64,000 nt of DNA from Kushneria sinocarnis (lineage in GTDB: Bacteria > Pseudomonadota > Gammaproteobacteria > Pseudomonadales > Halomonadaceae), in NCBI RefSeq assembly GCF_003633775.1, contig NZ_RBIN01000001.1, forward strand, positions 186,001 through 250,000, written 5' to 3'. Both the position numbers and the translations under genes were made by a program. Shown here piece after piece: positions 1-64,000 of the stretch. Numbering within the stretch: the first letter of the stretch is position 1; the number at the start of each line of letters is the position of its first letter. The notes beneath the pieces were generated by a model. It saw only the letters and a program-made list of their open reading frames with translations, searched no databases and was not told where the DNA came from.

Positions 1-1
1 C

Positions 2-214
2 GAATCCGAGATGAGCCTGCGGGCCCGCAAGTTCGCCCGCCGTCTGCACGGCCGCTTCGGTCGGCCGTTCGAGATGTTCGACGAGCGCGGCTCGACCCGT
101 GAGGCCAAGCGCATCGCCCGTGAAGAGGGGCATGCCGGAGACTATCGCAACCACGGCGTCGATGGCATCGCCGCCGAACTGATCCTGAGCGCCTTCCTCG
201 CCCGTCCTGCATGA
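2..214 (+). CDS. ruvX: RuvX/YqgF pre-16S rRNA nuclease, C-terminal part (5' end outside window)
   Basis: The reading frame is already open at the left edge, so only the last 70 codons are present. The sequence matches the C-terminal half of the RuvX/YqgF RNase H-like family, which finishes the 5' end of 16S rRNA (older name: putative Holliday junction resolvase). Visible family blocks are RARKFARRLHGRFG, the acidic DERGSTREA motif and the closing VDGIAAELIL helix, which carries the last catalytic aspartate. An internal ATG at 11 is not a real start because the conserved RARKF helix begins before a full domain could form. The identification is secure; the length cannot be judged. Confidence 0.9.
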   Translation, partial: ESEMSLRARKFARRLHGRFGRPFEMFDERGSTREAKRIAREEGHAGDYRNHGVDGIAAELILSAFLARPA

Positions 215-324
215 ACGCTGCCGGCTGCCGTGGGCAGCGATTTCCCTGTCCGCCACGGCAGGGCCGTGACTAGACTGAATTCCGGGGCGGCCATCCGGTC
301 GTCGGCAATGCCCGGGAGGATGAC

Positions 325-1698
325 ATGTCAGCGATACAGCATTTCGATGTGATTGCCGTGGGCGGTGGCTCGGGACTGACCGCTGCCTGGCATGCGCTGC
401 AGGAGAACTGCGATGTGGCACTGGTGACGGACCAGCCGGAGGCGCTGGGCGGCACCTGTGTCAATTTCGGCTGCATTCCCACCAAGACCCTGCTGCAGTC
501 GGCCGAGCTGATGGATAGCGTGCGCCACGCCGAGCGCTTCGGCATTCATCTCGACCAGGCCTCGGTGCAGGTCGATTTCGCCCGCATCATGCAGCAGATG
601 CGTCACGCCCGGGCCGAGGCAGTCGCCGGGGTGCGCCGCTGGGTGGAAACCGAGATGACGCCGATCTTCAGCCGGGTGCGCTTCATTGATGAGCGCACCC
701 TGGAGAGCGCCGATGGCCAGCGTCTTACTGCCGATCACATCTTCCTCGCCACCGGCGCCCGGCCGGTAGTTCCGGAGATCCCCGGACTGGCGGAAGCCGG
801 CTACTGGACCAACGAGGAAGTGCTCGAACTCGAGGCGCAGCCGGCAAGCCTGGTCATCATCGGCGGCGGCTACATCGCCGCCGAGCTGGGCTACTTCTTC
901 GCCGCGCTGGGCACCCGGGTCACGCTGATCAGCCGCTCGCCCCGGCTGCTGACGGGCGAGGATGACGAGATCAGCGAACGGTTTACCCGGGCGTTCGGCG
1001 AGCGGGTCGAACTGGTCACCGGCGAGCCCGTCGAGGCGCGCGCGACGGCGACACAGCGCCAGGTGGTCGTGGCCACGGCCGATGGCGGCGAGCGCGTGCT
1101 GGCGGCCGAGCAGCTGCTGGTGGCGACCGGCCGGCGTGCCAATACCGAAGGACTCGAGGCCGAAACCGGCGGCATCGAGCTCGACGCGCAGGGCGCCATC
1201 CGGGTCGATGAGCAGCTGCGTACCCGCAACCCGCGGGTGTTCGCCTATGGTGACGTGATCGGCCGGGCGATGTTCAAGCACACCTCGAGCTACGAGGGTG
1301 GGCTCGCCTGGCGCAATGCCCGCGGCGCCGGTGAGCGGGTCGACTACCGCAGCAATCCGCATGCCGTCTTCAGCCATCCGCAGATCGGCGCGGTGGGGCT
1401 GACCGAGCGTGAGTGCCGGGCGCGGGCGCTGGATTACCGGGTGACCACCCGCGAGTACGGCGATGTCGCCCGGGGGCGCATCATCGGCGCGCCGGACGGG
1501 CTGGCCAGGCTGCTGGTCGAGCGCGGCAGCGAGCGCATTCTCGGCTTTCACATGCTCGGCCCCGGTGCGGCCGAGCTGATCCACGAGGTGGTGGTGGCGA
1601 TGAATGCCGGTGATGGCAGTACGGCCTCCGTGCGGCGATCCATTCACGTGCATCCCACCCTGCCGGAGCTGGTGCGGGCCGTGTTCGACGCCGACTGA
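325..1698 (+). CDS. FAD-dependent pyridine nucleotide-disulfide oxidoreductase (Lpd/MerA-like)
   Basis: This 457-residue protein has the full class I disulfide reductase layout. There is an N-terminal FAD fold (GGGSG near residue 14), the redox pair GGTCVNFGCIPTK (two Cys about residues 46-51), an NAD(P)-binding fold (IGGGYIAAELG, about 183-193), a second FAD contact (FAYGDVIG) and a dimerisation domain ending in the HVHPTLPE His/Glu active-site pair. No heavy-metal-binding extension or lipoyl domain is present, and no 2-oxoacid dehydrogenase genes are nearby. Dihydrolipoamide dehydrogenase, mercuric reductase-like or soluble transhydrogenase-like activity are all possible, so the substrate is not assigned. 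An AGGA ribosome site sits just before the ATG. It converges on pyrB. Confidence 0.85.
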   Translation: MSAIQHFDVIAVGGGSGLTAAWHALQENCDVALVTDQPEALGGTCVNFGCIPTKTLLQSAELMDSVRHAERFGIHLDQASVQVDFARIMQQMRHARAEAVAGVRRWVETEMTPIFSRVRFIDERTLESADGQRLTADHIFLATGARPVVPEIPGLAEAGYWTNEEVLELEAQPASLVIIGGGYIAAELGYFFAALGTRVTLISRSPRLLTGEDDEISERFTRAFGERVELVTGEPVEARATATQRQVVVATADGGERVLAAEQLLVATGRRANTEGLEAETGGIELDAQGAIRVDEQLRTRNPRVFAYGDVIGRAMFKHTSSYEGGLAWRNARGAGERVDYRSNPHAVFSHPQIGAVGLTERECRARALDYRVTTREYGDVARGRIIGAPDGLARLLVERGSERILGFHMLGPGAAELIHEVVVAMNAGDGSTASVRRSIHVHPTLPELVRAVFDAD

Positions 1699-1707
1699 GC
1701 CGCCGCG

Positions 1708-1729
1708 GGCCGGGGTGCGTGCCCCGGCC
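1708..1729. terminator. hairpin between convergent oxidoreductase and pyrB
   Basis: An 8-bp perfect GC stem (GGCCGGGG / CCCCGGCC) with a 6-nt loop lies between the two converging stop codons. There is no T-tract on either strand, so its terminator role is inferred from position and stem strength. Confidence 0.45.
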
Positions 1730-1752
1730 GCCGACGGTCTCCCCTGACGCGC

Positions 1753-2793
1753 TCAGAGGGTGACGAAGGAGGCGTCATCCGGGCTCAGGCGCTCGGGCAC
1801 CTGCCAGCCGACGTCGCGCATCGACTGCTCGATCAGATGATCCACCCCCATCAGCCAGGCGAAGATCGCCATGCGCACCGGAATGCCGTTATCGGTCTGG
1901 CGGAAGATGGCCAGCCGGGGATCGCCGTTGAGATCGACATCGAGATCGTTGGCGCCGGGCCGGCTGTCGCGCGGCAGCGGATGCATGACGATGGTCTCGG
2001 GCGGACAGTGGCGATCGAGAAAGGCGCGATTGACGCGGAATTCGTCCGACAGGTTGTGAAAGCGCTCCTGCATCTCTTCGGTGAACCGCTCCTTCTGGAT
2101 GCGGGTGGTATAGACCACGTCGACCGGCTCGAAGTGCGTCTCGAGACTCTCGCGGCTCTCGATGCGGTGGCCGCGGCTGGCCACCAGATCGACCAGTTCG
2201 CCCGGCATCTCCAGCCCCGGCGGCGCCACCAGGGTAATGCGCAGCGGCGGGTGCAGCGACAGCAGCCGCATCAGCGAGTGCACGGTCCGCCCGTACCGGA
2301 GATCGCCGGTCAGCAGCAGGTGGGCGCCGGCGAGCGACTTGCCCAGGCGCTCGAACTCCTGGCGGATGGTGTAGAGATCGAGCAGGGCCTGGCTGGGATG
2401 CTCGCCGGGGCCGTCGCCGCCGTTGATCACCGGCACGTTGATGGCGCGGGAAAACTCCGCCACCGAGCCCTGATCGGGGTGGCGCAGTACGATGGCATCG
2501 ACATAGCCCGCCATGACCCGACTGGTATCGTAGAGCGACTCGCCCTTGGCCATCGACGAGAAGGTAAATCCGGTGGTGTCGCAGACACTGCCGCCCAGCC
2601 GGCTGAAGGCGGCATGAAAGCTCATGCGGGTCCGGGTACTGGCTTCGAAGAAGAGATTGCCGAGCACGGCGCCTTCCAGTACCCGGGTGATCTTGCGACG
2701 ACGGGCGATCGGCTCCATGCGCCGGGCGATGGTGAACAGGTGCTCGACGGCATCAAGCGAGAGGTCATCGACGGAAAGCAGGTGGGGACTCAT
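1753..2793 (-). CDS. pyrB: aspartate carbamoyltransferase catalytic chain
   Basis: PyrB joins carbamoyl phosphate to L-aspartate, the committed step of pyrimidine synthesis in the cytosol. The 346-residue protein carries the carbamoyl phosphate loop FFEASTRTR, the GDLRYGRTVHSL block, the HPSQALLDL motif and HPLPR near the C-terminus, all diagnostic for the family. It is somewhat longer than the E. coli chain (about 311 residues), mainly at the C-terminus. I chose the ATG at 2793 because the protein then begins directly at the conserved HLLSVDDLS; an upstream in-frame start at 2853 adds 20 unsupported residues. No pyrI or pyrR is adjacent, so regulation by a regulatory chain cannot be judged. 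Confidence 0.93.
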   Translation of the reverse strand: MSPHLLSVDDLSLDAVEHLFTIARRMEPIARRRKITRVLEGAVLGNLFFEASTRTRMSFHAAFSRLGGSVCDTTGFTFSSMAKGESLYDTSRVMAGYVDAIVLRHPDQGSVAEFSRAINVPVINGGDGPGEHPSQALLDLYTIRQEFERLGKSLAGAHLLLTGDLRYGRTVHSLMRLLSLHPPLRITLVAPPGLEMPGELVDLVASRGHRIESRESLETHFEPVDVVYTTRIQKERFTEEMQERFHNLSDEFRVNRAFLDRHCPPETIVMHPLPRDSRPGANDLDVDLNGDPRLAIFRQTDNGIPVRMAIFAWLMGVDHLIEQSMRDVGWQVPERLSPDDASFVTL

Positions 2794-2994
2794 GAGCAGC
2801 AGCCTCGTTCGGCGGGCCTGGCGGCGAAGTTCGGCAACGCCGGGCAAAAGCACCGGCGTTACCCCGGTTCGGGCGACAGTGTAACCGCAGTGCGGATGGG
2901 CTTCATCTGCCGGATGACGCGCGCCGGGCAGACTCTTCTATGCTGGGAAGGCGGGGGTCCAACCCCCATGGACGGCATTCAAAAGGAGCTTGAA

Positions 2995-3843
2995 ATGAGC
3001 GATCGACAGTCATCCCCGCCCCAGGCGCAACCCGGTCGTGAGCATGAAATGGGCCCCGAGCCGGAGTACATTCGCGACAGCTATCGCGGTACCGGCAAGC
3101 TGGCCGGCAGAACGGCAGTCATCACCGGAGGGGACAGCGGCATCGGTCGTGCGGTGGCCGTGCACTATGCCCGCGAGGGTGCAAATATCGTGATGGCCTA
3201 TCTGGCCGAGGATCAGGACGCCGAGGACACCCGGGCGCTGGTCGAGGCCGAGGGGCAGCGCTGCGTGGTCCTCAGGGGCGACGTCGCCGATCCGGCCTTC
3301 TGCCGCGAGATCGTCGAGCGGGCCGTCAGCGAGTTCGGGGCCGTCAACATCCTCGTCAACAACGCCGCCGAGCAGCACGACTGGGATGATGTCACCGACA
3401 TCACCGACGAGCAGCTCGAGCGCACCTTTCGAACCAACATCTTCAGCCACTTCTACATGGTCAAGGCCGCGCTGCCACACATGGGCAGTGGCGATACCAT
3501 CATCGAGTCGTCCTCGGTCAACGCCTTCAAGGGCAACAATTCGCTGATCGACTACACGGCCACCAAGGGGGCGATCCAGGGCTTCATGCGCTCGATCTCC
3601 AAGGTGCTGGTCGGACGCGGCATCCGGGTCAACGCGGTGGCACCGGGACCGGTATGGACACCGCTGATCCCCTCGACCATGGAGGAAGAGAAGGTCGAGG
3701 GCTTCGGTGAGCAGGTGCCCATGCAACGCGCCGGCCAGCCATCCGAGATGGGGCCGGCCTATGTCTATCTGGCCAGCGAGGAGTCCTCCTACATGAGTGG
3801 TCAGACGATTCATCTCAATGGTGGGGTGATTCTCAATACCTGA
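2995..3843 (+). CDS. SDR oxidoreductase, YghA/GSP39-like, tandem paralog 1
   Basis: This is a classical-type short-chain dehydrogenase of 282 residues in the YghA / general stress protein 39 group, which has a polar N-terminal arm before the Rossmann fold. Visible motifs are TGGDSGIGRA for nucleotide binding, NNAA, and the catalytic Ser, YTATK (Tyr/Lys) and following APGPVWTP segment. The ATG at 2995 has a strong AAAAGGAG ribosome site; a long in-frame upstream extension to 1837 overlaps pyrB antisense and is ignored. Two close relatives follow on the same strand. Stress-protective reduction of reactive carbonyls is a reasonable guess from the family, but the substrate is unknown. Confidence 0.88.
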   Translation: MSDRQSSPPQAQPGREHEMGPEPEYIRDSYRGTGKLAGRTAVITGGDSGIGRAVAVHYAREGANIVMAYLAEDQDAEDTRALVEAEGQRCVVLRGDVADPAFCREIVERAVSEFGAVNILVNNAAEQHDWDDVTDITDEQLERTFRTNIFSHFYMVKAALPHMGSGDTIIESSSVNAFKGNNSLIDYTATKGAIQGFMRSISKVLVGRGIRVNAVAPGPVWTPLIPSTMEEEKVEGFGEQVPMQRAGQPSEMGPAYVYLASEESSYMSGQTIHLNGGVILNT

Positions 3844-4190
3844 CGCCGATTGTCAGGGCGACCAGCGGGGCGCTGTCGGCATGGCCGGCGGCGCCCTTTT
3901 ATTGGCATGTCCTGCATGGTTGCTTCGACGGGCTTTTCAGAGGGCCATTCGAAGCCATTCTGCACCGCTCTGCGGCGCAGCGATTTTTCGATACACCAAT
4001 ACGTATTTAATTACGTAATGCTTTTACCCCTGCAATGCCAGGCACTGCGCCGACTGCAGGGCAGTCATCATTACACTTATGGCGCGCCCGTCGATACGGC
4101 TTGAGACGAAAGTGGGCTGCACTACGCTTGACGCAGGACAACAGTCGTTGTCGAGGGCATGACGCCCGAAACCGACAAGGGAGATTGGTC
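3844..4190. other. 347-bp intergenic gap between SDR paralogs 1 and 2
   Basis: I see no convincing gene here. The left part is GC-rich; the centre (about 3980-4030) is markedly AT-rich for this genome and contains the TACGTA inverted repeat listed separately. The length and base composition suggest that paralogs 2 and 3 have their own promoter, rather than being read only from paralog 1. Confidence 0.6.
4000..4017. promoter_or_regulatory. TACGTA-N6-TACGTA repeat in AT-rich leader
   Basis: Two copies of the self-complementary hexamer TACGTA are separated by TTTAAT in the AT-rich patch upstream of SDR paralog 2. The arrangement is both a direct and an inverted repeat, so it could be an operator or part of a promoter. 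No regulator is assigned. Confidence 0.35.
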
Positions 4191-5048
4191 ATGAGCAAAC
4201 AGTTTCCGGCACAGCAGCAGGAGCGTCAGCCCGGCGTTGAGCAGGAGATGACGCCGCAGCCCGAAATCATCCGCGAGGACTATCGCGGCAGCGGCAAGCT
4301 CGAGGGCCGCAAGGCGCTGATCAGCGGTGGCGACAGCGGTATCGGCCGCACGGCGGCAGTGCATTTCGCCCGCGAGGGCGCGGATGTGGCGATCGTCTAT
4401 CTGGATGAACACGCCGACGCCGAAGAGACGAAGCGGCTGATCGAGGCCGAGGGGCGTCAGGCGCTGTTGATCAGCGGGGACATGAGCGACAGCGACTTCT
4501 GTCACCGGGCCGTCGAGCAGACCCTGCAGGCCTTCGGGGCGATCAACATCCTGGTCAACAACGCCGCACAGCAGGTGGTGCGCGCGGACATCACCGACAT
4601 CCCCGATGACGAGTGGCGTCACATTTTCGATGTCAACATCCATGGCTACTTCTACATGACCAAGGCCGTGCGCCCGCATCTGAAGGCCGGCGATACCATC
4701 ATCAACACCACGTCGATCAATCCCTTTGTAGGTAACGCCAAACTGATGGCCTATACTTCGACCAAGGGCGCGATTACCGGCTTTACCCGCTCGCTCTCCG
4801 AGGCGCTCGTGGGCGAGGGCATCCGGGTCAACGAGGTGGCCCCGGGCCCCATCTGGACGCCCATCCAGCCCGCCACCATGGGGCGTTTCGACCCCACGCT
4901 GGTGGAGACACTGGGCGAGAAGATGCCGATGGGGCGCGCCGGGCAGCCGAGCGAGCTGGGACCGGCCTATGTCTTTCTGGCCTCGAAGGATGCCTCCTAC
5001 ATCAGCGGCCACTCGCTGCACATCAATGGTGGCGCGATCATCAACTGA
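4191..5048 (+). CDS. SDR oxidoreductase, YghA/GSP39-like, tandem paralog 2
   Basis: A 285-residue short-chain dehydrogenase, closely similar along its length to the genes on either side. The N-terminal arm has the family phrase RQPGVEQEMTPQPE followed by DYRGSGKLEGR. The nucleotide motif is SGGDSGIGRT, and the catalytic Ser (TSINPF), Tyr and Lys (YTSTK) are all in place. The ATG at 4191 follows an AAGGGAG ribosome site. It lies 66 bp before paralog 3, so the two probably share a transcript. The intact active site argues that it is functional and not a decaying copy; the substrate is not known. Confidence 0.88.
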   Translation: MSKQFPAQQQERQPGVEQEMTPQPEIIREDYRGSGKLEGRKALISGGDSGIGRTAAVHFAREGADVAIVYLDEHADAEETKRLIEAEGRQALLISGDMSDSDFCHRAVEQTLQAFGAINILVNNAAQQVVRADITDIPDDEWRHIFDVNIHGYFYMTKAVRPHLKAGDTIINTTSINPFVGNAKLMAYTSTKGAITGFTRSLSEALVGEGIRVNEVAPGPIWTPIQPATMGRFDPTLVETLGEKMPMGRAGQPSELGPAYVFLASKDASYISGHSLHINGGAIIN

Positions 5049-5114
5049 ACAGCCGATGTGCCGGCCCGTCTCGGACGGGCCGGTAACCGCACTTCGATCT
5101 TCCGGGAGAGTCTC

Positions 5115-5978
5115 ATGAGCGAGCAGATTCCGCCGCAGCAGCAGGCGCGTCAGCCGGGCGTGGAAGGCGAGATGACGCCTCCGGCCGAGTTCATCCGTGA
5201 CGACTATCAGGGCAGCGGCAAGCTGCGCGGTCGGGTCGCCATCGTGACCGGCGGCGACAGTGGTATCGGACGGGCGGTTGCGCTGCACTTCGCCCGGGAA
5301 GGCGCGGATGTCGTCATTCCCTATCTCGATGAGCACGAGGACGCCGGCGAGACGCAGCGGCTGGTCGAGGCAGAGGGTCGGCACTGCCTGCTGATCGAGG
5401 CCGATCTCAGCCGGGCGGAGGCCTGCCGCGACGCTGTCGCCCGGACCATCGAGCAGTTCGACCGGCTCGATGTGCTGGTCAACAACGCGGCACGCCAGGA
5501 GCTGCACGACGAACCCGAGGCGACCTCGGACGAGGAGTGGCTGACCACCTTCGATGTCAACATCCATGCCTACTTCTACATGGCGAAGGCGGCGCTGCCG
5601 CATCTGCGGCGCAGTGGCGGTACCATCATCAACTCCACCTCGGTCAATGCCTATGCCGGTCATCCGAAGCTGCTGGCCTACACCACCACCAAGGGCGCGA
5701 TCTCGGGCTTTACCCGGGCGCTGTCGCAGATGACCGTGGGCGATGGCGTGCGGGTCAATCAGGTCGCGCCCGGGCCGATCTGGACCCCGCTGATTCCCTC
5801 GACCATGGGGCAGTTCGATACCGGCATGGTCGAGGACTTCGGTGCCCAGTCGCCGATGGGCCGGGCCGGCCAGCCCAGCGAGCTGGGGCCGGCCTATGTC
5901 TATCTGGCCAGTCGTGACAGCAGCTATGTCAGCGGCCAGACGATTCACGTCAACGGCGGCATGATCGTCAACGGCTGA
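5115..5978 (+). CDS. SDR oxidoreductase, YghA/GSP39-like, tandem paralog 3
   Basis: A 287-residue member of the same subgroup as the two preceding genes. It has RQPGVEGEMTPPAEFIRDDY in the N-terminal arm, TGGDSGIGRA for cofactor binding, NNAA, and the catalytic set Ser (TSVNAY), YTTTK and APGPIWTP. The GGGAGAG ribosome site supports the ATG at 5115; an upstream in-frame start at 5058 has no such site. The N-terminal arm resembles paralog 2 more than paralog 1, suggesting that 2 and 3 arose by the later duplication. It converges on the GH3 glycosidase gene. Confidence 0.88.
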   Translation: MSEQIPPQQQARQPGVEGEMTPPAEFIRDDYQGSGKLRGRVAIVTGGDSGIGRAVALHFAREGADVVIPYLDEHEDAGETQRLVEAEGRHCLLIEADLSRAEACRDAVARTIEQFDRLDVLVNNAARQELHDEPEATSDEEWLTTFDVNIHAYFYMAKAALPHLRRSGGTIINSTSVNAYAGHPKLLAYTTTKGAISGFTRALSQMTVGDGVRVNQVAPGPIWTPLIPSTMGQFDTGMVEDFGAQSPMGRAGQPSELGPAYVYLASRDSSYVSGQTIHVNGGMIVNG

Positions 5979-5992
5979 ACCGCCCACCGGTT

Positions 5993-6010
5993 CCGGCCCT
6001 GGGGGGCCGG
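5993..6010. terminator. hairpin between convergent SDR 3 and GH3 gene
   Basis: A 7-bp perfect stem CCGGCCC / GGGCCGG with a 4-nt loop sits in the 38-bp gap between two converging genes. There is no clear T-tract, so this is a probable shared terminator by position only. Confidence 0.4.
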
Positions 6011-6016
6011 CCCCGT

Positions 6017-8272
6017 TCAGGGTGGCAGGGTGGCTGCCGCCAGTTCGATGTCCTCGCTCGTGACCGGCCGGGTGGCCGAGCGTGCCAGTGCCACCCGGTA
6101 GTGGCCTGCCGGGATATGCCAGTGCCGGTCCCCGGGATGAAAGCGGGCCAGCTGGCGAGGCGGGATATCGATGCTGACGCGGCGGCTCTCGCCGGGCTCG
6201 AGTTCGACGCTGCGCCATCCTCCCAGGCGCAGTGGCGAGCCGTCGGGGGCGTGGACATAGAGCTGCGGTACGGTGCGCCCGGTGCGCTTGCCGGTATTGG
6301 TGACCCGAAAGCTGGCCTGCACGCCCCGGTCGTGCCGGCTCAGGGCAAGGTCTTCGAAGGCGAAGCGGGTATAGGAGAGCCCGTGGCCGAAGGGGTAGAG
6401 CGGTGTCCTGTTCTCGCGGGCAAACCAGCGGTAGCCGACGGCGGCCCCGGCCCGGTGGTAATCGACCCGGAAGGCCTGATCGTTGCCGACATGGCGCCCC
6501 GGCAGCTGCGGATGGGGCAGCTGTCGGCTGTCCCGCGGGAAGGTCACCGGCAGTCGACCGGCCGGGTTGATCGCCCCGAACAGCACCTGGCCGATGGCCT
6601 CTCCCCCGCGCTGGCCCGGATACCAGGCTTCGAGAATGCCCGCCACCCGGTCGCGCCAGGGCATCTTCACCGGCCCCCCGGTTTCCAGCACCACCACGGT
6701 ACGCGGATTGGCGCGGGCCACGGCGCGAATCAGCTCATTCTGGCGACCGGGCAGTAACAGATCCTTCATGTCCAGGGTTTCGGCGGTCCACTGACCGGCA
6801 AAAACCACCGCCACATCGCTGTGGCGGGCGGCCGCCACGGCCTGATCGATGCGATCACCGGGGGTGAAGCTGATTCCGGCCTTCGGTGCCTGACGGCGCA
6901 TGGCCTCCAGCGGCGGTGACGGATCCAGGATGCGCTGGGTATAGACGCCCCTGGGGGGTACCAGTCCGGGGGCCGCGTCCCCGCCCCAGGGGATCACGGC
7001 CGAGGAGCCGCCCCCGGCCAGTACGCCCCGGTCGGCCCGCCCGCCGATCACCGCGATGTGCTGCCGGCTGTCAGGGTCGAGCGGCAGTACGTGATCGGCA
7101 TTCTTCAGCAGCACGATGGCGTTTTGTTCGATTTTCTGCGCCACGCGGCTGTCGGCTTCGGGCTTGATCGGCTCATCCTGCCGGCGCACCGGATCGTCGA
7201 CCAGCCCGGTAGCGAAATAGCTGCGCAGGATGCGAAAGGCCATGTCGTTGATCCGGGCATGGGGCACCTTGCCGCGATCCAGGGCCTGCCAGAGTGGCTG
7301 TTTGAAGTAGAGGGTGCCGTCAAAGCCCTGGCCGGCGGACTGTTGGTCGAGACCGGCGTTGGCGGCGCTGGCCGCCGAATGTACGGCTCCCCAGTCCGAC
7401 ATGACAAAGCCGGGGAACTGCCAGTCATCCTTGAGTACCCGGTGCAGCAGATAGTCACTGGCGCAGGCGTGCTCGCCATTGACGCTGTTGTAGGCGCACA
7501 TGGCCGCCCCCGGATCGCTGACCTCGAGGGCGGTGCGAAAGGCCAGCAGATCGGACTCGCGCAGGGCCTGGCGGCCGATGCGGGCATCCAGCCTGAAACG
7601 TCCGGTCTCCTGCGCGTTGAGCGCGTAGTGCTTGAGGGTCGACATCACGTGTTCGCTCTGGATGCCGTTGATCCGGGCGCCGGCCATGAGCCCGGAGAGC
7701 AGCGGATCCTCGGAGGGCATCTCGAAGTTGCGCCCGGCGCGGGGCTCGCGAATGATCCCGGCATTGCCGGCCAGCAGCACATTGAAGCCGTAGTGCCGCG
7801 CCTCGCGGGCGATCATGGCGCCCCCCTGGCGCGACAGCGCCGGCTGCCAGGTGGCACCACTGGCCAGCACCGAGGGCAGTGCCGTGGCCCGGCGATCGGG
7901 ATCGATCATGCCGGGATTGGTCACGCCCAGCCCGGCATCGGTCTGCTGCTGGGCGGGAATGCCCAGCCGGGGCACGCCGGGCACGTAACCGGCCGAGCCG
8001 ACGGCCTGTTGCGGACGTGGCGGCGCCGGATGAGGAGACTGCCCCTCCGGGCCGGCAAAGGTGCCATACAGCAGCAGCTGCTTTTCCGCAGGTGTCATCC
8101 GTGCCATGACCAGCTCCGCCCGCCTGTCCGGAGAGAGCTCCGGATCGAGCCAGGGGGCCTGCTCCGGTGGCGGAGCGCTTTTCAGGGGTTCGGCGTGGAG
8201 CGGCAGGGAGAGCAGGGCTCCTGTCAAAAGGACTGCCTGCCAGGGCAGGAATTTGAAAACGCCGGGATGCAA
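6017..8272 (-). CDS. secreted glycoside hydrolase family 3 beta-glucosidase-like enzyme (TTG start)
   Basis: This 751-residue protein has a signal peptide (hydrophobic run, cleavage probably near LHA-EP at residue 27) and the standard GH3 architecture. The N-terminal barrel holds the KH pair (about 214-215) and the MSDWGA nucleophile Asp (about 293). It is followed by the alpha/beta sandwich domain (GGGSSAVIPWGG) and a C-terminal fibronectin type III-like domain. The family hydrolyses terminal beta-linked sugars, here probably in the periplasm. The first codon is TTG at 8272: a GGAGG ribosome site lies 8 nt before it and the signal peptide begins immediately, so the rare start is well supported. 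Specificity (gluco-, xylo-, or other) cannot be read from sequence. Confidence 0.88.
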   Translation of the reverse strand: MHPGVFKFLPWQAVLLTGALLSLPLHAEPLKSAPPPEQAPWLDPELSPDRRAELVMARMTPAEKQLLLYGTFAGPEGQSPHPAPPRPQQAVGSAGYVPGVPRLGIPAQQQTDAGLGVTNPGMIDPDRRATALPSVLASGATWQPALSRQGGAMIAREARHYGFNVLLAGNAGIIREPRAGRNFEMPSEDPLLSGLMAGARINGIQSEHVMSTLKHYALNAQETGRFRLDARIGRQALRESDLLAFRTALEVSDPGAAMCAYNSVNGEHACASDYLLHRVLKDDWQFPGFVMSDWGAVHSAASAANAGLDQQSAGQGFDGTLYFKQPLWQALDRGKVPHARINDMAFRILRSYFATGLVDDPVRRQDEPIKPEADSRVAQKIEQNAIVLLKNADHVLPLDPDSRQHIAVIGGRADRGVLAGGGSSAVIPWGGDAAPGLVPPRGVYTQRILDPSPPLEAMRRQAPKAGISFTPGDRIDQAVAAARHSDVAVVFAGQWTAETLDMKDLLLPGRQNELIRAVARANPRTVVVLETGGPVKMPWRDRVAGILEAWYPGQRGGEAIGQVLFGAINPAGRLPVTFPRDSRQLPHPQLPGRHVGNDQAFRVDYHRAGAAVGYRWFARENRTPLYPFGHGLSYTRFAFEDLALSRHDRGVQASFRVTNTGKRTGRTVPQLYVHAPDGSPLRLGGWRSVELEPGESRRVSIDIPPRQLARFHPGDRHWHIPAGHYRVALARSATRPVTSEDIELAAATLPP

Positions 8273-8587
8273 GCGTGTAGCCTCCGATGATCGTCGCTAC
8301 AGGAATCAGAACCTTGGTCGTATGTCTTCGATGCGTTGCAGACCGGCGGGTTCTCGTCATCGGGTTACATCAGGTTATTCCTTCGCAGGTTGCGTGAGCA
8401 CCGCATGGCGCCGGAAACCTCGGCAATGGGCCGGAGAGTCGCCACTATTCGGGGGTCGCGGAGACGCTACCTGGAAGTCACCGGCAACAAAACAATACCC
8501 GGTGTGACATGTAAGCAATTGTGCACAATGGATCTTTTAATAAGCTTTTAATCTTTGTGTCATCATTCATTGATCGGAATTTTACCC
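8273..8587. other. 315-bp divergent intergenic region (GH3 / PAP2)
   Basis: The region must hold the promoters of the two divergent genes. The left two-thirds is ordinary GC-rich sequence with no feature I can name. The last 80 bp is AT-rich and includes the palindrome at 8518-8529 and a run of TTTTAATAAGCTTTTAATC. I found no clear -35/-10 pair. Confidence 0.55.
8518..8529. promoter_or_regulatory. 12-bp palindrome ATTGTGCACAAT upstream of PAP2 gene
   Basis: A perfect 12-bp palindrome lies about 60 bp before the PAP2 start codon in an AT-rich stretch. It has the size of a dimeric regulator site. A TGTGA half-site at about 8502 lies just upstream, but there is no proper CRP dyad. Confidence 0.35.
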
Positions 8588-9394
8588 ATGTCGTCGCTGA
8601 CCCACGCTGCCTTCCCATCGGAACGATCCGTCGGGATGAGGGACCTGCGTCTCGGGGTTGCAGCTCTGGCAATGCTGGCGCTGACGACCCTGGTGACCGT
8701 GGCCCTGCCGCTGCCGCCCATCGAACGGGAGAGCATCCTGTTTCTCAACCAGTTCGCCCGACAGAGCGTGCTGGTCGATCGCATTCTCGGTGCGCTGGCC
8801 GATCGCAAGTTCGTCTCCGGGGTGCTGATGATGGCCTGTATCTGGTATGTCTGGTTTCGCAGCGAGGAGCGTGTGTGGCGGCGGATGATCCTCACCGGTA
8901 CGCTGGCGGCCTTCTGCTCGTCGGCCGGTACCCGGGTGGTGCAGATCTTCATGCCGATGCATCCAAGGCCGATGCACAACGAGGCGCTGAACCTGACCCT
9001 GCCCTATGGTGTGGAGCCCGATACGCTGTACGGCTGGAGCTCCTTTCCCAGTGATCATGCGGCGGTCTATGCCGGGCTGGCGCTGGTAATCTGGCGGGCA
9101 GCCCCACGGCCGCTGGGCATGCTGGCGGTGGCACTGGCGGCGCTGCTCTGCCTTACCCGGGTCTATCTCGGCTACCACTACATCACCGATATCGTCGGGG
9201 GGGCAGCGATCGGCATCCTGGCGGTCTGCATTGCCGGGCTCGGCGTCTTCCAGGCCATCGGCGGCTGGTTGAGCGAATTCAGCTACCGTCGCCCGGCACT
9301 CTTCTATGGCGTGGCCTTCATCATGACCTACGGTATCGCCACGCTGTTTACCGAGTTGCGCGGCCTGATTTCCGGATTTTTCCAGTTTGCCTGA
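8588..9394 (+). CDS. PAP2-family membrane phosphatase
   Basis: A 268-residue integral membrane protein with about six hydrophobic segments and the PAP2 (type 2 phosphatidic acid phosphatase) motifs: RP in PMHPRPMHN, SSFPSDHAA, and RVYLGYHYITD with the catalytic His and Asp. Family members remove phosphate from undecaprenyl pyrophosphate, phosphatidylglycerol phosphate or lipid A. The lysine expected before the first RP motif is not visible (the stretch reads VVQIFMPMHPRP), so motif 1 is non-canonical. I prefer the ATG at 8588; an in-frame TTG at 8555 would add 11 residues. The ribosome site is weak (GGAA). Confidence 0.82.
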   Translation: MSSLTHAAFPSERSVGMRDLRLGVAALAMLALTTLVTVALPLPPIERESILFLNQFARQSVLVDRILGALADRKFVSGVLMMACIWYVWFRSEERVWRRMILTGTLAAFCSSAGTRVVQIFMPMHPRPMHNEALNLTLPYGVEPDTLYGWSSFPSDHAAVYAGLALVIWRAAPRPLGMLAVALAALLCLTRVYLGYHYITDIVGGAAIGILAVCIAGLGVFQAIGGWLSEFSYRRPALFYGVAFIMTYGIATLFTELRGLISGFFQFA

Positions 9395-9425
9395 CCGCCT
9401 CACCGATCGGGGTGAAGGAAGTGAC

Positions 9426-9451
9426 AATGCCGCCTGCGGGCGGCATTTTAA
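9426..9451 (+). terminator. rho-independent terminator after PAP2 gene
   Basis: A 9-bp perfect stem AATGCCGCC / GGCGGCATT with a TGCG loop is followed by TTA, about 30 bp after the stop codon. Confidence 0.75.
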
Positions 9452-9509
9452 TGGGTACTCCGTCCGCCGCGGCGGATGACATCAACAATGACAATCGTCA
9501 GGAGTCCCC

Positions 9510-10709
9510 GTGCAGCCGTTATCATTTCCCGAAAAGGGCGCGCTCATCCATGAAGGTCGCTCCCTGCTGACCGATGTCAGCCTGCCGGCCGCTGTCATCG
9601 ACGAAGGTGCGCTGGCCCACAACCTGGCCTGGATGCAGCGCTTCGCCGATCACCATGGCGCGAAGCTGGCGCCACACGGCAAGACCACCATGACCCCGGC
9701 ACTGTTCCGGCGTCAGCTCGAGGCCGGCGCCTGGGGCATCACGCTGGCCACGGCGACCCAGTGCGTGGCGGCATTTGCCCATGGCGTGTCACGCCTGCTG
9801 ATGGCCAACCAGCTGGTCGGCCGGCCCAACATGGCGCTGATTGCCGACATCATCGAGCGCGGGGCGCAGTTTTACTGCGTGGTCGATGGCATTGCCAACG
9901 TGCAGGCACTGGGAGCCTTTTTCGCCGAGCGCGGGCTGACCCTGCCGATACTGATCGAGCTCGGGACCGACGGTGGGCGCTGCGGCGTGCGCAATGAGCG
10001 TGAGCTGGACGCGCTGGTGGCCGCCATCGCCGGGCAGCCGGCGCTGGCGCTGGCGGGGGTCGAGGGCTACGAGGGGGTCATCGGCGATGCGGACCCGGTA
10101 GCGGCCGTGCGCGCCTATGGCGAGCGGCTGGTGGCCACCGTCATGGCGCTGCGGGAGAGCGGCGCGCTGGCGGTAGAGGCCCCGATTGTCACTGCCTCGG
10201 GGTCGAAGTGGTTCGATCTGATTGCCGAAGCCTTCGATCGCGCCGATTTACGTAATGGTTATACACCGGTATTACGCCCGGGCTGTTACGTGGTTCATGA
10301 TCATCGGCTCTACCGGAGGGCCATGGCCGAGGTTCGGGCGCGCCATCCCGAGCTGCAGGACGAGCTCAGGCCGGCGCTGAGCGTGTTTGCGCATGTCCAG
10401 TCGCTGCCCGAACCCGGGCTGGCCATCGTGGCGCTGGGCAAGCGCGACATCTCCTGCGATCCGGACCTGCCGCTGGCACTGGCGCACTATCGCGATGGCC
10501 ATGCGACAGCTCCGGTCAGTGAGTGGCAGGTGACCCACATCATGGATCAGCATGTCTTTGTGACACTGCCCGCACATGCCGATATCGCCGTGGGCGACGT
10601 GATCGCCTTCGGCGCCTCCCATCCCTGCCTGACCTTCGACAAGTGGCGTCAGCTGCTGCGGGTAGACGACCGGCTCAACGTGCTCGACACCATGCCGACC
10701 CTGTTCTGA
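9510..10709 (+). CDS. PLP-dependent D-serine dehydratase / D-threonine aldolase-like (amino acid deaminase)
   Basis: A 399-residue fold-type III PLP enzyme. The N-terminal alanine-racemase-like barrel carries the PLP lysine in APHGKTTMTP (about residue 57). The C-terminal domain ends with FGASHPCLTFDKWR, whose His and Cys form the zinc site known from eukaryotic-type D-serine dehydratase and related D-threonine aldolases. The likely role is breakdown of a D-hydroxy amino acid. The start is GTG at 9510 with GGAG 5 nt upstream. The sugar porter gene follows on the same strand after 116 bp, but no functional link is obvious. Confidence 0.82.
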   Translation: MQPLSFPEKGALIHEGRSLLTDVSLPAAVIDEGALAHNLAWMQRFADHHGAKLAPHGKTTMTPALFRRQLEAGAWGITLATATQCVAAFAHGVSRLLMANQLVGRPNMALIADIIERGAQFYCVVDGIANVQALGAFFAERGLTLPILIELGTDGGRCGVRNERELDALVAAIAGQPALALAGVEGYEGVIGDADPVAAVRAYGERLVATVMALRESGALAVEAPIVTASGSKWFDLIAEAFDRADLRNGYTPVLRPGCYVVHDHRLYRRAMAEVRARHPELQDELRPALSVFAHVQSLPEPGLAIVALGKRDISCDPDLPLALAHYRDGHATAPVSEWQVTHIMDQHVFVTLPAHADIAVGDVIAFGASHPCLTFDKWRQLLRVDDRLNVLDTMPTLF

Positions 10710-10825
10710 GACCCCGCCGGGGTAGCGGGTGGCGTTACTGCCTGAGCCGACTATGGTGGGGGCATCAGGGGTGGCGGGAAGCGCCATCCACCAATGCAAC
10801 TTACCCCCGGCGTTCAGGAATGAAC

Positions 10826-12202
10826 ATGACAGACCGCGGCAATGCGCTGGCGGCGCATCATTTCGTGCTGGTGATCGCCTGTGTGGCGGCCATCGCCGGC
10901 TTTCTCTACGGCTACGATACCGGCATCATCTCCGGCGCCCTGCTGCAGATCGGCCAGGAGTTCAGCCTCGGCCACTTCGGCAAGGAGCTGATCACCAGTG
11001 CCATCCTGGCCGGTGCCGTGATCGGCGCACTCGGCTGCGCCGCCCTTTCGCGCCGGCTGGGCCGGCGCATGACGATCATGATCGTGGCCGCGGTCTTCGC
11101 CTGTGGTGCAGTGGCCGCGGCGCTTTCTCCCGGTGCCGTGTGGCTGGGGCTGTTCCGGCTGGTGCTCGGCTTTGCCGTCGGCGGCGCGACCCAGGTAGTG
11201 CCGACCTATATCGCCGAACTGGCGCCGGCCGAGCGGCGTGGGCGCCTGGTGACCTGGTTCAATGTCTCGATCGGCGTGGGCATTCTGGCCGCTGCCCTGG
11301 TGGGGTCGTTCCTGCAGCAGCTCTGGTCGTGGCGCATGATGATCGGCATTGGTGTGGTGCCCTCGACCCTGCTGCTGCTGGGCATGCTGGTGCTGCCGGA
11401 GAGTCCGCGCTGGCTGATCCGCCAACGGCGCCGGGAAGAAGCGCGCGCAGCCCTGGCGCGGGTGCGGGGTGAAGACGAGGACATCGGCCGTGAGATCGAG
11501 GCAATCGAGTCGCTGGAAAACGGCGGCGACGAGGCGCCGGGCTGGCAGGCGCTGAGGCGCCGCTGGCTGCGGCCGGCGCTGGTGGCCGGGTTGGGGATCG
11601 CCGCGTTCACCCAGCTCTCCGGCATCGAGATGATGATCTACTATACGCCGACCTTTCTCACCGACGCCGGTTTCGGTGATCACGCGGCCCTCTATTCCGC
11701 ACTCGGGGTGGCTATCGTCTACCTGGTGATGACCGTGCTCGGCAAGCTGCTGGTCGATCGGCTCGGGCGGCGGCGGCTGACCCTGTGGATGATGCCGGGG
11801 TCGGCGCTGAGCCTGTTCGTGCTGGGCGGCGTCTTTGCGCTGGGTGCGCAGGGCGCCACCAGCTGGCTGATCGTGGCCGGCATCCTGGTCTACATGATCT
11901 TCAATGCCGGCGGCATTCAGGTGGTCGGCTGGCTGATCGGCTCGGAAGTCTATCCGCTGGCGATCCGCGAACGTGCCACCAGCCTGCATGCTGCCACGCT
12001 GTGGGGGGCCAATCTGATCCTGACCGGTACGGCGCTTACCATGGTCAGGACGCTGGGCACCGGGGGCGCGATGTGGGTCTACGCGGTGCTCAACGTGCTC
12101 TGTTTCCTGTTCGTGCTGCGCTATGTGCCGGAAACGAAGGGGCGCAGCCTCGAGGATATCGAGCGTTCGCTGCGGGAAGGGCGCTTCCGGCCCGGCGCCT
12201 GA
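10826..12202 (+). CDS. MFS sugar:H+ symporter (GalP/XylE/AraE type)
   Basis: A 458-residue, 12-helix transporter of the sugar porter family in the inner membrane. Diagnostic motifs are GYDTGIISGAL in helix 1, RRLGRR in loop 2-3, PESPRWLI after helix 6, the QLSGIEMMIYYTP sugar-binding stretch in helix 7, and VPETKGRSLEDIE after helix 12. Two ATGs compete, at 10820 and 10826; the AGGA ribosome site abuts the first and is correctly spaced for the second, so 10826 is chosen. The substrate is probably a hexose or pentose. A much longer in-frame upstream extension overlaps the preceding gene and is not real. Confidence 0.88.
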   Translation: MTDRGNALAAHHFVLVIACVAAIAGFLYGYDTGIISGALLQIGQEFSLGHFGKELITSAILAGAVIGALGCAALSRRLGRRMTIMIVAAVFACGAVAAALSPGAVWLGLFRLVLGFAVGGATQVVPTYIAELAPAERRGRLVTWFNVSIGVGILAAALVGSFLQQLWSWRMMIGIGVVPSTLLLLGMLVLPESPRWLIRQRRREEARAALARVRGEDEDIGREIEAIESLENGGDEAPGWQALRRRWLRPALVAGLGIAAFTQLSGIEMMIYYTPTFLTDAGFGDHAALYSALGVAIVYLVMTVLGKLLVDRLGRRRLTLWMMPGSALSLFVLGGVFALGAQGATSWLIVAGILVYMIFNAGGIQVVGWLIGSEVYPLAIRERATSLHAATLWGANLILTGTALTMVRTLGTGGAMWVYAVLNVLCFLFVLRYVPETKGRSLEDIERSLREGRFRPGA

Positions 12203-12215
12203 GCAGGCGCCGGGA

Positions 12216-12233
12216 GCCGGGGCAGCCCCCGGC
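12216..12233. terminator. hairpin between convergent MFS and dehydrogenase genes
   Basis: A 7-bp perfect stem GCCGGGG / CCCCGGC with a CAGC loop sits in the 46-bp gap between converging stop codons. It is GC-rich without a T-tract. Confidence 0.4.
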
Positions 12234-12248
12234 GGGGTGTGCTCGTGC

Positions 12249-13127
12249 TCAGCCGCGGTTTTGCAGATAGTGGTAGATGATCGAGATATCGCCCTCGCCA
12301 TGACCGGCGTCGACCGCCTTCGCCCAGGTGTCGCTGATGCGCCGGAGCGCCGGCATGTCGAGCTCACCGGCCGCCTCAAGTGCCAGTCTGGCGTCCTTGA
12401 GGCCCCACGCCAGCGCCATCTGGGCATCGAACTTGCCGCTGTCGATCATGTCCAGCTTGACCTTCATGTAGGGCACGGCAAGTGGGCCGCCCTCCACGGT
12501 GTGCCAGAAATCATCGATCGAGAAGCCGAGCTGCTCGGCCAGCTGGGCCGTTTCGGCCACCCCTTCCATCATGTGGATCAGCCAGGCGTTGACCACCAGC
12601 TTCATGCGTGAACCGGCGCCGGCCTCGCCCTGCCACCTGGTGGCCTTGCCGACGGCCTCGAATACGGGCTCGATGGCGGGGGCGGCCTGCCGGTCGCCGC
12701 TGGCCAGCACCACCACCTGACCCTGCTCGGCAGGCGCTTTGGTGCCCGACACCGGTGCATCGATGAAGACCACGTCCGGGCGCTTCTCCCTGACCCGGCG
12801 GATCAGCTGTTCGGTGGGCTCGACGCCAATGGTGCCCATCTGGGCCACCACGCCCTGCTGTTTCAGCCCTTCCAGCGCACCGTTATCGCCCAGCAGGATC
12901 TCTTCGGTGGTGGGCGCGTCCGGCACCATGGTAATGACCACATCGGCTGCCTCGGCGGCATGCCGCGGGCTGTCGCAGATGATCGCCCCGCTGCGGCCGA
13001 GATCCTCGGCCTTGCTGCGGGTGCGGTTCCAGACCCGGGTGGGCAGTCCGGCTGCCAGCAGATTGACGGCAAAGCCATGGCCCATGGCGCCCAGTCCCAG
13101 TACGGCAACGGTCGGTTGGCTACTCAT
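12249..13127 (-). CDS. beta-hydroxyacid dehydrogenase (GlxR/GarR/3-hydroxyisobutyrate dehydrogenase family)
   Basis: A 292-residue NAD(P)-dependent dehydrogenase. The N-terminal GLGAMGHGFAVNL nucleotide motif is followed by WNRT, the substrate-binding DAPVSGTKAPAEQG and the catalytic lysine helix (AGAGSRMKLVVNAW), with the all-helical C-terminal domain after it. The family reduces or oxidises tartronate semialdehyde, 3-hydroxyisobutyrate, glyoxylate or related C3-C4 acids. The start at 13127 places the Rossmann fold at the N-terminus; an in-frame extension to 13196 is not conserved in type. It stands alone, with no glycerate or valine pathway genes beside it, so the substrate is left open. 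Confidence 0.87.
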   Translation of the reverse strand: MSSQPTVAVLGLGAMGHGFAVNLLAAGLPTRVWNRTRSKAEDLGRSGAIICDSPRHAAEAADVVITMVPDAPTTEEILLGDNGALEGLKQQGVVAQMGTIGVEPTEQLIRRVREKRPDVVFIDAPVSGTKAPAEQGQVVVLASGDRQAAPAIEPVFEAVGKATRWQGEAGAGSRMKLVVNAWLIHMMEGVAETAQLAEQLGFSIDDFWHTVEGGPLAVPYMKVKLDMIDSGKFDAQMALAWGLKDARLALEAAGELDMPALRRISDTWAKAVDAGHGEGDISIIYHYLQNRG

Positions 13128-13358
13128 GAACTCTTCGGTCCCCCTTTGTGAACGAATGAGCATTGTCACTCCCCATTCTGGTGGGTTCAGGGGCATTCGG
13201 CCAGCCCATTAGGGCACTAACGGTTGCCGGAGGCTGCGCAGCGGGGGCGGGTTGACGAAAGGGCCGGGGATCGGCCGGCCTGCCACGCGCTGCCCGGCAG
13301 GCAGGCGCCCGGGTATCCGCCATGGCGGCGGAGCGTGGCAGATGCCGACCCGGATGAG

Positions 13359-14840
13359 TCAGGCGTTTGTCGGCGGCGACCTGCGCGCGCTGCCCTGACG
13401 GTCCTCGAAGGTCAGCCCCCAGCCGGTGAGGGCCGCGAACAGCATGATGAACAGCAGCAGCCAGCCCTGGAAGACAAACGGAAAGACGGCGGTCGGCGCT
13501 ACCACGGGCAGCCAGTCGTACTGCTGCTGCATGCCCTGGATGGTGCTCCAGCCCAGCAGTACCGGCGCGCCCCAGGGGAAGATGTAGCCGAGCGCCGAAG
13601 TGACGGCATCCAGCATGTTGGCGCGGCGGTAGCGGTGGATGTGATACCGCTCGCCCAGCTCCCTGACAAAGGGGGCCGCCGCGATTTCGGCCGCGGTATT
13701 GATGGTGATGGCCGTATTGAGCAGCGCCACGATCGCCCAGTTGGCCAGCTCTGCCCGGCGCACCGAGGTCCTGATCCAGCGGATCAGCCGCTGGGTGACG
13801 GCCTCCATGGTGCCGCCCAGCTTCATCAGGTGCGAGGCAGCCACGATCAGCAGGATCAGGATGGCCATGTTGACATAGCCCGAGACGCCATCCACCAGCG
13901 CCCCCGTGATCACGCTGTCGGTGGTGGGATCGAAGGCGATGATCTCGCTGGCGGCGCCGAAGTCCGTGATGATGATGATGGCGGCGCCGGCCAGGATGCC
14001 CCAGGTCAGCGAGGTGATCAGGTGCTGTCCGCTCAGTGCCAGTCCCAGCACCAGCACGAACGGGGTCAGCATGATCAGTCCGGAGGGGCCGACCGAGTGC
14101 ATTACCTGCTGCAGGGCGCCGGCATCGACGCCCTCGATCCGGCCGCCACCGCCCAGCAGCGCGAACAGCAGCAGGGTGGGGAGGGCGGCCATGATGGAGT
14201 ACTTGAAACGGCTGCGTACCACCCCCGGAACATCGGCCTGCTGGGTGGCAGCAGAGACGATGGTGGTGTCGGAAACGGGGGCCAGATTGTCACCGAAGAT
14301 GGCACCGGCAAGGATGGCGGCAAACAGCATGACCGGGTCGCAGCCCAGCACCACGCCGGCCGGATACATCAGGGTGCAGAAGGCGACCGTGGTGCCGTAG
14401 CCGGTGCCCACGGCGGTGGAAAAGACCGCGGCCAGAATGAAGGTCAGCGCCGTGAACCAGCCGCCGGTGGCGCCCGAAATGCCCCCCAGCCAGACCAGCC
14501 CGTCCACCAGGCCGCCGACCTGGAGAACCTGGGCGAACATGCCGGCATAGAACCAGGCCACCACGGCGACCACGCCGACCGACTGGGTCATGCCGCTGAA
14601 CAGCCCCTGTGCGTACTGCTCCCAGCGACTGCGGCAGAAGAACAGCCCGAGGGTCAGACCGAGGAGCGCCCCCATGACCAGGCCGATTTCGGAGGAGAGC
14701 TGCAGCACACTGGTGGTAATGGCCCAGATGACAAAGAAGATCAGGGGGATGGCTGCACCAAAAGCGCCGAGCCGAAAGCTCAGCGTCGGCGGCTCGGCGC
14801 CCTGGTGCCGGGCCGCGCCGCGCTGTGCCTCTGACGTCAT
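13359..14840 (-). CDS. Na+/H+ antiporter of the NhaC family
   Basis: A 493-residue inner-membrane protein with about 11-12 hydrophobic segments and the NhaC family signature region GAIFGDNLAPVSDTTIVSAATQ, whose charged residues are needed for cation exchange. Members export Na+ (sometimes with malate, lactate or amino acid exchange) in return for protons. This fits a salt-tolerant organism. The ATG at 14840 has an AGGA ribosome site about 7 nt upstream. No partner gene is adjacent, and it probably has its own promoter (listed at 14881-14908). Confidence 0.87.
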   Translation of the reverse strand: MTSEAQRGAARHQGAEPPTLSFRLGAFGAAIPLIFFVIWAITTSVLQLSSEIGLVMGALLGLTLGLFFCRSRWEQYAQGLFSGMTQSVGVVAVVAWFYAGMFAQVLQVGGLVDGLVWLGGISGATGGWFTALTFILAAVFSTAVGTGYGTTVAFCTLMYPAGVVLGCDPVMLFAAILAGAIFGDNLAPVSDTTIVSAATQQADVPGVVRSRFKYSIMAALPTLLLFALLGGGGRIEGVDAGALQQVMHSVGPSGLIMLTPFVLVLGLALSGQHLITSLTWGILAGAAIIIITDFGAASEIIAFDPTTDSVITGALVDGVSGYVNMAILILLIVAASHLMKLGGTMEAVTQRLIRWIRTSVRRAELANWAIVALLNTAITINTAAEIAAAPFVRELGERYHIHRYRRANMLDAVTSALGYIFPWGAPVLLGWSTIQGMQQQYDWLPVVAPTAVFPFVFQGWLLLFIMLFAALTGWGLTFEDRQGSARRSPPTNA

Positions 14841-14880
14841 TCCGATTCCTCTTGTCGATCATGGGAGCAGGGAGCGTGAC

Positions 14881-14908
14881 AGTATTACAGGAAGCCAGGT
14901 CCGGGCAA
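14881..14908 (-). promoter_or_regulatory. candidate sigma70 promoter of the NhaC-family gene
   Basis: Read on the minus strand: -35 TTGCCC (14908-14903), 16-nt spacer, -10 AATACT (14886-14881). Each box matches the consensus at four of six positions. The predicted leader would be about 33 nt. Confidence 0.45.
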
Positions 14909-15161
14909 ATGCCGGAGACCGGCGGCCAGTGGCGGCAGCAGGCGGGGTCATCGTGGCTTGCGAGGGTGCCGGTTCGCGCTCTGCCGGGCGTGCCATCGCG
15001 GCGCTATCCGGTGCCCGCATCGGTGGCATGGCGGACATGCCGGGCATGATTAGGGGGCGGTCAGTCGACGTTGGCTGCCGAAGGGGTGGCTGATCGCGCG
15101 CAGCGCGTGTCGGACAGGGTGCCGGTCGGCGGCCGGTCGGGCGTGTCCTGCGAGGGTGGAG

Positions 15162-15186
15162 CACCGCCCGGCCGAACCGGGCGGTG
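15162..15186 (-). terminator. 10-bp GC hairpin downstream of serA
   Basis: A perfect stem CACCGCCCGG / CCGGGCGGTG with a 5-nt loop starts 27 bp after the serA stop codon. It lacks a T-tract but is well placed to terminate or protect the serA transcript. Confidence 0.5.
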
Positions 15187-15212
15187 GCTGAAGCAAGCGG
15201 TTGCGGCAGGCC

Positions 15213-16460
15213 TCAGTCGTAGTCGATGCCCGAGTACAGTACCCGCGTGCGCAGGGTGTGCTCGACCTCGCGCAGGGCGTGCAGTGCCTGCTGACCATAG
15301 GCCTTGTCGACATCGATCACGACATAGCCGACCTGTTCGTTGGTCTGCAGATACTGGGCGGAGATGTTGATCCCCTCGTTGCCCAGCACGCGGTTGATTT
15401 CGGACAGCACGCCGGGCACGTTGCGGTGGATGTGCAGCAGCCGGTGCTTGTCGGGATGCGAGGGCAGCGCCACTTCGGGGAAGTTGACCGAGGTGATGGT
15501 GGTGCCGTTGTCGGAGAAGGTGACCAGCTTGTCGGAGACCTCGACGCCGATGTTCTCCTGGGCTTCCACCGTGGAACCGCCGATGTGCGGCGTGATGATG
15601 ACGTTGTCGAAGCGGCGCAGCGGCGAGACGAACTCCTCGCCGTTGCCCTTGGGCTCGACCGGGAAGACATCGACGGCAGCGCCCAGCAGCCGGCCCGAAT
15701 CGAGCGACTCGGCCAGCGCTTCGATATCGACCACGGTACCGCGCGAGGCGTTGATGAAGTAGCTGCCCTGCTTCATCAGGGAGAGCTGTTCGCGACCGAT
15801 CATCCACCTGGTGGAGGGCGTTTCCGGTACGTGCAGGGTCACGATGTCGGCGCGGGCCAGCAGCTCCTCGAGACTGCCGACCTGGCGCGCGTTGCCCATG
15901 CCGAGCTTGGTGACCACGTCATAATAGATGACGTTGAGACCGACCGATTCGGCCAGCACCGAGAGCTGGGCGCCGATGCTGCCGTAGCCGACGATGCCGA
16001 GCGTCTTGCCGCGGGCCTCGAACGAATTGCTGGCGGATTTCAGCCAGCCGCCTTCATGGGCGCGGGCGTTCTTCTCGGGGATGCCGCGCAGCATCATGAT
16101 GCTCTCGGCGAGCACCAGCTCCGCCACCGAGCGGGTATTGGAGTAGGGCGCATTGAACACCGGAATGCCGCGTTCCAGCGCCGCATCGAGATCGACCTGG
16201 TTGGTGCCGATGCAGAAACAGCCGATGGCGGTGAGTTTTTCCGCGGCAGCGATGACCCGTTCGTTCAATTGCGTGCGCGAACGGATACCGATGAAATGAA
16301 CGTCACGGATCTTCTCGACCAGATCCTCTTCGGTCAGTGACGTCGACAGTCGCTCGATGTTGGTGTACCCGGCATTGTGCAGGTTGTCCACGGCGGACTG
16401 GTGAATGCCCTCGAGCAGCAGAATCCGGATCTTGCTCTTGTCCAGAGACGTTTTAGCCAT
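15213..16460 (-). CDS. serA: D-3-phosphoglycerate dehydrogenase, ACT-domain form
   Basis: SerA oxidises 3-phosphoglycerate to 3-phosphohydroxypyruvate, the first step of serine synthesis. The 415-residue chain is the E. coli-type form. It has a catalytic substrate domain, a central NAD domain with GIVGYGSIGAQ (about residues 154-164), the catalytic Arg (ASRGTVVD), Glu and His (TPHIGGSTVEAQ), and a C-terminal ACT domain from about 335 (HRNVPGVLSEINRVL) that normally binds serine for feedback control. Length and motif order agree closely with E. coli SerA. The ATG at 16460 begins AKTSLDKSKIRILLLEG as expected. Confidence 0.95.
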   Translation of the reverse strand: MAKTSLDKSKIRILLLEGIHQSAVDNLHNAGYTNIERLSTSLTEEDLVEKIRDVHFIGIRSRTQLNERVIAAAEKLTAIGCFCIGTNQVDLDAALERGIPVFNAPYSNTRSVAELVLAESIMMLRGIPEKNARAHEGGWLKSASNSFEARGKTLGIVGYGSIGAQLSVLAESVGLNVIYYDVVTKLGMGNARQVGSLEELLARADIVTLHVPETPSTRWMIGREQLSLMKQGSYFINASRGTVVDIEALAESLDSGRLLGAAVDVFPVEPKGNGEEFVSPLRRFDNVIITPHIGGSTVEAQENIGVEVSDKLVTFSDNGTTITSVNFPEVALPSHPDKHRLLHIHRNVPGVLSEINRVLGNEGINISAQYLQTNEQVGYVVIDVDKAYGQQALHALREVEHTLRTRVLYSGIDYD

Positions 16461-16545
16461 TGTGCATCAACCCTTGGGTCGGCAGGACCGACGGTGTCTT
16501 CGATAGCGTATGCCCGCGACACCCGGCGCGAGCAGAAAGGTCGCG

Positions 16546-16571
16546 ACGGCAGGCACGGGCGTGCCTGCCGT
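16546..16571. repeat. perfect 11-bp inverted repeat in the serA upstream region
   Basis: ACGGCAGGCAC and GTGCCTGCCGT flank a 4-nt GGGC centre. It lies about 90-110 bp upstream of serA and could be an RNA hairpin in the leader, a terminator remnant or a DNA-binding site; the sequence alone does not decide. Confidence 0.5.
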
Positions 16572-16684
16572 TATGGTGCGCGATGATTCGGGGACGCCAT
16601 TGTAACACAGCCGGGCCATGAACGGCGCGCCCGCGCCCCGTCATTCATCGGGGCGATGCCGGCGTCAAAGATCGCCGTGATGTG

Positions 16685-16690
16685 TATACT
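16685..16690 (+). promoter_or_regulatory. -10-like TATACT for xseB-ispA-dxs
   Basis: TATACT lies 105 bp before the xseB start in an otherwise GC-rich region. I do not see a good -35 hexamer at 16-18 bp upstream, so the assignment is tentative. Confidence 0.35.
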
Positions 16691-16794
16691 GAGGCGTTTG
16701 GGAGCGGGGCGGCAGATGCCGCCCACTGCCCGCCATTCATCAGCGTTGCGCAGCCGCCCGGCGGCATGGCGAGGCAACGTGGAGGCGAGACGCC

Positions 16795-17085
16795 ATGACG
16801 GAGCAGGATCATACAGCCGCCCCCGCGGGTGACGACGTCGGCGGGGATCGGGATTTCGCGGCCACGCTGGCCGAACTCGAGCGACTGGTCGAACAGCTCG
16901 AGGGCGGCGAGCTGAGCCTCGAGGCGTCGCTGGGCGCCTTCGAGCAGGGCATCCGGCTGACCCGGGAAGCCCAGACCCGGCTCGATCGGGCCGAGCTGCG
17001 GGTCAGCCGGCTGCTGGAGCGCAGCGATGGCACGCTGGAGCAGGCCGCCGGGTCGACCGGCGACGAGGGAGAGGCTGCACCATGA
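16795..17085 (+). CDS. xseB: exodeoxyribonuclease VII small subunit
   Basis: XseB is the small helical subunit that, with XseA, degrades single-stranded DNA in both directions. The 96-residue chain has the family core: [33 protein letters not shown], continuing into a second helix with a regular heptad pattern. N- and C-terminal tails are acidic and Gly/Ala-rich, which is common in halophile proteins. GGAGG lies 9 nt before the ATG. Its last codons overlap the ispA start by 4 nt (ATGA), giving translational coupling. The xseB-ispA-dxs order is the usual one in gammaproteobacteria. Confidence 0.93.
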
Positions 17086-17981
17086 GCGACGCCGCACGGG
17101 ATCCGGCGGCGCAGCGCATCGAGGCCCTGATGCAGCACTGCCGGCAGCGCTGCGAGCGGCGGCTGGTCCGGCTGTTCGACGAGGCGCCCGGGCCGGCGCC
17201 GCGGCTCGAGCAGGCCATGCGCTACGGAGTGCTGGGCGGCGGCAAGCGGCTGCGGCCGGTACTGGTCTATGCCGCCGGCCGGACCCTGGGCGCCGGGGAC
17301 GAGGCGCTGGATGCACCAGCGGCGGCGGTCGAGCTGATCCACGCCTACTCACTGGTACATGACGATCTGCCGAGCATGGATGACGACGCCCTGCGGCGCG
17401 GCCAGCCGACCTGTCACCGGGCGTTCGACGAGGCCACGGCACTGCTGGCCGGCGATGCCCTGCAGTCACTGGCCTTCGAGGTGCTCACCGCCGGCGAGAC
17501 ACCGCGTGCCGCCGCCATGGTGGCGACGCTCGCGCAGGCCGCGGGGCGAGGCGGCATGGCCGGCGGTCAGGCGCTCGATCTGGCAGCGGTCGGCGGTCGG
17601 CTCGATGTCGAGCAGCTGATGGCGGTACACCGCCACAAGACCGGCGCCCTGATTCGCGCAGCGGTCCGCCTCGGTGGGCTGGCCGCGGCTGCCGGGGATG
17701 ATCCGCGGCTCGAGGCGCTGGATCGCTACGCCGCGGCGATCGGGCTGGCCTTTCAGATCCAGGATGACATCCTGGATGTTACCGGTGATGCCGAGGTGAC
17801 CGGCAAGACCCAGGGGGCGGATGCGGCGCGCGACAAGCCGACCTATCCCGCCCTGCTGGGGCTTGATGAAGCGCGTCGTCAGGCGCAGGCGCTGGTCGAT
17901 GAGGGCTGCTCGGCGCTGGCCGGCCTCGATGCGCAGCCGCTGATCGATCTGGCCCGCTACATGGTCGAGCGCAATCACTGA
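17082..17981 (+). CDS. ispA: (2E,6E)-farnesyl diphosphate synthase
   Basis: IspA condenses dimethylallyl diphosphate with two isopentenyl diphosphates to give farnesyl diphosphate, the precursor of quinone side chains and undecaprenyl phosphate. The 299-residue protein has the first aspartate-rich motif [10 protein letters not shown] (about residues 92-101), GGKRLRP upstream, and the second aspartate motif [10 protein letters not shown]. Two small residues follow the first DD, as in bacterial type II FPP synthases. It overlaps xseB by 4 nt and precedes dxs by 72 bp, so the isoprenoid genes are probably co-transcribed. Confidence 0.95.
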
Positions 17982-18053
17982 CCGGCGTTCATTTACTGCA
18001 GTGTCCCGATGCCCCGGGCATCATGCGGACCATGGATGGATTTTCGAGCCAAT

Positions 18054-20015
18054 ATGAAGCTGTTTGATGACATCCCCACCACCCGCCCGCTGACGCCGCT
18101 GCTGGATCGCGTCCGCGAGCCCTCGGATCTGCGCAGTCTCAACGAGCATCAGCTGCTGACGCTGGCCGATGAACTGCGCGCCTATCTGCTCTACAGCGTG
18201 GGGCGTACCGGCGGTCACTTCGGCGCCGGTCTCGGCGTCGTCGAGCTGACCGTGGCGCTGCATCAGCAGTACAACACGCCGCACGACCGGCTGGTCTGGG
18301 ACGTCGGTCACCAGACCTATCCGCACAAGATCCTGACCGGCCGCCGCGAGGCGATGGACAGCATGCGCCAGCACGGCGGGCTGGCCCCCTTCCCGCGGCG
18401 GCTCGAATCCGAGTACGACACCTTCGGCGTGGGGCACTCCAGCACCTCGCTCTCCGCGGCGCTGGGGATGGCGCTGGCGGCTCGCACGCAGGGTGACAAC
18501 CGGCGGGTCTGTGCAGTACTCGGCGATGGCGCGCTGACCGCCGGCATGGCGTTCGAGGCACTGGCTCATGCCGGCCATGTCAACGCCAACATGCTGGTGG
18601 TGCTCAACGACAACGAGATGTCGATCTCGGAGAACGTCGGCGGCATGGCCACCTACCTGTCGCGCATCCTGACCAGCGGCCCCTATGTGGCCGCCCGCGA
18701 GAGCGGCAAGCGGGTGCTGTCGCATCTGCCCGGCGCGCTCGATCTCGCCCGGCGCACCGAGGGGCACGTCAAGGGCATGTTCAGTCCGGCGACGCTGTTC
18801 GAGGAGATGGGCTTCAACTATGTCGGCCCCATCGACGGTCATGACCTGCCGCTGCTGATTCGCACCCTGCGTGATCTGAAGAACCGCGAGGGGCCGCAGT
18901 TCCTGCATATCGTGACCCGCAAGGGCAAGGGCTACCAGTCGGCCGAGGGTGACCCCATCGGCTATCACGCCATCACCAAGCTGGAGAAGGAAAAGCCCGC
19001 CGATCCCGCCCCCTCCGGGGCCGAGCAGCAGCAGTTCAACGCGCCGCCGGCACCGAAGAAGCTCAAGTACTGCAATGTCTTCGGCGAGTGGATCTGCGAC
19101 ACCGCGGCACGTGACCAGCGCCTGATCGGGATCACCCCGGCGATGCGCGAGGGCTCCGATCTGATCCGCTTCTCGAAGGAGTATCCCGAGCGCTACTACG
19201 ATGTGGCGATCGCCGAACAGCATGCCGTTACCATGGCAGCCGGCATGGCCTGCGAGCAGGTCAAGCCGGTGGTGGCGATCTACTCCACCTTCCTGCAGCG
19301 CGGCTACGATCAGCTGATCCATGACGTGGCCGTGCAGGGGCTGGATGTCACCTTCGCCATCGATCGCGCCGGGCTGGTGGGCGAGGATGGCTCGACCCAC
19401 CATGGCGCCTTCGATCTCTCCTACCTGCGCTGCCTGCCGGGCATGGTAGTGATGGCGCCTTCCGATGAGCGCGAGTGCTACCGGATGCTGGGCACGGCCT
19501 ATCACCACGAGGGGCCGGCGGCGGTGCGTTATCCGCGCGGCACGGGCCCCGGGGCCGCCATCGACCGTTCGCTCGAGCCCCTGCCCATCGGCCGCGCCGA
19601 GCTGCGTCGCGAGGCGGGCGACGGTCGCCCGCGGCTGGCGCTGCTGGCCTTCGGCAGCATGGTCGGACCGGCGATGGAAGTGGCCGAACGGCTCGATGCC
19701 ACCGTCTATGACATGCGCTTCGTCAAGCCGCTCGACCGCGAGGCGATCCTCCAGGCCGCCGGCAGTCACGAGCTGCTGGTGACGCTGGAGGAGAGCGTGG
19801 TCATGGGTGGGGCCGGCAGCGGTGTCAACGAGCTGCTGGCCGCCGAGCGGATACTGGTCGAGGTGCTCAATCTGGGTGTCCCCGATCGCTTCATCGAACA
19901 CGGCACGCCGAAGGAGCTGCTGACCGAATGCGGGCTGGATGCCAACGGCATCGAAGCTTCCATTCAGGCACGCCTGACCAGAATGTCGCATCATGCCTCC
20001 CGGCCAGCGCCGTAA
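18054..20015 (+). CDS. dxs: 1-deoxy-D-xylulose-5-phosphate synthase
   Basis: Dxs makes DXP from pyruvate and glyceraldehyde 3-phosphate with thiamine diphosphate, the first and often flux-controlling step of the MEP pathway. The 653-residue chain shows GHFGAGLG at the N-terminus, the ThDP site [14 protein letters not shown] through [12 protein letters not shown] (about residues 160-200), the catalytic [26 protein letters not shown], and the transketolase C-terminal domain. I chose the ATG at 18054 because MKLFDDIP matches the usual short N-terminus; in-frame ATGs at 18009 and 18036 are alternatives. The stop codon lies in the loop of a hairpin (see 20002-20027). Confidence 0.95.
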
Positions 20016-20027
20016 CCGGCGCTGGCC
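20002..20027 (+). terminator. 11-bp hairpin with the dxs stop codon in its loop
   Basis: GGCCAGCGCCG and CGGCGCTGGCC form a perfect 11-bp stem around the loop TAAC; the TAA is the dxs stop codon. Only ATT follows the stem, so termination may be partial. A ribosome reaching the stop would prevent folding. Confidence 0.55.
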
Positions 20028-20084
20028 ATTCGGCCGGCGGGCAGAGCGCGCCGGCCGGACCATTCATCGGGTAGTGGATATCTC

Positions 20085-20855
20085 ATGCTGATTGTCATCC
20101 TCATCACGGCGGGGCTCGGTTATCTGATCGCACGCCTGCCGGGACTCATCATCGGTGGGCTGCTGGGGTTCTGGCTGGTACGGCGACTGCAGCGCCTGGT
20201 GCGCGACAAGGTGGTCGAGCGTCAGGCGCAGTTTCTCGACTCCACCTTTGCCGTCATGGGCTGTCTGAGTCAGGTCGACGGTGAGGTGTCCGATCATGAG
20301 CGACGCACCGCCGAGGCCGTGTTCGAGCGGCTGGGGCTGAACGAAACCCAGCGCGAGCGCTGCCGGACCGCCTTCCGGCGCGGCCAGCAGCCGGATTTCG
20401 ATCTGGATGCCGAGCTCGCCCGGGTGCGTCAGGTTGCCGGGCTGCAGCGCGGACTGCTGCAGGTCTTTCTGCAGGTGCAGCTGTCGGCGATCGCGGCCGA
20501 TGGTGAACTGCATCAGGCCGAGCACGACATGCTGCTGCGCGTGGCACGCGGGCTGGGCTTCTCCGAGGCGGAGATCCGCCAGATCGAGGCCATGCTGCGT
20601 GGCGGCGCCGGCCAGGCCGGGCCCGATACCTCCGGGCCCTCGCTGGAAGAGGCCTACGAGGTGCTGGGCGTGGACAGCAGCGCCAGCGATGCCGAGGTCA
20701 AGCGGGCCTATCGGCGGCTGATGAGTCAGAACCACCCCGACAAGCTGGCCGGCAAGGGGCTGCCGGAGAACATGCGGGAAATGGCCGAAAAGCGCACCCG
20801 CGAGATCGGCAACGCCTACGAGCGCATCCGCAAGGCGCGTGCCGAGCACGCCTGA
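20085..20855 (+). CDS. djlA: DnaJ-like membrane co-chaperone DjlA
   Basis: DjlA is an inner-membrane-anchored J-domain protein that stimulates DnaK ATPase. The 256-residue chain begins with a short transmembrane segment (about residues 2-27, Gly/Leu/Ile-rich). It continues with a TerB-like helical domain (about 50-175) and ends with a J domain (EEAYEVLGVDSSASDAEVKRAYRRL, HPDK motif), as expected for the family. It follows dxs by 69 bp. Length is close to the E. coli protein (271). Confidence 0.9.
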   Translation: MLIVILITAGLGYLIARLPGLIIGGLLGFWLVRRLQRLVRDKVVERQAQFLDSTFAVMGCLSQVDGEVSDHERRTAEAVFERLGLNETQRERCRTAFRRGQQPDFDLDAELARVRQVAGLQRGLLQVFLQVQLSAIAADGELHQAEHDMLLRVARGLGFSEAEIRQIEAMLRGGAGQAGPDTSGPSLEEAYEVLGVDSSASDAEVKRAYRRLMSQNHPDKLAGKGLPENMREMAEKRTREIGNAYERIRKARAEHA

Positions 20856-20998
20856 TTCCCATGGCGGCGGGGCGGTGCCTCCGACACCGGCCGTCTGCCC
20901 CTGACCGGGGCGTGTCCGGGCGCTGCGTTCGCATCCCCGCCGGCGTGCACTACGCTGGAGGTTCCGGTACCGCACATCCGGGCAGGGCAGGAGATGAC

Positions 20999-21958
20999 AT
21001 GGGATTCGGGCGGGTCAAGGGCCTACGGCCACGGCGCTGGCGCCAAGCGCTGGCAGGGCTGCTGCTGGTCGGCATGGCGCTCCCGGCGCAGGCTGCCAGC
21101 CTGGCGGCCTTCGGTGACAGCTACAGCGACAACGGTCGTTCCCACATGCTGGCGGAACGGGCGCGCCGGCTGGGGATGCCGGGGGTCGAGCCGATCACGC
21201 CGGCCGCGCAGGGCTATTATCGCCACCGCTGGAGCAACGGCCCCACCGCCGTCGAGGTGCTTGCCGCCCGCAGCGGCATGCAGCTCAAGGACATGGCGGT
21301 CGGGGGTGCCCTGACCGGGGCCTCGAACTATTTCCCGTGGTTCGACAGTGTCACGCCCAGCGGACTGCTGGCGCAGGTGAACGATTATCTCGACCGCCAC
21401 GCTGCGCCGCGCAACGCCTTCGTGTTCGCCTCCGCCAATGACTTCTTCTTTCGGGTGCTGGATCAGCAGGCCGATCCGCAGCGCGTGGCCGAGGCCGCAG
21501 CGCACAATGTCCGGCTGGCCATGGAGCGCCTGATTGCGGGGGGCACACGGCGTGTCATGGTAGTCGGCGCGTTCGATCTGACGCTGCTGCCGCGGGTCCG
21601 GCGGGATACGGCGGTGCCTGCGGCCAATGCCTACATGCAGCGTTTTGATGACCGGCTGCGCGAGAGCGTGGCCCGGCTCGACCGGCGTGACGGGGTCCGG
21701 ATCAGCTATTTCGATCTGCGCAGCGCGCTGACCGACATTCGTCATCAGGCTGTCTCGCTGGGCTTCAGTGACCTGGTGCATCCCTGCCTTGCCGGTGACG
21801 ACGGCACCCTCTGCCCGAACCCGGATGCCCATCTGCTCTGGGATGCCTATCACCCCACCCGGCGTGTTCACCAGCTGCTGGGCAGACGCATGGCCGAACA
21901 GGCCCGTCAGGCGCTGGGCTGGGAAGCCGCCACTGAACATGTCCGCTCTGTCGAATAA
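20999..21958 (+). CDS. secreted GDSL-family lipase/esterase
   Basis: A 319-residue SGNH hydrolase with a cleavable signal peptide (hydrophobic core about residues 16-32, cleavage probably after PAQA). The nucleophile block reads FGDSYSDNGR (GDSL block I), block III is FASANDF, and block V is DAYHPT with catalytic Asp and His. Conserved spacing to GVXFSN-type autotransporter esterases is visible, but there is no C-terminal autotransporter barrel. It is probably a periplasmic or extracellular esterase. The ATG at 20999 has AGGAG 5 nt upstream; a second ATG at 20994 is out of frame. Confidence 0.82.
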   Translation: MGFGRVKGLRPRRWRQALAGLLLVGMALPAQAASLAAFGDSYSDNGRSHMLAERARRLGMPGVEPITPAAQGYYRHRWSNGPTAVEVLAARSGMQLKDMAVGGALTGASNYFPWFDSVTPSGLLAQVNDYLDRHAAPRNAFVFASANDFFFRVLDQQADPQRVAEAAAHNVRLAMERLIAGGTRRVMVVGAFDLTLLPRVRRDTAVPAANAYMQRFDDRLRESVARLDRRDGVRISYFDLRSALTDIRHQAVSLGFSDLVHPCLAGDDGTLCPNPDAHLLWDAYHPTRRVHQLLGRRMAEQARQALGWEAATEHVRSVE

Positions 21959-22055
21959 CCCCGTCGGGCCCGTGCGCCCGCTCGTGATGCGGCCCACCGA
22001 GTTGCGGCGGTGGCCCGCGTCTGTCGTTCAACCCCTGCGCCCGTGGAGCGCCATC

Positions 22056-23258
22056 ATGACCGCTGGATCGACAAGCCATCAGCATACCGCCCGTTATCTG
22101 TCACTCCATGTGCTGATCATGTGGGTGGGGCTGAACCTGCGGCCGTCGATTGCAGCCGTGGGGCCGCTGCTGGACCGCATCCAGCAGTCGCTGGCGATGA
22201 GCTACAGCCAGGCCTCGCTGCTGACGGCGCTGCCGTTCGTGGCGATGGGACTGGCGTGTTTCCAGGGCATGCGACTGGTGCGGCGCTTCGATCGGCACCG
22301 GCTGATCATGCTGGCGCTGGGGGTGATTACGCTGGCCAGCCTGATGCGATTGTTCACCGACAGCCTGACGGGGCTGGCGCTGACGGCACTGGCCGGAGGC
22401 GCCGGCATTGCCGTGATCCAGGCGCTGATGCCGGCGCTGATCAAGGCGACCCTGCCCGATCGGGTCTCCTCGGCTACCGGGCTCTACATCGGCGCCATTC
22501 TGGGCGGCGGGGCCCTGGCGTCGATGCTGGCGCCCCCGCTGACCCGGCTGACGGGCAGCTGGCATGTCGGGCTGGCAGCATGGGCCCTGCTGGGGCCGCT
22601 GGCGTTGTGGCAGTGGCAGCGTCATGGCGGCGCCATGCTCTCGCCGGTGCCCCGCGAGGGGCGGGGCAACAATACCCCGCTGCACCGGCTGCCCAGGGCC
22701 TGGTCGCTGACCCTGTTCTTCGGCTTCGGCACCGCCGGCTACGCCTGCGTGCTGGCCTGGCTGCCGCCGTACTATCTGGCGCGGGGCTGGTCGGCGAGTG
22801 CGGTCGGTGCCCTGCTGGGCCATGCCACGCTGCTGCAGGTACTGGCCAGCGTGGCGCTGCCGTGGCTGATGCGCTATCGCCTCGACCGGCGTCCGGCGCT
22901 GTACGCCGTGGTCGGTGCGGCGCTGGTGGGCTTCATCGGCCTGCTGGCAGCACCCGCCGGCGCCCTGGCCTGGCTGTGGGCGACCCTGCTGGGCGTGGGC
23001 ATCGGCGGCGTGTTTCCGCTGTCGGTGCTGGTCCCCATGGACCATCACCGCGATCCGGCGCGGGCCGGCGATCTGGCCGCCTTCGTGCAGGGCCATGGCT
23101 ATCTGATTGCCGCCGCCGGCACCCTGGCCGCCGCCGTGGCGCGTGATCTGCTCGCGGGATTCGAACCGGCCTGGCTGGCGCTGATCGTGCTGTTCGGCTG
23201 GATGCTGGTGATCAGTCGACGCTTTGATCCGGCGCACTATACCCGTCAGATCGACTGA
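22056..23258 (+). CDS. MFS transporter, CynX/NimT-like
   Basis: A 400-residue, 12-helix major facilitator protein. The N-terminal segment LIMWVGLNLRPSIAAVGPLL is typical of the CynX / NimT (cyanate transporter-like, 2-nitroimidazole transporter) subfamily, whose members move small anions or export drugs. The substrate is not deducible. GGAG lies 8 nt before the ATG at 22056. Flanking genes (GDSL esterase, methyltransferase) give no functional clue. Confidence 0.78.
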   Translation: MTAGSTSHQHTARYLSLHVLIMWVGLNLRPSIAAVGPLLDRIQQSLAMSYSQASLLTALPFVAMGLACFQGMRLVRRFDRHRLIMLALGVITLASLMRLFTDSLTGLALTALAGGAGIAVIQALMPALIKATLPDRVSSATGLYIGAILGGGALASMLAPPLTRLTGSWHVGLAAWALLGPLALWQWQRHGGAMLSPVPREGRGNNTPLHRLPRAWSLTLFFGFGTAGYACVLAWLPPYYLARGWSASAVGALLGHATLLQVLASVALPWLMRYRLDRRPALYAVVGAALVGFIGLLAAPAGALAWLWATLLGVGIGGVFPLSVLVPMDHHRDPARAGDLAAFVQGHGYLIAAAGTLAAAVARDLLAGFEPAWLALIVLFGWMLVISRRFDPAHYTRQID

Positions 23259-23276
23259 CACCCGCCGGCTCGACTG

Positions 23277-23306
23277 ACCCCGGGGCCTGCCGGGGCCGGG
23301 GTATTT
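23277..23306 (+). terminator. imperfect GC hairpin after the MFS gene
   Basis: ACCCCGG and CCGGGGT form the outer stem of an imperfect hairpin that is followed by ATTTG, shortly after the MFS stop codon. This is a plausible but weak terminator. Confidence 0.35.
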
Positions 23307-23368
23307 GTCAGCCGCGCCCCGGGACCACTATTCTGAACAATTACCTCCACCAAAAAGAGGGTTTTTCC

Positions 23369-24037
23369 ATGGTGGATCACAATCACTCCACGGCTGCCGA
23401 AAATACCGAGCGGGATGGGCGCAACCACGTCCAGCAGATGCTGTCGCTGGATGGTGAGGCCCAAAAGCTCAAGGCCCGTTATCGCGGTTGGTCACAAGGC
23501 AGCAATCGGACCTATCATGTGCCGGGCATCCTGTGCGATTTCATGACCGAGCAGACCCAGCGCCACTCGATGGGCGCGCCGGGACAGCTGCACATTCTCG
23601 ATGCCGGCTGTGGCAGCGGCCTGATCGGTCAGGCGCTGTCGGCTCACGGCTTTACCTGGCTGGACGGCTTCGATCTCAACGATAGTGTTATCGTCGAGGC
23701 GCGCAAGTGCGAGGTCTATGACCAGCTGCGCGGCGGTGTCGACATGAACGGGGCACTGGATTATGACACCGGCAGCTTCGATGTCGTGGTCTGTTGCGGC
23801 GTGTTCAACGATGACAACGTGGATCCCGAGGCGCTGGGCGAGCTGTTGCGCATTACCCGCCCCGGTGGACTGGTGATGATCAGTACCCAGCAGGGCTATG
23901 ATGAGCGCCACGGTTTCGAGGCCTGGCTGCGCACGCCCGATTTCACCCGCATGGCCGAGCGCATTCACCATCTGGTCGGCGCGCCCTACAGCGGCCGGAT
24001 CACTGCCGACTATCACACCTTTCGCATTCACGCGTGA
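23369..24037 (+). CDS. class I SAM-dependent methyltransferase
   Basis: A 222-residue Rossmann-fold methyltransferase. Motif I is ILDAGCGSGLIGQAL (about residues 76-90), the acidic motif II is GFDLNDSVI, and motif IV is FDVVVCCGVFNDD. It resembles the Williams-Beuren-type (WBSCR27/METTL27) small-molecule methyltransferases more than tRNA or rRNA enzymes. The substrate is unknown. The ribosome site AAAGAGG lies 8 nt before the ATG. It converges on ribA. Confidence 0.75.
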   Translation: MVDHNHSTAAENTERDGRNHVQQMLSLDGEAQKLKARYRGWSQGSNRTYHVPGILCDFMTEQTQRHSMGAPGQLHILDAGCGSGLIGQALSAHGFTWLDGFDLNDSVIVEARKCEVYDQLRGGVDMNGALDYDTGSFDVVVCCGVFNDDNVDPEALGELLRITRPGGLVMISTQQGYDERHGFEAWLRTPDFTRMAERIHHLVGAPYSGRITADYHTFRIHA

Positions 24038-24091
24038 CGCCCCATCCCGACCGGCCGTCGGGATGGCCGGGTGCCGCGTCGGAGACGCCGG

Positions 24092-24727
24092 CTAGCGGCG
24101 CCGGTTGTCGTCCACGGGGCCGGCAAAGGTGAACTGATCCAGCGCCATCATGTGGCCCAGACGCCCGGCCTTGGTGGTCAGATACTGCTCGTTGTGGGCA
24201 TTGAGCCCGGTCGTCAGCGGCAGCCGTTCGCTGATCTCGATCCCGTCGGCACGCAGGGCCTCGACCTTGCGCGGATTGTTGGTCATCAGCTTGAGGGCGT
24301 GGACGCCGAGGTGTTCGAGCATCGGCAGACAGAGGTCGTAGCGGCGCATGTCGGCCTCGAAACCGAGCGCCTCGTTGGCCTCGACCGTGTCGGCGCCCTC
24401 GTCCTGCAGGTGATAGGCGCGAATCTTGTTGAGCAGGCCGATGCCGCGCCCCTCCTGACGCAGGTAGAGCAGCAGGCCGCGTCCCTCCTCGGCAATGCGC
24501 TTGAGCGCCGCCTGCAGCTGATAGCCGCAGTCGCAGCGCATCGAGAACAGGGCGTCGCCGGTCAGGCACTCGGAATGCACCCGGCCCAGTACCGGGGTGC
24601 CATCGTCGATGGTGCCCAGCGAAAGGGCAACATGCTCCTTGCCGCTGCGGTCATCCTCGAACCCGTGCAGGGTGAAGGTGGCCCAGGGCGTCGGCAGGCG
24701 GGAGGCCGCAATGAATCGAATCGTCAC
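24092..24727 (-). CDS. ribA: GTP cyclohydrolase II
   Basis: RibA opens GTP to 2,5-diamino-6-ribosylamino-pyrimidinone 5'-phosphate, the first step of riboflavin synthesis. The 211-residue single-domain enzyme shows [10 protein letters not shown] and MRCDCG, which supply the three zinc Cys ligands (about 54, 65, 67). Also present are the catalytic [10 protein letters not shown] loop and [12 protein letters not shown]. It is the short E. coli form without a fused RibB domain. The neighbourhood near dxs/ispA is typical for gammaproteobacteria. Confidence 0.95.
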
Positions 24728-24928
24728 GTCAGATCTCGTGATGGCGGTGCATCATCATCCACTCGGGGGTGGACCAGTCTAGCAGGCCAGCGCGGCTGGC
24801 TCATCCCGCAGCGCGATGAGTTTTTCTATCACGCTCATTCGATTTCATCGACGCCCGATGGATGAGCGCAAGGCGACCGATCCGCTACAATCGGCGGTAC
24901 ACTTCATCTGCGGCGAGACGGCAAGCGC

Positions 24929-25990
24929 ATGGCCCTTCACAACGATCGTTTTCTGCGGGCACTGGCCCGGCAGCCCGTTGACCGCACTCCGGTCTGGATG
25001 ATGCGTCAGGCAGGTCGCTATCTGCCGGAGTATCGCGCGACCCGCGAGCGGGCCGGCAGCTTCATGGACCTGTGTCGCAACGCCGAGCTGGCCTGCGAGG
25101 TGACCCTGCAGCCGGTCGATCGTTTCGATCTCGACGCCGCGATCCTGTTTTCCGACATTCTTACCATCCCCGATGCGATGGGGCTGGGGCTCTACTTTGT
25201 ACCCGGCGAGGGCCCGATGTTTCGCAGCCCGGTACGCGACGGTGCGGCCATCGACCGACTGAGCGCGCCCGATGCCGAGCGCGATCTCGACTATGTCATG
25301 AACGCGGTCTCGACCGTGCGCCGCGAACTCAATGGCCGGATGCCGCTGATCGGCTTTTCCGGCAGCCCCTGGACGCTGGCCACCTACATGGTGGAGGGCG
25401 GCCCGAGCAAGGACTTCCGCCACGTGAAGGGCCTGCTCTACAGCGATCCCGCGGCGCTGCATCGTCTGCTGGCGATCCTGGCCGAGGCGGTGACCGACTA
25501 TCTCAATGCGCAGATCCGCGCCGGCGCCCAGGCGGTGCAGATCTTCGATACCTGGGGTGGGGCGCTGACCACGCCGGCCTATCGCGACTTCTCGCTGGCC
25601 TACATGCAGCGCATCGTTGATGGGCTGATCCGCGAGCACGACGGCCGGCGGGTGCCGGTGATCCTGTTCACCAAGAACGGCGGCCAGTGGCTCGAACAGA
25701 TCGCCGCCACCGGCTGTGACGGGGTGGGACTGGACTGGACCACCGAGCTTGCCGATGCCCGGGCCCGTATCGGCGGGCAGGCCGCGCTGCAGGGCAATCT
25801 CGATCCCAGTGCGCTGTTCGGTGCTCCGGCCACCATTCGTGCCGAGGTGGCGCGCATTCTGGAGAGCTTCGGTGCCGGCTCCGGCCATGTCTTCAATCTC
25901 GGTCATGGCATCTCCCAGTTTACACCGCCGGAGAATGTGACGGCCTTCATCGCGGCCCTGCACGAGCTGAGTCCGCAGTGGCATGAGTGA
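24929..25990 (+). CDS. hemE: uroporphyrinogen decarboxylase
   Basis: HemE removes the four acetate carboxyls of uroporphyrinogen III to make coproporphyrinogen III in haem synthesis. The 353-residue chain has the signature [16 protein letters not shown] near the N-terminus (substrate-binding Arg residues), the active-site [12 protein letters not shown] (Asp about 79), and [16 protein letters not shown]. Length is exactly as expected. A TACAAT box at 24886 may be its -10. The last 8 nt overlap the next gene, so the two are translationally coupled. Confidence 0.95.
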
Positions 25991-26483
25991 AGCGCCGCCA
26001 CGTCGCGTTCATGAAGAGGGGCATGAGGCTGAGCCCCTTTTTACGCAACTGATCGTGTTCGATGGCGACTGCCCGCTCTGCCGGCGCTCGGTGGCCTGGC
26101 TGCTGCGCCACGAACGCCGCCCGACAATCGGTCTGGTGACCCTGCAGTCCACACTCGGTCATCGGCTCGGCGATCACTTCGATGAAAGCGCCGATCAGCT
26201 CGACAGCGTCTGGCTGATCCGGTCGGGTCGGCTTCATCGTGATAGCGAGGCGCTGTGGCGGGCGGCCGAAGCACTGACCGCGCCGTTTGCCGGACTGGCG
26301 CAGCTGCGCCGGCTGCCGCAGCCGCTGCGGGATGGCGTGTATGCCCTGATCGGACGCTATCGTCATCGACTGGCGCGTGACCCGGGGCTGGATGAGGCCG
26401 TACAGGCACGGCTGCTGGCCGGGCTGAGCCCGGCACAGTGCCGGGCTCTCGACCTGCCCGAGGCCCTGGCAGCATGCGTCTGA
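25983..26483 (+). CDS. DUF393 / DCC-family thiol-disulfide oxidoreductase-like protein
   Basis: A 166-residue protein whose first domain carries [14 protein letters not shown], the DxxCxxC motif that names the DCC family (thioredoxin-like, probable redox function). A C-terminal helical portion (about residues 85-166) contains [13 protein letters not shown]. The start codon overlaps the hemE stop region by 8 nt. No biochemical role is established, and the link to haem synthesis is by position only. Confidence 0.78.
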
Positions 26484-26595
26484 ACGGGGTGCTTTTCATC
26501 CTGTCGCTGGCAGGCTATGTTGCCCGCCCCGGCGGGTCATCCGGCCCGTTATCGCCAGCAGTAGTGACCGGTAGCGACCGGCAGGAGAGAGTGAG

Positions 26596-27459
26596 ATGAG
26601 TGAACAGCCCCTCGATGGCTGGTTCATCGAGCGATTCGATCGTGAGGGCAGTGCCATCGGTCTGAAAGTGCAGGAAAAGCTGCATGACGAGACCACGCCC
26701 TGGCAGCATCTCGAAGTCTACTCAACCGAGACGCACGGCCATCTGATGGTGCTTGATGGCTGCGTGATGCTCACCGACCGGGACAACTTCCTCTATCACG
26801 AGATGATTGCCCATCCGGCGCTGTTCACCCATGCCGATCCGAAGCGGGTGGTGATCATCGGCGGCGGCGATTGCGGCACGCTGCGCGAGGTGCTGCGCCA
26901 TCCCGGGGTCGAGCAGGCCACCCAGATCGATATCGACGAGGCCGTGACGCGCGCGGCCGAGCGCTTCTTCCCGCAGTTGACCGAAGCCAACCATGATCCG
27001 CGCGCCGAGCTGCGGTTTGCCGACGGCGTCAAATGGGTCGATGACTGCCCGGAGAACAGCGTGGATGTGCTGATCATCGACTCCACCGATCCGGTGGGTC
27101 CGGCGGAGGGCCTCTTTCAGCAGGACTTTCTCGCCCGCTGCCAGCGTATCCTGCGTGACGGCGGGGTAATGGTGCAGCAGAGTGAATCGCCGCTCTACCA
27201 CAGCGGCTCGATCATTCGTGACCTGCGCACCGCCATGACGCAGGCCGGCTTCGACAGTGTGGCGACCCTGGTCTTCCCGCAGCCCACCTATCCCTCCGGC
27301 TGGTGGAGCGTGACCCTGGCCGGCAAGGGCGGTGCGGTCGATCGCTTTCGCGAGACAGCCGCCCGTGAGCGCTCCTTTGCGACCGAGTACTACAGTGACG
27401 CCCAGCACCGCGCTGCGCTGACCCTGCCGCCCTTCATGGCCCGTCTGCTGGCCGGGTAA
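26596..27459 (+). CDS. speE: spermidine synthase (polyamine aminopropyltransferase)
   Basis: SpeE transfers the aminopropyl group of decarboxylated SAM to putrescine. The 287-residue chain contains the N-terminal beta-strand tetramerisation domain, YHEMIAHPAL, the nucleotide motif VIIGGGDCGTLREVL (about residues 85-99), the acidic DIDEAV, and the gatekeeping DSTDPVGPAEGLF with the catalytic Asp. Length matches the E. coli enzyme (288). No speD lies beside it in this window. Confidence 0.94.
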   Translation: MSEQPLDGWFIERFDREGSAIGLKVQEKLHDETTPWQHLEVYSTETHGHLMVLDGCVMLTDRDNFLYHEMIAHPALFTHADPKRVVIIGGGDCGTLREVLRHPGVEQATQIDIDEAVTRAAERFFPQLTEANHDPRAELRFADGVKWVDDCPENSVDVLIIDSTDPVGPAEGLFQQDFLARCQRILRDGGVMVQQSESPLYHSGSIIRDLRTAMTQAGFDSVATLVFPQPTYPSGWWSVTLAGKGGAVDRFRETAARERSFATEYYSDAQHRAALTLPPFMARLLAG

Positions 27460-27469
27460 GGCGCATGGC

Positions 27470-27487
27470 CCCGGCCGTGAGGCCGGG
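27470..27487 (+). terminator. hairpin after speE
   Basis: CCCGGCC and GGCCGGG form a perfect 7-bp stem with a GTGA loop 10 bp past the speE stop. There is no T-tract. Confidence 0.45.
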
Positions 27488-27807
27488 TCGCGCCCGGCGG
27501 GTGCAACATCGCTTTACCTTCCATTACACAAATGTGCTGTCCTGGTGCATTGACTGCCAAACGGTAATCGTTGCGCTCCCTTTCTGTGCATCAGCCTGCC
27601 TCCTGCGGCGCCCATGGTGTCGGCCATACGCAGCAAGTGCTTGAATCCCATCGCTTTCCCGGACAATGGGCCATTCTGGAACACTCCTTGCAACTTTCGG
27701 TCAGTGGCAGGGCATGCCACTGCTCGAGCATGAGGAGTCGTCGCCTCGAGCAGGCGACATGCTTTTCCCCGAAATTCCACAAACATGAACAATCAGGGAA
27801 ATCTTCC
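27488..27807. other. leader/promoter region of the aap operon
   Basis: About 320 bp without a convincing gene. TTGACT at 27550 is a possible -35. The same stretch also has a GG-N10-GC pair (27544/27556) and a GGTGCA hexamer (27544-27549), which resemble weak sigma54 and NtrC half-site signals. An upstream in-frame extension of aapJ through this region has no ribosome site and would bury the signal peptide, so it is not used. Confidence 0.45.
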
Positions 27808-28839
27808 ATGGGAACCTACAAGTCCGCCTTGATGACGCTGGCCGCCGGCACCACCCTTGCCTTCACCCTGACCCATGCCGCCCAGGCGGCAACACTGGAT
27901 GACGTCAAGAGTCGCGGGCAGCTGCGCTGCGGGGTCAGCGATGGCCTCCCCGGTTTCTCCAACCCGGATGCCGATGGCACCTGGCAGGGCATCGACGTGG
28001 AAACCTGCCGCGCCGTGGCAGCCGCCGTACTGGACGACCCCGAAAAGGTGGCCTTCTCGCCGCTGACCGCCAAGGAGCGCTTTACCGCCCTGCAGTCCGG
28101 TGAAGTCGACATGCTCTCGCGCAACACCACCTGGACGGCGTCGCGGGACAACTCCATGGGCCTGAACTTCACCGGCGTGAACTTCTACGATGGCCAGGGC
28201 TTCATGATCCGCAAGGATCTCGGCATCAACAGCGCCACCGAGCTGGATGGCGCCTCGGTCTGCGTGGCGGCGGGTACCACCACCGAGCTCAACCTGGCCG
28301 ACTACTTCCGTGCCAACGACATGGAGTACCAGGCGGTCAGCTTTGATGAATCCAGCCAGACGGCGGCCGGTTTCGACAGCGGCCGCTGTGACGTGCTGAC
28401 CTCCGACTCCTCGCAGCTGGCGGCACTGCGGCTGCAGCTCTCCGAGCCCGACAGCGTCAAGATCCTGCCCGAGCGGATCTCCAAGGAGCCGCTGGGGCCG
28501 GTGGTCCGTCAGGGTGACGATCAGTGGTTCGATATCGTCAAGTGGACCCTGTTTGCCATGATCAACGCCGAAGAGCTGGGCGTGAACAGTGACAATGTCG
28601 ATCAGATGCGTGACAACCCGCCCAATCCCAACGTGGCACGTCTGCTCGGCCAGGATGGCAACTTCGGTCAGCAGATGGGACTGACCAATGACTGGGCCTA
28701 CCGCATCATCAGCGAGGTCGGCAACTACGGTGAGGTCTACGCCGATACCGTGGGGGCCAACTCGCCGCTCGGGATCGAGCGCGGTATCAATGCACTGTGG
28801 AACGACGGCGGCATCATGTACGCCCCGCCGGTTCGCTGA
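27808..28839 (+). CDS. aapJ: general L-amino acid ABC transporter, periplasmic binding protein
   Basis: The 343-residue solute-binding protein has a clear signal peptide (cleavage near THAAQA-ATLDD, residue 27). It has the two-lobed family 3 fold: RGQLRCGVSDGLPGF, GIDVETCRAVAAAVL, and TALQSGEVDMLSRNTTWT. AapJ captures many L-amino acids for the AapQMP importer. The AGGGAA ribosome site is 7 nt before the ATG at 27808. It heads an operon with two permeases, an ATPase and a RidA-type gene. Two strong hairpins follow it, which may keep binding-protein mRNA in excess. Confidence 0.92.
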   Translation: MGTYKSALMTLAAGTTLAFTLTHAAQAATLDDVKSRGQLRCGVSDGLPGFSNPDADGTWQGIDVETCRAVAAAVLDDPEKVAFSPLTAKERFTALQSGEVDMLSRNTTWTASRDNSMGLNFTGVNFYDGQGFMIRKDLGINSATELDGASVCVAAGTTTELNLADYFRANDMEYQAVSFDESSQTAAGFDSGRCDVLTSDSSQLAALRLQLSEPDSVKILPERISKEPLGPVVRQGDDQWFDIVKWTLFAMINAEELGVNSDNVDQMRDNPPNPNVARLLGQDGNFGQQMGLTNDWAYRIISEVGNYGEVYADTVGANSPLGIERGINALWNDGGIMYAPPVR

Positions 28840-28860
28840 ACGCGGCTGATTGAGCGAACT

Positions 28861-28892
28861 CCGGCGGGGGCTTTACGCGAGGTCCCCGCCGG
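28861..28892 (+). repeat. intercistronic hairpin 1 between aapJ and aapQ
   Basis: CCGGCGGGG and CCCCGCCGG form a perfect 9-bp stem with a 14-nt loop, 21 bp after the aapJ stop. Such structures commonly stabilise binding-protein mRNA or reduce read-through into permease genes. Confidence 0.6.
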
Positions 28893-28907
28893 GTCTGCAG
28901 ACCCCGT

Positions 28908-28934
28908 GACCTGCCGGCCAGATCCCGGCAGGTC
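28908..28934 (+). repeat. intercistronic hairpin 2 between aapJ and aapQ
   Basis: GACCTGCCGG and CCGGCAGGTC form a perfect 10-bp stem with a 7-nt loop, directly after hairpin 1 and 30 bp before aapQ. Confidence 0.6.
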
Positions 28935-28963
28935 GTCGGATCGATCCAGGCGGAGAAGCGTCA

Positions 28964-30154
28964 ATGCTGCGTCCTTCCTCATCCATTCCCCGCCGCGGCC
29001 GCGGGCCGCTGTGGCGTGACCCGGCCGTCCGGGCACTGGCCACCCAGGTGATCCTGCTGATCGCACTGGTGGCCGTGATCGGTTTGCTGATCCACAACAC
29101 CCTGGTCAATCTCGAGGCCCGCGGGATCAATACCGGCTTCGGTTTTCTTGACGGTCGCGCGGGATTTCCCATCTCGCAGACACTGATCCAGTACACCAGT
29201 GACAGTACCTATGGCCGGACCTTTGCCGTCGGGCTGCTCAATACCCTGCTGGTCTCGGTGCTGGGCATCGTGGCGGCCACCCTCATCGGCTTTCTGGTCG
29301 GCATTGCCCGCCTGTCACCGAACTGGCTGCTGGCACGGCTGGCGGCCTGCTATGTCGAGCTCTTTCGCAATATTCCGCTGCTGCTGCAGATCCTGTTCTG
29401 GTATTTCGCGGTGCTGCGCTCGCTGCCCTCGCCGCGCCAGAGCATTTCGATGTTCGATGCCTTCTTTTTCAACGTGCGCGGCATGGTGATGCCGGCGCCC
29501 GAAACCCAGCCCGCCTTTGTCGCGGTCTGGGTGGCGCTGCTAGTAGCCATCGTCGCCACCGTGGGGCTGGTCATCTACGGCCGCCGGCGCCAGGCTGCCA
29601 CCGGCCGGGCCCTGCCGGTGGGGTGGATCGGCACGATGCTGATCATCGGCCTGCCGATCGTGGCCTATTTCGTGACCGGCCGGCCCCTGAACTGGTCGGT
29701 GCCCGAGCTGGGCGGTTTCAACTTCCGCGGCGGCATGCACGTACTGCCGGAACTGCTGGCGCTGTGGCTGGCACTGTCGATCTACACGGCGGCCTTCATC
29801 GCCGAGATCGTGCGCTCGGGCATCCAGTCGGTCCCGGGCGGCCAGACGGAAGCGGCCCGCTCGCTGTCGCTGCCGGGCGGCCTGACCCTGCGCAGGATCG
29901 TGCTGCCGCAGGCGATGCGGGTGATCATTCCGCAGATCACCAGCCAGTATCTCAATCTGACCAAGAACTCCTCGCTGGCCACGGCGATCGGCTACCCCGA
30001 TCTGGTGGCGGTCTTTGCCGGCACCACGCTCAACCAGACCGGCCAGGCGATCGAGATCATCGCCATGACCATGGCGGTCTATCTGATCATCAGCCTGGTG
30101 ATCTCGCTGCTGATGAACATCTACAACGCGCGCGTCGCGCTCAGGGAGCGTTGA
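28964..30154 (+). CDS. aapQ: general L-amino acid ABC transporter permease AapQ
   Basis: A 396-residue inner-membrane permease of the polar amino acid (HisMQ) family, in the long form that Aap/Bzt systems use. It has extra N-terminal helices and a periplasmic insert between residues about 60 and 150. The coupling EAA loop reads QTEAARSLSLPGGLTLRRIVLPQA. GGAGAAG precedes the ATG. It pairs with AapM, whose start lies 1 bp after its stop codon. Confidence 0.92.
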   Translation: MLRPSSSIPRRGRGPLWRDPAVRALATQVILLIALVAVIGLLIHNTLVNLEARGINTGFGFLDGRAGFPISQTLIQYTSDSTYGRTFAVGLLNTLLVSVLGIVAATLIGFLVGIARLSPNWLLARLAACYVELFRNIPLLLQILFWYFAVLRSLPSPRQSISMFDAFFFNVRGMVMPAPETQPAFVAVWVALLVAIVATVGLVIYGRRRQAATGRALPVGWIGTMLIIGLPIVAYFVTGRPLNWSVPELGGFNFRGGMHVLPELLALWLALSIYTAAFIAEIVRSGIQSVPGGQTEAARSLSLPGGLTLRRIVLPQAMRVIIPQITSQYLNLTKNSSLATAIGYPDLVAVFAGTTLNQTGQAIEIIAMTMAVYLIISLVISLLMNIYNARVALRER

Positions 30155-30155
30155 G

Positions 30156-31232
30156 ATGAGTTCCGACATGATTGCAGCGCGTCCGGCCCCCGATCAGCGT
30201 CACGGCATCGTCGGCTGGCTGCGCGCCAACCTCTTTTCCGGGCCGATCAACTCGATCGTCACGGTGGTGGTGCTGGCCCTTCTGGTGCGCCTGCTGTGGC
30301 CGGTGCTTGACTGGGCGCTGATTGACGCCGACTGGGTCGGGAGCACGCGCCAGGCCTGTACCGGTGATGGCGCCTGCTGGGTCTTCATTTCGGTACGACT
30401 CAACCAGATCGTCTATGGCTTCTATCCGGAGGCGATGCGCTGGCGGGTCGATATCGTCTTTGCCCTGTTTGCCTTGCTGGCGATTCCCCGGCTGCCGTTC
30501 AAGCGCATCGTCGGCGTGTTTGCCCTGATCGGCTTTCCCGTCATCGCCTGGGTGCTGCTGCTGGGCGGCGTGTTCGGGCTCACGCCGGTACCCACCCGCC
30601 AGTGGGGCGGGCTGATGCTGACGCTCACCATTGCCGCGGTCGGCATCGTCGGCTCGCTGCCGATCGGTGTGCTGCTGGCGCTGGGGCGACGCTCGAAGAT
30701 GCCGCTGGTCAAGGGTGCCAGCGTGGTCTTCATCGAGTTCTGGCGCGGCGTGCCGCTGATCACCGTGCTGTTCATGGCCTCGGTGATGCTGCCGCTGTTT
30801 GCCCCGGCCGGTACCGAGTTCGACAAGCTGCTGCGCGCCCTGATCGGCATCATGCTGTTCTGGAGCGCCTACATGGCCGAGGTGGTGCGCAGTGGCCTGC
30901 AGGCGATCCCGACGGGGCAGGGCGAGGCCGGCGCCGCGCTCGGGCTGAGCTACTGGCAGCGGATGGGCCTGATCATCCTGCCCCAGGCGCTCAAGCTGGT
31001 GATTCCCGGCATCGTCAACACCTTCATTGCGCTGTTCAAGGATACCTCGCTGGTGCTGATCATCGGTCTGTTCGATCTGCTGGCGGTGATCCAGTCGGGT
31101 CTGACCGATTCCGCCTGGCTGGGCTTTGCCATCGAAGGCTATGTCTTTGCGGCGCTGGTCTACTGGGTCTTCTGCTTCTCGATGTCGCGCTACAGCCAGT
31201 ACATCGAGCGGCGGCTGCATACCGGCCACTGA
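30156..31232 (+). CDS. aapM: general L-amino acid ABC transporter permease AapM
   Basis: The second permease subunit (358 residues) of the Aap importer. Several transmembrane helices are visible, and the EAA loop region reads GQGEAGAALGLSYWQRMGLIILPQALK. The family-specific extended N-terminal part has LDWALIDADWVG. The start follows the aapQ stop by 1 bp, so translation is probably coupled and the subunits are made in equal amount. The ATPase gene follows 57 bp later. Confidence 0.92.
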   Translation: MSSDMIAARPAPDQRHGIVGWLRANLFSGPINSIVTVVVLALLVRLLWPVLDWALIDADWVGSTRQACTGDGACWVFISVRLNQIVYGFYPEAMRWRVDIVFALFALLAIPRLPFKRIVGVFALIGFPVIAWVLLLGGVFGLTPVPTRQWGGLMLTLTIAAVGIVGSLPIGVLLALGRRSKMPLVKGASVVFIEFWRGVPLITVLFMASVMLPLFAPAGTEFDKLLRALIGIMLFWSAYMAEVVRSGLQAIPTGQGEAGAALGLSYWQRMGLIILPQALKLVIPGIVNTFIALFKDTSLVLIIGLFDLLAVIQSGLTDSAWLGFAIEGYVFAALVYWVFCFSMSRYSQYIERRLHTGH

Positions 31233-31289
31233 GCCATCACGGCGGCCGGCCCAAGCTGCCGCCGCCCCGCTGACAACAGGAGTGCTGTG

Positions 31290-32054
31290 ATGAGTGAAGC
31301 CAGCGCAACCGTGACCGATCAATCGATGATCTCCATCAATCGGCTCAACAAGTGGTACGGCGACTTTCATGTCCTGCGGGACATCGATCTCGAAGTGGCG
31401 AAGGGCGAGCGTATCGTCATCTGCGGGCCGTCGGGGTCGGGCAAGTCGACGCTGATCCGCTGCATCAACCACCTCGAGCGCCATCAGCAGGGCGACATCA
31501 CCGTCGGTGGTGTCCACATGACCAATGACATCAAGCGCATCGAACAGATCCGGCGCAATGTCGGCATGGTCTTTCAGCACTTCAACCTCTTTCCCCACCT
31601 GACGGTGCTGGAGAACTGCTGCCTGTCGCCCATCTGGGTACAGAAGAAGCCGCGCCGCGAGGCCGAAAGGACGGCCATGGAGTATCTTGAGCGGGTGCGT
31701 ATCGCCAATCAGGCGCAGAAGTACCCCGGTCAGCTCTCCGGCGGCCAGCAGCAGCGCGTGGCGATTGCCCGGGCGCTGTGCATGCATCCCGAGGTGATGC
31801 TGTTCGACGAACCGACCTCGGCGCTCGACCCGGAGATGATCAAGGAAGTGCTCGACGTCATGATCGAACTCGCCCGCGAAGGCATGACCATGCTCTGCGT
31901 AACCCATGAGATGGGCTTTGCCAAAACGGTCGCCGACCGGGTGATCTTCATGGACGAGGGGCAGATCGTGGAATCGGCACCGCCGCAGGCGCTCTTCAAC
32001 AATCCGCAGTCGCCGCGCACGAAGGAATTCCTCAGCCAGATTCTGGGCCACTGA
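31290..32054 (+). CDS. aapP: general L-amino acid ABC transporter ATP-binding protein AapP
   Basis: The 254-residue ATPase powers the AapJQMP importer. Walker A is [10 protein letters not shown], the Q-loop lies in [17 protein letters not shown], the ABC signature is LSGGQQQR, Walker B is [14 protein letters not shown], and the switch His is in VTHEMGF. I start at ATG 31290 because AGGAG lies 7 nt upstream; a GTG directly before it (31287) would be too close to the ribosome site. Confidence 0.94.
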
Positions 32055-32073
32055 GCCAGGGCCCGGACCATCC

Positions 32074-32099
32074 GCACTGCTGCCGGTCGGCGGCAGTGC
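32074..32099 (+). terminator. hairpin between aapP and the RidA-family gene
   Basis: GCACTGCTGCC and GGCGGCAGTGC form an 11-bp stem with one T-G wobble and a GGTC loop. No T-tract follows, so it may attenuate and not fully stop transcription. Confidence 0.45.
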
Positions 32100-32117
32100 C
32101 CCGCCACGAGAGTCACC

Positions 32118-32531
32118 ATGATTCAGAAGATGATGTGTGCCGGCGCCCCGCAGCCGATTGCGCCCTTTTCCCACGCCTGCCGGGTCAACGATCTGGTATT
32201 CATTACCGGCCAGATGCCGACCGTACCGGAGACCAACGAGATGCTGCTGGGTACCTTTACCGAGCAGACGCATCGGGTGATGCAGAATCTCGCCATCGTT
32301 CTCGCCGAGGTGGGCACTCACTTCGATTACGTGGTGCAGGCACGGGTATTCATTACCAACATGGGACACTTCGAAGAGGTCAATGCCATCTACCGCAGCT
32401 ACTTCAGCGACCCCCTGCCGACACGTACCTGCATCGGCGTCACCGGCCTGGCCGGCGGCGCCGATGTGGAAGTCGACATGATTGCCTGGATTCCGCCTGA
32501 CGGGGCGTCGTCCGCGGTTTCGGGGTGGTGA
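32118..32531 (+). CDS. RidA-family (YjgF/YER057c/UK114) protein
   Basis: A 137-residue member of the RidA superfamily, which hydrolyses reactive enamine/imine intermediates from PLP enzymes or acts on related compounds. FITGQMP, QNLAIVLAEVGTHFDYVVQARVFITNM and LPTRTCIGVTGL are all family blocks; the Arg in PTRT matches the carboxylate-binding Arg of active RidA. Its position after aapJQMP suggests a link with amino acid breakdown. It may be a paralog (Rid1-7 type) and not RidA itself, so no symbol is given. Confidence 0.85.
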   Translation: MIQKMMCAGAPQPIAPFSHACRVNDLVFITGQMPTVPETNEMLLGTFTEQTHRVMQNLAIVLAEVGTHFDYVVQARVFITNMGHFEEVNAIYRSYFSDPLPTRTCIGVTGLAGGADVEVDMIAWIPPDGASSAVSGW

Positions 32532-32964
32532 TACCCGTGGGCCGCCCATGGTGCGCGTTTGACAGCTGACGGAGGGTATCTACCTTGGATAGGCCCGAGC
32601 CATGGAAGGCCTTGGGAGACGCCCGGAGCGGAGGCTCCGGGACAGGCACCACCGGTTCATGGAGCGACCGACATTGATTGCCCTGTGGGTGTCACTGGCC
32701 GACATATCGCCGATCCTGGCGCTGCTGCCCTCCACCCTGCTGAGCCTGGGGGCGATGGCGTGGCTGGCGAGAGGGGCGACGATCCGGTCAGGGTGTCGGC
32801 CGAACAGCAGGGAGCTGCAGGAGTAATAGTACCTGACGGGGCATGGTCGGGCTGCCAGACATTCGCCCGTGGAGCTCGGGGACCGGCTGTCCTGGCGCTC
32901 AAGCTGCCCGGGGGCCAGCCGTTAATGGAAGCAATCTTCCGTTACATCTGGTCCCGAGGCTTTC
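32532..32964. other. 433-bp intergenic region before the chemoreceptor gene
   Basis: No gene is convincing here. A TTGACA hexamer at 32559 is a good -35, with TACCTT 16 bp on as a poor -10. About 35 bp later lies a perfect 8-bp hairpin (32622-32641). A frame at 32659-32826 would encode a short hydrophobic peptide without a clear ribosome site. The region could be a long leader or hold a small RNA. Confidence 0.45.
32622..32641 (+). repeat. 8-bp hairpin with GGAG loop
   Basis: CCCGGAGC and GCTCCGGG flank the loop GGAG. The exposed loop resembles a Csr/Rsm (GGA-in-loop) binding site, although the fuller ANGGA context is not present. Confidence 0.4.
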
Positions 32965-34842
32965 ATGCTGCACTCCCTGCGTGCTCGTATTCTGGCGATC
33001 TGTATCGCCATCATCGTGCTTTCCCTGATCATCACCGGCGCCGCTACCTGGTGGGTCACGGCCCACTACAATGACAGGACCATCGCCAGTGATCTGAAGG
33101 CGATTGCCGCCGGGCACGTGATGGCGATTGCCGACTGGAGTGAAAACCAGAAGCGGCTGGTGGAGTCGATCGGCGAGCGGGCGCTGGGGGACGATGCCTC
33201 CTCGGCGATGGCGCTGATCCAGCAGGCCAGCCGCTTCTCGATGGTCTATGCCGGCTACCCGGATGACGCTTTCGTCTCGGGCAGCGACTGGACGCCGCCG
33301 GAAGACTTCCGGCCCACCCAGCGCATCTGGTACCAGCAGGCCGCCGAGGCCGGCCATACCGTGGCCACCGAGCCCTACATGGATGCCGCTACCCACGCGC
33401 TGGCGGTGCCCTTTGCCACCCCGGTGATGCAAGCCGGCCGGGTGGCAGCCGTGGTCGCCGGCGACATGCCGCTGGATCAGGTGGTGGCCAACGTGACCTC
33501 GATCGCGCCCACCGAGCACAGCTACGCCTTCCTGGTGAATGATCAGGGCACCCTGATTGCCCATCCCGATACCGAACTGGCCCTCAAGCCGGCCACCGAG
33601 GTCGACAGCGAGCTCACCGCGCAGTGGCTCGGTCAGGCGGCACAGAGTGGCCGGGTGCAGGATGTCACGCTGAATGGCATCGATGAGCGGGTACTGGCCG
33701 AGCAGATTCCCGGGACCAATTGGACGCTGGTGATCGCGCTCAACGAGCGCGAGGCACTGGCCGGGCTCTACAGTGCCGCTTCCACCATGCTGGTGGCGCT
33801 TTTGATTACCGCGCTGATTGCGGCAGGCGTGCTGTGGGCCGCCCTGACACCGAGCTTTCGCCGGCTCGCCCGGGTACGTGATGCCCTTGGCGATATCGCC
33901 ACCGGCGACGGCGATCTCTCCCGACGCCTGACCATTCACGGTCGCGATGAGGTCGCCGGTATTGCCAACGCCTTCAACGCCTTTGCCGAGCGCATCAACG
34001 AGGTGCTGCTGCGGGTCCGTCGCAGCAGCGAGTCGGTGCGCATGGCCTCCGACGAGATCACCCAGGGCAGTCAGGATCTCTCGCGGCGTACCGAGCAGAC
34101 GGCGGCGAGCCTCGAGGAGTCGGCAGCGGCAGTCGAGGAGCTGGCCGGCACCACCGACCAGTCGGCCCATTCGGCGCGCAGCGCCAGCGCGGTGGCCAGC
34201 GAGACCACGACCATGGCGCGCCAGGGCGGCGAGCGCATGGAGGCCGTCAGTCAGGCCATGCAGCGCATGCGGGACTCCGCCCAGCAGATCGATGGCATCG
34301 TCGAGATGATCGATTCGATCGCCTTTCAGACCAACCTGCTGGCCCTCAACGCGTCGGTCGAGGCCGCGCGGGCAGGTGAGCACGGGCGCGGCTTTGCCGT
34401 GGTCGCCGAGGAGGTGCGCGGGCTGGCCAATCGCAGCACCGAGGCGGCCCGCGAGATCAAGGGGCTGATCGCCCAGTCCGGTGAGCAGACGGCGGCCGGT
34501 GTCGCCGAGGTTGAAGCCGCCGATGGCGCCATGCGCGAGATCGTGCGACGCATCGAGGAGGTCAGCGGCATGCTGGCGGAGCTCAGTGGTGCCGCCGAGG
34601 AGCAGGCTACCGGGATCGGCCAGGTCAACCAGGCGGTTTCCCAGCTTGATGGCATGACCCAGCAGAACGCCGCGCTGGTGGAGCAGTCGGCGGCTGCCAG
34701 CGAAGCGCTGCATCAGCAGGCGCTGGAGCTGGCCGACAGCGTGGCGGCCTTCCGGCTGCGCGAGGAAGACAGCGGGCAGTCCGGGGAAGCGGACTTGCGC
34801 GCCCGTCGTGAAGCCACTGATGAAACGGCAGCCCCGGCCTGA
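32965..34842 (+). CDS. methyl-accepting chemotaxis protein with dCache sensor
   Basis: A 625-residue transmembrane chemoreceptor. TM1 spans about residues 8-31, and a periplasmic dCache-like ligand domain (about 35-270) contains [13 protein letters not shown] and [19 protein letters not shown]2 spans about 273-296 and is followed by a HAMP domain ([18 protein letters not shown]). The signalling domain has the conserved tip [21 protein letters not shown], and methylation helices surround it. There is no C-terminal NWETF-type tether. dCache receptors often bind amino acids or organic acids, which would suit the aap operon upstream, but that is inference. Confidence 0.9.
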
Positions 34843-34876
34843 TCGTGGGTCTGGCCGGCTACCGGAGTGCACTGCC

Positions 34877-35104
34877 ATGCTGAAACTCGGATTCGTCCGT
34901 ACCCTTGTCACGCGCACTGCCGGGGCCTGCCTGCTGCTGGTGATGGCGGCCCTGGTAGGACATGCGCTGCTGGCCATGAGTCACATGCAGGCGACTCCGG
35001 ACGAGCGTCCCGGCGAGGCAAAAGAACAGCCGAGCGGTGCCCCGCCGGCTGCAGCGGGCAGTGCCTTCCGGTTGGTGACGGAGAGCGCTGCCGCCGGGGC
35101 GTAA
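34877..35104 (+). CDS. putative small single-pass membrane protein
   Basis: A possible 75-residue protein with one strong hydrophobic segment (GACLLLVMAALVGHALLAM, about residues 15-33) and a polar, Pro/Ala/Glu-rich tail. It starts 34 bp after the chemoreceptor gene on the same strand, with GGAG 10 nt before the ATG. I recognise no family. Short length and lack of motifs make it uncertain; a fortuitous frame remains possible. Confidence 0.4.
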   Translation: MLKLGFVRTLVTRTAGACLLLVMAALVGHALLAMSHMQATPDERPGEAKEQPSGAPPAAAGSAFRLVTESAAAGA

Positions 35105-35117
35105 CGCCCCGGTCGGT

Positions 35118-36158
35118 TCAGGTGACCGAGAGGAGGGTCCAGGGGGCTTCGCTGGCATAACGCTCGTCACGGGTGTCGCCGAGGCTCCCCAGCGCCATCT
35201 CGCGATCGTTGTCATAGGCGACCAGCAGGCGATTGGCATCGAGCACGGCCAGGCCTTCGGCCTTGTGTTCGAAGACACGCGGGCCGCCCCGCTCATCCTC
35301 CACCAGCGTCGGTGCGCGCCGGGCATGGAAGTCCTCGAGCGACATCACCCAGAGATAGCCGCCGATGGCGTGCAGCCCTTCCTCTTCGGCTTCGAAGCTG
35401 GTCAGCAGATAGAGCCGGCCGTTGTAGGGGTCATACTCCAGGCTCGACAGGCCGCAGACATGCTCGACCCCTTCATGGGCGCCCGGATCGAAGGCGAACA
35501 GCTCACGCACCTCATCGGTGAAGGTCAGCCGACCCTGCTCGTCAACCTGGTAGTGAGCGCCCACTACGCGGCTGACATAGTCGAAGTCGTCATGCGCCCG
35601 ACCCTGTTCGCGGACACCGAACAGCAGCAGGCCATCATCGCGTTCGGCGGGGATGGCGGCCAGCCCCTCGATCTTGTAGTAGGGCAGGCCGATGGCCTCA
35701 TCGAGTCGCCGGCGCAGCTCCAGCGAGCCGGGCACGCCGTCGCGCGGATCGGGGTCCACGACGCGGATCTGCTCCGGATGGCCCAGCGGCCAGATCAGCA
35801 GGTGGTTCCAGGCGTTGAGCTCATGGCTGTCCTCGGCGATCCGGTCGAAGCCGGTGGTCGCCAGCACATGGCGGCCATCCGCGGTGAGGGCGAAGTCCTC
35901 GTACTTGGTGGCCTGCCTGATGGCATCACTGGTGAAGTACTCGATGCCGCTTTCGATGGGGCCCTCACTGCCCATGGGCACGGCGAAGACGGCCGAGCGT
36001 GACTCACCGGGAATCGGCTTGTCACTGGCCAGAATCAGTCGTTCACCGTCGAACACGGCCGCCGAGATCTCGGCGTTGACCAGTCTGCCCTGCTCGTCGC
36101 GCAGGCCGGTCGGAAAACAGTGCAGCGTACCTTCGCTCAAGATGCTCGTGCGGGTCAT
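35118..36158 (-). CDS. uncharacterised soluble protein, possibly beta-propeller
   Basis: A 347-residue cytosolic-looking protein (no signal peptide). Repeated strand-turn phrases such as FDGERLILASDKPIPG, ADGRHVLATTGFDR, YDPYNGRLYLLTSFE and LDANRLLVAYDND give a propeller-like impression, and the high Asp/Glu content suits a halophile. I do not recognise the family by name. Start at 36158 is chosen because GGAG lies 7 nt upstream. The gene is divergent from fpr. Function unknown; lactonase- or phytase-like activity would be a guess. Confidence 0.7.
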   Translation of the reverse strand: MTRTSILSEGTLHCFPTGLRDEQGRLVNAEISAAVFDGERLILASDKPIPGESRSAVFAVPMGSEGPIESGIEYFTSDAIRQATKYEDFALTADGRHVLATTGFDRIAEDSHELNAWNHLLIWPLGHPEQIRVVDPDPRDGVPGSLELRRRLDEAIGLPYYKIEGLAAIPAERDDGLLLFGVREQGRAHDDFDYVSRVVGAHYQVDEQGRLTFTDEVRELFAFDPGAHEGVEHVCGLSSLEYDPYNGRLYLLTSFEAEEEGLHAIGGYLWVMSLEDFHARRAPTLVEDERGGPRVFEHKAEGLAVLDANRLLVAYDNDREMALGSLGDTRDERYASEAPWTLLSVT

Positions 36159-36285
36159 TGAACAGCTCCATCCGTTCGGGTCACGGTGCATCGGGCGGGC
36201 GATGGTTCCCCCCCTGCGCCGTGACGATTAGAATGTGTGCATTGGATTGTTTCGCAAATGCGAGTCATTTTTGGGGGTTATATCC

Positions 36286-37065
36286 GTGTCCAGCAAGTTT
36301 GCCACTGCCGAAGTACTCAGCGTTCATCACTGGAACGAGTCGCTGTTCAGTTTCCGCACCACCCGTGAGGAGAGTCTGCGATTCAGGAACGGCCAGTTCG
36401 TGATGATCGGCCTCGAGGTCGATGGCAAGCCGCTGACGCGCGCCTACTCGGTTGCCAGCCCCAACTGGGCGGAAGAGCTCGAGTTCTTCTCCATCAAGGT
36501 ACCGGACGGCCCGCTGACCTCGCGTCTGCAGCATCTCGAGGTCGGCGATCAGGTGCTGGTCAGCCGCAAGCCGACCGGTACGCTGGTGCTGGATGATCTC
36601 AAGGCCGGTCGGCATCTCTATCTGCTCTCCACCGGCACCGGGCTGGCACCCTTCCTGAGTCTGATCCAGGACCCCGAGGCCTACGAGCGCTTCGAAAAGA
36701 TCGTACTGGTGCATGGGGTACGGACCGTCAGCGAGCTGGCCTATCATCACTTCATTACCGAAGAGCTGCCGGCGCACGAACTGCTTGGTGAGGAGATCAG
36801 CGAGAAGCTGATCTACTACCCGACGGTGACCCGAGAGGCGTACCACACCACTGGGCGGCTCACTGATCACATCCGCTCCGGCAAGCTGGCGGCCGATATC
36901 GGCCTGCCCCAGCTCGATCCCGAGCAGGATCGGGCCATGCTCTGCGGCAGCCCCGCCATGCTGGAAGAGACCAGCGAGGTGCTGGATGAAATGGGCTTTG
37001 TCAGCTCGCCGCGCATGGGCGAGCCGGGCGACTATGTCATCGAGCGCGCCTTCGTCGAGAAGTAG
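36286..37065 (+). CDS. fpr: ferredoxin/flavodoxin--NADP+ reductase
   Basis: A 259-residue FAD flavoprotein that moves electrons between NADPH and ferredoxin or flavodoxin. It is very like the Pseudomonas/Azotobacter Fpr: RAYSVASPNW (FAD), FFSIKVPDGPLTSRLQ, LLSTGTGLAPFLSL (NADP), AMLCGSPAMLEET and the C-terminal VIERAFVEK. The start is GTG at 36286 with GGGGG 8 nt upstream; an in-frame start at 36235 adds residues foreign to the family. It ends in a bidirectional terminator shared with glnK. Confidence 0.94.
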   Translation: MSSKFATAEVLSVHHWNESLFSFRTTREESLRFRNGQFVMIGLEVDGKPLTRAYSVASPNWAEELEFFSIKVPDGPLTSRLQHLEVGDQVLVSRKPTGTLVLDDLKAGRHLYLLSTGTGLAPFLSLIQDPEAYERFEKIVLVHGVRTVSELAYHHFITEELPAHELLGEEISEKLIYYPTVTREAYHTTGRLTDHIRSGKLAADIGLPQLDPEQDRAMLCGSPAMLEETSEVLDEMGFVSSPRMGEPGDYVIERAFVEK

Positions 37066-37101
37066 CACACCGGAGCGCGAATCGAATGAAGCGCCCATGA
37101 A

Positions 37102-37123
37102 AAACCCGCCGTGAGGCGGGTTT
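37102..37123. terminator. bidirectional terminator between fpr and glnK
   Basis: AAACCCGCC and GGCGGGTTT form a perfect 9-bp stem with a GTGA loop. The stem is flanked by A residues on the left and T residues on the right, so it works in both directions for the converging genes. Confidence 0.8.
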
Positions 37124-37151
37124 GCTGTCTCGGTGGGGCCGGTCGTCAGCC

Positions 37152-37572
<421 letters not shown>

Positions 37573-37596
37573 GGAATGAAAAAGCACCGCGGGGAC

Positions 37597-37621
37597 AAAA
37601 AAGGCACCCCCGAGGGGTGCC
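37597..37621 (-). terminator. rho-independent terminator of glnK-amtB
   Basis: On the minus strand GGCACCCC pairs with GGGGTGCC around a 3-nt loop and is followed by six T residues, 30 bp after the amtB stop codon. A textbook terminator. Confidence 0.88.
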
Positions 37622-37650
37622 AGGGCGCACGCCAGCTCACTCGGGGGCGG

Positions 37651-38898
<1,248 letters not shown>

Positions 38899-38923
38899 GA
38901 GGTTGGTTCCTTGACCCTGGGCG

Positions 38924-39295
<372 letters not shown>

Positions 39296-39305
39296 CTATC
39301 ACAGG

Positions 39306-39320
39306 GCAGAAGCTGTGCCA
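39306..39320 (-). promoter_or_regulatory. sigma54 (-24/-12) promoter of glnK-amtB
   Basis: On the minus strand the sequence reads TGGCACAGCTTCTGC. This is TGGCAC-N5-CTGC, a match to TGGCAC-N5-TTGC at all but one position, with the required GG-N10-GC spacing. The glnK start is about 30 nt beyond the predicted transcription start. Confidence 0.8.
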
Positions 39321-39450
39321 CTACCCTCAAAACCGAGCAATATCAGGCACTTGAAAAGTAAAAAAGTGTTTCGAGGGTTGCGGCGGGGGGTGGCTGGAAA
39401 GGGTAAATGCACCATCTTCGAGCCTGTGGCAGGGGTGAAGGTGCGCCATT

Positions 39451-39467
39451 TGCGCCATCCTGGTGCG
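39451..39467. promoter_or_regulatory. NtrC-like 17-bp dyad
   Basis: TGCGCC-ATCCT-GGTGCG matches the NtrC consensus TGCACC-N5-GGTGCA with one change in each half (both reading G for A on their own strand). It lies about 130-160 bp upstream of the sigma54 promoter, a usual enhancer distance. Confidence 0.65.
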
Positions 39468-39667
39468 AAGGCGGGCGCCCGCAAGGCCCTCCGGAACCGT
39501 TCGGGCGCGGCCTGCACAGCTTTGACTCAGTGCTGCACTGTTGCAGGACGTCGCCGGTTTTCATGCGGTGATCAATGCGTAACGGCGCGGGCTTGCGTAT
39601 CCTTGTAGACAGCCGTCGGATGGCATGGCTGTCCGATAGATTGGTCACGCAACCGTGAGGTAGCTTC

Positions 39668-40018
39668 ATGGCACGACAGGATGTTTTCGGCCGACTGGCG
39701 CAGCAGATCGGCGAGCGGCTTCAGGACGCCTCGCATGCGCCGGAAGAGATTCAGCGTACCGTGCATGGCGCCATGCGCGGTGCCTTCGATCGGCTCGAGC
39801 TGGTCTCGCGCGAGGATTTCGACGTCATGATGGAGGTGCTTCAGCGTACCCGGTCGCGCGTCGAGGCGCTGGAAAAGCAGGTAGCCGATCTCGAAGCCGC
39901 CCTGGACGAGCGCGAGGGCCGTACCACCCCGACCACCACCGCCCGGGCCGACCAGAGCGAGACGCCGGCGGATGCCCCCGCGGACGACAGCGCGGACCAC
40001 GACCCCACTACACGGTGA
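39668..40018 (+). CDS. ubiK: ubiquinone biosynthesis accessory factor UbiK (BMFP family)
   Basis: A 116-residue protein of the BMFP/YqiC family; in E. coli UbiK binds UbiJ and assists aerobic ubiquinone synthesis. The core RLELVSREDFDVMMEVLQRTRSRVEALEKQV is an amphipathic and then coiled-coil segment diagnostic of the family. An acidic Thr/Asp-rich tail from residue about 84 is an addition. Gene order glnK / ubiK / comM is the one seen in pseudomonads, which supports the call. Confidence 0.85.
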   Translation: MARQDVFGRLAQQIGERLQDASHAPEEIQRTVHGAMRGAFDRLELVSREDFDVMMEVLQRTRSRVEALEKQVADLEAALDEREGRTTPTTTARADQSETPADAPADDSADHDPTTR

Positions 40019-40195
40019 AGCCGCACGGCGGGCCGATGTCGTATCGGTCCGTCGGTCGATCCGCCCGGCCCGCCTTTTGCCATGCCCCTGCCTGCCCGGG
40101 TGCGCCGTACTCAAGCAATTCCATCAGCGGCCGATTCAGTAGCAGATACCGATATTGTTTCGGTGCCCTGTGATCGCCCGTCTGAAGGAGCCATC

Positions 40196-41707
40196 GTGAC
40201 ACTTGCCATCATTCCCACCCGGGCCAGCGTGGGGCTGGATGCCCCGGAAGTGCTGGTCGAGGTGCATCTCTCCAACGGCCTGCCGGGGCTGGCAATTGTC
40301 GGCCTGCCGGAGGCGGCGGTGAAGGAAAGCCGGGAGCGGGTACGCAGCGCGCTGATCAACGCCGGTTTCGAGTTTCCCTCCCGGCGCATCACCCTCAATC
40401 TGGCGCCCGCCGATCTGCCCAAGGAGGGCGGGCGTTTCGATCTGCCGATCGCGCTGGGCATTCTGGTGGCGTCAGGGCAGATCCCGCGTGAAGCGGCAGA
40501 CCGGCTGGAGTGTCTGGGAGAGCTGGCGCTGGATGGGCATCTGCGTCCGGTCTCCGGGGTGCTGCCGGCGGCGATGGCGGCCAGCCGGGCCGGGCGCACC
40601 CTGATGGTGCCTGCGGCGTGCGCCGATGAGGCGGCGCTGGCGGGCGATCTGGTGGTGCTGCCGGTCAACCATCTGCTGGATGTGGTGGCCCACCTGATGG
40701 GCCGGCAGCGCATCGAGCCCCATGTCCTGGGCGAGCCGCCCGCGGCAGCGCTGCCACCGTTCGATCTGAGCGAAGTGCGCGGTCAGCATCAGGCGCGCCG
40801 GGCGCTGGAGATTGCCGCGGCGGGTGGCCACAACCTGCTGTTCGCCGGCCCGCCGGGGACCGGCAAGACCATGCTGGCCAGCCGGCTGGCCGGCATCCTG
40901 CCGCCGCTGCAGGAGAGCGAATGCCTGGAAGTGGCGGCGATCCGCTCGGTGTGCGGGCTGGATATCCTCGAGCGCTGGGGGCAGCGGCCGTTTCGCACGC
41001 CGCACCACGGCGCCAGCGCTGCGGCACTGGTCGGCGGCGGCTCGAAACCCCGGCCCGGCGAGATCTCGCTGGCGCACCACGGGGTGCTGTTTCTCGACGA
41101 GCTGCCGGAGTTCGACCGCAAGGTGCTGGAGGTCCTGCGTGAACCGCTGGAATCGGGACGGATTCATATCGCCCGCGCCAGCCACCAGCGCCAGTATCCG
41201 GCACGCTTTCAGCTGGTCGCGGCGATGAATCCCTGCCCCTGCGGTCATCTCGGCGATCCGCGCCAGCCCTGCCACTGCACGCCCCAGCAGGTGCAGCGCT
41301 ATCAGGCCCGGCTCTCCGGACCACTGCTTGATCGCATCGATCTGCAGGTCGAGGTGCCGGCACTGCCCGCCGAACAGCTTACTGCCCGCGAGCGCGGCGA
41401 GGATTCCGCCACGGTGCGCCAGCGCGTGCTGGCTGCCCGGCACCGGCAGCACGCCCGGGGCGGTCTCAATGCCCATATCGCCACCACCGTGCTGGAGCAG
41501 GCCTGTGCCCTCGGTGACGACGAACGCAGCTGGCTCTCCGACGTGCTCAACCGCCTCAACCTCTCGGCGCGGGCTTATCACCGGGTGCTGAGGGTGGCGC
41601 TGACGATTGCCGATCTCGCCGAGGAATCGCGGGTCACGCGCCCCCGGCTGATGGAAGCGATCGGCTATCGCCAGCTCGACCGCATGATGGGGCGGGGCGG
41701 GGTGTGA
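40196..41707 (+). CDS. comM: YifB/ComM-family Mg-chelatase-like AAA+ ATPase
   Basis: A 503-residue AAA+ protein. ComM is a bidirectional branch-migration helicase that aids integration of transforming DNA in naturally competent bacteria, and it is widespread in non-competent ones. There is an N-terminal Lon-protease-like domain (LPGLAIVGLPEAAVKESRERV). Walker A is AGPPGTGKTM (about residues 219-228), Walker B is VLFLDELPEF, and a zinc-like CPCGHLGDPRQPCHC cluster and sensor regions follow. The start is GTG at 40196 with GAAGGAG 5 nt upstream. The in-frame start at 40082 would add an unconserved segment. Confidence 0.93.
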   Translation: MTLAIIPTRASVGLDAPEVLVEVHLSNGLPGLAIVGLPEAAVKESRERVRSALINAGFEFPSRRITLNLAPADLPKEGGRFDLPIALGILVASGQIPREAADRLECLGELALDGHLRPVSGVLPAAMAASRAGRTLMVPAACADEAALAGDLVVLPVNHLLDVVAHLMGRQRIEPHVLGEPPAAALPPFDLSEVRGQHQARRALEIAAAGGHNLLFAGPPGTGKTMLASRLAGILPPLQESECLEVAAIRSVCGLDILERWGQRPFRTPHHGASAAALVGGGSKPRPGEISLAHHGVLFLDELPEFDRKVLEVLREPLESGRIHIARASHQRQYPARFQLVAAMNPCPCGHLGDPRQPCHCTPQQVQRYQARLSGPLLDRIDLQVEVPALPAEQLTARERGEDSATVRQRVLAARHRQHARGGLNAHIATTVLEQACALGDDERSWLSDVLNRLNLSARAYHRVLRVALTIADLAEESRVTRPRLMEAIGYRQLDRMMGRGGV

Positions 41708-41965
41708 TGGCGCAGGCGCCGGCCCGTGGCCCCGGGGAGCGGTCGGCCGCTGTGCCGATGCACGCCATTTCGGTTTTCCGGCAAAACAGTGATTGACTCC
41801 CCGGGGGTAGCGGCGCAGACTGCGCGCAGTAGGTTGGCAAGTCGCATATCGTCAGTTGTGATCGAATCATTCGGTAGCCTGGTTATATCCCCCTTGTTTT
41901 ACCCACTGTCATCGGGTGTTACCCGGCAATCGTCATCAAGCGCACAGCGCTCAAGGAATTCGAAA

Positions 41966-42169
41966 ATGGCAACTGGCACGGTCAAGTGGTTCAACGACTC
42001 CAAGGGTTTCGGTTTCATCGCTCCGTCCGAAGGCGGCGATGACCTGTTCGCACACTTCTCGGAGATTCAGGCCGACGGCTTCAAGTCGCTGCAGGACGGT
42101 CAGGAAGTCTCCTTTGATGTGACCCAGGGCAAGAAGGGGCTGCAGGCGTCCAATATCCGGCCTCTCTGA
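41966..42169 (+). CDS. cold-shock domain protein
   Basis: A 67-residue CspA-type single-domain protein that binds single-stranded RNA/DNA. RNP1 is KGFGFIAP and RNP2 reads [16 protein letters not shown] and [17 protein letters not shown] complete the five-strand barrel. Upstream, 258 bp of non-coding sequence could include the long 5' leader typical of csp genes. A very strong terminator follows. Which Csp paralog it is cannot be said. Confidence 0.93.
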
Positions 42170-42208
42170 GCTCCGGCAGACGGCCGCTTCGGGCGGTCTT
42201 CTACCCTG

Positions 42209-42243
42209 CACCAGGGCCCGCTTCGGCGGGCCCTGGTGTTTTT
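42209..42243 (+). terminator. strong rho-independent terminator after the csp gene
   Basis: CACCAGGGCCCGC and its exact complement form a 13-bp stem closed by a TTCG tetraloop and followed by five T residues. A smaller TTCG hairpin (around 42181-42200) precedes it. Confidence 0.95.
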
Positions 42244-42420
42244 GTATCTGCCACCGCAGGGCCGCCCGCTCATGCCGCAGGGTGCGCCATGGGCGCACCG
42301 CCGCGTCCCTTCATCCAAAGATCTACATGACCCCCGCACCGGGACTGACTACCCTCTGATGGCATCAGGCAGTGTGCAATGCGCTGCCCGGCTCATCACA
42401 AGAACTCGAGGGAGCAGCGC

Positions 42421-44085
42421 ATGAATCATCATCTCCGGGGCCTGCGGCAGGGCCATCTCGCCCTGCTGTTGTCGCTGTGGCTGGCACTGGCCGGCTGTGC
42501 CGGTACCGGCACGCAACCGATCAAGACCGCCGCCGACTCCCCCGAGCCGACCTGGCAGCCGCTGCTGGCGGATGCGGCGCTGCACCACGTTTACGAGGAT
42601 GGCAAGACGCTGGTCGACATGATCCCCGAGCGTCCCATGCCGGCGATCCTGGCCGATTATCGGGCACTGCCCTGCCAGCCCGACTGCAATACCGGCGAGA
42701 TCAGCGCCTTCATGCAGCAGAACTTTCGCGAACCGCCAACGCCCGATGAGCGGCTCAGCGAACCCGAGAATACCCCGGTGGTGCAGCATATCCGCAATCT
42801 CTGGCCGGTTTTGACCCGCTCGCCGGAAGACAGTCGGCAGGGGCCGCTGAGCACCATGGTGGCCCTGCCGCACCGCTATGTGGTGCCGGGCGGCCGCTTC
42901 AACGAGATGTTCTACTGGGACAGCTACTTCACCATGCTCGGCCTGGCGGCGAACGACCGCTATGACCTGGTGCGCGACATGGTGGCCAACTTCGCCTGGC
43001 TGATCGACACCTACGGCTTCATTCCCAATGGGACCCGGACCTACTTCCTGAGCCGTTCGCAGCCGCCGTTCTTTGCCGCGATGGTCAACCTGCTGGCCGA
43101 ACATGACGGCGACGAGGTCTATACCCGCTATCTGCCCCAGCTGGAGCAGGAGTACGAGTTCTGGATGCGCGGCGCCGATCGGCTGGCGCCCGGGCAGGCC
43201 GGCGAGCGGGTCGTGCGGCTTCCCGATGGCACGCTGCTCAATCGCTACTTCGGCGGGGAAAACCGGCCGCGTCCGGAAGCCTACGCGGCCGAAATCGAGA
43301 CCGCGGCGCAGAGCGATCGTCCGGCCCCCGTGGTGTACGGCAACCTGCGGGCAGCGGCCGAGAGCGGCTGGGACTTCAGCTCGCGCTGGATGGCCGATGG
43401 CGAGCATCTGGCCACCCTCGAGACGCGCGATATCCTGCCGGTGGATCTCAACAGCCTGATGGCCAACCTGGAAAATACCCTGGCGCAGGCCTGGCAGGTT
43501 GCGGGCAACCGTGAGCGAGCTGCCCACTATCGCGACCGGGTGCAGGTGCGTCAGCAGGCACTCAATACGGTGTTCTGGTCGGCGCAGGGCTTCTACAGCG
43601 ACTACGCCTGGTCACGGCAGGCGCCCACCGGCCGGCTGACCGCCGCCACCAGCTTTCCGCTCTTTCTCGGACTGGCGACGCCGTCACATGCCGATGGTGT
43701 GGCACAGGCCATCCAGACCCGGCTGCTGAAGCCGGGCGGTATTGTCACCACGCCCCGCAATACCGGCGAGCAGTGGGATGCGCCCAACGGCTGGGCGCCG
43801 CTGCAGTGGGCGGCCATTCGCGGGCTGCGGCGCTACGGCCATGAGGCGCTGGCCGAGCGGATTGCCCGACGCTGGATTGACACCAACGTCTCGGTCTATC
43901 GCCGGACCGGCAAGCTGGTGGAGAAGTACAACGTGGTATCGCCCGGCGTCGGCGGCGGCGGCGAGTACGACGTGGTCGATGGCTTCGGCTGGACCAATGG
44001 CGTGCTGATGCAGCTGCTCGAGCTCTATCCGCAGGCGGCGGAAGGCCGTCGGTCACAGCCGGCGGTCATGGAGACTTCTCCCTGA
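42421..44085 (+). CDS. treA: periplasmic/lipoprotein trehalase (GH37)
   Basis: TreA hydrolyses trehalose to two glucose molecules. The 554-residue enzyme has the GH37 signatures PGGRFNEMFYWDSYF and QWDAPNGWAP, the catalytic acid Asp in ESGWDFSSRW and the general base Glu in the GGGGEYDVVDGFGWTNG region. The N-terminus is a lipoprotein signal: a hydrophobic run ending LALAGC, with Cys about residue 26. It is therefore probably anchored to a membrane facing the periplasm, unlike soluble E. coli TreA. A trehalase fits a habitat where trehalose is an osmolyte. Confidence 0.92.
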   Translation: MNHHLRGLRQGHLALLLSLWLALAGCAGTGTQPIKTAADSPEPTWQPLLADAALHHVYEDGKTLVDMIPERPMPAILADYRALPCQPDCNTGEISAFMQQNFREPPTPDERLSEPENTPVVQHIRNLWPVLTRSPEDSRQGPLSTMVALPHRYVVPGGRFNEMFYWDSYFTMLGLAANDRYDLVRDMVANFAWLIDTYGFIPNGTRTYFLSRSQPPFFAAMVNLLAEHDGDEVYTRYLPQLEQEYEFWMRGADRLAPGQAGERVVRLPDGTLLNRYFGGENRPRPEAYAAEIETAAQSDRPAPVVYGNLRAAAESGWDFSSRWMADGEHLATLETRDILPVDLNSLMANLENTLAQAWQVAGNRERAAHYRDRVQVRQQALNTVFWSAQGFYSDYAWSRQAPTGRLTAATSFPLFLGLATPSHADGVAQAIQTRLLKPGGIVTTPRNTGEQWDAPNGWAPLQWAAIRGLRRYGHEALAERIARRWIDTNVSVYRRTGKLVEKYNVVSPGVGGGGEYDVVDGFGWTNGVLMQLLELYPQAAEGRRSQPAVMETSP

Positions 44086-44154
44086 GCGCGCGCCACGGCA
44101 TCACGTCATGGATCGTTGCGCTCGGGGCAACAACCGGGGCCGGTTGATCAGCCC

Positions 44155-44185
44155 AAAAAAAGGGCCTGCCGGGGGACGGCAGGCC
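44155..44185 (-). terminator. minus-strand rho-independent terminator
   Basis: On the minus strand GGCCTGCCG pairs with CGGCAGGCC around TCCCC and is followed by C and seven T residues. On the plus strand the same stem could also help end treA, but it has no T-tract there. Confidence 0.8.
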
Positions 44186-44214
44186 TGCAGTATGCAAGGA
44201 ATCATTCAAGGGAA
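44155..44214 (-). ncRNA. putative sigmaE-dependent small RNA of about 60 nt
   Basis: Inferred transcript from about 44214 (7 nt past the -10) to the T7 tract at 44155. The 5' part is unstructured and contains CCCTTGAATG and TTCCTTG, which are complementary to Shine-Dalgarno-like AAGGAA/AAGGG. The 3' end is the terminator hairpin. Size and layout recall MicA/RybB-type outer membrane stress RNAs, but no sequence homology is claimed. Confidence 0.4.
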
Positions 44215-44220
44215 CATCTG

Positions 44221-44249
44221 TTTTGAAAGTGCCCCCACGGGATAAGTTC
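44221..44249 (-). promoter_or_regulatory. sigmaE (RpoE)-like promoter
   Basis: On the minus strand GAACTT (44249-44244; GGGAACTT in context) is followed after 17 nt by TCAAAA (44226-44221). The -35 equals the RpoE consensus; the -10 is a weaker match to TCTRA. Confidence 0.5.
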
Positions 44250-44449
44250 CCGCGCGCCGCCGAAAAAGCGGTAAGCGAATGCAAGCAGGCGTAACACTCT
44301 GCGTGCGCGCCCCGGGGGCAGCTTCATCGGGGCCTCGCTCGGCAAATCCGCAGCGCCGGGTGGGCCGTTAGCCTGCAAAACAATATACACTGTGTCCCGG
44401 TCATGTTCGCCGCCCGGCGGTGAACGGCAATACCCTCAGAGGACACCGC

Positions 44450-45556
44450 ATGTCTGCTCCCCGACTGTTCGAGCCGCTGCGGCTCGATGATCTCGAATTG
44501 CGCAATCGCATCATCATTGCGCCCATGTGCCAGTATTCGGCCGATCACGGCAGTGCCACCGACTGGCATCTCATCCACCTCGGCCACCTGGCGCTCTCCG
44601 GCGCCGGTCTGCTGCTTCTGGAGGCGACTGCCGTGTCGCCGGAAGGGCGCATCAGCCCCGCGGACCTCGGCCTTTACAGCGATGACAACGAGCAGGCGCT
44701 GGCCTGCACCCTGAGCGCCCTTCGGGCCCACTCCGACATGCCGATCGGCATTCAGCTCGGTCACGCCGGGCGCAAGGCCTCGACCACCGCCCCCTGGCAG
44801 GGGGGCGAGCAGATTCCCCCCGAGGCCGACAACGGCTGGCAGACGCTGGCGCCCTCGGCACTGCCGCATGGCGAGGCGGATCATCCGCCGAGCGCGCTGT
44901 CGGTTGAAGAGATCGAACGGATCAAGGCGGATTTCGTCACCGCCGCCGAACGCGCGGCCCGGCTGGGACTGGAGGCGATCGAGCTGCACGCGGCGCACGG
45001 CTATCTGCTGCACCAGTTCCTGTCGCCGCTCTCCAACCGGCGCGATGACGAATATGGCGGCAGTCCGGAGAATCGACTGCGGCTGGTGCTGGAGGTCTTC
45101 GACGCGGTGCGTGAGGTGTTTCCGAAAGGCAGGCCGGTGGGCGTACGTGTCTCGGCCAGTGACTGGGCCGAGGGCGGCTGGGACATCGAGGGGACGCTGG
45201 CGCTGGCCCGGGCGCTCGATGAGCGCGGCTGCAGCTATATTCATGTCTCCAGCGGCGGCCTCACCCCTGCCCAGCAGATCCCCGTCGGCCCCGGCTACCA
45301 GGTGCCGTTCGCCCGCCGGGTGCGCGAAGCGGTCGAGATGCCGGTGATCGCCGTGGGGCTGATCAACGAGCCCGAGCAGGCCGAGGCGATTGTCGGCACC
45401 GGCGAGGCCGATGCCATCGCCCTGGCCCGGGCGATGCTCTACAACCCGCGCTGGCCATGGCATGCCGCAGCGGCGCTGGGCGCCACGGTGAAGGCGCCGA
45501 ACCAGTATCTGCGCTCGCAGCCGCGCCAGTACCGTCAGCTCTTCGATCACGACTAG
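44450..45556 (+). CDS. NADPH-dependent ene-reductase, Old Yellow Enzyme family (YqjM/NamA/XenA type)
   Basis: A 368-residue FMN oxidoreductase that reduces activated C=C bonds or nitro groups. It has IIIAPMCQYSA, with the Cys typical of the YqjM/XenA (class III) group; QLGHAGRKAS, with two ligand-binding His-type positions; ELHAAHGYLLHQFLSPLSNRR, the active-site region; and VGLINEPEQAEAIV / ALARAMLYNPRWPW for FMN phosphate. AGAGGA lies 7 nt before the ATG. The natural substrate is unknown. Confidence 0.9.
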   Translation: MSAPRLFEPLRLDDLELRNRIIIAPMCQYSADHGSATDWHLIHLGHLALSGAGLLLLEATAVSPEGRISPADLGLYSDDNEQALACTLSALRAHSDMPIGIQLGHAGRKASTTAPWQGGEQIPPEADNGWQTLAPSALPHGEADHPPSALSVEEIERIKADFVTAAERAARLGLEAIELHAAHGYLLHQFLSPLSNRRDDEYGGSPENRLRLVLEVFDAVREVFPKGRPVGVRVSASDWAEGGWDIEGTLALARALDERGCSYIHVSSGGLTPAQQIPVGPGYQVPFARRVREAVEMPVIAVGLINEPEQAEAIVGTGEADAIALARAMLYNPRWPWHAAAALGATVKAPNQYLRSQPRQYRQLFDHD

Positions 45557-45579
45557 CCGGCCGACCCGCTTTCGGCAGC

Positions 45580-45604
45580 AAAGCCGCCTCATGGGCGGCT
45601 TTTT
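45580..45604 (+). terminator. rho-independent terminator after OYE gene
   Basis: AAAGCCGCC and GGCGGCTTT form a 9-bp perfect stem with loop TCATG, followed by further T residues, 24 bp past the stop. Confidence 0.88.
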
Positions 45605-45670
45605 CATGACTGAAGGCAGCGCCATGGCATGGCGCAATCCGGATGCGCCAGCTAGCCTCTCCAGTTCAGA

Positions 45671-46735
45671 ATGAGTGATCCGCTGCTGGAGAGTGCCTTG
45701 CCCTTTGATTTTACTGCCTTGCCGCTGCCGGTCGTCCTGGGGCTGTTTGTGCTCTGCGCACTGATCATCGGGACCATCGGCACCTGGCTGACCGGCGTGG
45801 TGGACCAGCTGGCGGATCGCACCGGACTGGGCGAGGCGATTGCCGGTTCGGTGATGCTGGGAGCGGTCACCTCGCTGGCCGGGATCATGGTCTCGGTGGC
45901 TGCCGCCGCCCGCGATCAGCCGGCCCTGGCCATGAGCAACGCGCTCGGTGGCATCGCGGTACAGACCGCCTTTCTGGCGCTGGCCGACATCACCTATCGC
46001 CGCGCCAATCTCGAACACGCTGCCCCCTCCATCGGCAACCTGATGCAGAGTGCGCTGCTGATCTGCCTGCTCGCCCTGCTGCTGATCGGGGCCTGGACCC
46101 CGCCCTTTACCGTGTTCGGCATCCATCCGGTAACCCCGCTGCTGCTGGGGGGCTACGTGTATGGACTGATCAAGGTGCGCGGCGCCCAGAACGATCCCAT
46201 GTGGCGGCCGAAGAAGACCCGCGAGACCTTCGAGGATGTGCCGGCCGAGGACGACGGCAAGCGCAGCCTGACCTCGCTGTGGCTCCGCTTTCTGCTGCTG
46301 GCTGCCGTGCTCGGCATCACCGGGCTGGTGCTGGAGCGGGTGGCGTCGGCCCTGACCCTGCAGACCGGGCTCTCCGCGACCGCGGTGGGGGCGCTGCTGA
46401 CCGCGGTTGCCACCTCGCTGCCGGAGCTGGTGACCTCGATTGCCGCGGTGCGCCGCGGGGCACTGACGCTGGCAATCAGCGGCATCATCGGCGGCAATGC
46501 CTTCGATACCCTGTTTGCCGCGACTTCCGACATTGCCTACCGCAAGGGCTCGATCTATCACGCCATGCCGGATTCGATCCTGCTGTGGACCGCCATTACG
46601 CTGCTGATGACCGGCATCCTGCTGATGGGGCTGATCCGTCGCGAACGCCACAACTGGGGCGGTATCGGCTTCGAAAGCGGGATCGTGCTGGCGCTCTATG
46701 GTCTGGGGGCGGCCCTGACACTGGGCAGTGGCTGA
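45671..46735 (+). CDS. CaCA-family cation/Ca2+ exchanger-like membrane protein
   Basis: A 354-residue membrane protein with about ten helices and two inverted alpha-repeats: GEAIAGSVMLGAVTSLAGIM in the first half and TAVGALLTAVATSLPELVTS followed by GGNAFDTLFA in the second. These place it in the Na+/Ca2+ exchanger (CaCA) superfamily. Repeat 2 keeps the SLPE acidic residue; repeat 1 reads TSLAG, so the usual Glu is missing from the first repeat. Ion specificity may therefore differ from YrbG-type exchangers. It stands alone between terminators. Confidence 0.8.
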   Translation: MSDPLLESALPFDFTALPLPVVLGLFVLCALIIGTIGTWLTGVVDQLADRTGLGEAIAGSVMLGAVTSLAGIMVSVAAAARDQPALAMSNALGGIAVQTAFLALADITYRRANLEHAAPSIGNLMQSALLICLLALLLIGAWTPPFTVFGIHPVTPLLLGGYVYGLIKVRGAQNDPMWRPKKTRETFEDVPAEDDGKRSLTSLWLRFLLLAAVLGITGLVLERVASALTLQTGLSATAVGALLTAVATSLPELVTSIAAVRRGALTLAISGIIGGNAFDTLFAATSDIAYRKGSIYHAMPDSILLWTAITLLMTGILLMGLIRRERHNWGGIGFESGIVLALYGLGAALTLGSG

Positions 46736-46917
46736 GAGCCCACCTGACATGCAAGCGTGCGCAAAATCCCCTGCGGCCAAGGTTCAATGGTTCGCCAAGT
46801 GACTGATTCTGCTGTGCAAGGTCGGTGACAGCTTGCACGATCGGCGATTGCACGCCGTCACCGGCCTGTTAGCTTGCAGTCAGGGGAAAGGTTCTCGTTC
46901 TGCAAGCGGAGGGTCAC
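46736..46917. promoter_or_regulatory. control region of the HisD-like operon with repeated TGCAAGC half-sites
   Basis: Six TGCAA/TTGCA-type half-sites occur in about 160 bp: 46750-46756, 46815-46820, 46832-46837, 46847, 46872-46879 and 46900-46907. Two pairs form inverted repeats: GTGCAAG-N11-CTTGCAC at 46814-46838 and GCTTGCAG-N20-CTGCAAGC at 46872-46907. TGCAAGC/GCTTGCA is a typical LacI-family half-site, and a LacI gene is in the operon. Confidence 0.55.
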
Positions 46918-48198
46918 ATGGCGACCGAGTACATCAAGGCAAGCAATCGGCAGGCGCAGCAGCAGGCTTCGGATCGCTCGACCCGGGAGAAGGTCCAGCA
47001 GCTGATCAGCGCTGTCGAGGAGGAGGGCGAGCCGGCGATCCGTCGCTACTCCGAACAGTTCGATCGCTGGAATCCGGACGCCTTTCGCCTGAGTGACGAG
47101 CAGATCCGGCGCTGCATCGACAGCCTTGATGCGCAGATCATCGAGGACATCCGCTTCGCCCAGCAGCAGATTCGACACTTCGCCCGCGCCCAGCGCGAGT
47201 GCCTGCAGGATCTGGAGATCGAGACCCTGCCCGGGGTGACCCTCGGCCATCGCAACGTGCCGGTGGCGAGTGCCGGCTGCTATGTGCCCGGAGGCCGCTA
47301 TCCGATCGTGGCTTCGGCGCACATGAGTGTGGTGACGGCGAAGGAGGCCGGCGTCGAACGGGTGATTGCCTGCACGCCCCCGGTGGATGGCGAGCCCAAT
47401 GCCGCCATCGTGGCCTCCCTGGCGCTCGGCGGTGCCGACGAGATCTACCTGCTCGGCGGCGTTCAGGCACTGGCGGCCATGGCACTGGGGACCTCGGAGA
47501 TCACCCCCGTGGACATGATCGTGGGGCCCGGCAATGCCTTTGTCTCCGAGGCCAAGCGCCAGCTCTACGGCCGGGTGGGCATCGACCTGCTGGCCGGCCC
47601 CACCGAGATCCTGGTGCTGGCCGATGACAGTGCCGACGCCGAGATGGTGGCCACCGACCTGCTGGGGCAGGCGGAGCATGGCCCCGGTTCGCCCGCGACT
47701 TTGGTCACCACCTGCAGGCAGCTGGCGGAGGCTACCCTCGGGGAGATCGAACGGCAGCTGCAGACGCTGGCGACGGCCGAGGTGGCCGGCCGGGCCTGGG
47801 CCGACCACGGCGAGATCCGGCTGGTCGATGACGAGCAGACGATGATCAAGGAAGCCAATGCCATCGCCGCCGAGCATGTCGAGGTGCTGACGCGTGAGCC
47901 GCGCCGCCATCTCGCGACGCTGAAGAATTACGGCTCCGCCTTCATCGGTCCAGAGACCAATGTAGCCTATGGCGACAAGGTGATCGGGACCAATCACATC
48001 CTGCCGACCCTGGGCGCGGCCCGGTATACCGGCGGGCTCTGGGTCGGCAAGTTCATCAGGACCCTGACCTGGCAGCAGTGCACACCCGAGGCCAGTGTTG
48101 AGATGGGACGCTATTGCTCCCGGCTGTGTGCACTGGAGCGGTTCTGGGGCCACAAGGCACAGGCGGATCTGCGCTTGGCGCGTTACACGAGGGTCTGA
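46918..48198 (+). CDS. HisD-family NAD-dependent (sulfo)polyol dehydrogenase, HpsN-like, not biosynthetic HisD
   Basis: A 426-residue member of the histidinol dehydrogenase family, which oxidises a primary alcohol to a carboxylate in two NAD-dependent steps. The zinc and catalytic residues are kept: LLGQAEHG (Gln, His), AAEHVEVL (Glu-His pair), AYGDKVIGTNH (Asp) and FWGHKAQ (His). However, GTNHILPTLGAARYTGGLWVGKF is the pattern of the HpsN (sulfopropanediol dehydrogenase)-type branch, and no other his gene is near. It heads an operon with a LacI regulator and an SDR. The substrate could be a sulfonated diol, a polyol or an aminoalcohol. Confidence 0.82.
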   Translation: MATEYIKASNRQAQQQASDRSTREKVQQLISAVEEEGEPAIRRYSEQFDRWNPDAFRLSDEQIRRCIDSLDAQIIEDIRFAQQQIRHFARAQRECLQDLEIETLPGVTLGHRNVPVASAGCYVPGGRYPIVASAHMSVVTAKEAGVERVIACTPPVDGEPNAAIVASLALGGADEIYLLGGVQALAAMALGTSEITPVDMIVGPGNAFVSEAKRQLYGRVGIDLLAGPTEILVLADDSADAEMVATDLLGQAEHGPGSPATLVTTCRQLAEATLGEIERQLQTLATAEVAGRAWADHGEIRLVDDEQTMIKEANAIAAEHVEVLTREPRRHLATLKNYGSAFIGPETNVAYGDKVIGTNHILPTLGAARYTGGLWVGKFIRTLTWQQCTPEASVEMGRYCSRLCALERFWGHKAQADLRLARYTRV

Positions 48199-48230
48199 AC
48201 TGTAACGACAGCCTCATGAGGAGCCTGCCG

Positions 48231-49244
48231 ATGACTGCAAGGCAGCGCCGTGTCACTGCCAGCGAGGTTGCCCGCGCTGCCCGGGTCGCGGTATCGACCG
48301 TCTCCCGGGCGCTGCGCGACGATCACCGTATTTCGGCGGCCACCCGTCATCATGTACAGGAGGTGGCGCAACGGCTGGGCTACGAATCGGCGACCCGGCG
48401 TAGCAGTGCGCCGCGGGTGGGGCTGGTCATGGAGCATCTGCACAACCCGTTTTATCCGGCACTGATCGAGCGGCTGTCGCACCGTCTGGCCGAGGAGGGG
48501 GTCGAGCTGCTGTGCATGACCGCCGGAGCGGATGGCCGGCACGAGACAGTCATCGCCTCGCTCGCCCGGCTGAAGGTCGGCGCCATCATCTTTACCACCG
48601 CCAACATCGACTCCGCGGCGGTGAGCGCCTGTGAACAGCACGAGATTCCGGCCATTCTGGTCAATCGTTATATCCCCGGCGCCCGGGCACTGACCGTGGG
48701 CTGCAACAACTATGCCGGGGGCATGCTGCTGGCAGAGTGGCTGATCCGGCGCGGCCATCGCCGGCTGCTGTTCATTCAGGGCGAGCGCCACGCCTCAACC
48801 ACCATCGATCGCCAGAAGGGCGTGCGCGACGCCGCCCGGCGCTATCGCCTGCCTGCCGTGACCCTGGCCGGGTCGAACGCGTACAGCCACGAGGCCGGCT
48901 ACACGGCCATCGGCGCGCTGGCGCGTCACGAACTGCCGGACGCCATCATCGGGGCCAATGACGTGCTGGCGCTGGGGGCCATGGATGCGCTGTGCCACGA
49001 GTGGCAGCTCGCCGTGCCCGAGGCGGTGTCGGTCGCCGGATTCGATGATATCGACATGGCCGCCTGGCGGCGCTACGACCTGACCACGGTACGTCAGCCA
49101 CTGGCGGGCATGGTCGAGGCAGTAGTCGAGGGCGTTCACAGGAGCCTGAAGTACCAGGTGTTCACACCGCGCTCATACCTGCTCGAAGGTGACATCATCG
49201 AGCGGGGATCGGTCGCGACCCGGCCTGCCACCATGGCACTTTGA
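48231..49244 (+). CDS. LacI-family transcriptional regulator
   Basis: A 337-residue regulator. The N-terminal helix-turn-helix VTASEVARAARVAVSTVSRALR and hinge are followed by a periplasmic-binding-protein-like sensor (LVMEHLHNPFYPALIERL to DAIIGANDVLALGAMDAL and VAGFDDIDMA). This is the sugar-type effector fold. The ATG at 48231 has GAGGAG 7 nt upstream; an in-frame ATG at 48216 is less well placed. It sits between the HisD-like gene and the SDR gene in one operon and presumably controls it, with the TGCAAGC sites upstream as candidate operators. Confidence 0.92.
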   Translation: MTARQRRVTASEVARAARVAVSTVSRALRDDHRISAATRHHVQEVAQRLGYESATRRSSAPRVGLVMEHLHNPFYPALIERLSHRLAEEGVELLCMTAGADGRHETVIASLARLKVGAIIFTTANIDSAAVSACEQHEIPAILVNRYIPGARALTVGCNNYAGGMLLAEWLIRRGHRRLLFIQGERHASTTIDRQKGVRDAARRYRLPAVTLAGSNAYSHEAGYTAIGALARHELPDAIIGANDVLALGAMDALCHEWQLAVPEAVSVAGFDDIDMAAWRRYDLTTVRQPLAGMVEAVVEGVHRSLKYQVFTPRSYLLEGDIIERGSVATRPATMAL

Positions 49245-49282
49245 ACCGGGCGGACAACACGCGAGGAAGGGGAGAGGCAGTC

Positions 49283-50029
49283 ATGACGGCTTTTGCAGCA
49301 CAGCGGCGCGTCTGGATCACCGGCGGGCTGGGAGGCATCGGCCTGGCCTGTGCCGAACACTTTGCCCGGGCGGGAGACCGGGTGCTGGTCACGACCCGCG
49401 ATGCCGACCGGGCAAGCCGGCTGCAGTCGCTGCCGGCAGAGATTGCCGGACGGATTGAAAGCGTGACCCTGGATATCCGTGATGAAGCGGCCATCGAGCA
49501 CCTGCTGGCGGCGCATGGAACGCCGGATGTACTGGTCAACAACGCCGGGCTCAATATTCCCCGCCCCTTCAGTGAAATCAGCGGCGCGGATATCGATACC
49601 GTGTTCGATATCAATGTGCGCGCCCTGATGCTGCTGACCCGGGCCGTCGTCAATGCCATGCAGGCGCAGAACGTGGCCGGGCGCATCGTCAATGTCTCCT
49701 CCCAGGCCGGGCTGATCGGCCTGCCGCAGCGTACGGTCTACTGCGCCAGCAAGCACGCCGTGGAAGGGTTCGGCAAGGCGCTGGCGATCGAGCTCAGGGG
49801 CACCGGCATTCGGGTCAACAGCGTGGCGCCCACCTTCGTGGCCACCGAGATGACCCGGGAAACGCTGGCCGATACCACCATGCGCTCGCTGATCGAGCAG
49901 AAGTGCCTGCTTGAAGCACTGCCCGAGCCCGCGGATGTCGCCGCAGCAGTCCACTTTCTCGCTTCCGAGGGCGCCCGCTACATGACCGGTACCACCCTGA
50001 AGGTGGATGCCGGCTGGACGGCACACTAG
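49283..50029 (+). CDS. SDR-family dehydrogenase of the HisD-like operon
   Basis: A 248-residue classical SDR: TGGLGGIG (cofactor), LVNNAGLN, VSSQAG with catalytic Ser, YCASK (Tyr/Lys) and NSVAPTFVATEM. It resembles gluconate 5-dehydrogenase and similar polyol/sugar acid enzymes. A GGGGAGAGG ribosome site supports ATG 49283. It is third in the hisD-like/lacI/SDR set, so it probably interconverts the substrate or an epimer of the HisD-like enzyme. It converges closely (21 bp) with the cupin gene of the reverse operon. Confidence 0.88.
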   Translation: MTAFAAQRRVWITGGLGGIGLACAEHFARAGDRVLVTTRDADRASRLQSLPAEIAGRIESVTLDIRDEAAIEHLLAAHGTPDVLVNNAGLNIPRPFSEISGADIDTVFDINVRALMLLTRAVVNAMQAQNVAGRIVNVSSQAGLIGLPQRTVYCASKHAVEGFGKALAIELRGTGIRVNSVAPTFVATEMTRETLADTTMRSLIEQKCLLEALPEPADVAAAVHFLASEGARYMTGTTLKVDAGWTAH

Positions 50030-50050
50030 CGCCGCCCGTCGCGGGGCCGG

Positions 50051-50470
50051 TCACCGCTCGCAGCGCGCCGGCGCCACCAGGGTGCGTTCGACCTCGGCCA
50101 CGGCCCGGCCGTGCTCATCCACCAGACCGTAGATCCACTGAATGGTGAGGGGCTCGCTGTCGCTGGCATTGATGAAGCGATGCGCGACGTGTGGCGGAAT
50201 AAAGGAACTGTCGAACGGTTCGACCTCGGTGGTCTCCTGGCCTTCGACCACGCACAGGGCGCGGCCGGTCAGGATGGTCACGGTCTCCTCGACGTTGTGC
50301 ACGTGACAGGGCAGGCTGGCGCCGGGGGCGAAGGTGGCCAGCCCGACGATCATGGTGCGAGCGCCATCCTCCCGACGGATCATCTCCCGGAACCGTACGC
50401 CGGGCTCGACTTCGAAGGCCTCGGCAGTGCGGTAGCGGGCCAGGCGTGATGTGCAGGACTGCGAATGCAT
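50051..50470 (-). CDS. cupin-domain protein
   Basis: A 139-residue single-domain cupin. Motif 1 is PCHVHNVEETVTILTG and motif 2 is FIPPHVAHRFIN; the His/Glu metal-ligand positions are present. GGAG lies 8 nt before the ATG at 50470. It is the last gene of the reverse acid-sugar operon (70 bp after the permease). Roles of such cupins in sugar acid clusters include isomerases and substrate-handling proteins, but no activity can be assigned. Confidence 0.8.
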   Translation of the reverse strand: MHSQSCTSRLARYRTAEAFEVEPGVRFREMIRREDGARTMIVGLATFAPGASLPCHVHNVEETVTILTGRALCVVEGQETTEVEPFDSSFIPPHVAHRFINASDSEPLTIQWIYGLVDEHGRAVAEVERTLVAPARCER

Positions 50471-50539
50471 GGCGGTACTCCGGTCGGGGACCGAAGAAGG
50501 CGGGCTTCTCCGGCCCGATGGGCCGTGCCGACGGGACAC

Positions 50540-51577
50540 TCAGGAGCGTGTCAGCGGCTCGGTCGCGGGGGCGGTCGAGGTGTCCGGCTCGTCCTCGAAC
50601 TCCTGCTGCGGGTCGATCCCCCGCTTCATCTGCCAGCGGTAGACCAGCAGTGCCAGCACCGGCGTCAGAATGGCGGTCGTGACCGTGGACCCGGCCACCT
50701 GGGCCGTGGCCGTGGCCTCGATGGCCCGATAGGCGGGGTCGGCTGCCGCGACGACTGCCGGAGTGGCGACGGCCGCGCCGGCGGTGGAGGATTCACAGGC
50801 GCCCGAGATGATATTGCGCCGATAGTGCGGCCGGCGGCGGACGCGATGGACCAGGGCGAGCAGCAACATGGCACCACCGCCGGAGACTACCAGTGTCAGC
50901 AGCCCCAGCAGCACGCCCGGCAGCCCGGCTTCGATCAGGGTCTTGAAGTCGATGCCGGCGCCCAGCGGGAAGGCAAAGAAGGGGATCAGGATGCGCTGGC
51001 CGGGGGCCAGGAAGCGGCGCAGGTTCTCATCCAGATTGCCGAGGATGAAGCCCAGCAGCACCGGGGCGACCACGCCGATGAAGGTCAGCAGCGGAATCGA
51101 GGCCAGCCCCGCGGCCCCCAGTACCAGCAGGGTGAGAAAGGGGCCGTCATTGAGCGAGATGACCGAGACGGCACCGGTATCGGTCTTGTTGCCGAACTGT
51201 TCGGTCAGGGCGACATACATGCCGCTGTTGGAGTTGGTCATGGCCGCCACGATTGCCAGGGGTGACAGCGCCAGCAGGGTGCCCGAGGGCATCAGAAAGG
51301 CTGCGATCAGGGCCACGAGCACGCCGGCAATCAGCTTGCCGATCAGGATGGCGAAGCCCTTTTCGGCGATCGGGCCGGTGGCGCGGATGGGAATCTGGGC
51401 GCCCATGCAGAATAGGAAGGCGCCGATCACCGGCAGTGCGCCCTCCTTGAACAGGGCCTGGGTGAAGCCGCCGATCTCGAGCAGACCGGGAAAGAAGGTG
51501 TTGACGGTGGCGCCCATCAGCAGCGGAATGACCATGATGCCGCCGGGCACCTTTTCGATTGCACCGAGAATGTTCAT
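50540..51577 (-). CDS. 2-keto-3-deoxygluconate permease (KdgT)-family transporter
   Basis: A 345-residue inner-membrane protein with about ten helices and clear KdgT-family sequence: IEKVPGGIMVIPLLMGATVNTFFP at the N-terminus, FCMGAQIPIRATGP, and MTNSNSGMYVALTEQFG. The family imports 2-keto-3-deoxygluconate or other sugar acids with protons. Here the neighbours point to a four-carbon sugar acid or a related acid as substrate. The C-terminal tail is acidic. It follows the dehydrogenase gene by 156 bp, so it could also have an internal promoter. Confidence 0.9.
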   Translation of the reverse strand: MNILGAIEKVPGGIMVIPLLMGATVNTFFPGLLEIGGFTQALFKEGALPVIGAFLFCMGAQIPIRATGPIAEKGFAILIGKLIAGVLVALIAAFLMPSGTLLALSPLAIVAAMTNSNSGMYVALTEQFGNKTDTGAVSVISLNDGPFLTLLVLGAAGLASIPLLTFIGVVAPVLLGFILGNLDENLRRFLAPGQRILIPFFAFPLGAGIDFKTLIEAGLPGVLLGLLTLVVSGGGAMLLLALVHRVRRRPHYRRNIISGACESSTAGAAVATPAVVAAADPAYRAIEATATAQVAGSTVTTAILTPVLALLVYRWQMKRGIDPQQEFEDEPDTSTAPATEPLTRS

Positions 51578-51733
51578 GACGGACCTCGGGTAGGTAGTGA
51601 GGCGAATGAAGCTGAATCAACCGATGCCACGGACACAATCTCTCCGGGTCACGGAACGCGGGGTTTCCGGACCTGTGGTCGATCGGTCTGCCGGCGGACG
51701 GCCGACGCCGGGCAGGGCGCCGGCCGGAACGTG

Positions 51734-52666
51734 TCAGGCGGACTGACGCTTCTTCAGCGCGGCCAGCGTCACCAGATAGCGGTCCCGCCAGGCCATGCGC
51801 TCGTCGCGCTGGTCGGCAGGCAGCGTCTCGCGGCGCGCGCGTTCGAGCTGGTCGAGCAGCTGTTCGCTGTAGCCGTGGCGGGGGCGCGAGGAGTCGGCAA
51901 TCTGCTGATACATCGGCCCGAGCCGGGTCATGTAGTCGCGCACTCCTTCCGGGGCATTGAGATCGATGGTCTCGATCGGCCCCATGAAGAACCAGCGGGC
52001 GCCCAGGCCGTCGCTGACCACCCGGTCGAGGTCCTCGACGCTGAGATAGCCGTCCTCGATCAGGTTGAAGGCCTCGTTGAGCAGCGCCCCCTGCAGCCGA
52101 TTGACCGCGAAGCCGGGAATCTCGCCTCCGAGGGTGATCGGGGACTGGCCGACCTCCGCCATCAGCGCCCGGGTGCGGTCAAGCACTGCGTCATCGGTCC
52201 AGGGCGCGGGAATCAGTTCGACCAGCGGAATCAGGGCCGGCGGATTGACCGGATGCGCCACCAGGCAGCGCTCGCGGTGGGCGAGGGTCTCGGTGAAATC
52301 GGAGGCCGGTATGCCCGAGGTCGAACTGGCCAGCGTGGTATCGGGCGCGGCCAGCTCATCGAGCCGGGCGAACAGTTCCCGCTTGAGCGCCACCCGTTCG
52401 GGAATGTTCTCCTGGACGTGGATGGCCCCCTCCAGCGCCTGCGTCAGATCGCTGCTGATCCGTACCCGCTCCAGCACGCGGGCGGGGGCCTCGTCGAGCA
52501 GCTCGTTGGCGGCCAGCTCCTCGAGGGTCTCACCGACCAGCTCACGGGCGCGGGGCAGCACCTCGGCCTGGCTGTCGAACAGCACCACGTCGTGGCCACC
52601 GCGGGCGAAGACCACCGACCAGCTGCGCCCGATCAGGCCCGATCCGATAATGGCAACATGACTCAT
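51734..52666 (-). CDS. L-gulonate 3-dehydrogenase / lambda-crystallin (CRYL1)-type 3-hydroxyacid dehydrogenase
   Basis: A 310-residue member of the 3-hydroxyacyl-CoA dehydrogenase superfamily. GSGLIGRSWSVVFARGGH binds NAD. VAHPVNPPALIPLVELIPAP contains the catalytic His and is the hallmark of CRYL1/L-gulonate 3-dehydrogenase. GFAVNRLQGALLNEAFNLIEDG and GLGARWFFMGPIETIDLN follow as in that family, and it ends in an RDRYL / LKKRQ tail. These enzymes oxidise the C3 hydroxyl of an acid sugar. In this operon it would supply a 3-oxo acid for OtnK/OtnC. A perfect AGGAGGTG ribosome site precedes the ATG. Confidence 0.88.
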   Translation of the reverse strand: MSHVAIIGSGLIGRSWSVVFARGGHDVVLFDSQAEVLPRARELVGETLEELAANELLDEAPARVLERVRISSDLTQALEGAIHVQENIPERVALKRELFARLDELAAPDTTLASSTSGIPASDFTETLAHRERCLVAHPVNPPALIPLVELIPAPWTDDAVLDRTRALMAEVGQSPITLGGEIPGFAVNRLQGALLNEAFNLIEDGYLSVEDLDRVVSDGLGARWFFMGPIETIDLNAPEGVRDYMTRLGPMYQQIADSSRPRHGYSEQLLDQLERARRETLPADQRDERMAWRDRYLVTLAALKKRQSA

Positions 52667-52735
52667 CTTCCACCTCCTGGTTGACGGCGCGCGGGCGCCG
52701 GGCCGATCCCTGTGCCGGCCGGTAACATGCAGCGC

Positions 52736-53380
52736 TCAGCTCTCCCACCGGGCGCCATGGTGCTCGCAGAGTTCGCCGATCTGATCGGCATCGAGGGTGC
52801 GATACTCGTGACCGTGCAGCAGCAGGAAGAGCTTGGCGGTCTCCTCCAGCTCCTCGGCGGCGCTGACCGTGGCATCGAGGTCCTTGCCGGTGACGATCGG
52901 GCCGTGATTGGCCAGCATCAGCGCGCTGTAGTGTGGCGCCAGCCGGGCGACGTCGTCGCCGAGCCGCTCGTCCCCCGGGCGGCGGTAGGGCACCAGCGGC
53001 AGCCGGCCGATGCGCATCACGAAATAGGGCGTGATCGGCGGCAGCACACTCGCCTCGTCGACGTTCTTCAGGCACGACACGGCGCTGGAGTAGCTCGAGT
53101 GCAGGTGCACGATCGCCTGCGCCTCGGGCCGATGCTTGTAGTAGGCCAGGTGAAAGAAGTACTCCTTGCTGGGCTTGCTGCCGGAGAGGACATTGCCCTC
53201 CCAGTCGAGCTTGGAGATCTCGTCGGCGTTGAGTTCGCCCATGCAGGAGTTGGTGGGCGTGGTCAGCCAGCCATCGTCCAGCCGCACGCTGAGATTGCCG
53301 CTGGTGCCGGGACTGAGCCCGCGGTCGTAGAGTCGCTTGCCGAGCGTGACCAGACGCTGGCGCAGGGTATGTTCATTCAT
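52736..53380 (-). CDS. otnC: 3-oxo-tetronate 4-phosphate decarboxylase-like class II aldolase (OtnC/YgbL)
   Basis: A 214-residue class II aldolase/adducin-fold enzyme. SPGTSGNLSVRL, PTNSCMGELN (phosphate and substrate binding), HLHSSYSSAVSCL with metal His ligands, and LANHGPIVTG follow the OtnC/YgbL pattern. OtnC decarboxylates 3-oxo-tetronate 4-phosphate to dihydroxyacetone phosphate. The start at 53380 (GAGGT upstream) overlaps the end of otnK by 8 nt. Length is close to E. coli YgbL (212). Confidence 0.87.
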   Translation of the reverse strand: MNEHTLRQRLVTLGKRLYDRGLSPGTSGNLSVRLDDGWLTTPTNSCMGELNADEISKLDWEGNVLSGSKPSKEYFFHLAYYKHRPEAQAIVHLHSSYSSAVSCLKNVDEASVLPPITPYFVMRIGRLPLVPYRRPGDERLGDDVARLAPHYSALMLANHGPIVTGKDLDATVSAAEELEETAKLFLLLHGHEYRTLDADQIGELCEHHGARWES

Positions 53381-54623
53381 CGATGACCTCCCAGGCACGG
53401 GTAAACATGTCGGGGGCGCCGAAGTTGCCGGACTTCAGCGCCAGGTGCAGCGGACCATGGCTGGAGTCGGTCCAGGTCCAGGGAACGCCGGGATCGATTT
53501 CCGGGCCGATGCGCAGACTCTCGATGCCCAGTGCGCCGACGATGGCGCCCGCCGTTTCGCCACCGGCGACGATCAGGCGGCCGATGTTGCGGACGATCAG
53601 CCGCCTGGCGAGTTCCGCCAGCGCTCGTTCCACCAGCGCACCGGCGGCTTCGACCCCCAGCTGCTGCTGGGCCTCGCGCACGACCTCGGCTCGGGTGTCG
53701 CTGTGGATCAGCAGCGGCGCGCCCAGCTGTGGCAGCGCCCACTGTTCGATCGCGGCGAGGGTGGCGTCGAAATCGTGATGCAGTTCGAGCGGGTCCAGGG
53801 CCCGGGTCGGCATCCGGGCACGGGCATGTTCGATCTGCTCGCGGGTGCGCTGCGAGGCGCTGCCGGCCAGGATCAGCGCGCCGCCCTCGGGCGCCGGCAG
53901 GGCGGCCGCCCGGCCGCTCGGCGATGAATAAAGCGCCCCCAGCCCGAGTGCCAGCCCGGAGCCCCCGGTGACCAGTGGCATGTCGCGGCTGGCCAGCGCA
54001 ATGGTGGTCAGGTGGGCGTTGCGCAGGGTGTCGGTCACGAGCAGCCGGTGCCCCTGGGCCTGCAGCTCCTCGAGCCGGTCGCGGGCGGCCGCTTCGCCAC
54101 GCTCGATGACCTCGGCCGACAGCAGCCCGACGCGCTGTTCGGTCTGTGCCTCGAGCCAGCGCACGAGGTTGGCATCGGTCATCGGGTTGAGCGGGTGGTG
54201 CTCCATGCCGCTCTCGTTGAGCAGGCTGCCGCCCACGAACAGATGGCCCTGATAGACGGTACGGCCGGTGGCCGGGAAGGCCGGGCAGAACAGGGTGGTG
54301 TCACAGCCGAGCGCCGCCATCAGCGCCTCGGCCACCGGGCCGATATTGCCTTGCGGGGTGGAGTCGAAGGTCGAGCAGTACTTGAAGTAGAACCTTTCGC
54401 AGCCCTGGCGCTGCAGCCAGCTCAGGGCGTCCAGCGACTGACGTACGGCGTCGGCTGCCGGAATGCTGCGCGACTTCAGCGCCACCACGATGGCATCGAC
54501 GTCTTCGGGCGCCGTGGTCGGCACGCCGATGGTCTGGACGGTACGAAAGCCGCTTCTGACCAGGTTGTTGGCCAGGTCCGTGCCGCCGGTGAAATCGTCG
54601 GCAATACATCCGATCAGGGCCAT
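53373..54623 (-). CDS. otnK: four-carbon acid sugar kinase (OtnK/YgbK, DUF1537)
   Basis: A 416-residue acid sugar kinase of the former DUF1537 family; OtnK phosphorylates 3-oxo-tetronate at O4. The N-terminal substrate domain starts IGCIADDFTGGTDLANNLVR, then VALKSRS and FYFKYCSTFDSTPQGNIGPV. The C-terminal ATP domain has VAGGETAGAIVGALG and the closing PWTW segment. A perfect AGGAGGT ribosome site precedes the ATG; the start overlaps the deoR end by 10 nt, so translation is coupled. Confidence 0.9.
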   Translation of the reverse strand: MALIGCIADDFTGGTDLANNLVRSGFRTVQTIGVPTTAPEDVDAIVVALKSRSIPAADAVRQSLDALSWLQRQGCERFYFKYCSTFDSTPQGNIGPVAEALMAALGCDTTLFCPAFPATGRTVYQGHLFVGGSLLNESGMEHHPLNPMTDANLVRWLEAQTEQRVGLLSAEVIERGEAAARDRLEELQAQGHRLLVTDTLRNAHLTTIALASRDMPLVTGGSGLALGLGALYSSPSGRAAALPAPEGGALILAGSASQRTREQIEHARARMPTRALDPLELHHDFDATLAAIEQWALPQLGAPLLIHSDTRAEVVREAQQQLGVEAAGALVERALAELARRLIVRNIGRLIVAGGETAGAIVGALGIESLRIGPEIDPGVPWTWTDSSHGPLHLALKSGNFGAPDMFTRAWEVIDE

Positions 54624-55426
54624 GGGACCTCCTTCGGTTCATCGGCCGTCCGGGGGGCGGTAAGCGTGACCGTGTCGAGTGCGATGTCGCGCTCGATGAT
54701 CGCCTCGCGAGCACTTTCGGCCAGCCGGTCATCGGTGACGATCAGGTCGAAATCCTCCAGCGCACAGGCCCGGAACATGCCGAATCGGCCATACTTGGAG
54801 CTGTCGGCGACCAGCACGCTCTTGGAGGCGATCTGCAGCAGCTGCTGCTTGACCAGGATCTTCGATTCATCCGGCGTGGTCACGCCGCGTTCGAGATGCC
54901 AGGAAGAGCTGCTGAGAAAGGCGATGTCGACGTTGACCTGGCGCAGGAACTCCACCACCGAGGGGCCGACCGCCGAGTAGTTCTCGTGATTGACCCGGCC
55001 GCCGGTATGAAAGAGCTCGATGTGCGGGTACTGCGCCAGCAGCGCCGAGATGTGAAAGTTGTTGGTGACTACCGAAAGATCGTTGTGCTCGGTGAGCAGG
55101 CGAGCCATGGCGAAGGTGGTGGTGCCGGCATCGAGATAGATCGACATGCCGTCGTGGATCATGGCCGCCGCCCGCCGGGCAATCGCCTCCTTGTGCTCGA
55201 TGCTGGCAGTGGTCTTCTCCTGCCAGGCGGGCTCGTGACGGAACCGGGCAGCCAGGCGCACCCCGCCGGAGACCGAGAGCACCCGGCCCTCCTGTTCAAG
55301 CTGGGCGATATCGCGGCGTACCGTCATGTGGGAGACCCCGAGCAGGTCGGTCAGCTCGCTGATGGTCAGTACGCTCTGCCGGTCGAGCAGTTCCAGCAGG
55401 TAGTCGCGTCTTTGCGTGGGTATCAC
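54614..55426 (-). CDS. DeoR/GlpR-family transcriptional repressor
   Basis: A 270-residue regulator with the DeoR helix-turn-helix TISELTDLLGVSHMTVRRDIAQLEQEGRV and a C-terminal sugar-phosphate sensing domain (DGMSIYLDAGTTTFAMARLL, LSVVTNNFHIS, DSSKYGRFGMF). I start at GTG 55426, so that VIPTQRRDYLLELL leads the domain at the usual place. Longer in-frame starts (55495, 55669) run through a 19-bp palindrome that looks like an operator. It is the first gene of the acid sugar operon and probably represses it until a phosphorylated intermediate accumulates. Confidence 0.9.
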   Translation of the reverse strand: MIPTQRRDYLLELLDRQSVLTISELTDLLGVSHMTVRRDIAQLEQEGRVLSVSGGVRLAARFRHEPAWQEKTTASIEHKEAIARRAAAMIHDGMSIYLDAGTTTFAMARLLTEHNDLSVVTNNFHISALLAQYPHIELFHTGGRVNHENYSAVGPSVVEFLRQVNVDIAFLSSSSWHLERGVTTPDESKILVKQQLLQIASKSVLVADSSKYGRFGMFRACALEDFDLIVTDDRLAESAREAIIERDIALDTVTLTAPRTADEPKEVPWP

Positions 55427-55467
55427 GGTGGTGTTTCCGTCGATTGCTGCAGATAGCCGTGGTAAAT

Positions 55468-55486
55468 GACGTGAAAAATTCACGTC
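55468..55486. promoter_or_regulatory. 19-bp palindrome upstream of deoR (probable operator)
   Basis: GACGTGAA-AAA-TTCACGTC is a perfect palindrome with 8-bp arms, 42 bp before the deoR start. A TTGACT hexamer (minus strand, 55531-55526) upstream could be the -35, placing the palindrome near the transcription start. Confidence 0.65.
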
Positions 55487-55634
55487 GATTATCATGAAAG
55501 GCATGTTTGATGGTGGCGCGCTGAAAGTCAAAGCGCCGGTCATTAGCTTTTGGTATAAGGCGTGAAAGCCGGAATTCGGGGGAGGCGAGGATGGCGGGAG
55601 ATATCGGCCGGCCGTTGCGGATTGTGAATCGGTG

Positions 55635-56543
55635 TTAAGCGGGAGCGTGCGGCCGTGACGTATCGCCATCCGGGTGATGGCAGAAGTCGATGAAACGCGC
55701 CAGCAGTGGGCTGATGTACTTGTCGCGGTGGGTGATCAGGTGAAACTGGCGCGGCATCGCCAGATCGATCTCGAGTTCACGCAACCGGCCATCCGCCAGG
55801 GCATGGCGGGCTTCCAGTTCGGAGACACAGGTCAGCCCCATGCCGGCGGCAGTCGCATTGATGATCGCTTCGGTGGCGTTGAGCTCGAGTGCGGTCTGCC
55901 AGTGTTCAAGCCGAGCGGCCAGAAAGTGCATGAACTGCTCCCGGGTACCGGAACCGGGCTCGCGCAGCACCCACTGCTGATGTTCGAGGTCGGCCACCGT
56001 GGCAACACGGCCGACCAGCGGATGCTCCGGAGCCGCCGCCACCAGCATGCGATCGTGGCGCCAGGTTCGGGCCATCAGCGGTGCGTGATCGATCCGGCCC
56101 TCGACCATGCCGATATCGAGCTCGAAGGCGTTGAGGGCCTCACCAATGGTGGCGCTGTTGACAATGGTGACCTGCTGATCGGTATGGCCGGTAAGACGAC
56201 GGAATCCCTGCAACAGCGACGGCAGCAGCTGGTGACCGATGGTATAGCTGGCACCGATTCGCAGCTTGCCGGACAGCTGCGTATGGCGATCGAAGAGCTG
56301 CTCGACGGTGGCGGCGCGGCCGAGCAGCTCATCGGCCAGCGGCAGCAGCTGGCGCCCCAGGTCGTTGATGAACAGCCGGTTGTGATGACGATCGAACAAC
56401 CGGTGGCCGTAGCGCTTCTCCAGTTCGGCCAGCGCTGCGCTGACTGCCGGCTTGGTCAGATGCAGGGCTTGCGCGGCGGCGGTCAGCGAGCCCTCGTGCA
56501 CGATGGTGACAAAGACACGCAGCTGGCGCAGGGTGATCGCCAT
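55635..56543 (-). CDS. YeiE-like LysR-family regulator
   Basis: A 302-residue LysR regulator. The winged helix reads ITLRQLRVFVTIVHEGSLTAAAQAL to KPAVSAALAELEKRYG, and the effector domain contains GKLRIGASYTIGHQLLPSLL, FELDIGMVEG and LREPGSGTREQF. These blocks follow E. coli YeiE closely. YeiE of enterobacteria is reported to respond to sulfite. It starts 4 bp after the molybdoenzyme gene, so it is made with the enzyme it probably controls. The start at 56543 gives the canonical N-terminus; the long upstream frame overlaps the molybdoenzyme gene. Confidence 0.85.
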   Translation of the reverse strand: MAITLRQLRVFVTIVHEGSLTAAAQALHLTKPAVSAALAELEKRYGHRLFDRHHNRLFINDLGRQLLPLADELLGRAATVEQLFDRHTQLSGKLRIGASYTIGHQLLPSLLQGFRRLTGHTDQQVTIVNSATIGEALNAFELDIGMVEGRIDHAPLMARTWRHDRMLVAAAPEHPLVGRVATVADLEHQQWVLREPGSGTREQFMHFLAARLEHWQTALELNATEAIINATAAGMGLTCVSELEARHALADGRLRELEIDLAMPRQFHLITHRDKYISPLLARFIDFCHHPDGDTSRPHAPA

Positions 56544-56547
56544 CGTT

Positions 56548-57621
56548 TCAATGCTCTCCGACGTGAAGCGGCCAGGCGATGACGGCGTTGTAGAGACATC
56601 CATGATCGTTCCACGGCACCCGGTCGGGCTGCACGTTGCCGGCCTCGTCGATGGCGCGTACGCGCAGCTCATGCTCGCCGGGCGCCAGCTCGGTGATGAC
56701 CGACCAGCGTACCCAGGCAGCGGGCAGGTTGGGGGCCTCCAGTCGGGCCGGCTGCCACGCGCCGTCATCAAGGCGATACTCGACCCGCTCGACCCGCCCC
56801 TCACCGGAGAAGGCCCGGCCGCGAATCACCTGCCGGCCGGCGGCGAGCCCGGCCGGCCAGTCCAGTTCGGGGACGCTCATCACCGGCATCACCGTGATGG
56901 GGATGCCATCGGCCTCGCCTTCGGCAGGGTAGTCCGGACCGGCGAGGGTATAGTCCCGGGTGTTCCAGTACGTATTCTGCTCATGGGCCGCCACGCGGAT
57001 TCGCCCCAGCCACTTGATGCTGGCCGCGCCCAGCCAGCCGGACACCACCAGCCGGGCAGGGGCGCCGTGATCACACGGCAGCGGTTCACCGTTCATCGCC
57101 AGTGCGATCAGGGTATCCTCAGCCAGCGCCTTGGCCAGCGGTAGCGGCCGGGCGAAACGCCCCTCGTCGAGTCCTTCCGGCAGTACGCTGATCGCCTCCG
57201 CCGTCACGCCGGCCTGCTCGAGCACATCGCGCAGCCGTACACCGCTCCATTCCGCTACCCCGATTGCGCCGCTGCGCCACTGGGCGCCCTCGGCCGGCTC
57301 GCCGAAGTCATGGGCGAAAAAGGCCCGGGCGTTGCCGGCGCACTCGATGGCGCGCGTGATCGAGACCTGCGGCAGTGCCTGCAGGGCCGCCAGATCGAGC
57401 GTGATCGAGCGCTCGAGGCCGTCACCCTCGAGCTGCAGTGTCCAGGTGCGGGGGTCGATCTCGGGTGTGGCGGTATGGTTGCGGATATAGAACAGGGCGG
57501 CAGGCGTCAGATAACCCGCCAGCTGCGATAACCGGGTTTCGGCATTGGACTCGCCGCCCTCGGGGGGATGGGTGAAATATCGTGTGGCCAGCGACTTGTG
57601 AATGGCGGGACGTTGCGACAT
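56548..57621 (-). CDS. sulfite oxidase-fold molybdopterin oxidoreductase
   Basis: A 357-residue protein with the sulfite oxidase catalytic fold (about residues 30-235) and the Mo-co dimerisation domain (about 240-350; PGEHELRVRAIDEAG). The molybdenum-ligand Cys is in AIECAGNARAFF, and DHGAPARLVVSGWLGAASIKWL is a family block. No Tat twin-arginine signal is visible, so it may act in the cytosol, unlike most SorA/YedY enzymes. Sulfite is the natural candidate substrate given the exporter and regulator beside it. AGGAG lies 9 nt before ATG 57621. Confidence 0.88.
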   Translation of the reverse strand: MSQRPAIHKSLATRYFTHPPEGGESNAETRLSQLAGYLTPAALFYIRNHTATPEIDPRTWTLQLEGDGLERSITLDLAALQALPQVSITRAIECAGNARAFFAHDFGEPAEGAQWRSGAIGVAEWSGVRLRDVLEQAGVTAEAISVLPEGLDEGRFARPLPLAKALAEDTLIALAMNGEPLPCDHGAPARLVVSGWLGAASIKWLGRIRVAAHEQNTYWNTRDYTLAGPDYPAEGEADGIPITVMPVMSVPELDWPAGLAAGRQVIRGRAFSGEGRVERVEYRLDDGAWQPARLEAPNLPAAWVRWSVITELAPGEHELRVRAIDEAGNVQPDRVPWNDHGCLYNAVIAWPLHVGEH

Positions 57622-57765
57622 GCCGGTTGGCTCCTGTTGACCTCGGGAAGGCTTGCGAGGCTCTCTCCGGGCAGTGTAGTAGTGTCGCAATTCCGGTGCT
57701 GCCGCGACGTGACGGATGTCCGCGCGGCAGGCGCTGGAAGACCCGTTGCCCACGGGCGGCGGGCC

Positions 57766-58746
57766 TCAGCCCGGATGGCCGGAGAGATCGGTCATCGCAA
57801 GACGTTGTCCGTAGTAGGTGGCATAGCGCAGCGCGACATACCCGACGACCACCGTGGCCACGGTGAGTTCGATATCGGCCAGTGTCTGCACCTGCGCCAC
57901 CAGCGAGCCCGGCACGCCCTGGCTTGCCAGCCATCCGGCGGTCTTCGCCATCGCCGTGGCGCCGATCACCATCGGGAAGGTGAAGGCGGCATGGGCGGGG
58001 CTGAAGGGCAGACGCAGCAGCCGGAAGAAGGCGAGATAGATCACGACCGTCATCAGCAGCGCGATGCTCCCCAGCAGGGCCACCAGCAGCGGTGAGGGCT
58101 CGGCGGACACGGTCAGGTAGCCGGCCAGACTGAGACTCGCCGGGGCCGCCATGATGGCGATGGTCGGCTTGGCGGCATCCGGGATCTCGGCTGAGAAGAT
58201 CAGCCGATGCACCATCACCGGCAGCAGCAGGGCGTACATGATCATGCCGAACCAGAGCAGACCCAGGGCGAGCGGCTGCAGGGCCGGTACCCCGGGAAAG
58301 GCGACATCGGCCACGATGATCCCGACCGGTGGCACGAACCAGCCCGGCACCATGTGGTGCAGCCTGAAGTCGCGGCAGCGATGAATGACGAAGGCGCTCA
58401 GAAAGATCAGATGCAGCCCCACTGCCACCAGCCAGAGCGCCGTACCAAGGCTGGGCACCCAGTGACCGAAGGCCTTCGAGACCACCATGAGGGCCATGGC
58501 GAAGGTGGGAACGACACTGCCGACCACCGGGTGGGCCAGATCCTGGCGCAGTGACTGCGGATGGCGGATGAAACGAACCGCCAGGATCAGCAGCAGGACT
58601 GCAGCGATGGCTGCGCCGGCTTGCTGGGCAACCCCCTTCAGCGCAGTAAGGCTCTCCCAGCTCCACCCGAGGCTGGCGATACCCAGGGCCAGCCCGGCCA
58701 TGGGGGTCGGGGCACCACGGATGACGTCTTCAAGGCGAAGTAACAT
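57766..58746 (-). CDS. TDT-family (TehA/SSU1-like) exporter
   Basis: A 326-residue membrane protein with about ten helices of the tellurite-resistance/dicarboxylate transporter (TDT) family. This family includes TehA, SLAC1 anion channels and the fungal SSU1 sulfite pump. PTPMAGLALGIASLGW starts the first helix, and HHMVPGWFVPPVG and PAHAAFTFPMVIGATAM are characteristic. AGGAG precedes the ATG by 6 nt. It is first in a set with a sulfite-oxidase-fold enzyme and a YeiE-like regulator, so sulfite export is the favoured role. Confidence 0.82.
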   Translation of the reverse strand: MLLRLEDVIRGAPTPMAGLALGIASLGWSWESLTALKGVAQQAGAAIAAVLLLILAVRFIRHPQSLRQDLAHPVVGSVVPTFAMALMVVSKAFGHWVPSLGTALWLVAVGLHLIFLSAFVIHRCRDFRLHHMVPGWFVPPVGIIVADVAFPGVPALQPLALGLLWFGMIMYALLLPVMVHRLIFSAEIPDAAKPTIAIMAAPASLSLAGYLTVSAEPSPLLVALLGSIALLMTVVIYLAFFRLLRLPFSPAHAAFTFPMVIGATAMAKTAGWLASQGVPGSLVAQVQTLADIELTVATVVVGYVALRYATYYGQRLAMTDLSGHPG

Positions 58747-58801
58747 GGCGAACTCCTGCTGACTGATCGGATGTCGCCATGCTGGACTGTCGGCTTCGGT
58801 A

Positions 58802-58807
58802 ATTATA
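58802..58807 (-). promoter_or_regulatory. TATAAT -10 box of the TDT operon
   Basis: Minus-strand TATAAT lies 56 bp before the TDT start codon. No TTGACA-like -35 is found at the proper distance, which is usual for activator-dependent LysR-controlled promoters. TTC-N13-GAA (about 58796-58814) overlaps it as a possible LysR site. Confidence 0.45.
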
Positions 58808-58863
58808 TTGGAACGTTTTTTACCGCTCGTTCACCTTAATCGAACGCTGGCCCGTCGAGCGCA

Positions 58864-58888
58864 GCGCGGCGGCGATTTGCCGCCGCGC
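58864..58888 (-). terminator. hairpin after the AGCS gene
   Basis: GCGCGGCGGC and its exact complement form a 10-bp stem with a 5-nt loop just downstream of the AGCS stop codon. There is no T-tract. Confidence 0.5.
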
Positions 58889-58897
58889 CCTCGAGGG

Positions 58898-60268
58898 TCA
58901 GTGCCGGTCGCCGGGCGTGGTCGGGCTGTGGGGCCCGGCGAAGTGCTCGCGGGTCAGTCGGAAGACCAGCGGCGACAGCAGGGCCAGAGCGATCAGGTTG
59001 GGAATCGCCATCAGCGCGTTGAAGGTATCGGCCAGCAGCCAGATGAAGTCCAGATGTGCCATGGCGCCGACCGGAATCATCAGCACGAAGGCAATGCGGT
59101 AGCCATGCGCGGCCCGGGGGCCGAAGAGATACTGGAAGCAGCGCTCGCCATAGTAGGACCAGCCGAGAATGGTGGTGAAGGCGAAGATCGCCAGCGCCGC
59201 CGCCACGATATAGTCGCCCGGCCCCGGCAGTGCGGTGCGAAAGGCCAGCGAGGTCAGCGCCGCGCCGGACTCGCCCTCCAGCCACTGCCCGGAGGTGATG
59301 ATGGCCAGGGCGGTGATGGTGCAGACCACCAGGGTGTCGATGAAGGTGCCCAGCATGGCGATCATGCCCTGGCGGACCGGACTGTTGGTCTGGGCGGCGG
59401 CGTGGGCGATGGGGGCACTGCCCAGCCCGGCTTCGTTGGAGAACACGCCGCGGGCCACGCCGAAGCGGATGGCGGCGGCCACTGCGGCACCGGCAAAGCC
59501 GCCGGCGGCCGAGACGGGGGTGAAGGCGTGCACGAAGATCAGGCCGAGCGCCTCGGGGATGTCGGTGATGTTGATCAGCAGGACCACCACACCCGCCAGC
59601 AGATAGGCGATGGCCATCAGCGGCACCAGCCGTCCGGCAACGCTGGAGATGCGCCGGATGCCGCCCAGGATGACGGCGCCGGCCAGCACCATGATGATCA
59701 GCCCGGTCAGCCAGGCGGGGATGGCAAAGGAGGTCGACAGCGCATCGGCCACCGAGTTGGCCTGCACGGTGTTGCCGATACCGAACGAGGCCAGCGCGCC
59801 GAACAGCGCAAACAGCCCGCCCAGCCAGGCAAAGCGTCTGCCCAGACCGTTACGGATGTAGTACATCGGTCCGCCGACGAAGTTGCCCTCGCTGTCGCGC
59901 TCGCGAAAGCGCACCGCGCAGACGGCCTCGGCATACTTGGTGGCCATGCCGACCAGCGCCGTGATCCACATCCAGAACACCGCGCCCGGGCCGCCCAGGG
60001 CAATGGCGGTGGCCACGCCGGCGATGTTGCCGGTGCCGATGGTGGCCGACAGCGAGGTCATCAGGGCATTGAAGGAGGAGATTTCACCGCTGTCGCGTTC
60101 GCCGCTGCGTCCCTGCCAGAGCAGCGCGAAGGCGCGGCCGATGTTGCGAATCGGCATCGCCTTCAGGCCGATCTGCAGATAGATCCCCACACCCAGCAGC
60201 AGAATCAGCATCAGCGGGCCCCATACCACGCCGTTGATGCCCTCGATAAGGCTCTGTATTACATCCAT
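58898..60268 (-). CDS. alanine/glycine:cation symporter (AGCS family)
   Basis: A 456-residue Na+ (or H+)-coupled amino acid symporter with about eleven helices. The AGCS blocks are GVWGP-like VVWGPLMLILLLGVGIYLQI, ATIGTGNIAGVATAIALGGPGAVFWMW, GGPMYYIRNGLG, GVFSNEAGLGSAPIAHAAA and FTTILGWSYYGERC. GGAG precedes the ATG at 60268; an upstream in-frame extension is not conserved in type. A second AGCS gene starts 3.4 kb away on the other strand. Confidence 0.92.
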   Translation of the reverse strand: MDVIQSLIEGINGVVWGPLMLILLLGVGIYLQIGLKAMPIRNIGRAFALLWQGRSGERDSGEISSFNALMTSLSATIGTGNIAGVATAIALGGPGAVFWMWITALVGMATKYAEAVCAVRFRERDSEGNFVGGPMYYIRNGLGRRFAWLGGLFALFGALASFGIGNTVQANSVADALSTSFAIPAWLTGLIIMVLAGAVILGGIRRISSVAGRLVPLMAIAYLLAGVVVLLINITDIPEALGLIFVHAFTPVSAAGGFAGAAVAAAIRFGVARGVFSNEAGLGSAPIAHAAAQTNSPVRQGMIAMLGTFIDTLVVCTITALAIITSGQWLEGESGAALTSLAFRTALPGPGDYIVAAALAIFAFTTILGWSYYGERCFQYLFGPRAAHGYRIAFVLMIPVGAMAHLDFIWLLADTFNALMAIPNLIALALLSPLVFRLTREHFAGPHSPTTPGDRH

Positions 60269-60383
60269 GCCCTGCTCCGTTGATTGTTGGTCGTTAGATG
60301 AGTCACGCGAGCGCTTGCTTCGGCGCATTCGGCAATGTAGCGCCGATGAAGGATGGTGTCATGACGCCCGTGCCGCGCTCGGA

Positions 60384-61487
60384 TCAGAGTGCTTCTTCCA
60401 GTGGTGCCAGCCGGCCGGGCACCAGCGCATCCTCGACGGCGCTGATGCGCAGCACATGGCCCAGCGCCGGATGCGGCGGACGGTGCACGATCACGCCCTC
60501 CGCCAGCAGGGCGCGATGTACCTCGGCGGCCCGGTCGCCGTCGGCCAGGCAGAGGGCGACGAAATTGGTCTCCCCGGGCACGACCTGACCGCCCCGGCGG
60601 CGCAGATGGGCGGCCAGCCGCTCGCGCCGGTCGACCACATCGCGAATGTGCTCGTGCACTTCTTCCTCGTGATCGACCAGCACGGTCGCGGCCTCCAGCG
60701 CCACCGAGGAGACGGCGTAGTGGATGCGTACCTTGTGCATGTCGCTGATCAGGGTCGGCGAGGCGATGGCGTAGCCGATCCGCAGCCCGGCCAGGCCGTG
60801 CGCCTTGGAAAAGGTCCGCAGCCGGACACGGCGCGGTCGCACCCGGTTGTCGCGCCGTGCCTCGGGCAGGAAGTCGTGATAGGCCTCGTCGAGCAGCAGC
60901 GTGCAGCCCTCGGGCAGGGCTTCCTCGAGGGCATCCAGGGTGTCGGGATCATGCCAGTGGCCGCTCGGGTTGTCCGGATTGGCCAGATAGACCAGCTGGG
61001 CCTCGTGCCGGCAGGCGGCCTCGGCGAGTGCCCCGGGATCGGGTGACAGGGCGGGGGCCTGGCCTGCCGGGTCCGCCTCGCTGCGGTAGGGCACTTCGAT
61101 GATGTGACACCCCTGACCCTCGGCGAAATAGCCGAAGGTGGGGTAGGTGCCGGCACTGGTGATCACCGTGGCACCGGGATCGCAGAGCGTGCGCAGGGCG
61201 AGGGCGATCAGGCTGTCGGCGCCGGCATCGATGATCAGCGCCTCCATGGGCACCCCGAGCCGATCCTGCAGCCGGCTGCGCAGCTCGAAGGCTTCCGCAT
61301 CCCCGTAGGCACGCGCCAGCCGGGCGACCTCTCCCCCGAGCGCTTGACCCAGCGCCCGATGCGGCATGTCCAGGCCCTCGTTGGAGCCCAGCTGATGGGG
61401 TACCCGGCGACCCAGCCGGCGCTCCAGTGCGCGCAGGCCGGGGAAGGGGTTGGCGGGGCCGTGGCGATCGAGGTGGCGAGCAGTCAT
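60384..61487 (-). CDS. HisC-like PLP aminotransferase (class I/II)
   Basis: A 367-residue fold-type I PLP enzyme. YLANPDNPSGHW (cofactor and substrate contacts), LLLDEAYHDF and FSKAHGLAGLRIGYA with the PLP Lys match histidinol-phosphate aminotransferase-like enzymes. No his operon surrounds it, and related paralogs act on phenylalanine, tyrosine or other substrates, so no symbol is given. The start at 61487 gives a typical N-terminus but has a poor ribosome site. It follows the lipoprotein gene by 28 bp in a four-gene set. Confidence 0.85.
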   Translation of the reverse strand: MTARHLDRHGPANPFPGLRALERRLGRRVPHQLGSNEGLDMPHRALGQALGGEVARLARAYGDAEAFELRSRLQDRLGVPMEALIIDAGADSLIALALRTLCDPGATVITSAGTYPTFGYFAEGQGCHIIEVPYRSEADPAGQAPALSPDPGALAEAACRHEAQLVYLANPDNPSGHWHDPDTLDALEEALPEGCTLLLDEAYHDFLPEARRDNRVRPRRVRLRTFSKAHGLAGLRIGYAIASPTLISDMHKVRIHYAVSSVALEAATVLVDHEEEVHEHIRDVVDRRERLAAHLRRRGGQVVPGETNFVALCLADGDRAAEVHRALLAEGVIVHRPPHPALGHVLRISAVEDALVPGRLAPLEEAL

Positions 61488-61515
61488 GGCAGTGGTGTCC
61501 GGAGCTTGCGAAGTG

Positions 61516-62055
61516 TCAGGGCGTCGCTCTGTCGGTGGCTGAAGTCCCGACCGACGAGAGCAGGGCATCGGCATCGAAGGCGCCCTCGATGTGATGCTTC
61601 CAGTCGGCGCTGACGGCGGTCGGCGCCGTCAGCTCCAGGGTCAGCCGATAGGGGTAGAGCGTGCGATCGGAGAGCTTGAGTGCCGGTGCAGAAGCGGCCA
61701 GTCGGGTACTCAGGATGCGCTGATTGTCGGCCAGGCTCGGGGTGCCCTCGATCGGCTGCCAGGCCAGGATCTGCGGGCCGTCGTCCCGTGCCAGCAGGGT
61801 GCGGATCAGGGTCTCGCGCAGCCGGGCGGCGTCGATCGGCAGGCGGTCATCCACCTGGGGCGGTGCCACCAGGATGACCCGTTGCCCGGGCGGTATGGCC
61901 CAGTCGTCGGCGGCGAGTACCTGACGCGCCGCCGACTCCCCCAGGCTCGCCAGCGGTGAGCGTGGTTCGACGGGGGCGCCATTGCCGAACAGGGCGCAGC
62001 CGGCGAGCCAGCAGGGCAGCAGCAGGACCACAAGTTGACGGAACAGGGCGCTCAT
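61516..62055 (-). CDS. putative lipoprotein of unknown function
   Basis: A 179-residue protein with a lipoprotein signal peptide ending in LAGC (Cys about residue 20). The mature part has VILVAPPQVDDRLPIDAARLRETLIRTLL and LTLELTAPT strand segments that suggest a small mixed alpha/beta domain. I recognise no family. The start ATG overlaps the stop of the hydrolase gene (ATGA), which both fixes the start and indicates translational coupling. The next gene downstream is the aminotransferase. Confidence 0.75.
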   Translation of the reverse strand: MSALFRQLVVLLLPCWLAGCALFGNGAPVEPRSPLASLGESAARQVLAADDWAIPPGQRVILVAPPQVDDRLPIDAARLRETLIRTLLARDDGPQILAWQPIEGTPSLADNQRILSTRLAASAPALKLSDRTLYPYRLTLELTAPTAVSADWKHHIEGAFDADALLSSVGTSATDRATP

Positions 62056-63047
62056 GGCGAGATCTCGCAATGGACGGAGGCGACATTGTCGTTACGCTGC
62101 GCCTCGACGAAGTCGAGCAGCACCGTGAACAGTGGCTGCCGGAGCGTCTCGTGTTCATTGACCAGGTGATGCCTGGCCCGGGTATTACGCTCGATGCGGG
62201 CCATGGGGAATTGTGCGGCCAGCACCTGCAGGTTCCAGCGCCAGTCGACGGTGGCATCCTGCTCGCCCTGCAGGATCAGGACCGGCAGCGCGCGGGGCGA
62301 CAGCATGCAAAACCGCGCCATCCAGCGGCGCATGGCGCGTACCCAGACCAGCGGCAGCCGCTCGGCCTGCAGCGGGTCGCCATGGCGCAGGAAGGCCACG
62401 AAGTCGGCATCGGTCGAGTTGGGGTGATGAGTGCGCGGGATCGAGCGCACGAAGGGGCCGGCGATATCGTGCAGCCAGCGCGCCCGTTTCCAGCCGCGCG
62501 GGCGGACCAGCGGCGCCAGCAGCACCAGGGCCTGCCAGGGTGAGTGCTCGCGGCGGGAGAGGGCATCGGTGGCAAGGATGGCGCCGCCGGTGCTCTGGCC
62601 GATGCCGATCCAGGGGCCCTGCATCAGTGCGCGCTCGTCGAGCTGATCCGTCAGCGCCTGCAGACAGTGGATATAGTCGGCAAAGTCGTCGATGGCCGCG
62701 CGCTCGCCGCTGGAGAGGCCATGGCCGGGCAGGTCCCAGAGGATGACCTGCCAGCCGGCAGCGAGCAGGGTCTTCAGCAGATGCCGGTAAAGGCCGAGAT
62801 GATCGAAGTAGCCGTGGACCACCACCACGGTACCGTGCGGCGGCTGCGCGGGGCGCCAGCGCTGTACCCAGAGCCGATAGCCGGCGCAGTCGATCTGACC
62901 GGCGTCCAGGCCTGCCGCCATCGGTAGCGCCTCGTCGAGGCGGTAGTGGCGCAGATAGGGCGCCAGTACCCCGCCGAGCGGCTCGGGGACAGGGGCCAGC
63001 TCGCCGTAGTCGAGCAGGTTGGCAAAGGGGGCGTTGTGACCGGTCAT
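62052..63047 (-). CDS. alpha/beta hydrolase, monoglyceride lipase/lysophospholipase-like
   Basis: A 331-residue serine hydrolase of the Hydrolase_4 group. VVVVHGYFDHLGLYRHL and LWDLPGHGLSSGERAAIDDF form the oxyanion and lid region. The nucleophile elbow is GIGQSTGG (Ser about 160), with Asp in GEQDATVDW and His in RHHLVNE. Members hydrolyse monoacylglycerols or lysophospholipids. There is no signal peptide, so it is probably cytosolic. It is coupled to the lipoprotein gene by a 4-nt overlap. Confidence 0.85.
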   Translation of the reverse strand: MTGHNAPFANLLDYGELAPVPEPLGGVLAPYLRHYRLDEALPMAAGLDAGQIDCAGYRLWVQRWRPAQPPHGTVVVVHGYFDHLGLYRHLLKTLLAAGWQVILWDLPGHGLSSGERAAIDDFADYIHCLQALTDQLDERALMQGPWIGIGQSTGGAILATDALSRREHSPWQALVLLAPLVRPRGWKRARWLHDIAGPFVRSIPRTHHPNSTDADFVAFLRHGDPLQAERLPLVWVRAMRRWMARFCMLSPRALPVLILQGEQDATVDWRWNLQVLAAQFPMARIERNTRARHHLVNEHETLRQPLFTVLLDFVEAQRNDNVASVHCEISP

Positions 63048-63086
63048 GATCGGCCATGCTAGCGCTGCACCGCGGTCAGCGCCAGT

Positions 63087-63458
63087 TCAGCCGCTGCGCG
63101 CGCGCCAGCCGGCGATGGCCACGGCCGCCCAGCCGAGCATCAGCGCCAGACCTCCGAATGGCGTGATCGGCCCTAGCCAGCCGGGCGCGCCCAGTGCAAG
63201 GGCGTAGAGCGAGAGGCAGAACAGCACGATGCCGACTCCCCACAGCCGCAGTGCCAGCCGCTGCCCCCTGAGGGGCTTTTGATGGCGCCAGACCAGTACC
63301 GCCATGGCGGCCAGGGTGTGCCAGGCCTGATAGCGCACCCCGGTGGTGAAGGCGTTCAGCTGCCCGGCATCCAGCCGGTCGGCCAGGCCATGCGCGCCCA
63401 GGGCCACGGTGACCAGTCCCGAGACTCCGACCAGTGCCCAGGCGTGACGTTGGCTCAT
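63087..63458 (-). CDS. DUF423 small membrane protein (YgdD-like)
   Basis: A 123-residue protein with four hydrophobic helices. GVSGLVTVALGAHGL, FTTGVRYQAWHTLAAM and GPITPFGGLALMLGWAAVA are DUF423 blocks. Function is unknown in the family. The ATG at 63458 (GGAG about 12 nt upstream) gives the full family length; a longer frame to 63788 is antisense to the next gene and not real. Confidence 0.87.
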   Translation of the reverse strand: MSQRHAWALVGVSGLVTVALGAHGLADRLDAGQLNAFTTGVRYQAWHTLAAMAVLVWRHQKPLRGQRLALRLWGVGIVLFCLSLYALALGAPGWLGPITPFGGLALMLGWAAVAIAGWRARSG

Positions 63459-63632
63459 GATGATGTACACTCCCCGCCCGGCAGCATATCCGAACGGTCT
63501 GCCCCGGGTCCTGCCATACTGAAGATCTACCGGCCCTGCCGGCCTCGAGCACCTGTGGTGCAGCCGTCCGACAACAACTGACATGGCTTCGCTTCCGCCC
63601 GCGGAAGGAAACCAGCCCGCCGGAGTGCCGCG

Positions 63633-64000
63633 ATGGAATGGCTTACTGCAATTGAGTCGGCGATCAACGCCGTCACCGATCCGATCAGCAATTTTATCTG
63701 GTCTTTCATTCTGGTCTACCTGCTGCTGGGGGTTGGCCTGCTGTTTACCCTGATCACGCGTTTCATGCAGTTCCGGCTGCTCGGCCACATGGCGCGCATC
63801 ACCTTTACCAGCCGTGGCAGTGGCGAGGGCATCAGCGCCTTCCAGGCCTTCGCGACCTCGCTGGCCGGCCGGGTGGGGACCGGCAATCTGGCCGGCGTGG
63901 CGCTGGCGCTGTGGGTCGGCGGTCCCGGCGCCATCTTCTGGATGTGGGTCACGGCGCTGGTGGGACTGGCGACCGCGTTCGTCGAGTCCACCCTGGCGCA
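63633..64000 (+). CDS. alanine/glycine:cation symporter (AGCS family), 5' part, cut by window edge
   Basis: An open frame from ATG 63633 runs off the right edge (122 codons). The start is supported by GGAG 8 nt upstream. It encodes the N-terminus of an AGCS symporter: MEWLTAIESAINAVTDPIS, the helix WSFILVYLLLGVGLLFTLIT, and RVGTGNLAGVALALWVGGPG, then FWMWVTALVGLATAF. It differs clearly from the AGCS gene at 58898-60268, for instance in reading RVGTGNLAG where that one reads TIGTGNIAG, so it is a paralog and not a recent copy. Confidence 0.9.
   Translation, partial: MEWLTAIESAINAVTDPISNFIWSFILVYLLLGVGLLFTLITRFMQFRLLGHMARITFTSRGSGEGISAFQAFATSLAGRVGTGNLAGVALALWVGGPGAIFWMWVTALVGLATAFVESTLA

Follow-up and report, generated by a model that had tools for sequence, protein, structure and literature searches.

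In the window, a 64,000-nucleotide stretch of DNA from Kushneria sinocarnis (Halomonadaceae), a relative of Halomonas and Salinicola, six open minus-strand reading frames are confirmed between positions 50051 and 55426:

54614-55426, minus strand: deoR, GTG start, DeoR-family, YgbI-like regulator (NF040890 275.6 bits, under its cut-off of 400)
53373-54623, minus strand: otnK, 3-oxo-tetronate 4-kinase of the DUF1537 family (NF043035 570.7 bits, cut-off 350)
52736-53380, minus strand: otnC, 3-oxo-tetronate decarboxylase type (NF043034 305 bits, cut-off 250; PF00596, Aldolase_II)
51734-52666, minus strand: CDH, lambda-crystallin/L-gulonate 3-dehydrogenase-type, NAD-dependent 3-hydroxyacid dehydrogenase (NF004783/PRK06129 426.6 bits, cut-off 347)
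50540-51577, minus strand: kdgT, KdgT-family permease (PF03812 358.8 bits; TIGR00793 261.9 bits, under its cut-off of 453.8)
50051-50470, minus strand: Cupin_2 protein (PF07883 58.5 bits)

The gene order and the overlaps that join the first three genes, both part of the original prediction, are borne out by the open reading frame and family searches. The overlaps measure 10 bases at deoR/otnK and 8 at otnK/otnC, and are followed by gaps of 69 (otnC-CDH), 156 (CDH-kdgT) and 69 bases (kdgT-cupin). The 156-base gap makes co-transcription of CDH and kdgT less than certain; a terminator scan of the operon region returned 4 sites against 3.0 in shuffled sequence, which is the shuffle level, and a promoter scan of the region behaved likewise.

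In the family-model search both OtnK and OtnC score above their curated equivalog cut-offs, with 570.7 and 305 bits, which supports the identities first proposed for them. The closest PDB chains to OtnK are 5dmh, 3dqq and 1yzy, and in the genome it is the sole match above the OtnK cut-off. The DeoR protein, probably a local repressor, is 90-91% identical to its copies in a genome of the same genus (G090) and in Salinicola corii, and matches at E<=1e-60 occur in nine of 275 family genomes.

The assignment of the CDH to the CRYL1 type holds for sequence, fold and conserved residues alike. Its best PDB chains, 3ado (residues 4-307, E 8.7e-70) and 3f3s (residues 4-306, E 1.5e-64), match over the full length. 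The AlphaFold model (mean pLDDT 91.1) gives Foldseek TM-scores of 0.90-0.93 for the top three PDB matches and only 0.61-0.81 for ranks 4-50, the best solved matches being human CRYL1 and rabbit L-gulonate 3-dehydrogenase. The bacterial enzyme is in this sense kin of a mammalian lens protein. Compared with CRYL1 (L-gulonate 3-dehydrogenase, EC 1.1.1.45), the CDH is alike in full-length sequence, fold and catalytic residues: H138, E150, N189 and S117 align with rabbit H145, E157, N196 and S124, which we take to be the catalytic His/Glu/Asn/Ser set of the family. It differs in its bacterial acid-sugar context, in having Gly at the position of rabbit Cys125 and in overall sequence, with 129 of 303 aligned residues shared with the rabbit enzyme (42.6% identity; 38-40% in structural alignments). 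In the CDH tree the rabbit sequence sits on a long branch (2.01) and its placement is unsure. Among 36 listed matches (279-341 bits) the 27 that had a locus were inspected, the other 9 being without one; these relatives, 47-54% identical, adjoin a beta-keto-acid cleavage enzyme (BKACE) in 17 cases, an HpsN-like gene in seven and an MBL-fold gene in three. The BKACE neighbours support 3-oxo-acid chemistry for the wider family, while the variety of clusters, together with the distance from rabbit CRYL1, means that the substrate of the CDH could have drifted.

The same order, deoR-otnK-otnC-CDH-kdgT, is found in three genomes of two genera, namely the window's own, G090 and S. corii, all of them Halomonadaceae. 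The five genes are under purifying selection (dN/dS 0.02-0.23; CDH 0.10-0.23), the otn-linked CDHs form one clade of their own (support 100/99), and the OtnKs of the three genomes likewise form a single clade (SH-aLRT 99). This five-gene linkage is more than chance. No further CDH-otnK linkage was seen in a class sample of 369 genomes, where the loci mostly extended about 1.5 kb per side; three genomes (G311, G428 and G526) have both OtnK and CDH on separate contigs. The co-occurrence of six families without an isomerase gene, originally put forward as a check, was recovered for five genes in three genomes, the cupin being absent from the shared unit and OtnI being present in these genomes. 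Identities to S. corii are 77-91% for the operon genes and 54-85% for other shared genes, ranges that overlap and so do not single out the operon as horizontally transferred.

Neither an OtnI nor an LtnD gene lies at the window locus. The statement in the original prediction that no OtnI gene is present is correct as regards the locus and wrong for the genome as a whole, since contig C7 carries OtnI (398.1 bits, cut-off 325; also found with an E. coli query) together with DenD (459.1 bits, cut-off 325), in a cluster without ltnD, otnK or otnC. An organism without OtnI is thereby ruled out. The case shows that an isomerase missing from an operon needs to be looked for in the whole genome, as this one has DenD for a neighbour on a different contig. 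Searches for DenD and OtnI spanned 16 genomes and found counterparts of both in G090 and S. corii. The LtnD equivalog was not found genome-wide (best match 84 bits, 28%); a homologue on contig C8 scores 141.7 bits against a cut-off of 350. The genome therefore encodes both DenD and OtnI and lacks a true LtnD. Adjacency of otnI to otnK in close relatives, named at the outset as evidence against an isomerase-free operon, was seen in seven of the ten genus members searched (about 0.75 kb apart) and comes near to refuting it; however, the OtnK of G015, the only one of these OtnI-adjacent OtnKs in the tree, falls in another OtnK clade. The gene order in G015, of the same genus, is GntP-DenD/GntR-LtnD-otnK-otnC-OtnI, and in G000 and G090 it is GntP-DenD/GntR-OtnI.

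The deoR-otnK-otnC module is present in eight genomes, six of which (G000, G090, G115, G101, G133 and G136) have a DenD and OtnI cluster lacking otnK-otnC. Further OtnK matches in these six, where there are any, are DUF1537 relatives of 30-32% identity, so that the module OtnK, as the only close OtnK in genomes retaining DenD and OtnI, most simply acts on 3-oxo-tetronate. In the window's genome the absence of otnK-otnC from the C7 cluster suggests that the window OtnK and OtnC probably serve the DenD-OtnI branch as well. The remaining two module genomes are at odds with a simple displacement of otnK-otnC: S. corii has a complete canonical tetronate cluster alongside the CDH operon, making the CDH dispensable there for D-erythronate or L-threonate, and in G107 neither DenD nor OtnI was detected. 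In other species the same core adjoins zinc-ADH or DRL-type oxidoreductases, the zinc-ADH lying next to otnC in the G115-type species and the DRL-type enzyme occurring in G107. The core thus seems to stay constant while its entry enzyme can be exchanged. The entry enzyme types seen beside it are CRYL1-type, zinc-ADH and DRL-type.

From these sequence comparisons we infer reactions, substrate, transport and regulation as follows. It would seem fairly probable that the conserved unit deoR-otnK-otnC-CDH-kdgT is a four-carbon aldonate catabolic operon, in which the CDH provides a second, isomerase-independent entry. The acid would be imported via the KdgT-type permease, its C3 hydroxyl oxidised by the CDH with NAD+ to 3-oxo-tetronate, and this phosphorylated at C4 by OtnK and decarboxylated by OtnC to dihydroxyacetone phosphate, with the DeoR protein repressing the operon. 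OtnK and OtnC probably also complete the D-erythronate route through DenD and OtnI, which has no otnK-otnC of its own. As OtnI and DenD are in the genome, the CDH would be an additional entry and no substitute for the whole upper pathway. The operon looks like an uncommon variant of the known tetronate pathway.

The CRYL1/CDH family prefers L-3-hydroxyacids, and L-threonate is (2R,3S) and L-erythronate (2S,3S). By this general stereochemistry and our own reasoning, L-threonate and L-erythronate, the tetronates whose C3 hydroxyl has the L configuration, are the likeliest substrates, and the best reading of the CDH is as a putative NAD-dependent 3-dehydrogenase acting on one or the other. More tentatively, we suggest that the CDH may be a so far unassigned tetronate 3-dehydrogenase that feeds 3-oxo-tetronate directly to OtnK, one of several entry enzymes that replace each other at this core in different species. 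L-erythronate matches L-gulonate at C2 and C3, and is the tetronate isomer for which S. corii offers no candidate route.

A longer or branched, L-gulonate-like 3-hydroxy acid, whose 3-oxo acid OtnK and OtnC would handle, is an unlikely substrate: L-gulonate 3-dehydrogenases are the closest solved relatives of the CDH and the KdgT family, by its name, transports 2-keto-3-deoxygluconate, but OtnK scores 570.7 bits as a 3-oxo-tetronate kinase against only 110.3 with the OiaK model (cut-off 700), and its clade provides the only close OtnK in the six DenD and OtnI genomes. It is also rather improbable that the CDH, as an unrelated 3-hydroxyacid dehydrogenase, is in the operon by chance, the pathway consisting solely of the two-locus DenD-OtnI-OtnK-OtnC route; the BKACE, HpsN-like and MBL contexts of related CDHs and the zinc-ADH or DRL-type genes beside the core elsewhere speak for this, the conserved order in three genomes of two genera, the constrained dN/dS of the CDH and its separate clade against it. 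The reading first proposed, in which the CDH replaces a 2-dehydrogenase plus OtnI and tetronates are degraded without an isomerase, fits a locus without LtnD or OtnI and a genome without an LtnD equivalog but was too strong and is now very doubtful given OtnI and DenD on C7 and their counterparts in G090 and S. corii.

The L-threonate/D-erythronate pathway (LtnD or DenD, OtnI, OtnK, OtnC; the E. coli ygbI-ygbJKLMN and Brucella clusters) has in common with the window the OtnK and OtnC equivalogs, the DeoR/YgbI-type regulator and the end from 3-oxo-tetronate to dihydroxyacetone phosphate. It differs in that the window operon includes a dehydrogenase of the CRYL1 type and a KdgT-type permease instead of the YgbN of E. 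coli, while in this genome DenD and OtnI are encoded on a separate contig and no LtnD was detected. To our knowledge, no gene has been assigned to the classical activity L-threonate 3-dehydrogenase (EC 1.1.1.129), which is the reaction proposed for the CDH on L-threonate. If the CDH is indeed a tetronate 3-dehydrogenase, it would supply a gene for a reaction long without one, a candidate L-erythronate route, and an entry by C3 oxidation for a pathway whose descriptions to date start with oxidation at C2. The name L-threonate 3-dehydrogenase is already in print in PMC4756382 and PMC10476524; no CRYL1-type tetronate 3-dehydrogenase appears among the literature matches listed, which comprise titles and abstract openings and leave most subscription papers outside their coverage. 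PMC10580937 gives the DenD product as 2-oxo-tetronate, contrary to the 3-oxo acid originally assumed. A three-step, OtnI-free L-threonate bypass (LtnD, 2-OtnK, FBA-type 2-OtnC) is already described in PMC12540250 and shares the absence of an isomerase step with the proposed CDH branch, but it oxidises C2 and its OtnC is an F_bP_aldolase, whereas C3 oxidation is proposed here. Identity with this bypass is ruled out by the window OtnC, a PF00596 Aldolase_II protein.

More widely, OtnK and OtnC appear to be constant while the entry oxidoreductase and permease vary, at one chromosomal site in Salinicola-type genomes, a pattern from which further acid-sugar dehydrogenases could be predicted.

The KdgT-type permease, which belongs to the PF03812 family and scores below the TIGR00793 equivalog cut-off, also adjoins the CDH in G090 and S. 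corii and probably takes up the acid. This part of the original proposal is not unusual, as a KdgT-family gene also adjoins DtnK-like and PdxA-type genes in a similar cluster on contig C8 of the same genome, where the kinase scores 186.8 bits with the D-threonate kinase model (cut-off 450). The D-threonate route (DtnK, PdxA2) phosphorylates before oxidation. Its cluster likewise combines a DUF1537 kinase with a KdgT-type permease, and differs in its PdxA2-type dehydrogenase.

The cupin, suggested earlier as an extra pathway step, lies outside the conserved unit and that suggestion falls. It was found only in the window's own genome among 201 family genomes (E<=1e-15) and not next to kdgT in G090 or S. 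corii; its PDB matches are weak (best E 1.5e-06) and it scores 32.6 with the mandelonitrile lyase model (cut-off 140), which together rule it out as a conserved pathway enzyme. A neighbouring HpsN-like gene, considered as an alcohol-to-acid supplier, was dropped as it is not at that place in G090 or S. corii. In G090 an Na/Ca-exchanger gene directly adjoins kdgT, so the hisD-like/lacI/SDR/cupin stretch is extra in the window.

Six consecutive genes lie on the minus strand at 50051-55426, as the original prediction had them, and the overlaps it described at the first two junctions are present, with successive junctions of -10, -8, 69, 156 and 69 bases. The region comprises:

46918-50029, convergent to the operon: HpsN-like gene of the sulfopropanediol 3-dehydrogenase type, with a LacI regulator and an SDR gene
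50051-55426, minus strand: the six genes deoR, otnK, otnC, CDH, a KdgT-type permease and a cupin
51734-52666, minus strand: lambda-crystallin (CRYL1)/L-gulonate 3-dehydrogenase-type gene (CDH)
55635-58746, beside the operon: genes for a YeiE-like LysR protein, a SLAC1 channel and a molybdopterin oxidoreductase, a set that seems suited to sulfite handling

The operon is real and narrowly distributed, and it looks like a new version of an established pathway. In PMC12540250 and PMC10580937 the known route runs through a dehydrogenase (LtnD or DenD), the isomerase OtnI, the kinase OtnK and the decarboxylase OtnC; these papers also describe a bypass through 2-OtnK and have DenD yielding a 2-oxo product.

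The top phmmer matches of CDH are rabbit and human lambda-crystallin over almost the full length, with 129 of 303 aligned residues identical to the rabbit protein. The AlphaFold model (mean pLDDT 91.1, 27-row alignment) most closely matches CRYL1 and rabbit L-gulonate 3-dehydrogenase (TM 0.90-0.93), ranks 4-50 being mostly hydroxyacyl-CoA dehydrogenases at TM 0.61-0.81. Asp31, Ser117, His138, Glu150 and Asn189 align with rabbit Asp36, Ser124, His145, Glu157 and Asn196; Ser, His, Glu and Asn form the catalytic set, Asp31 suggests a preference for NAD, and rabbit Cys125 is replaced by Gly118. CDH is a putative tetronate 3-dehydrogenase.

CDH matches of at least 77% identity occur in three of 201 family genomes, those of K. 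sinocarnis, a second member of the genus (G090) and Salinicola corii. The arrangement deoR-otnK-otnC-CDH-kdgT is present in each of them; in G090 a Na/Ca exchanger gene abuts kdgT. The HpsN-like/LacI/SDR stretch is missing from the equivalent place there. The otn-linked CDHs form a single clade (100/99). A scan of genome contigs gave 23 CDH loci, with otnK alongside only in S. corii (76%). Among 36 matches listed at 279-341 bits, the 27 with inspected loci (L030-L056, 47-54% identical, ~1.5 kb each side) had no otnK beside them; their neighbours were BKACE (17), HpsN-like hisD (7) or an MBL-fold gene (3). The arrangements seen were SDR-CDH-BKACE, often with DctM, HpsN-like hisD, often with LacI, and the MBL-fold gene with SDR.

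The claim of an isomerase-free route finds no support at the level of the organism, since contig C7 of the same genome carries OtnI (398.1 bits, cut-off 325; 342.7 against the hydroxypyruvate isomerase model, below its cut-off of 353.45) together with GntP, DenD (459.1 bits, cut-off 325) and a GntR/FCD regulator. The genome encodes a single OtnK that exceeds the cut-off, as well as one DtnK-like relative, and the LtnD equivalog was not found in it. Judged by position, OtnI lies ~0.75 kb from OtnK in seven of ten genus members, including G015 with a full GntP-DenD/GntR-LtnD-otnK-otnC-OtnI cluster; the two are split in K. sinocarnis and G090, and neither was found in G097.

A missing neighbouring otnI means little by itself, as it is often not adjacent to OtnK. 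Of 30 top-match family OtnK loci (~1.4 kb each side), 14 had both LtnD and OtnI and two had LtnD only; in another 13 both were absent and a TctA gene was present, and one had none of these. CDH was beside none. The 13 loci in which otnK-otnC adjoins TctA-type transporter genes, LtnD and OtnI both being absent for ~1.4 kb, are L057, L060-L065, L069, L074, L075, L077, L079 and L085.

The module deoR-otnK-otnC was traced through deoR (E<=1e-60), with matches in nine of 275 family genomes. The lowest-scoring of these, in G017, belongs to an LtnD-OtnK-OtnI-YgbI-OtnC cluster, which leaves eight genomes with the module. S. corii has both a canonical cluster and the CDH operon. G115, G101, G133 and G136 have a canonical cluster with DenD, LtnD and OtnI but without otnK-otnC, the module lying elsewhere beside a convergent zinc-ADH gene. 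This zinc-binding alcohol dehydrogenase (L090:10831-11883; also L089, L145, L146), convergent with otnC and flanked by the same FUSC and RecG-like genes, occupies the position that CDH and kdgT hold in S. corii. The three CDH-linked and four zinc-ADH-linked OtnKs form one clade (SH-aLRT 100) separate from canonical OtnKs, in a tree that leaves out the G107 OtnK, and the two S. corii enzymes fall on either side of this division.

Of the eight module genomes, six retain DenD and OtnI in a cluster without otnK-otnC, which argues that the module OtnK and OtnC would use 3-oxo-tetronate; S. corii and G107 give no indication on this point. CDH would most simply oxidise at C3 to give the same intermediate. 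L-threonate is 2R,3S and L-erythronate 2S,3S, as in L-gulonate, and on stereochemical reasoning a preference for L-3-hydroxy acids points to one of these two as the probable substrate. In favour of L-threonate, neither K. sinocarnis nor the G090 cluster has LtnD, and PMC4756382 and PMC10476524 mention an L-threonate 3-dehydrogenase activity by name. In favour of L-erythronate, S. corii is already equipped with LtnD, DenD and OtnI, and a kdgT-LarA-DtnK/PdxA2-type cluster in the three CDH genomes may cover D-threonate. The latter assignment is tentative because in K. sinocarnis the kinase reaches 186.8 bits against a cut-off of 450, and PdxA 341.5 against the 583 set for D-threonate 4-phosphate dehydrogenase. 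On contig C8 (L104:3163-12910) this cluster comprises kdgT, LarA racemase, LarB, a nickel-insertion protein, and DtnK-like kinase, PdxA-type and LtnD-like genes, and similar clusters are seen in G090 and S. corii.

At the site of the zinc-ADH loci, G107 (L150:5285-10874) has a GntP permease, a DRL-type oxidoreductase, deoR, otnK and otnC; a search of this genome for DenD and OtnI detected neither at the thresholds used, and by gene content the set is a candidate isomerase-free route.
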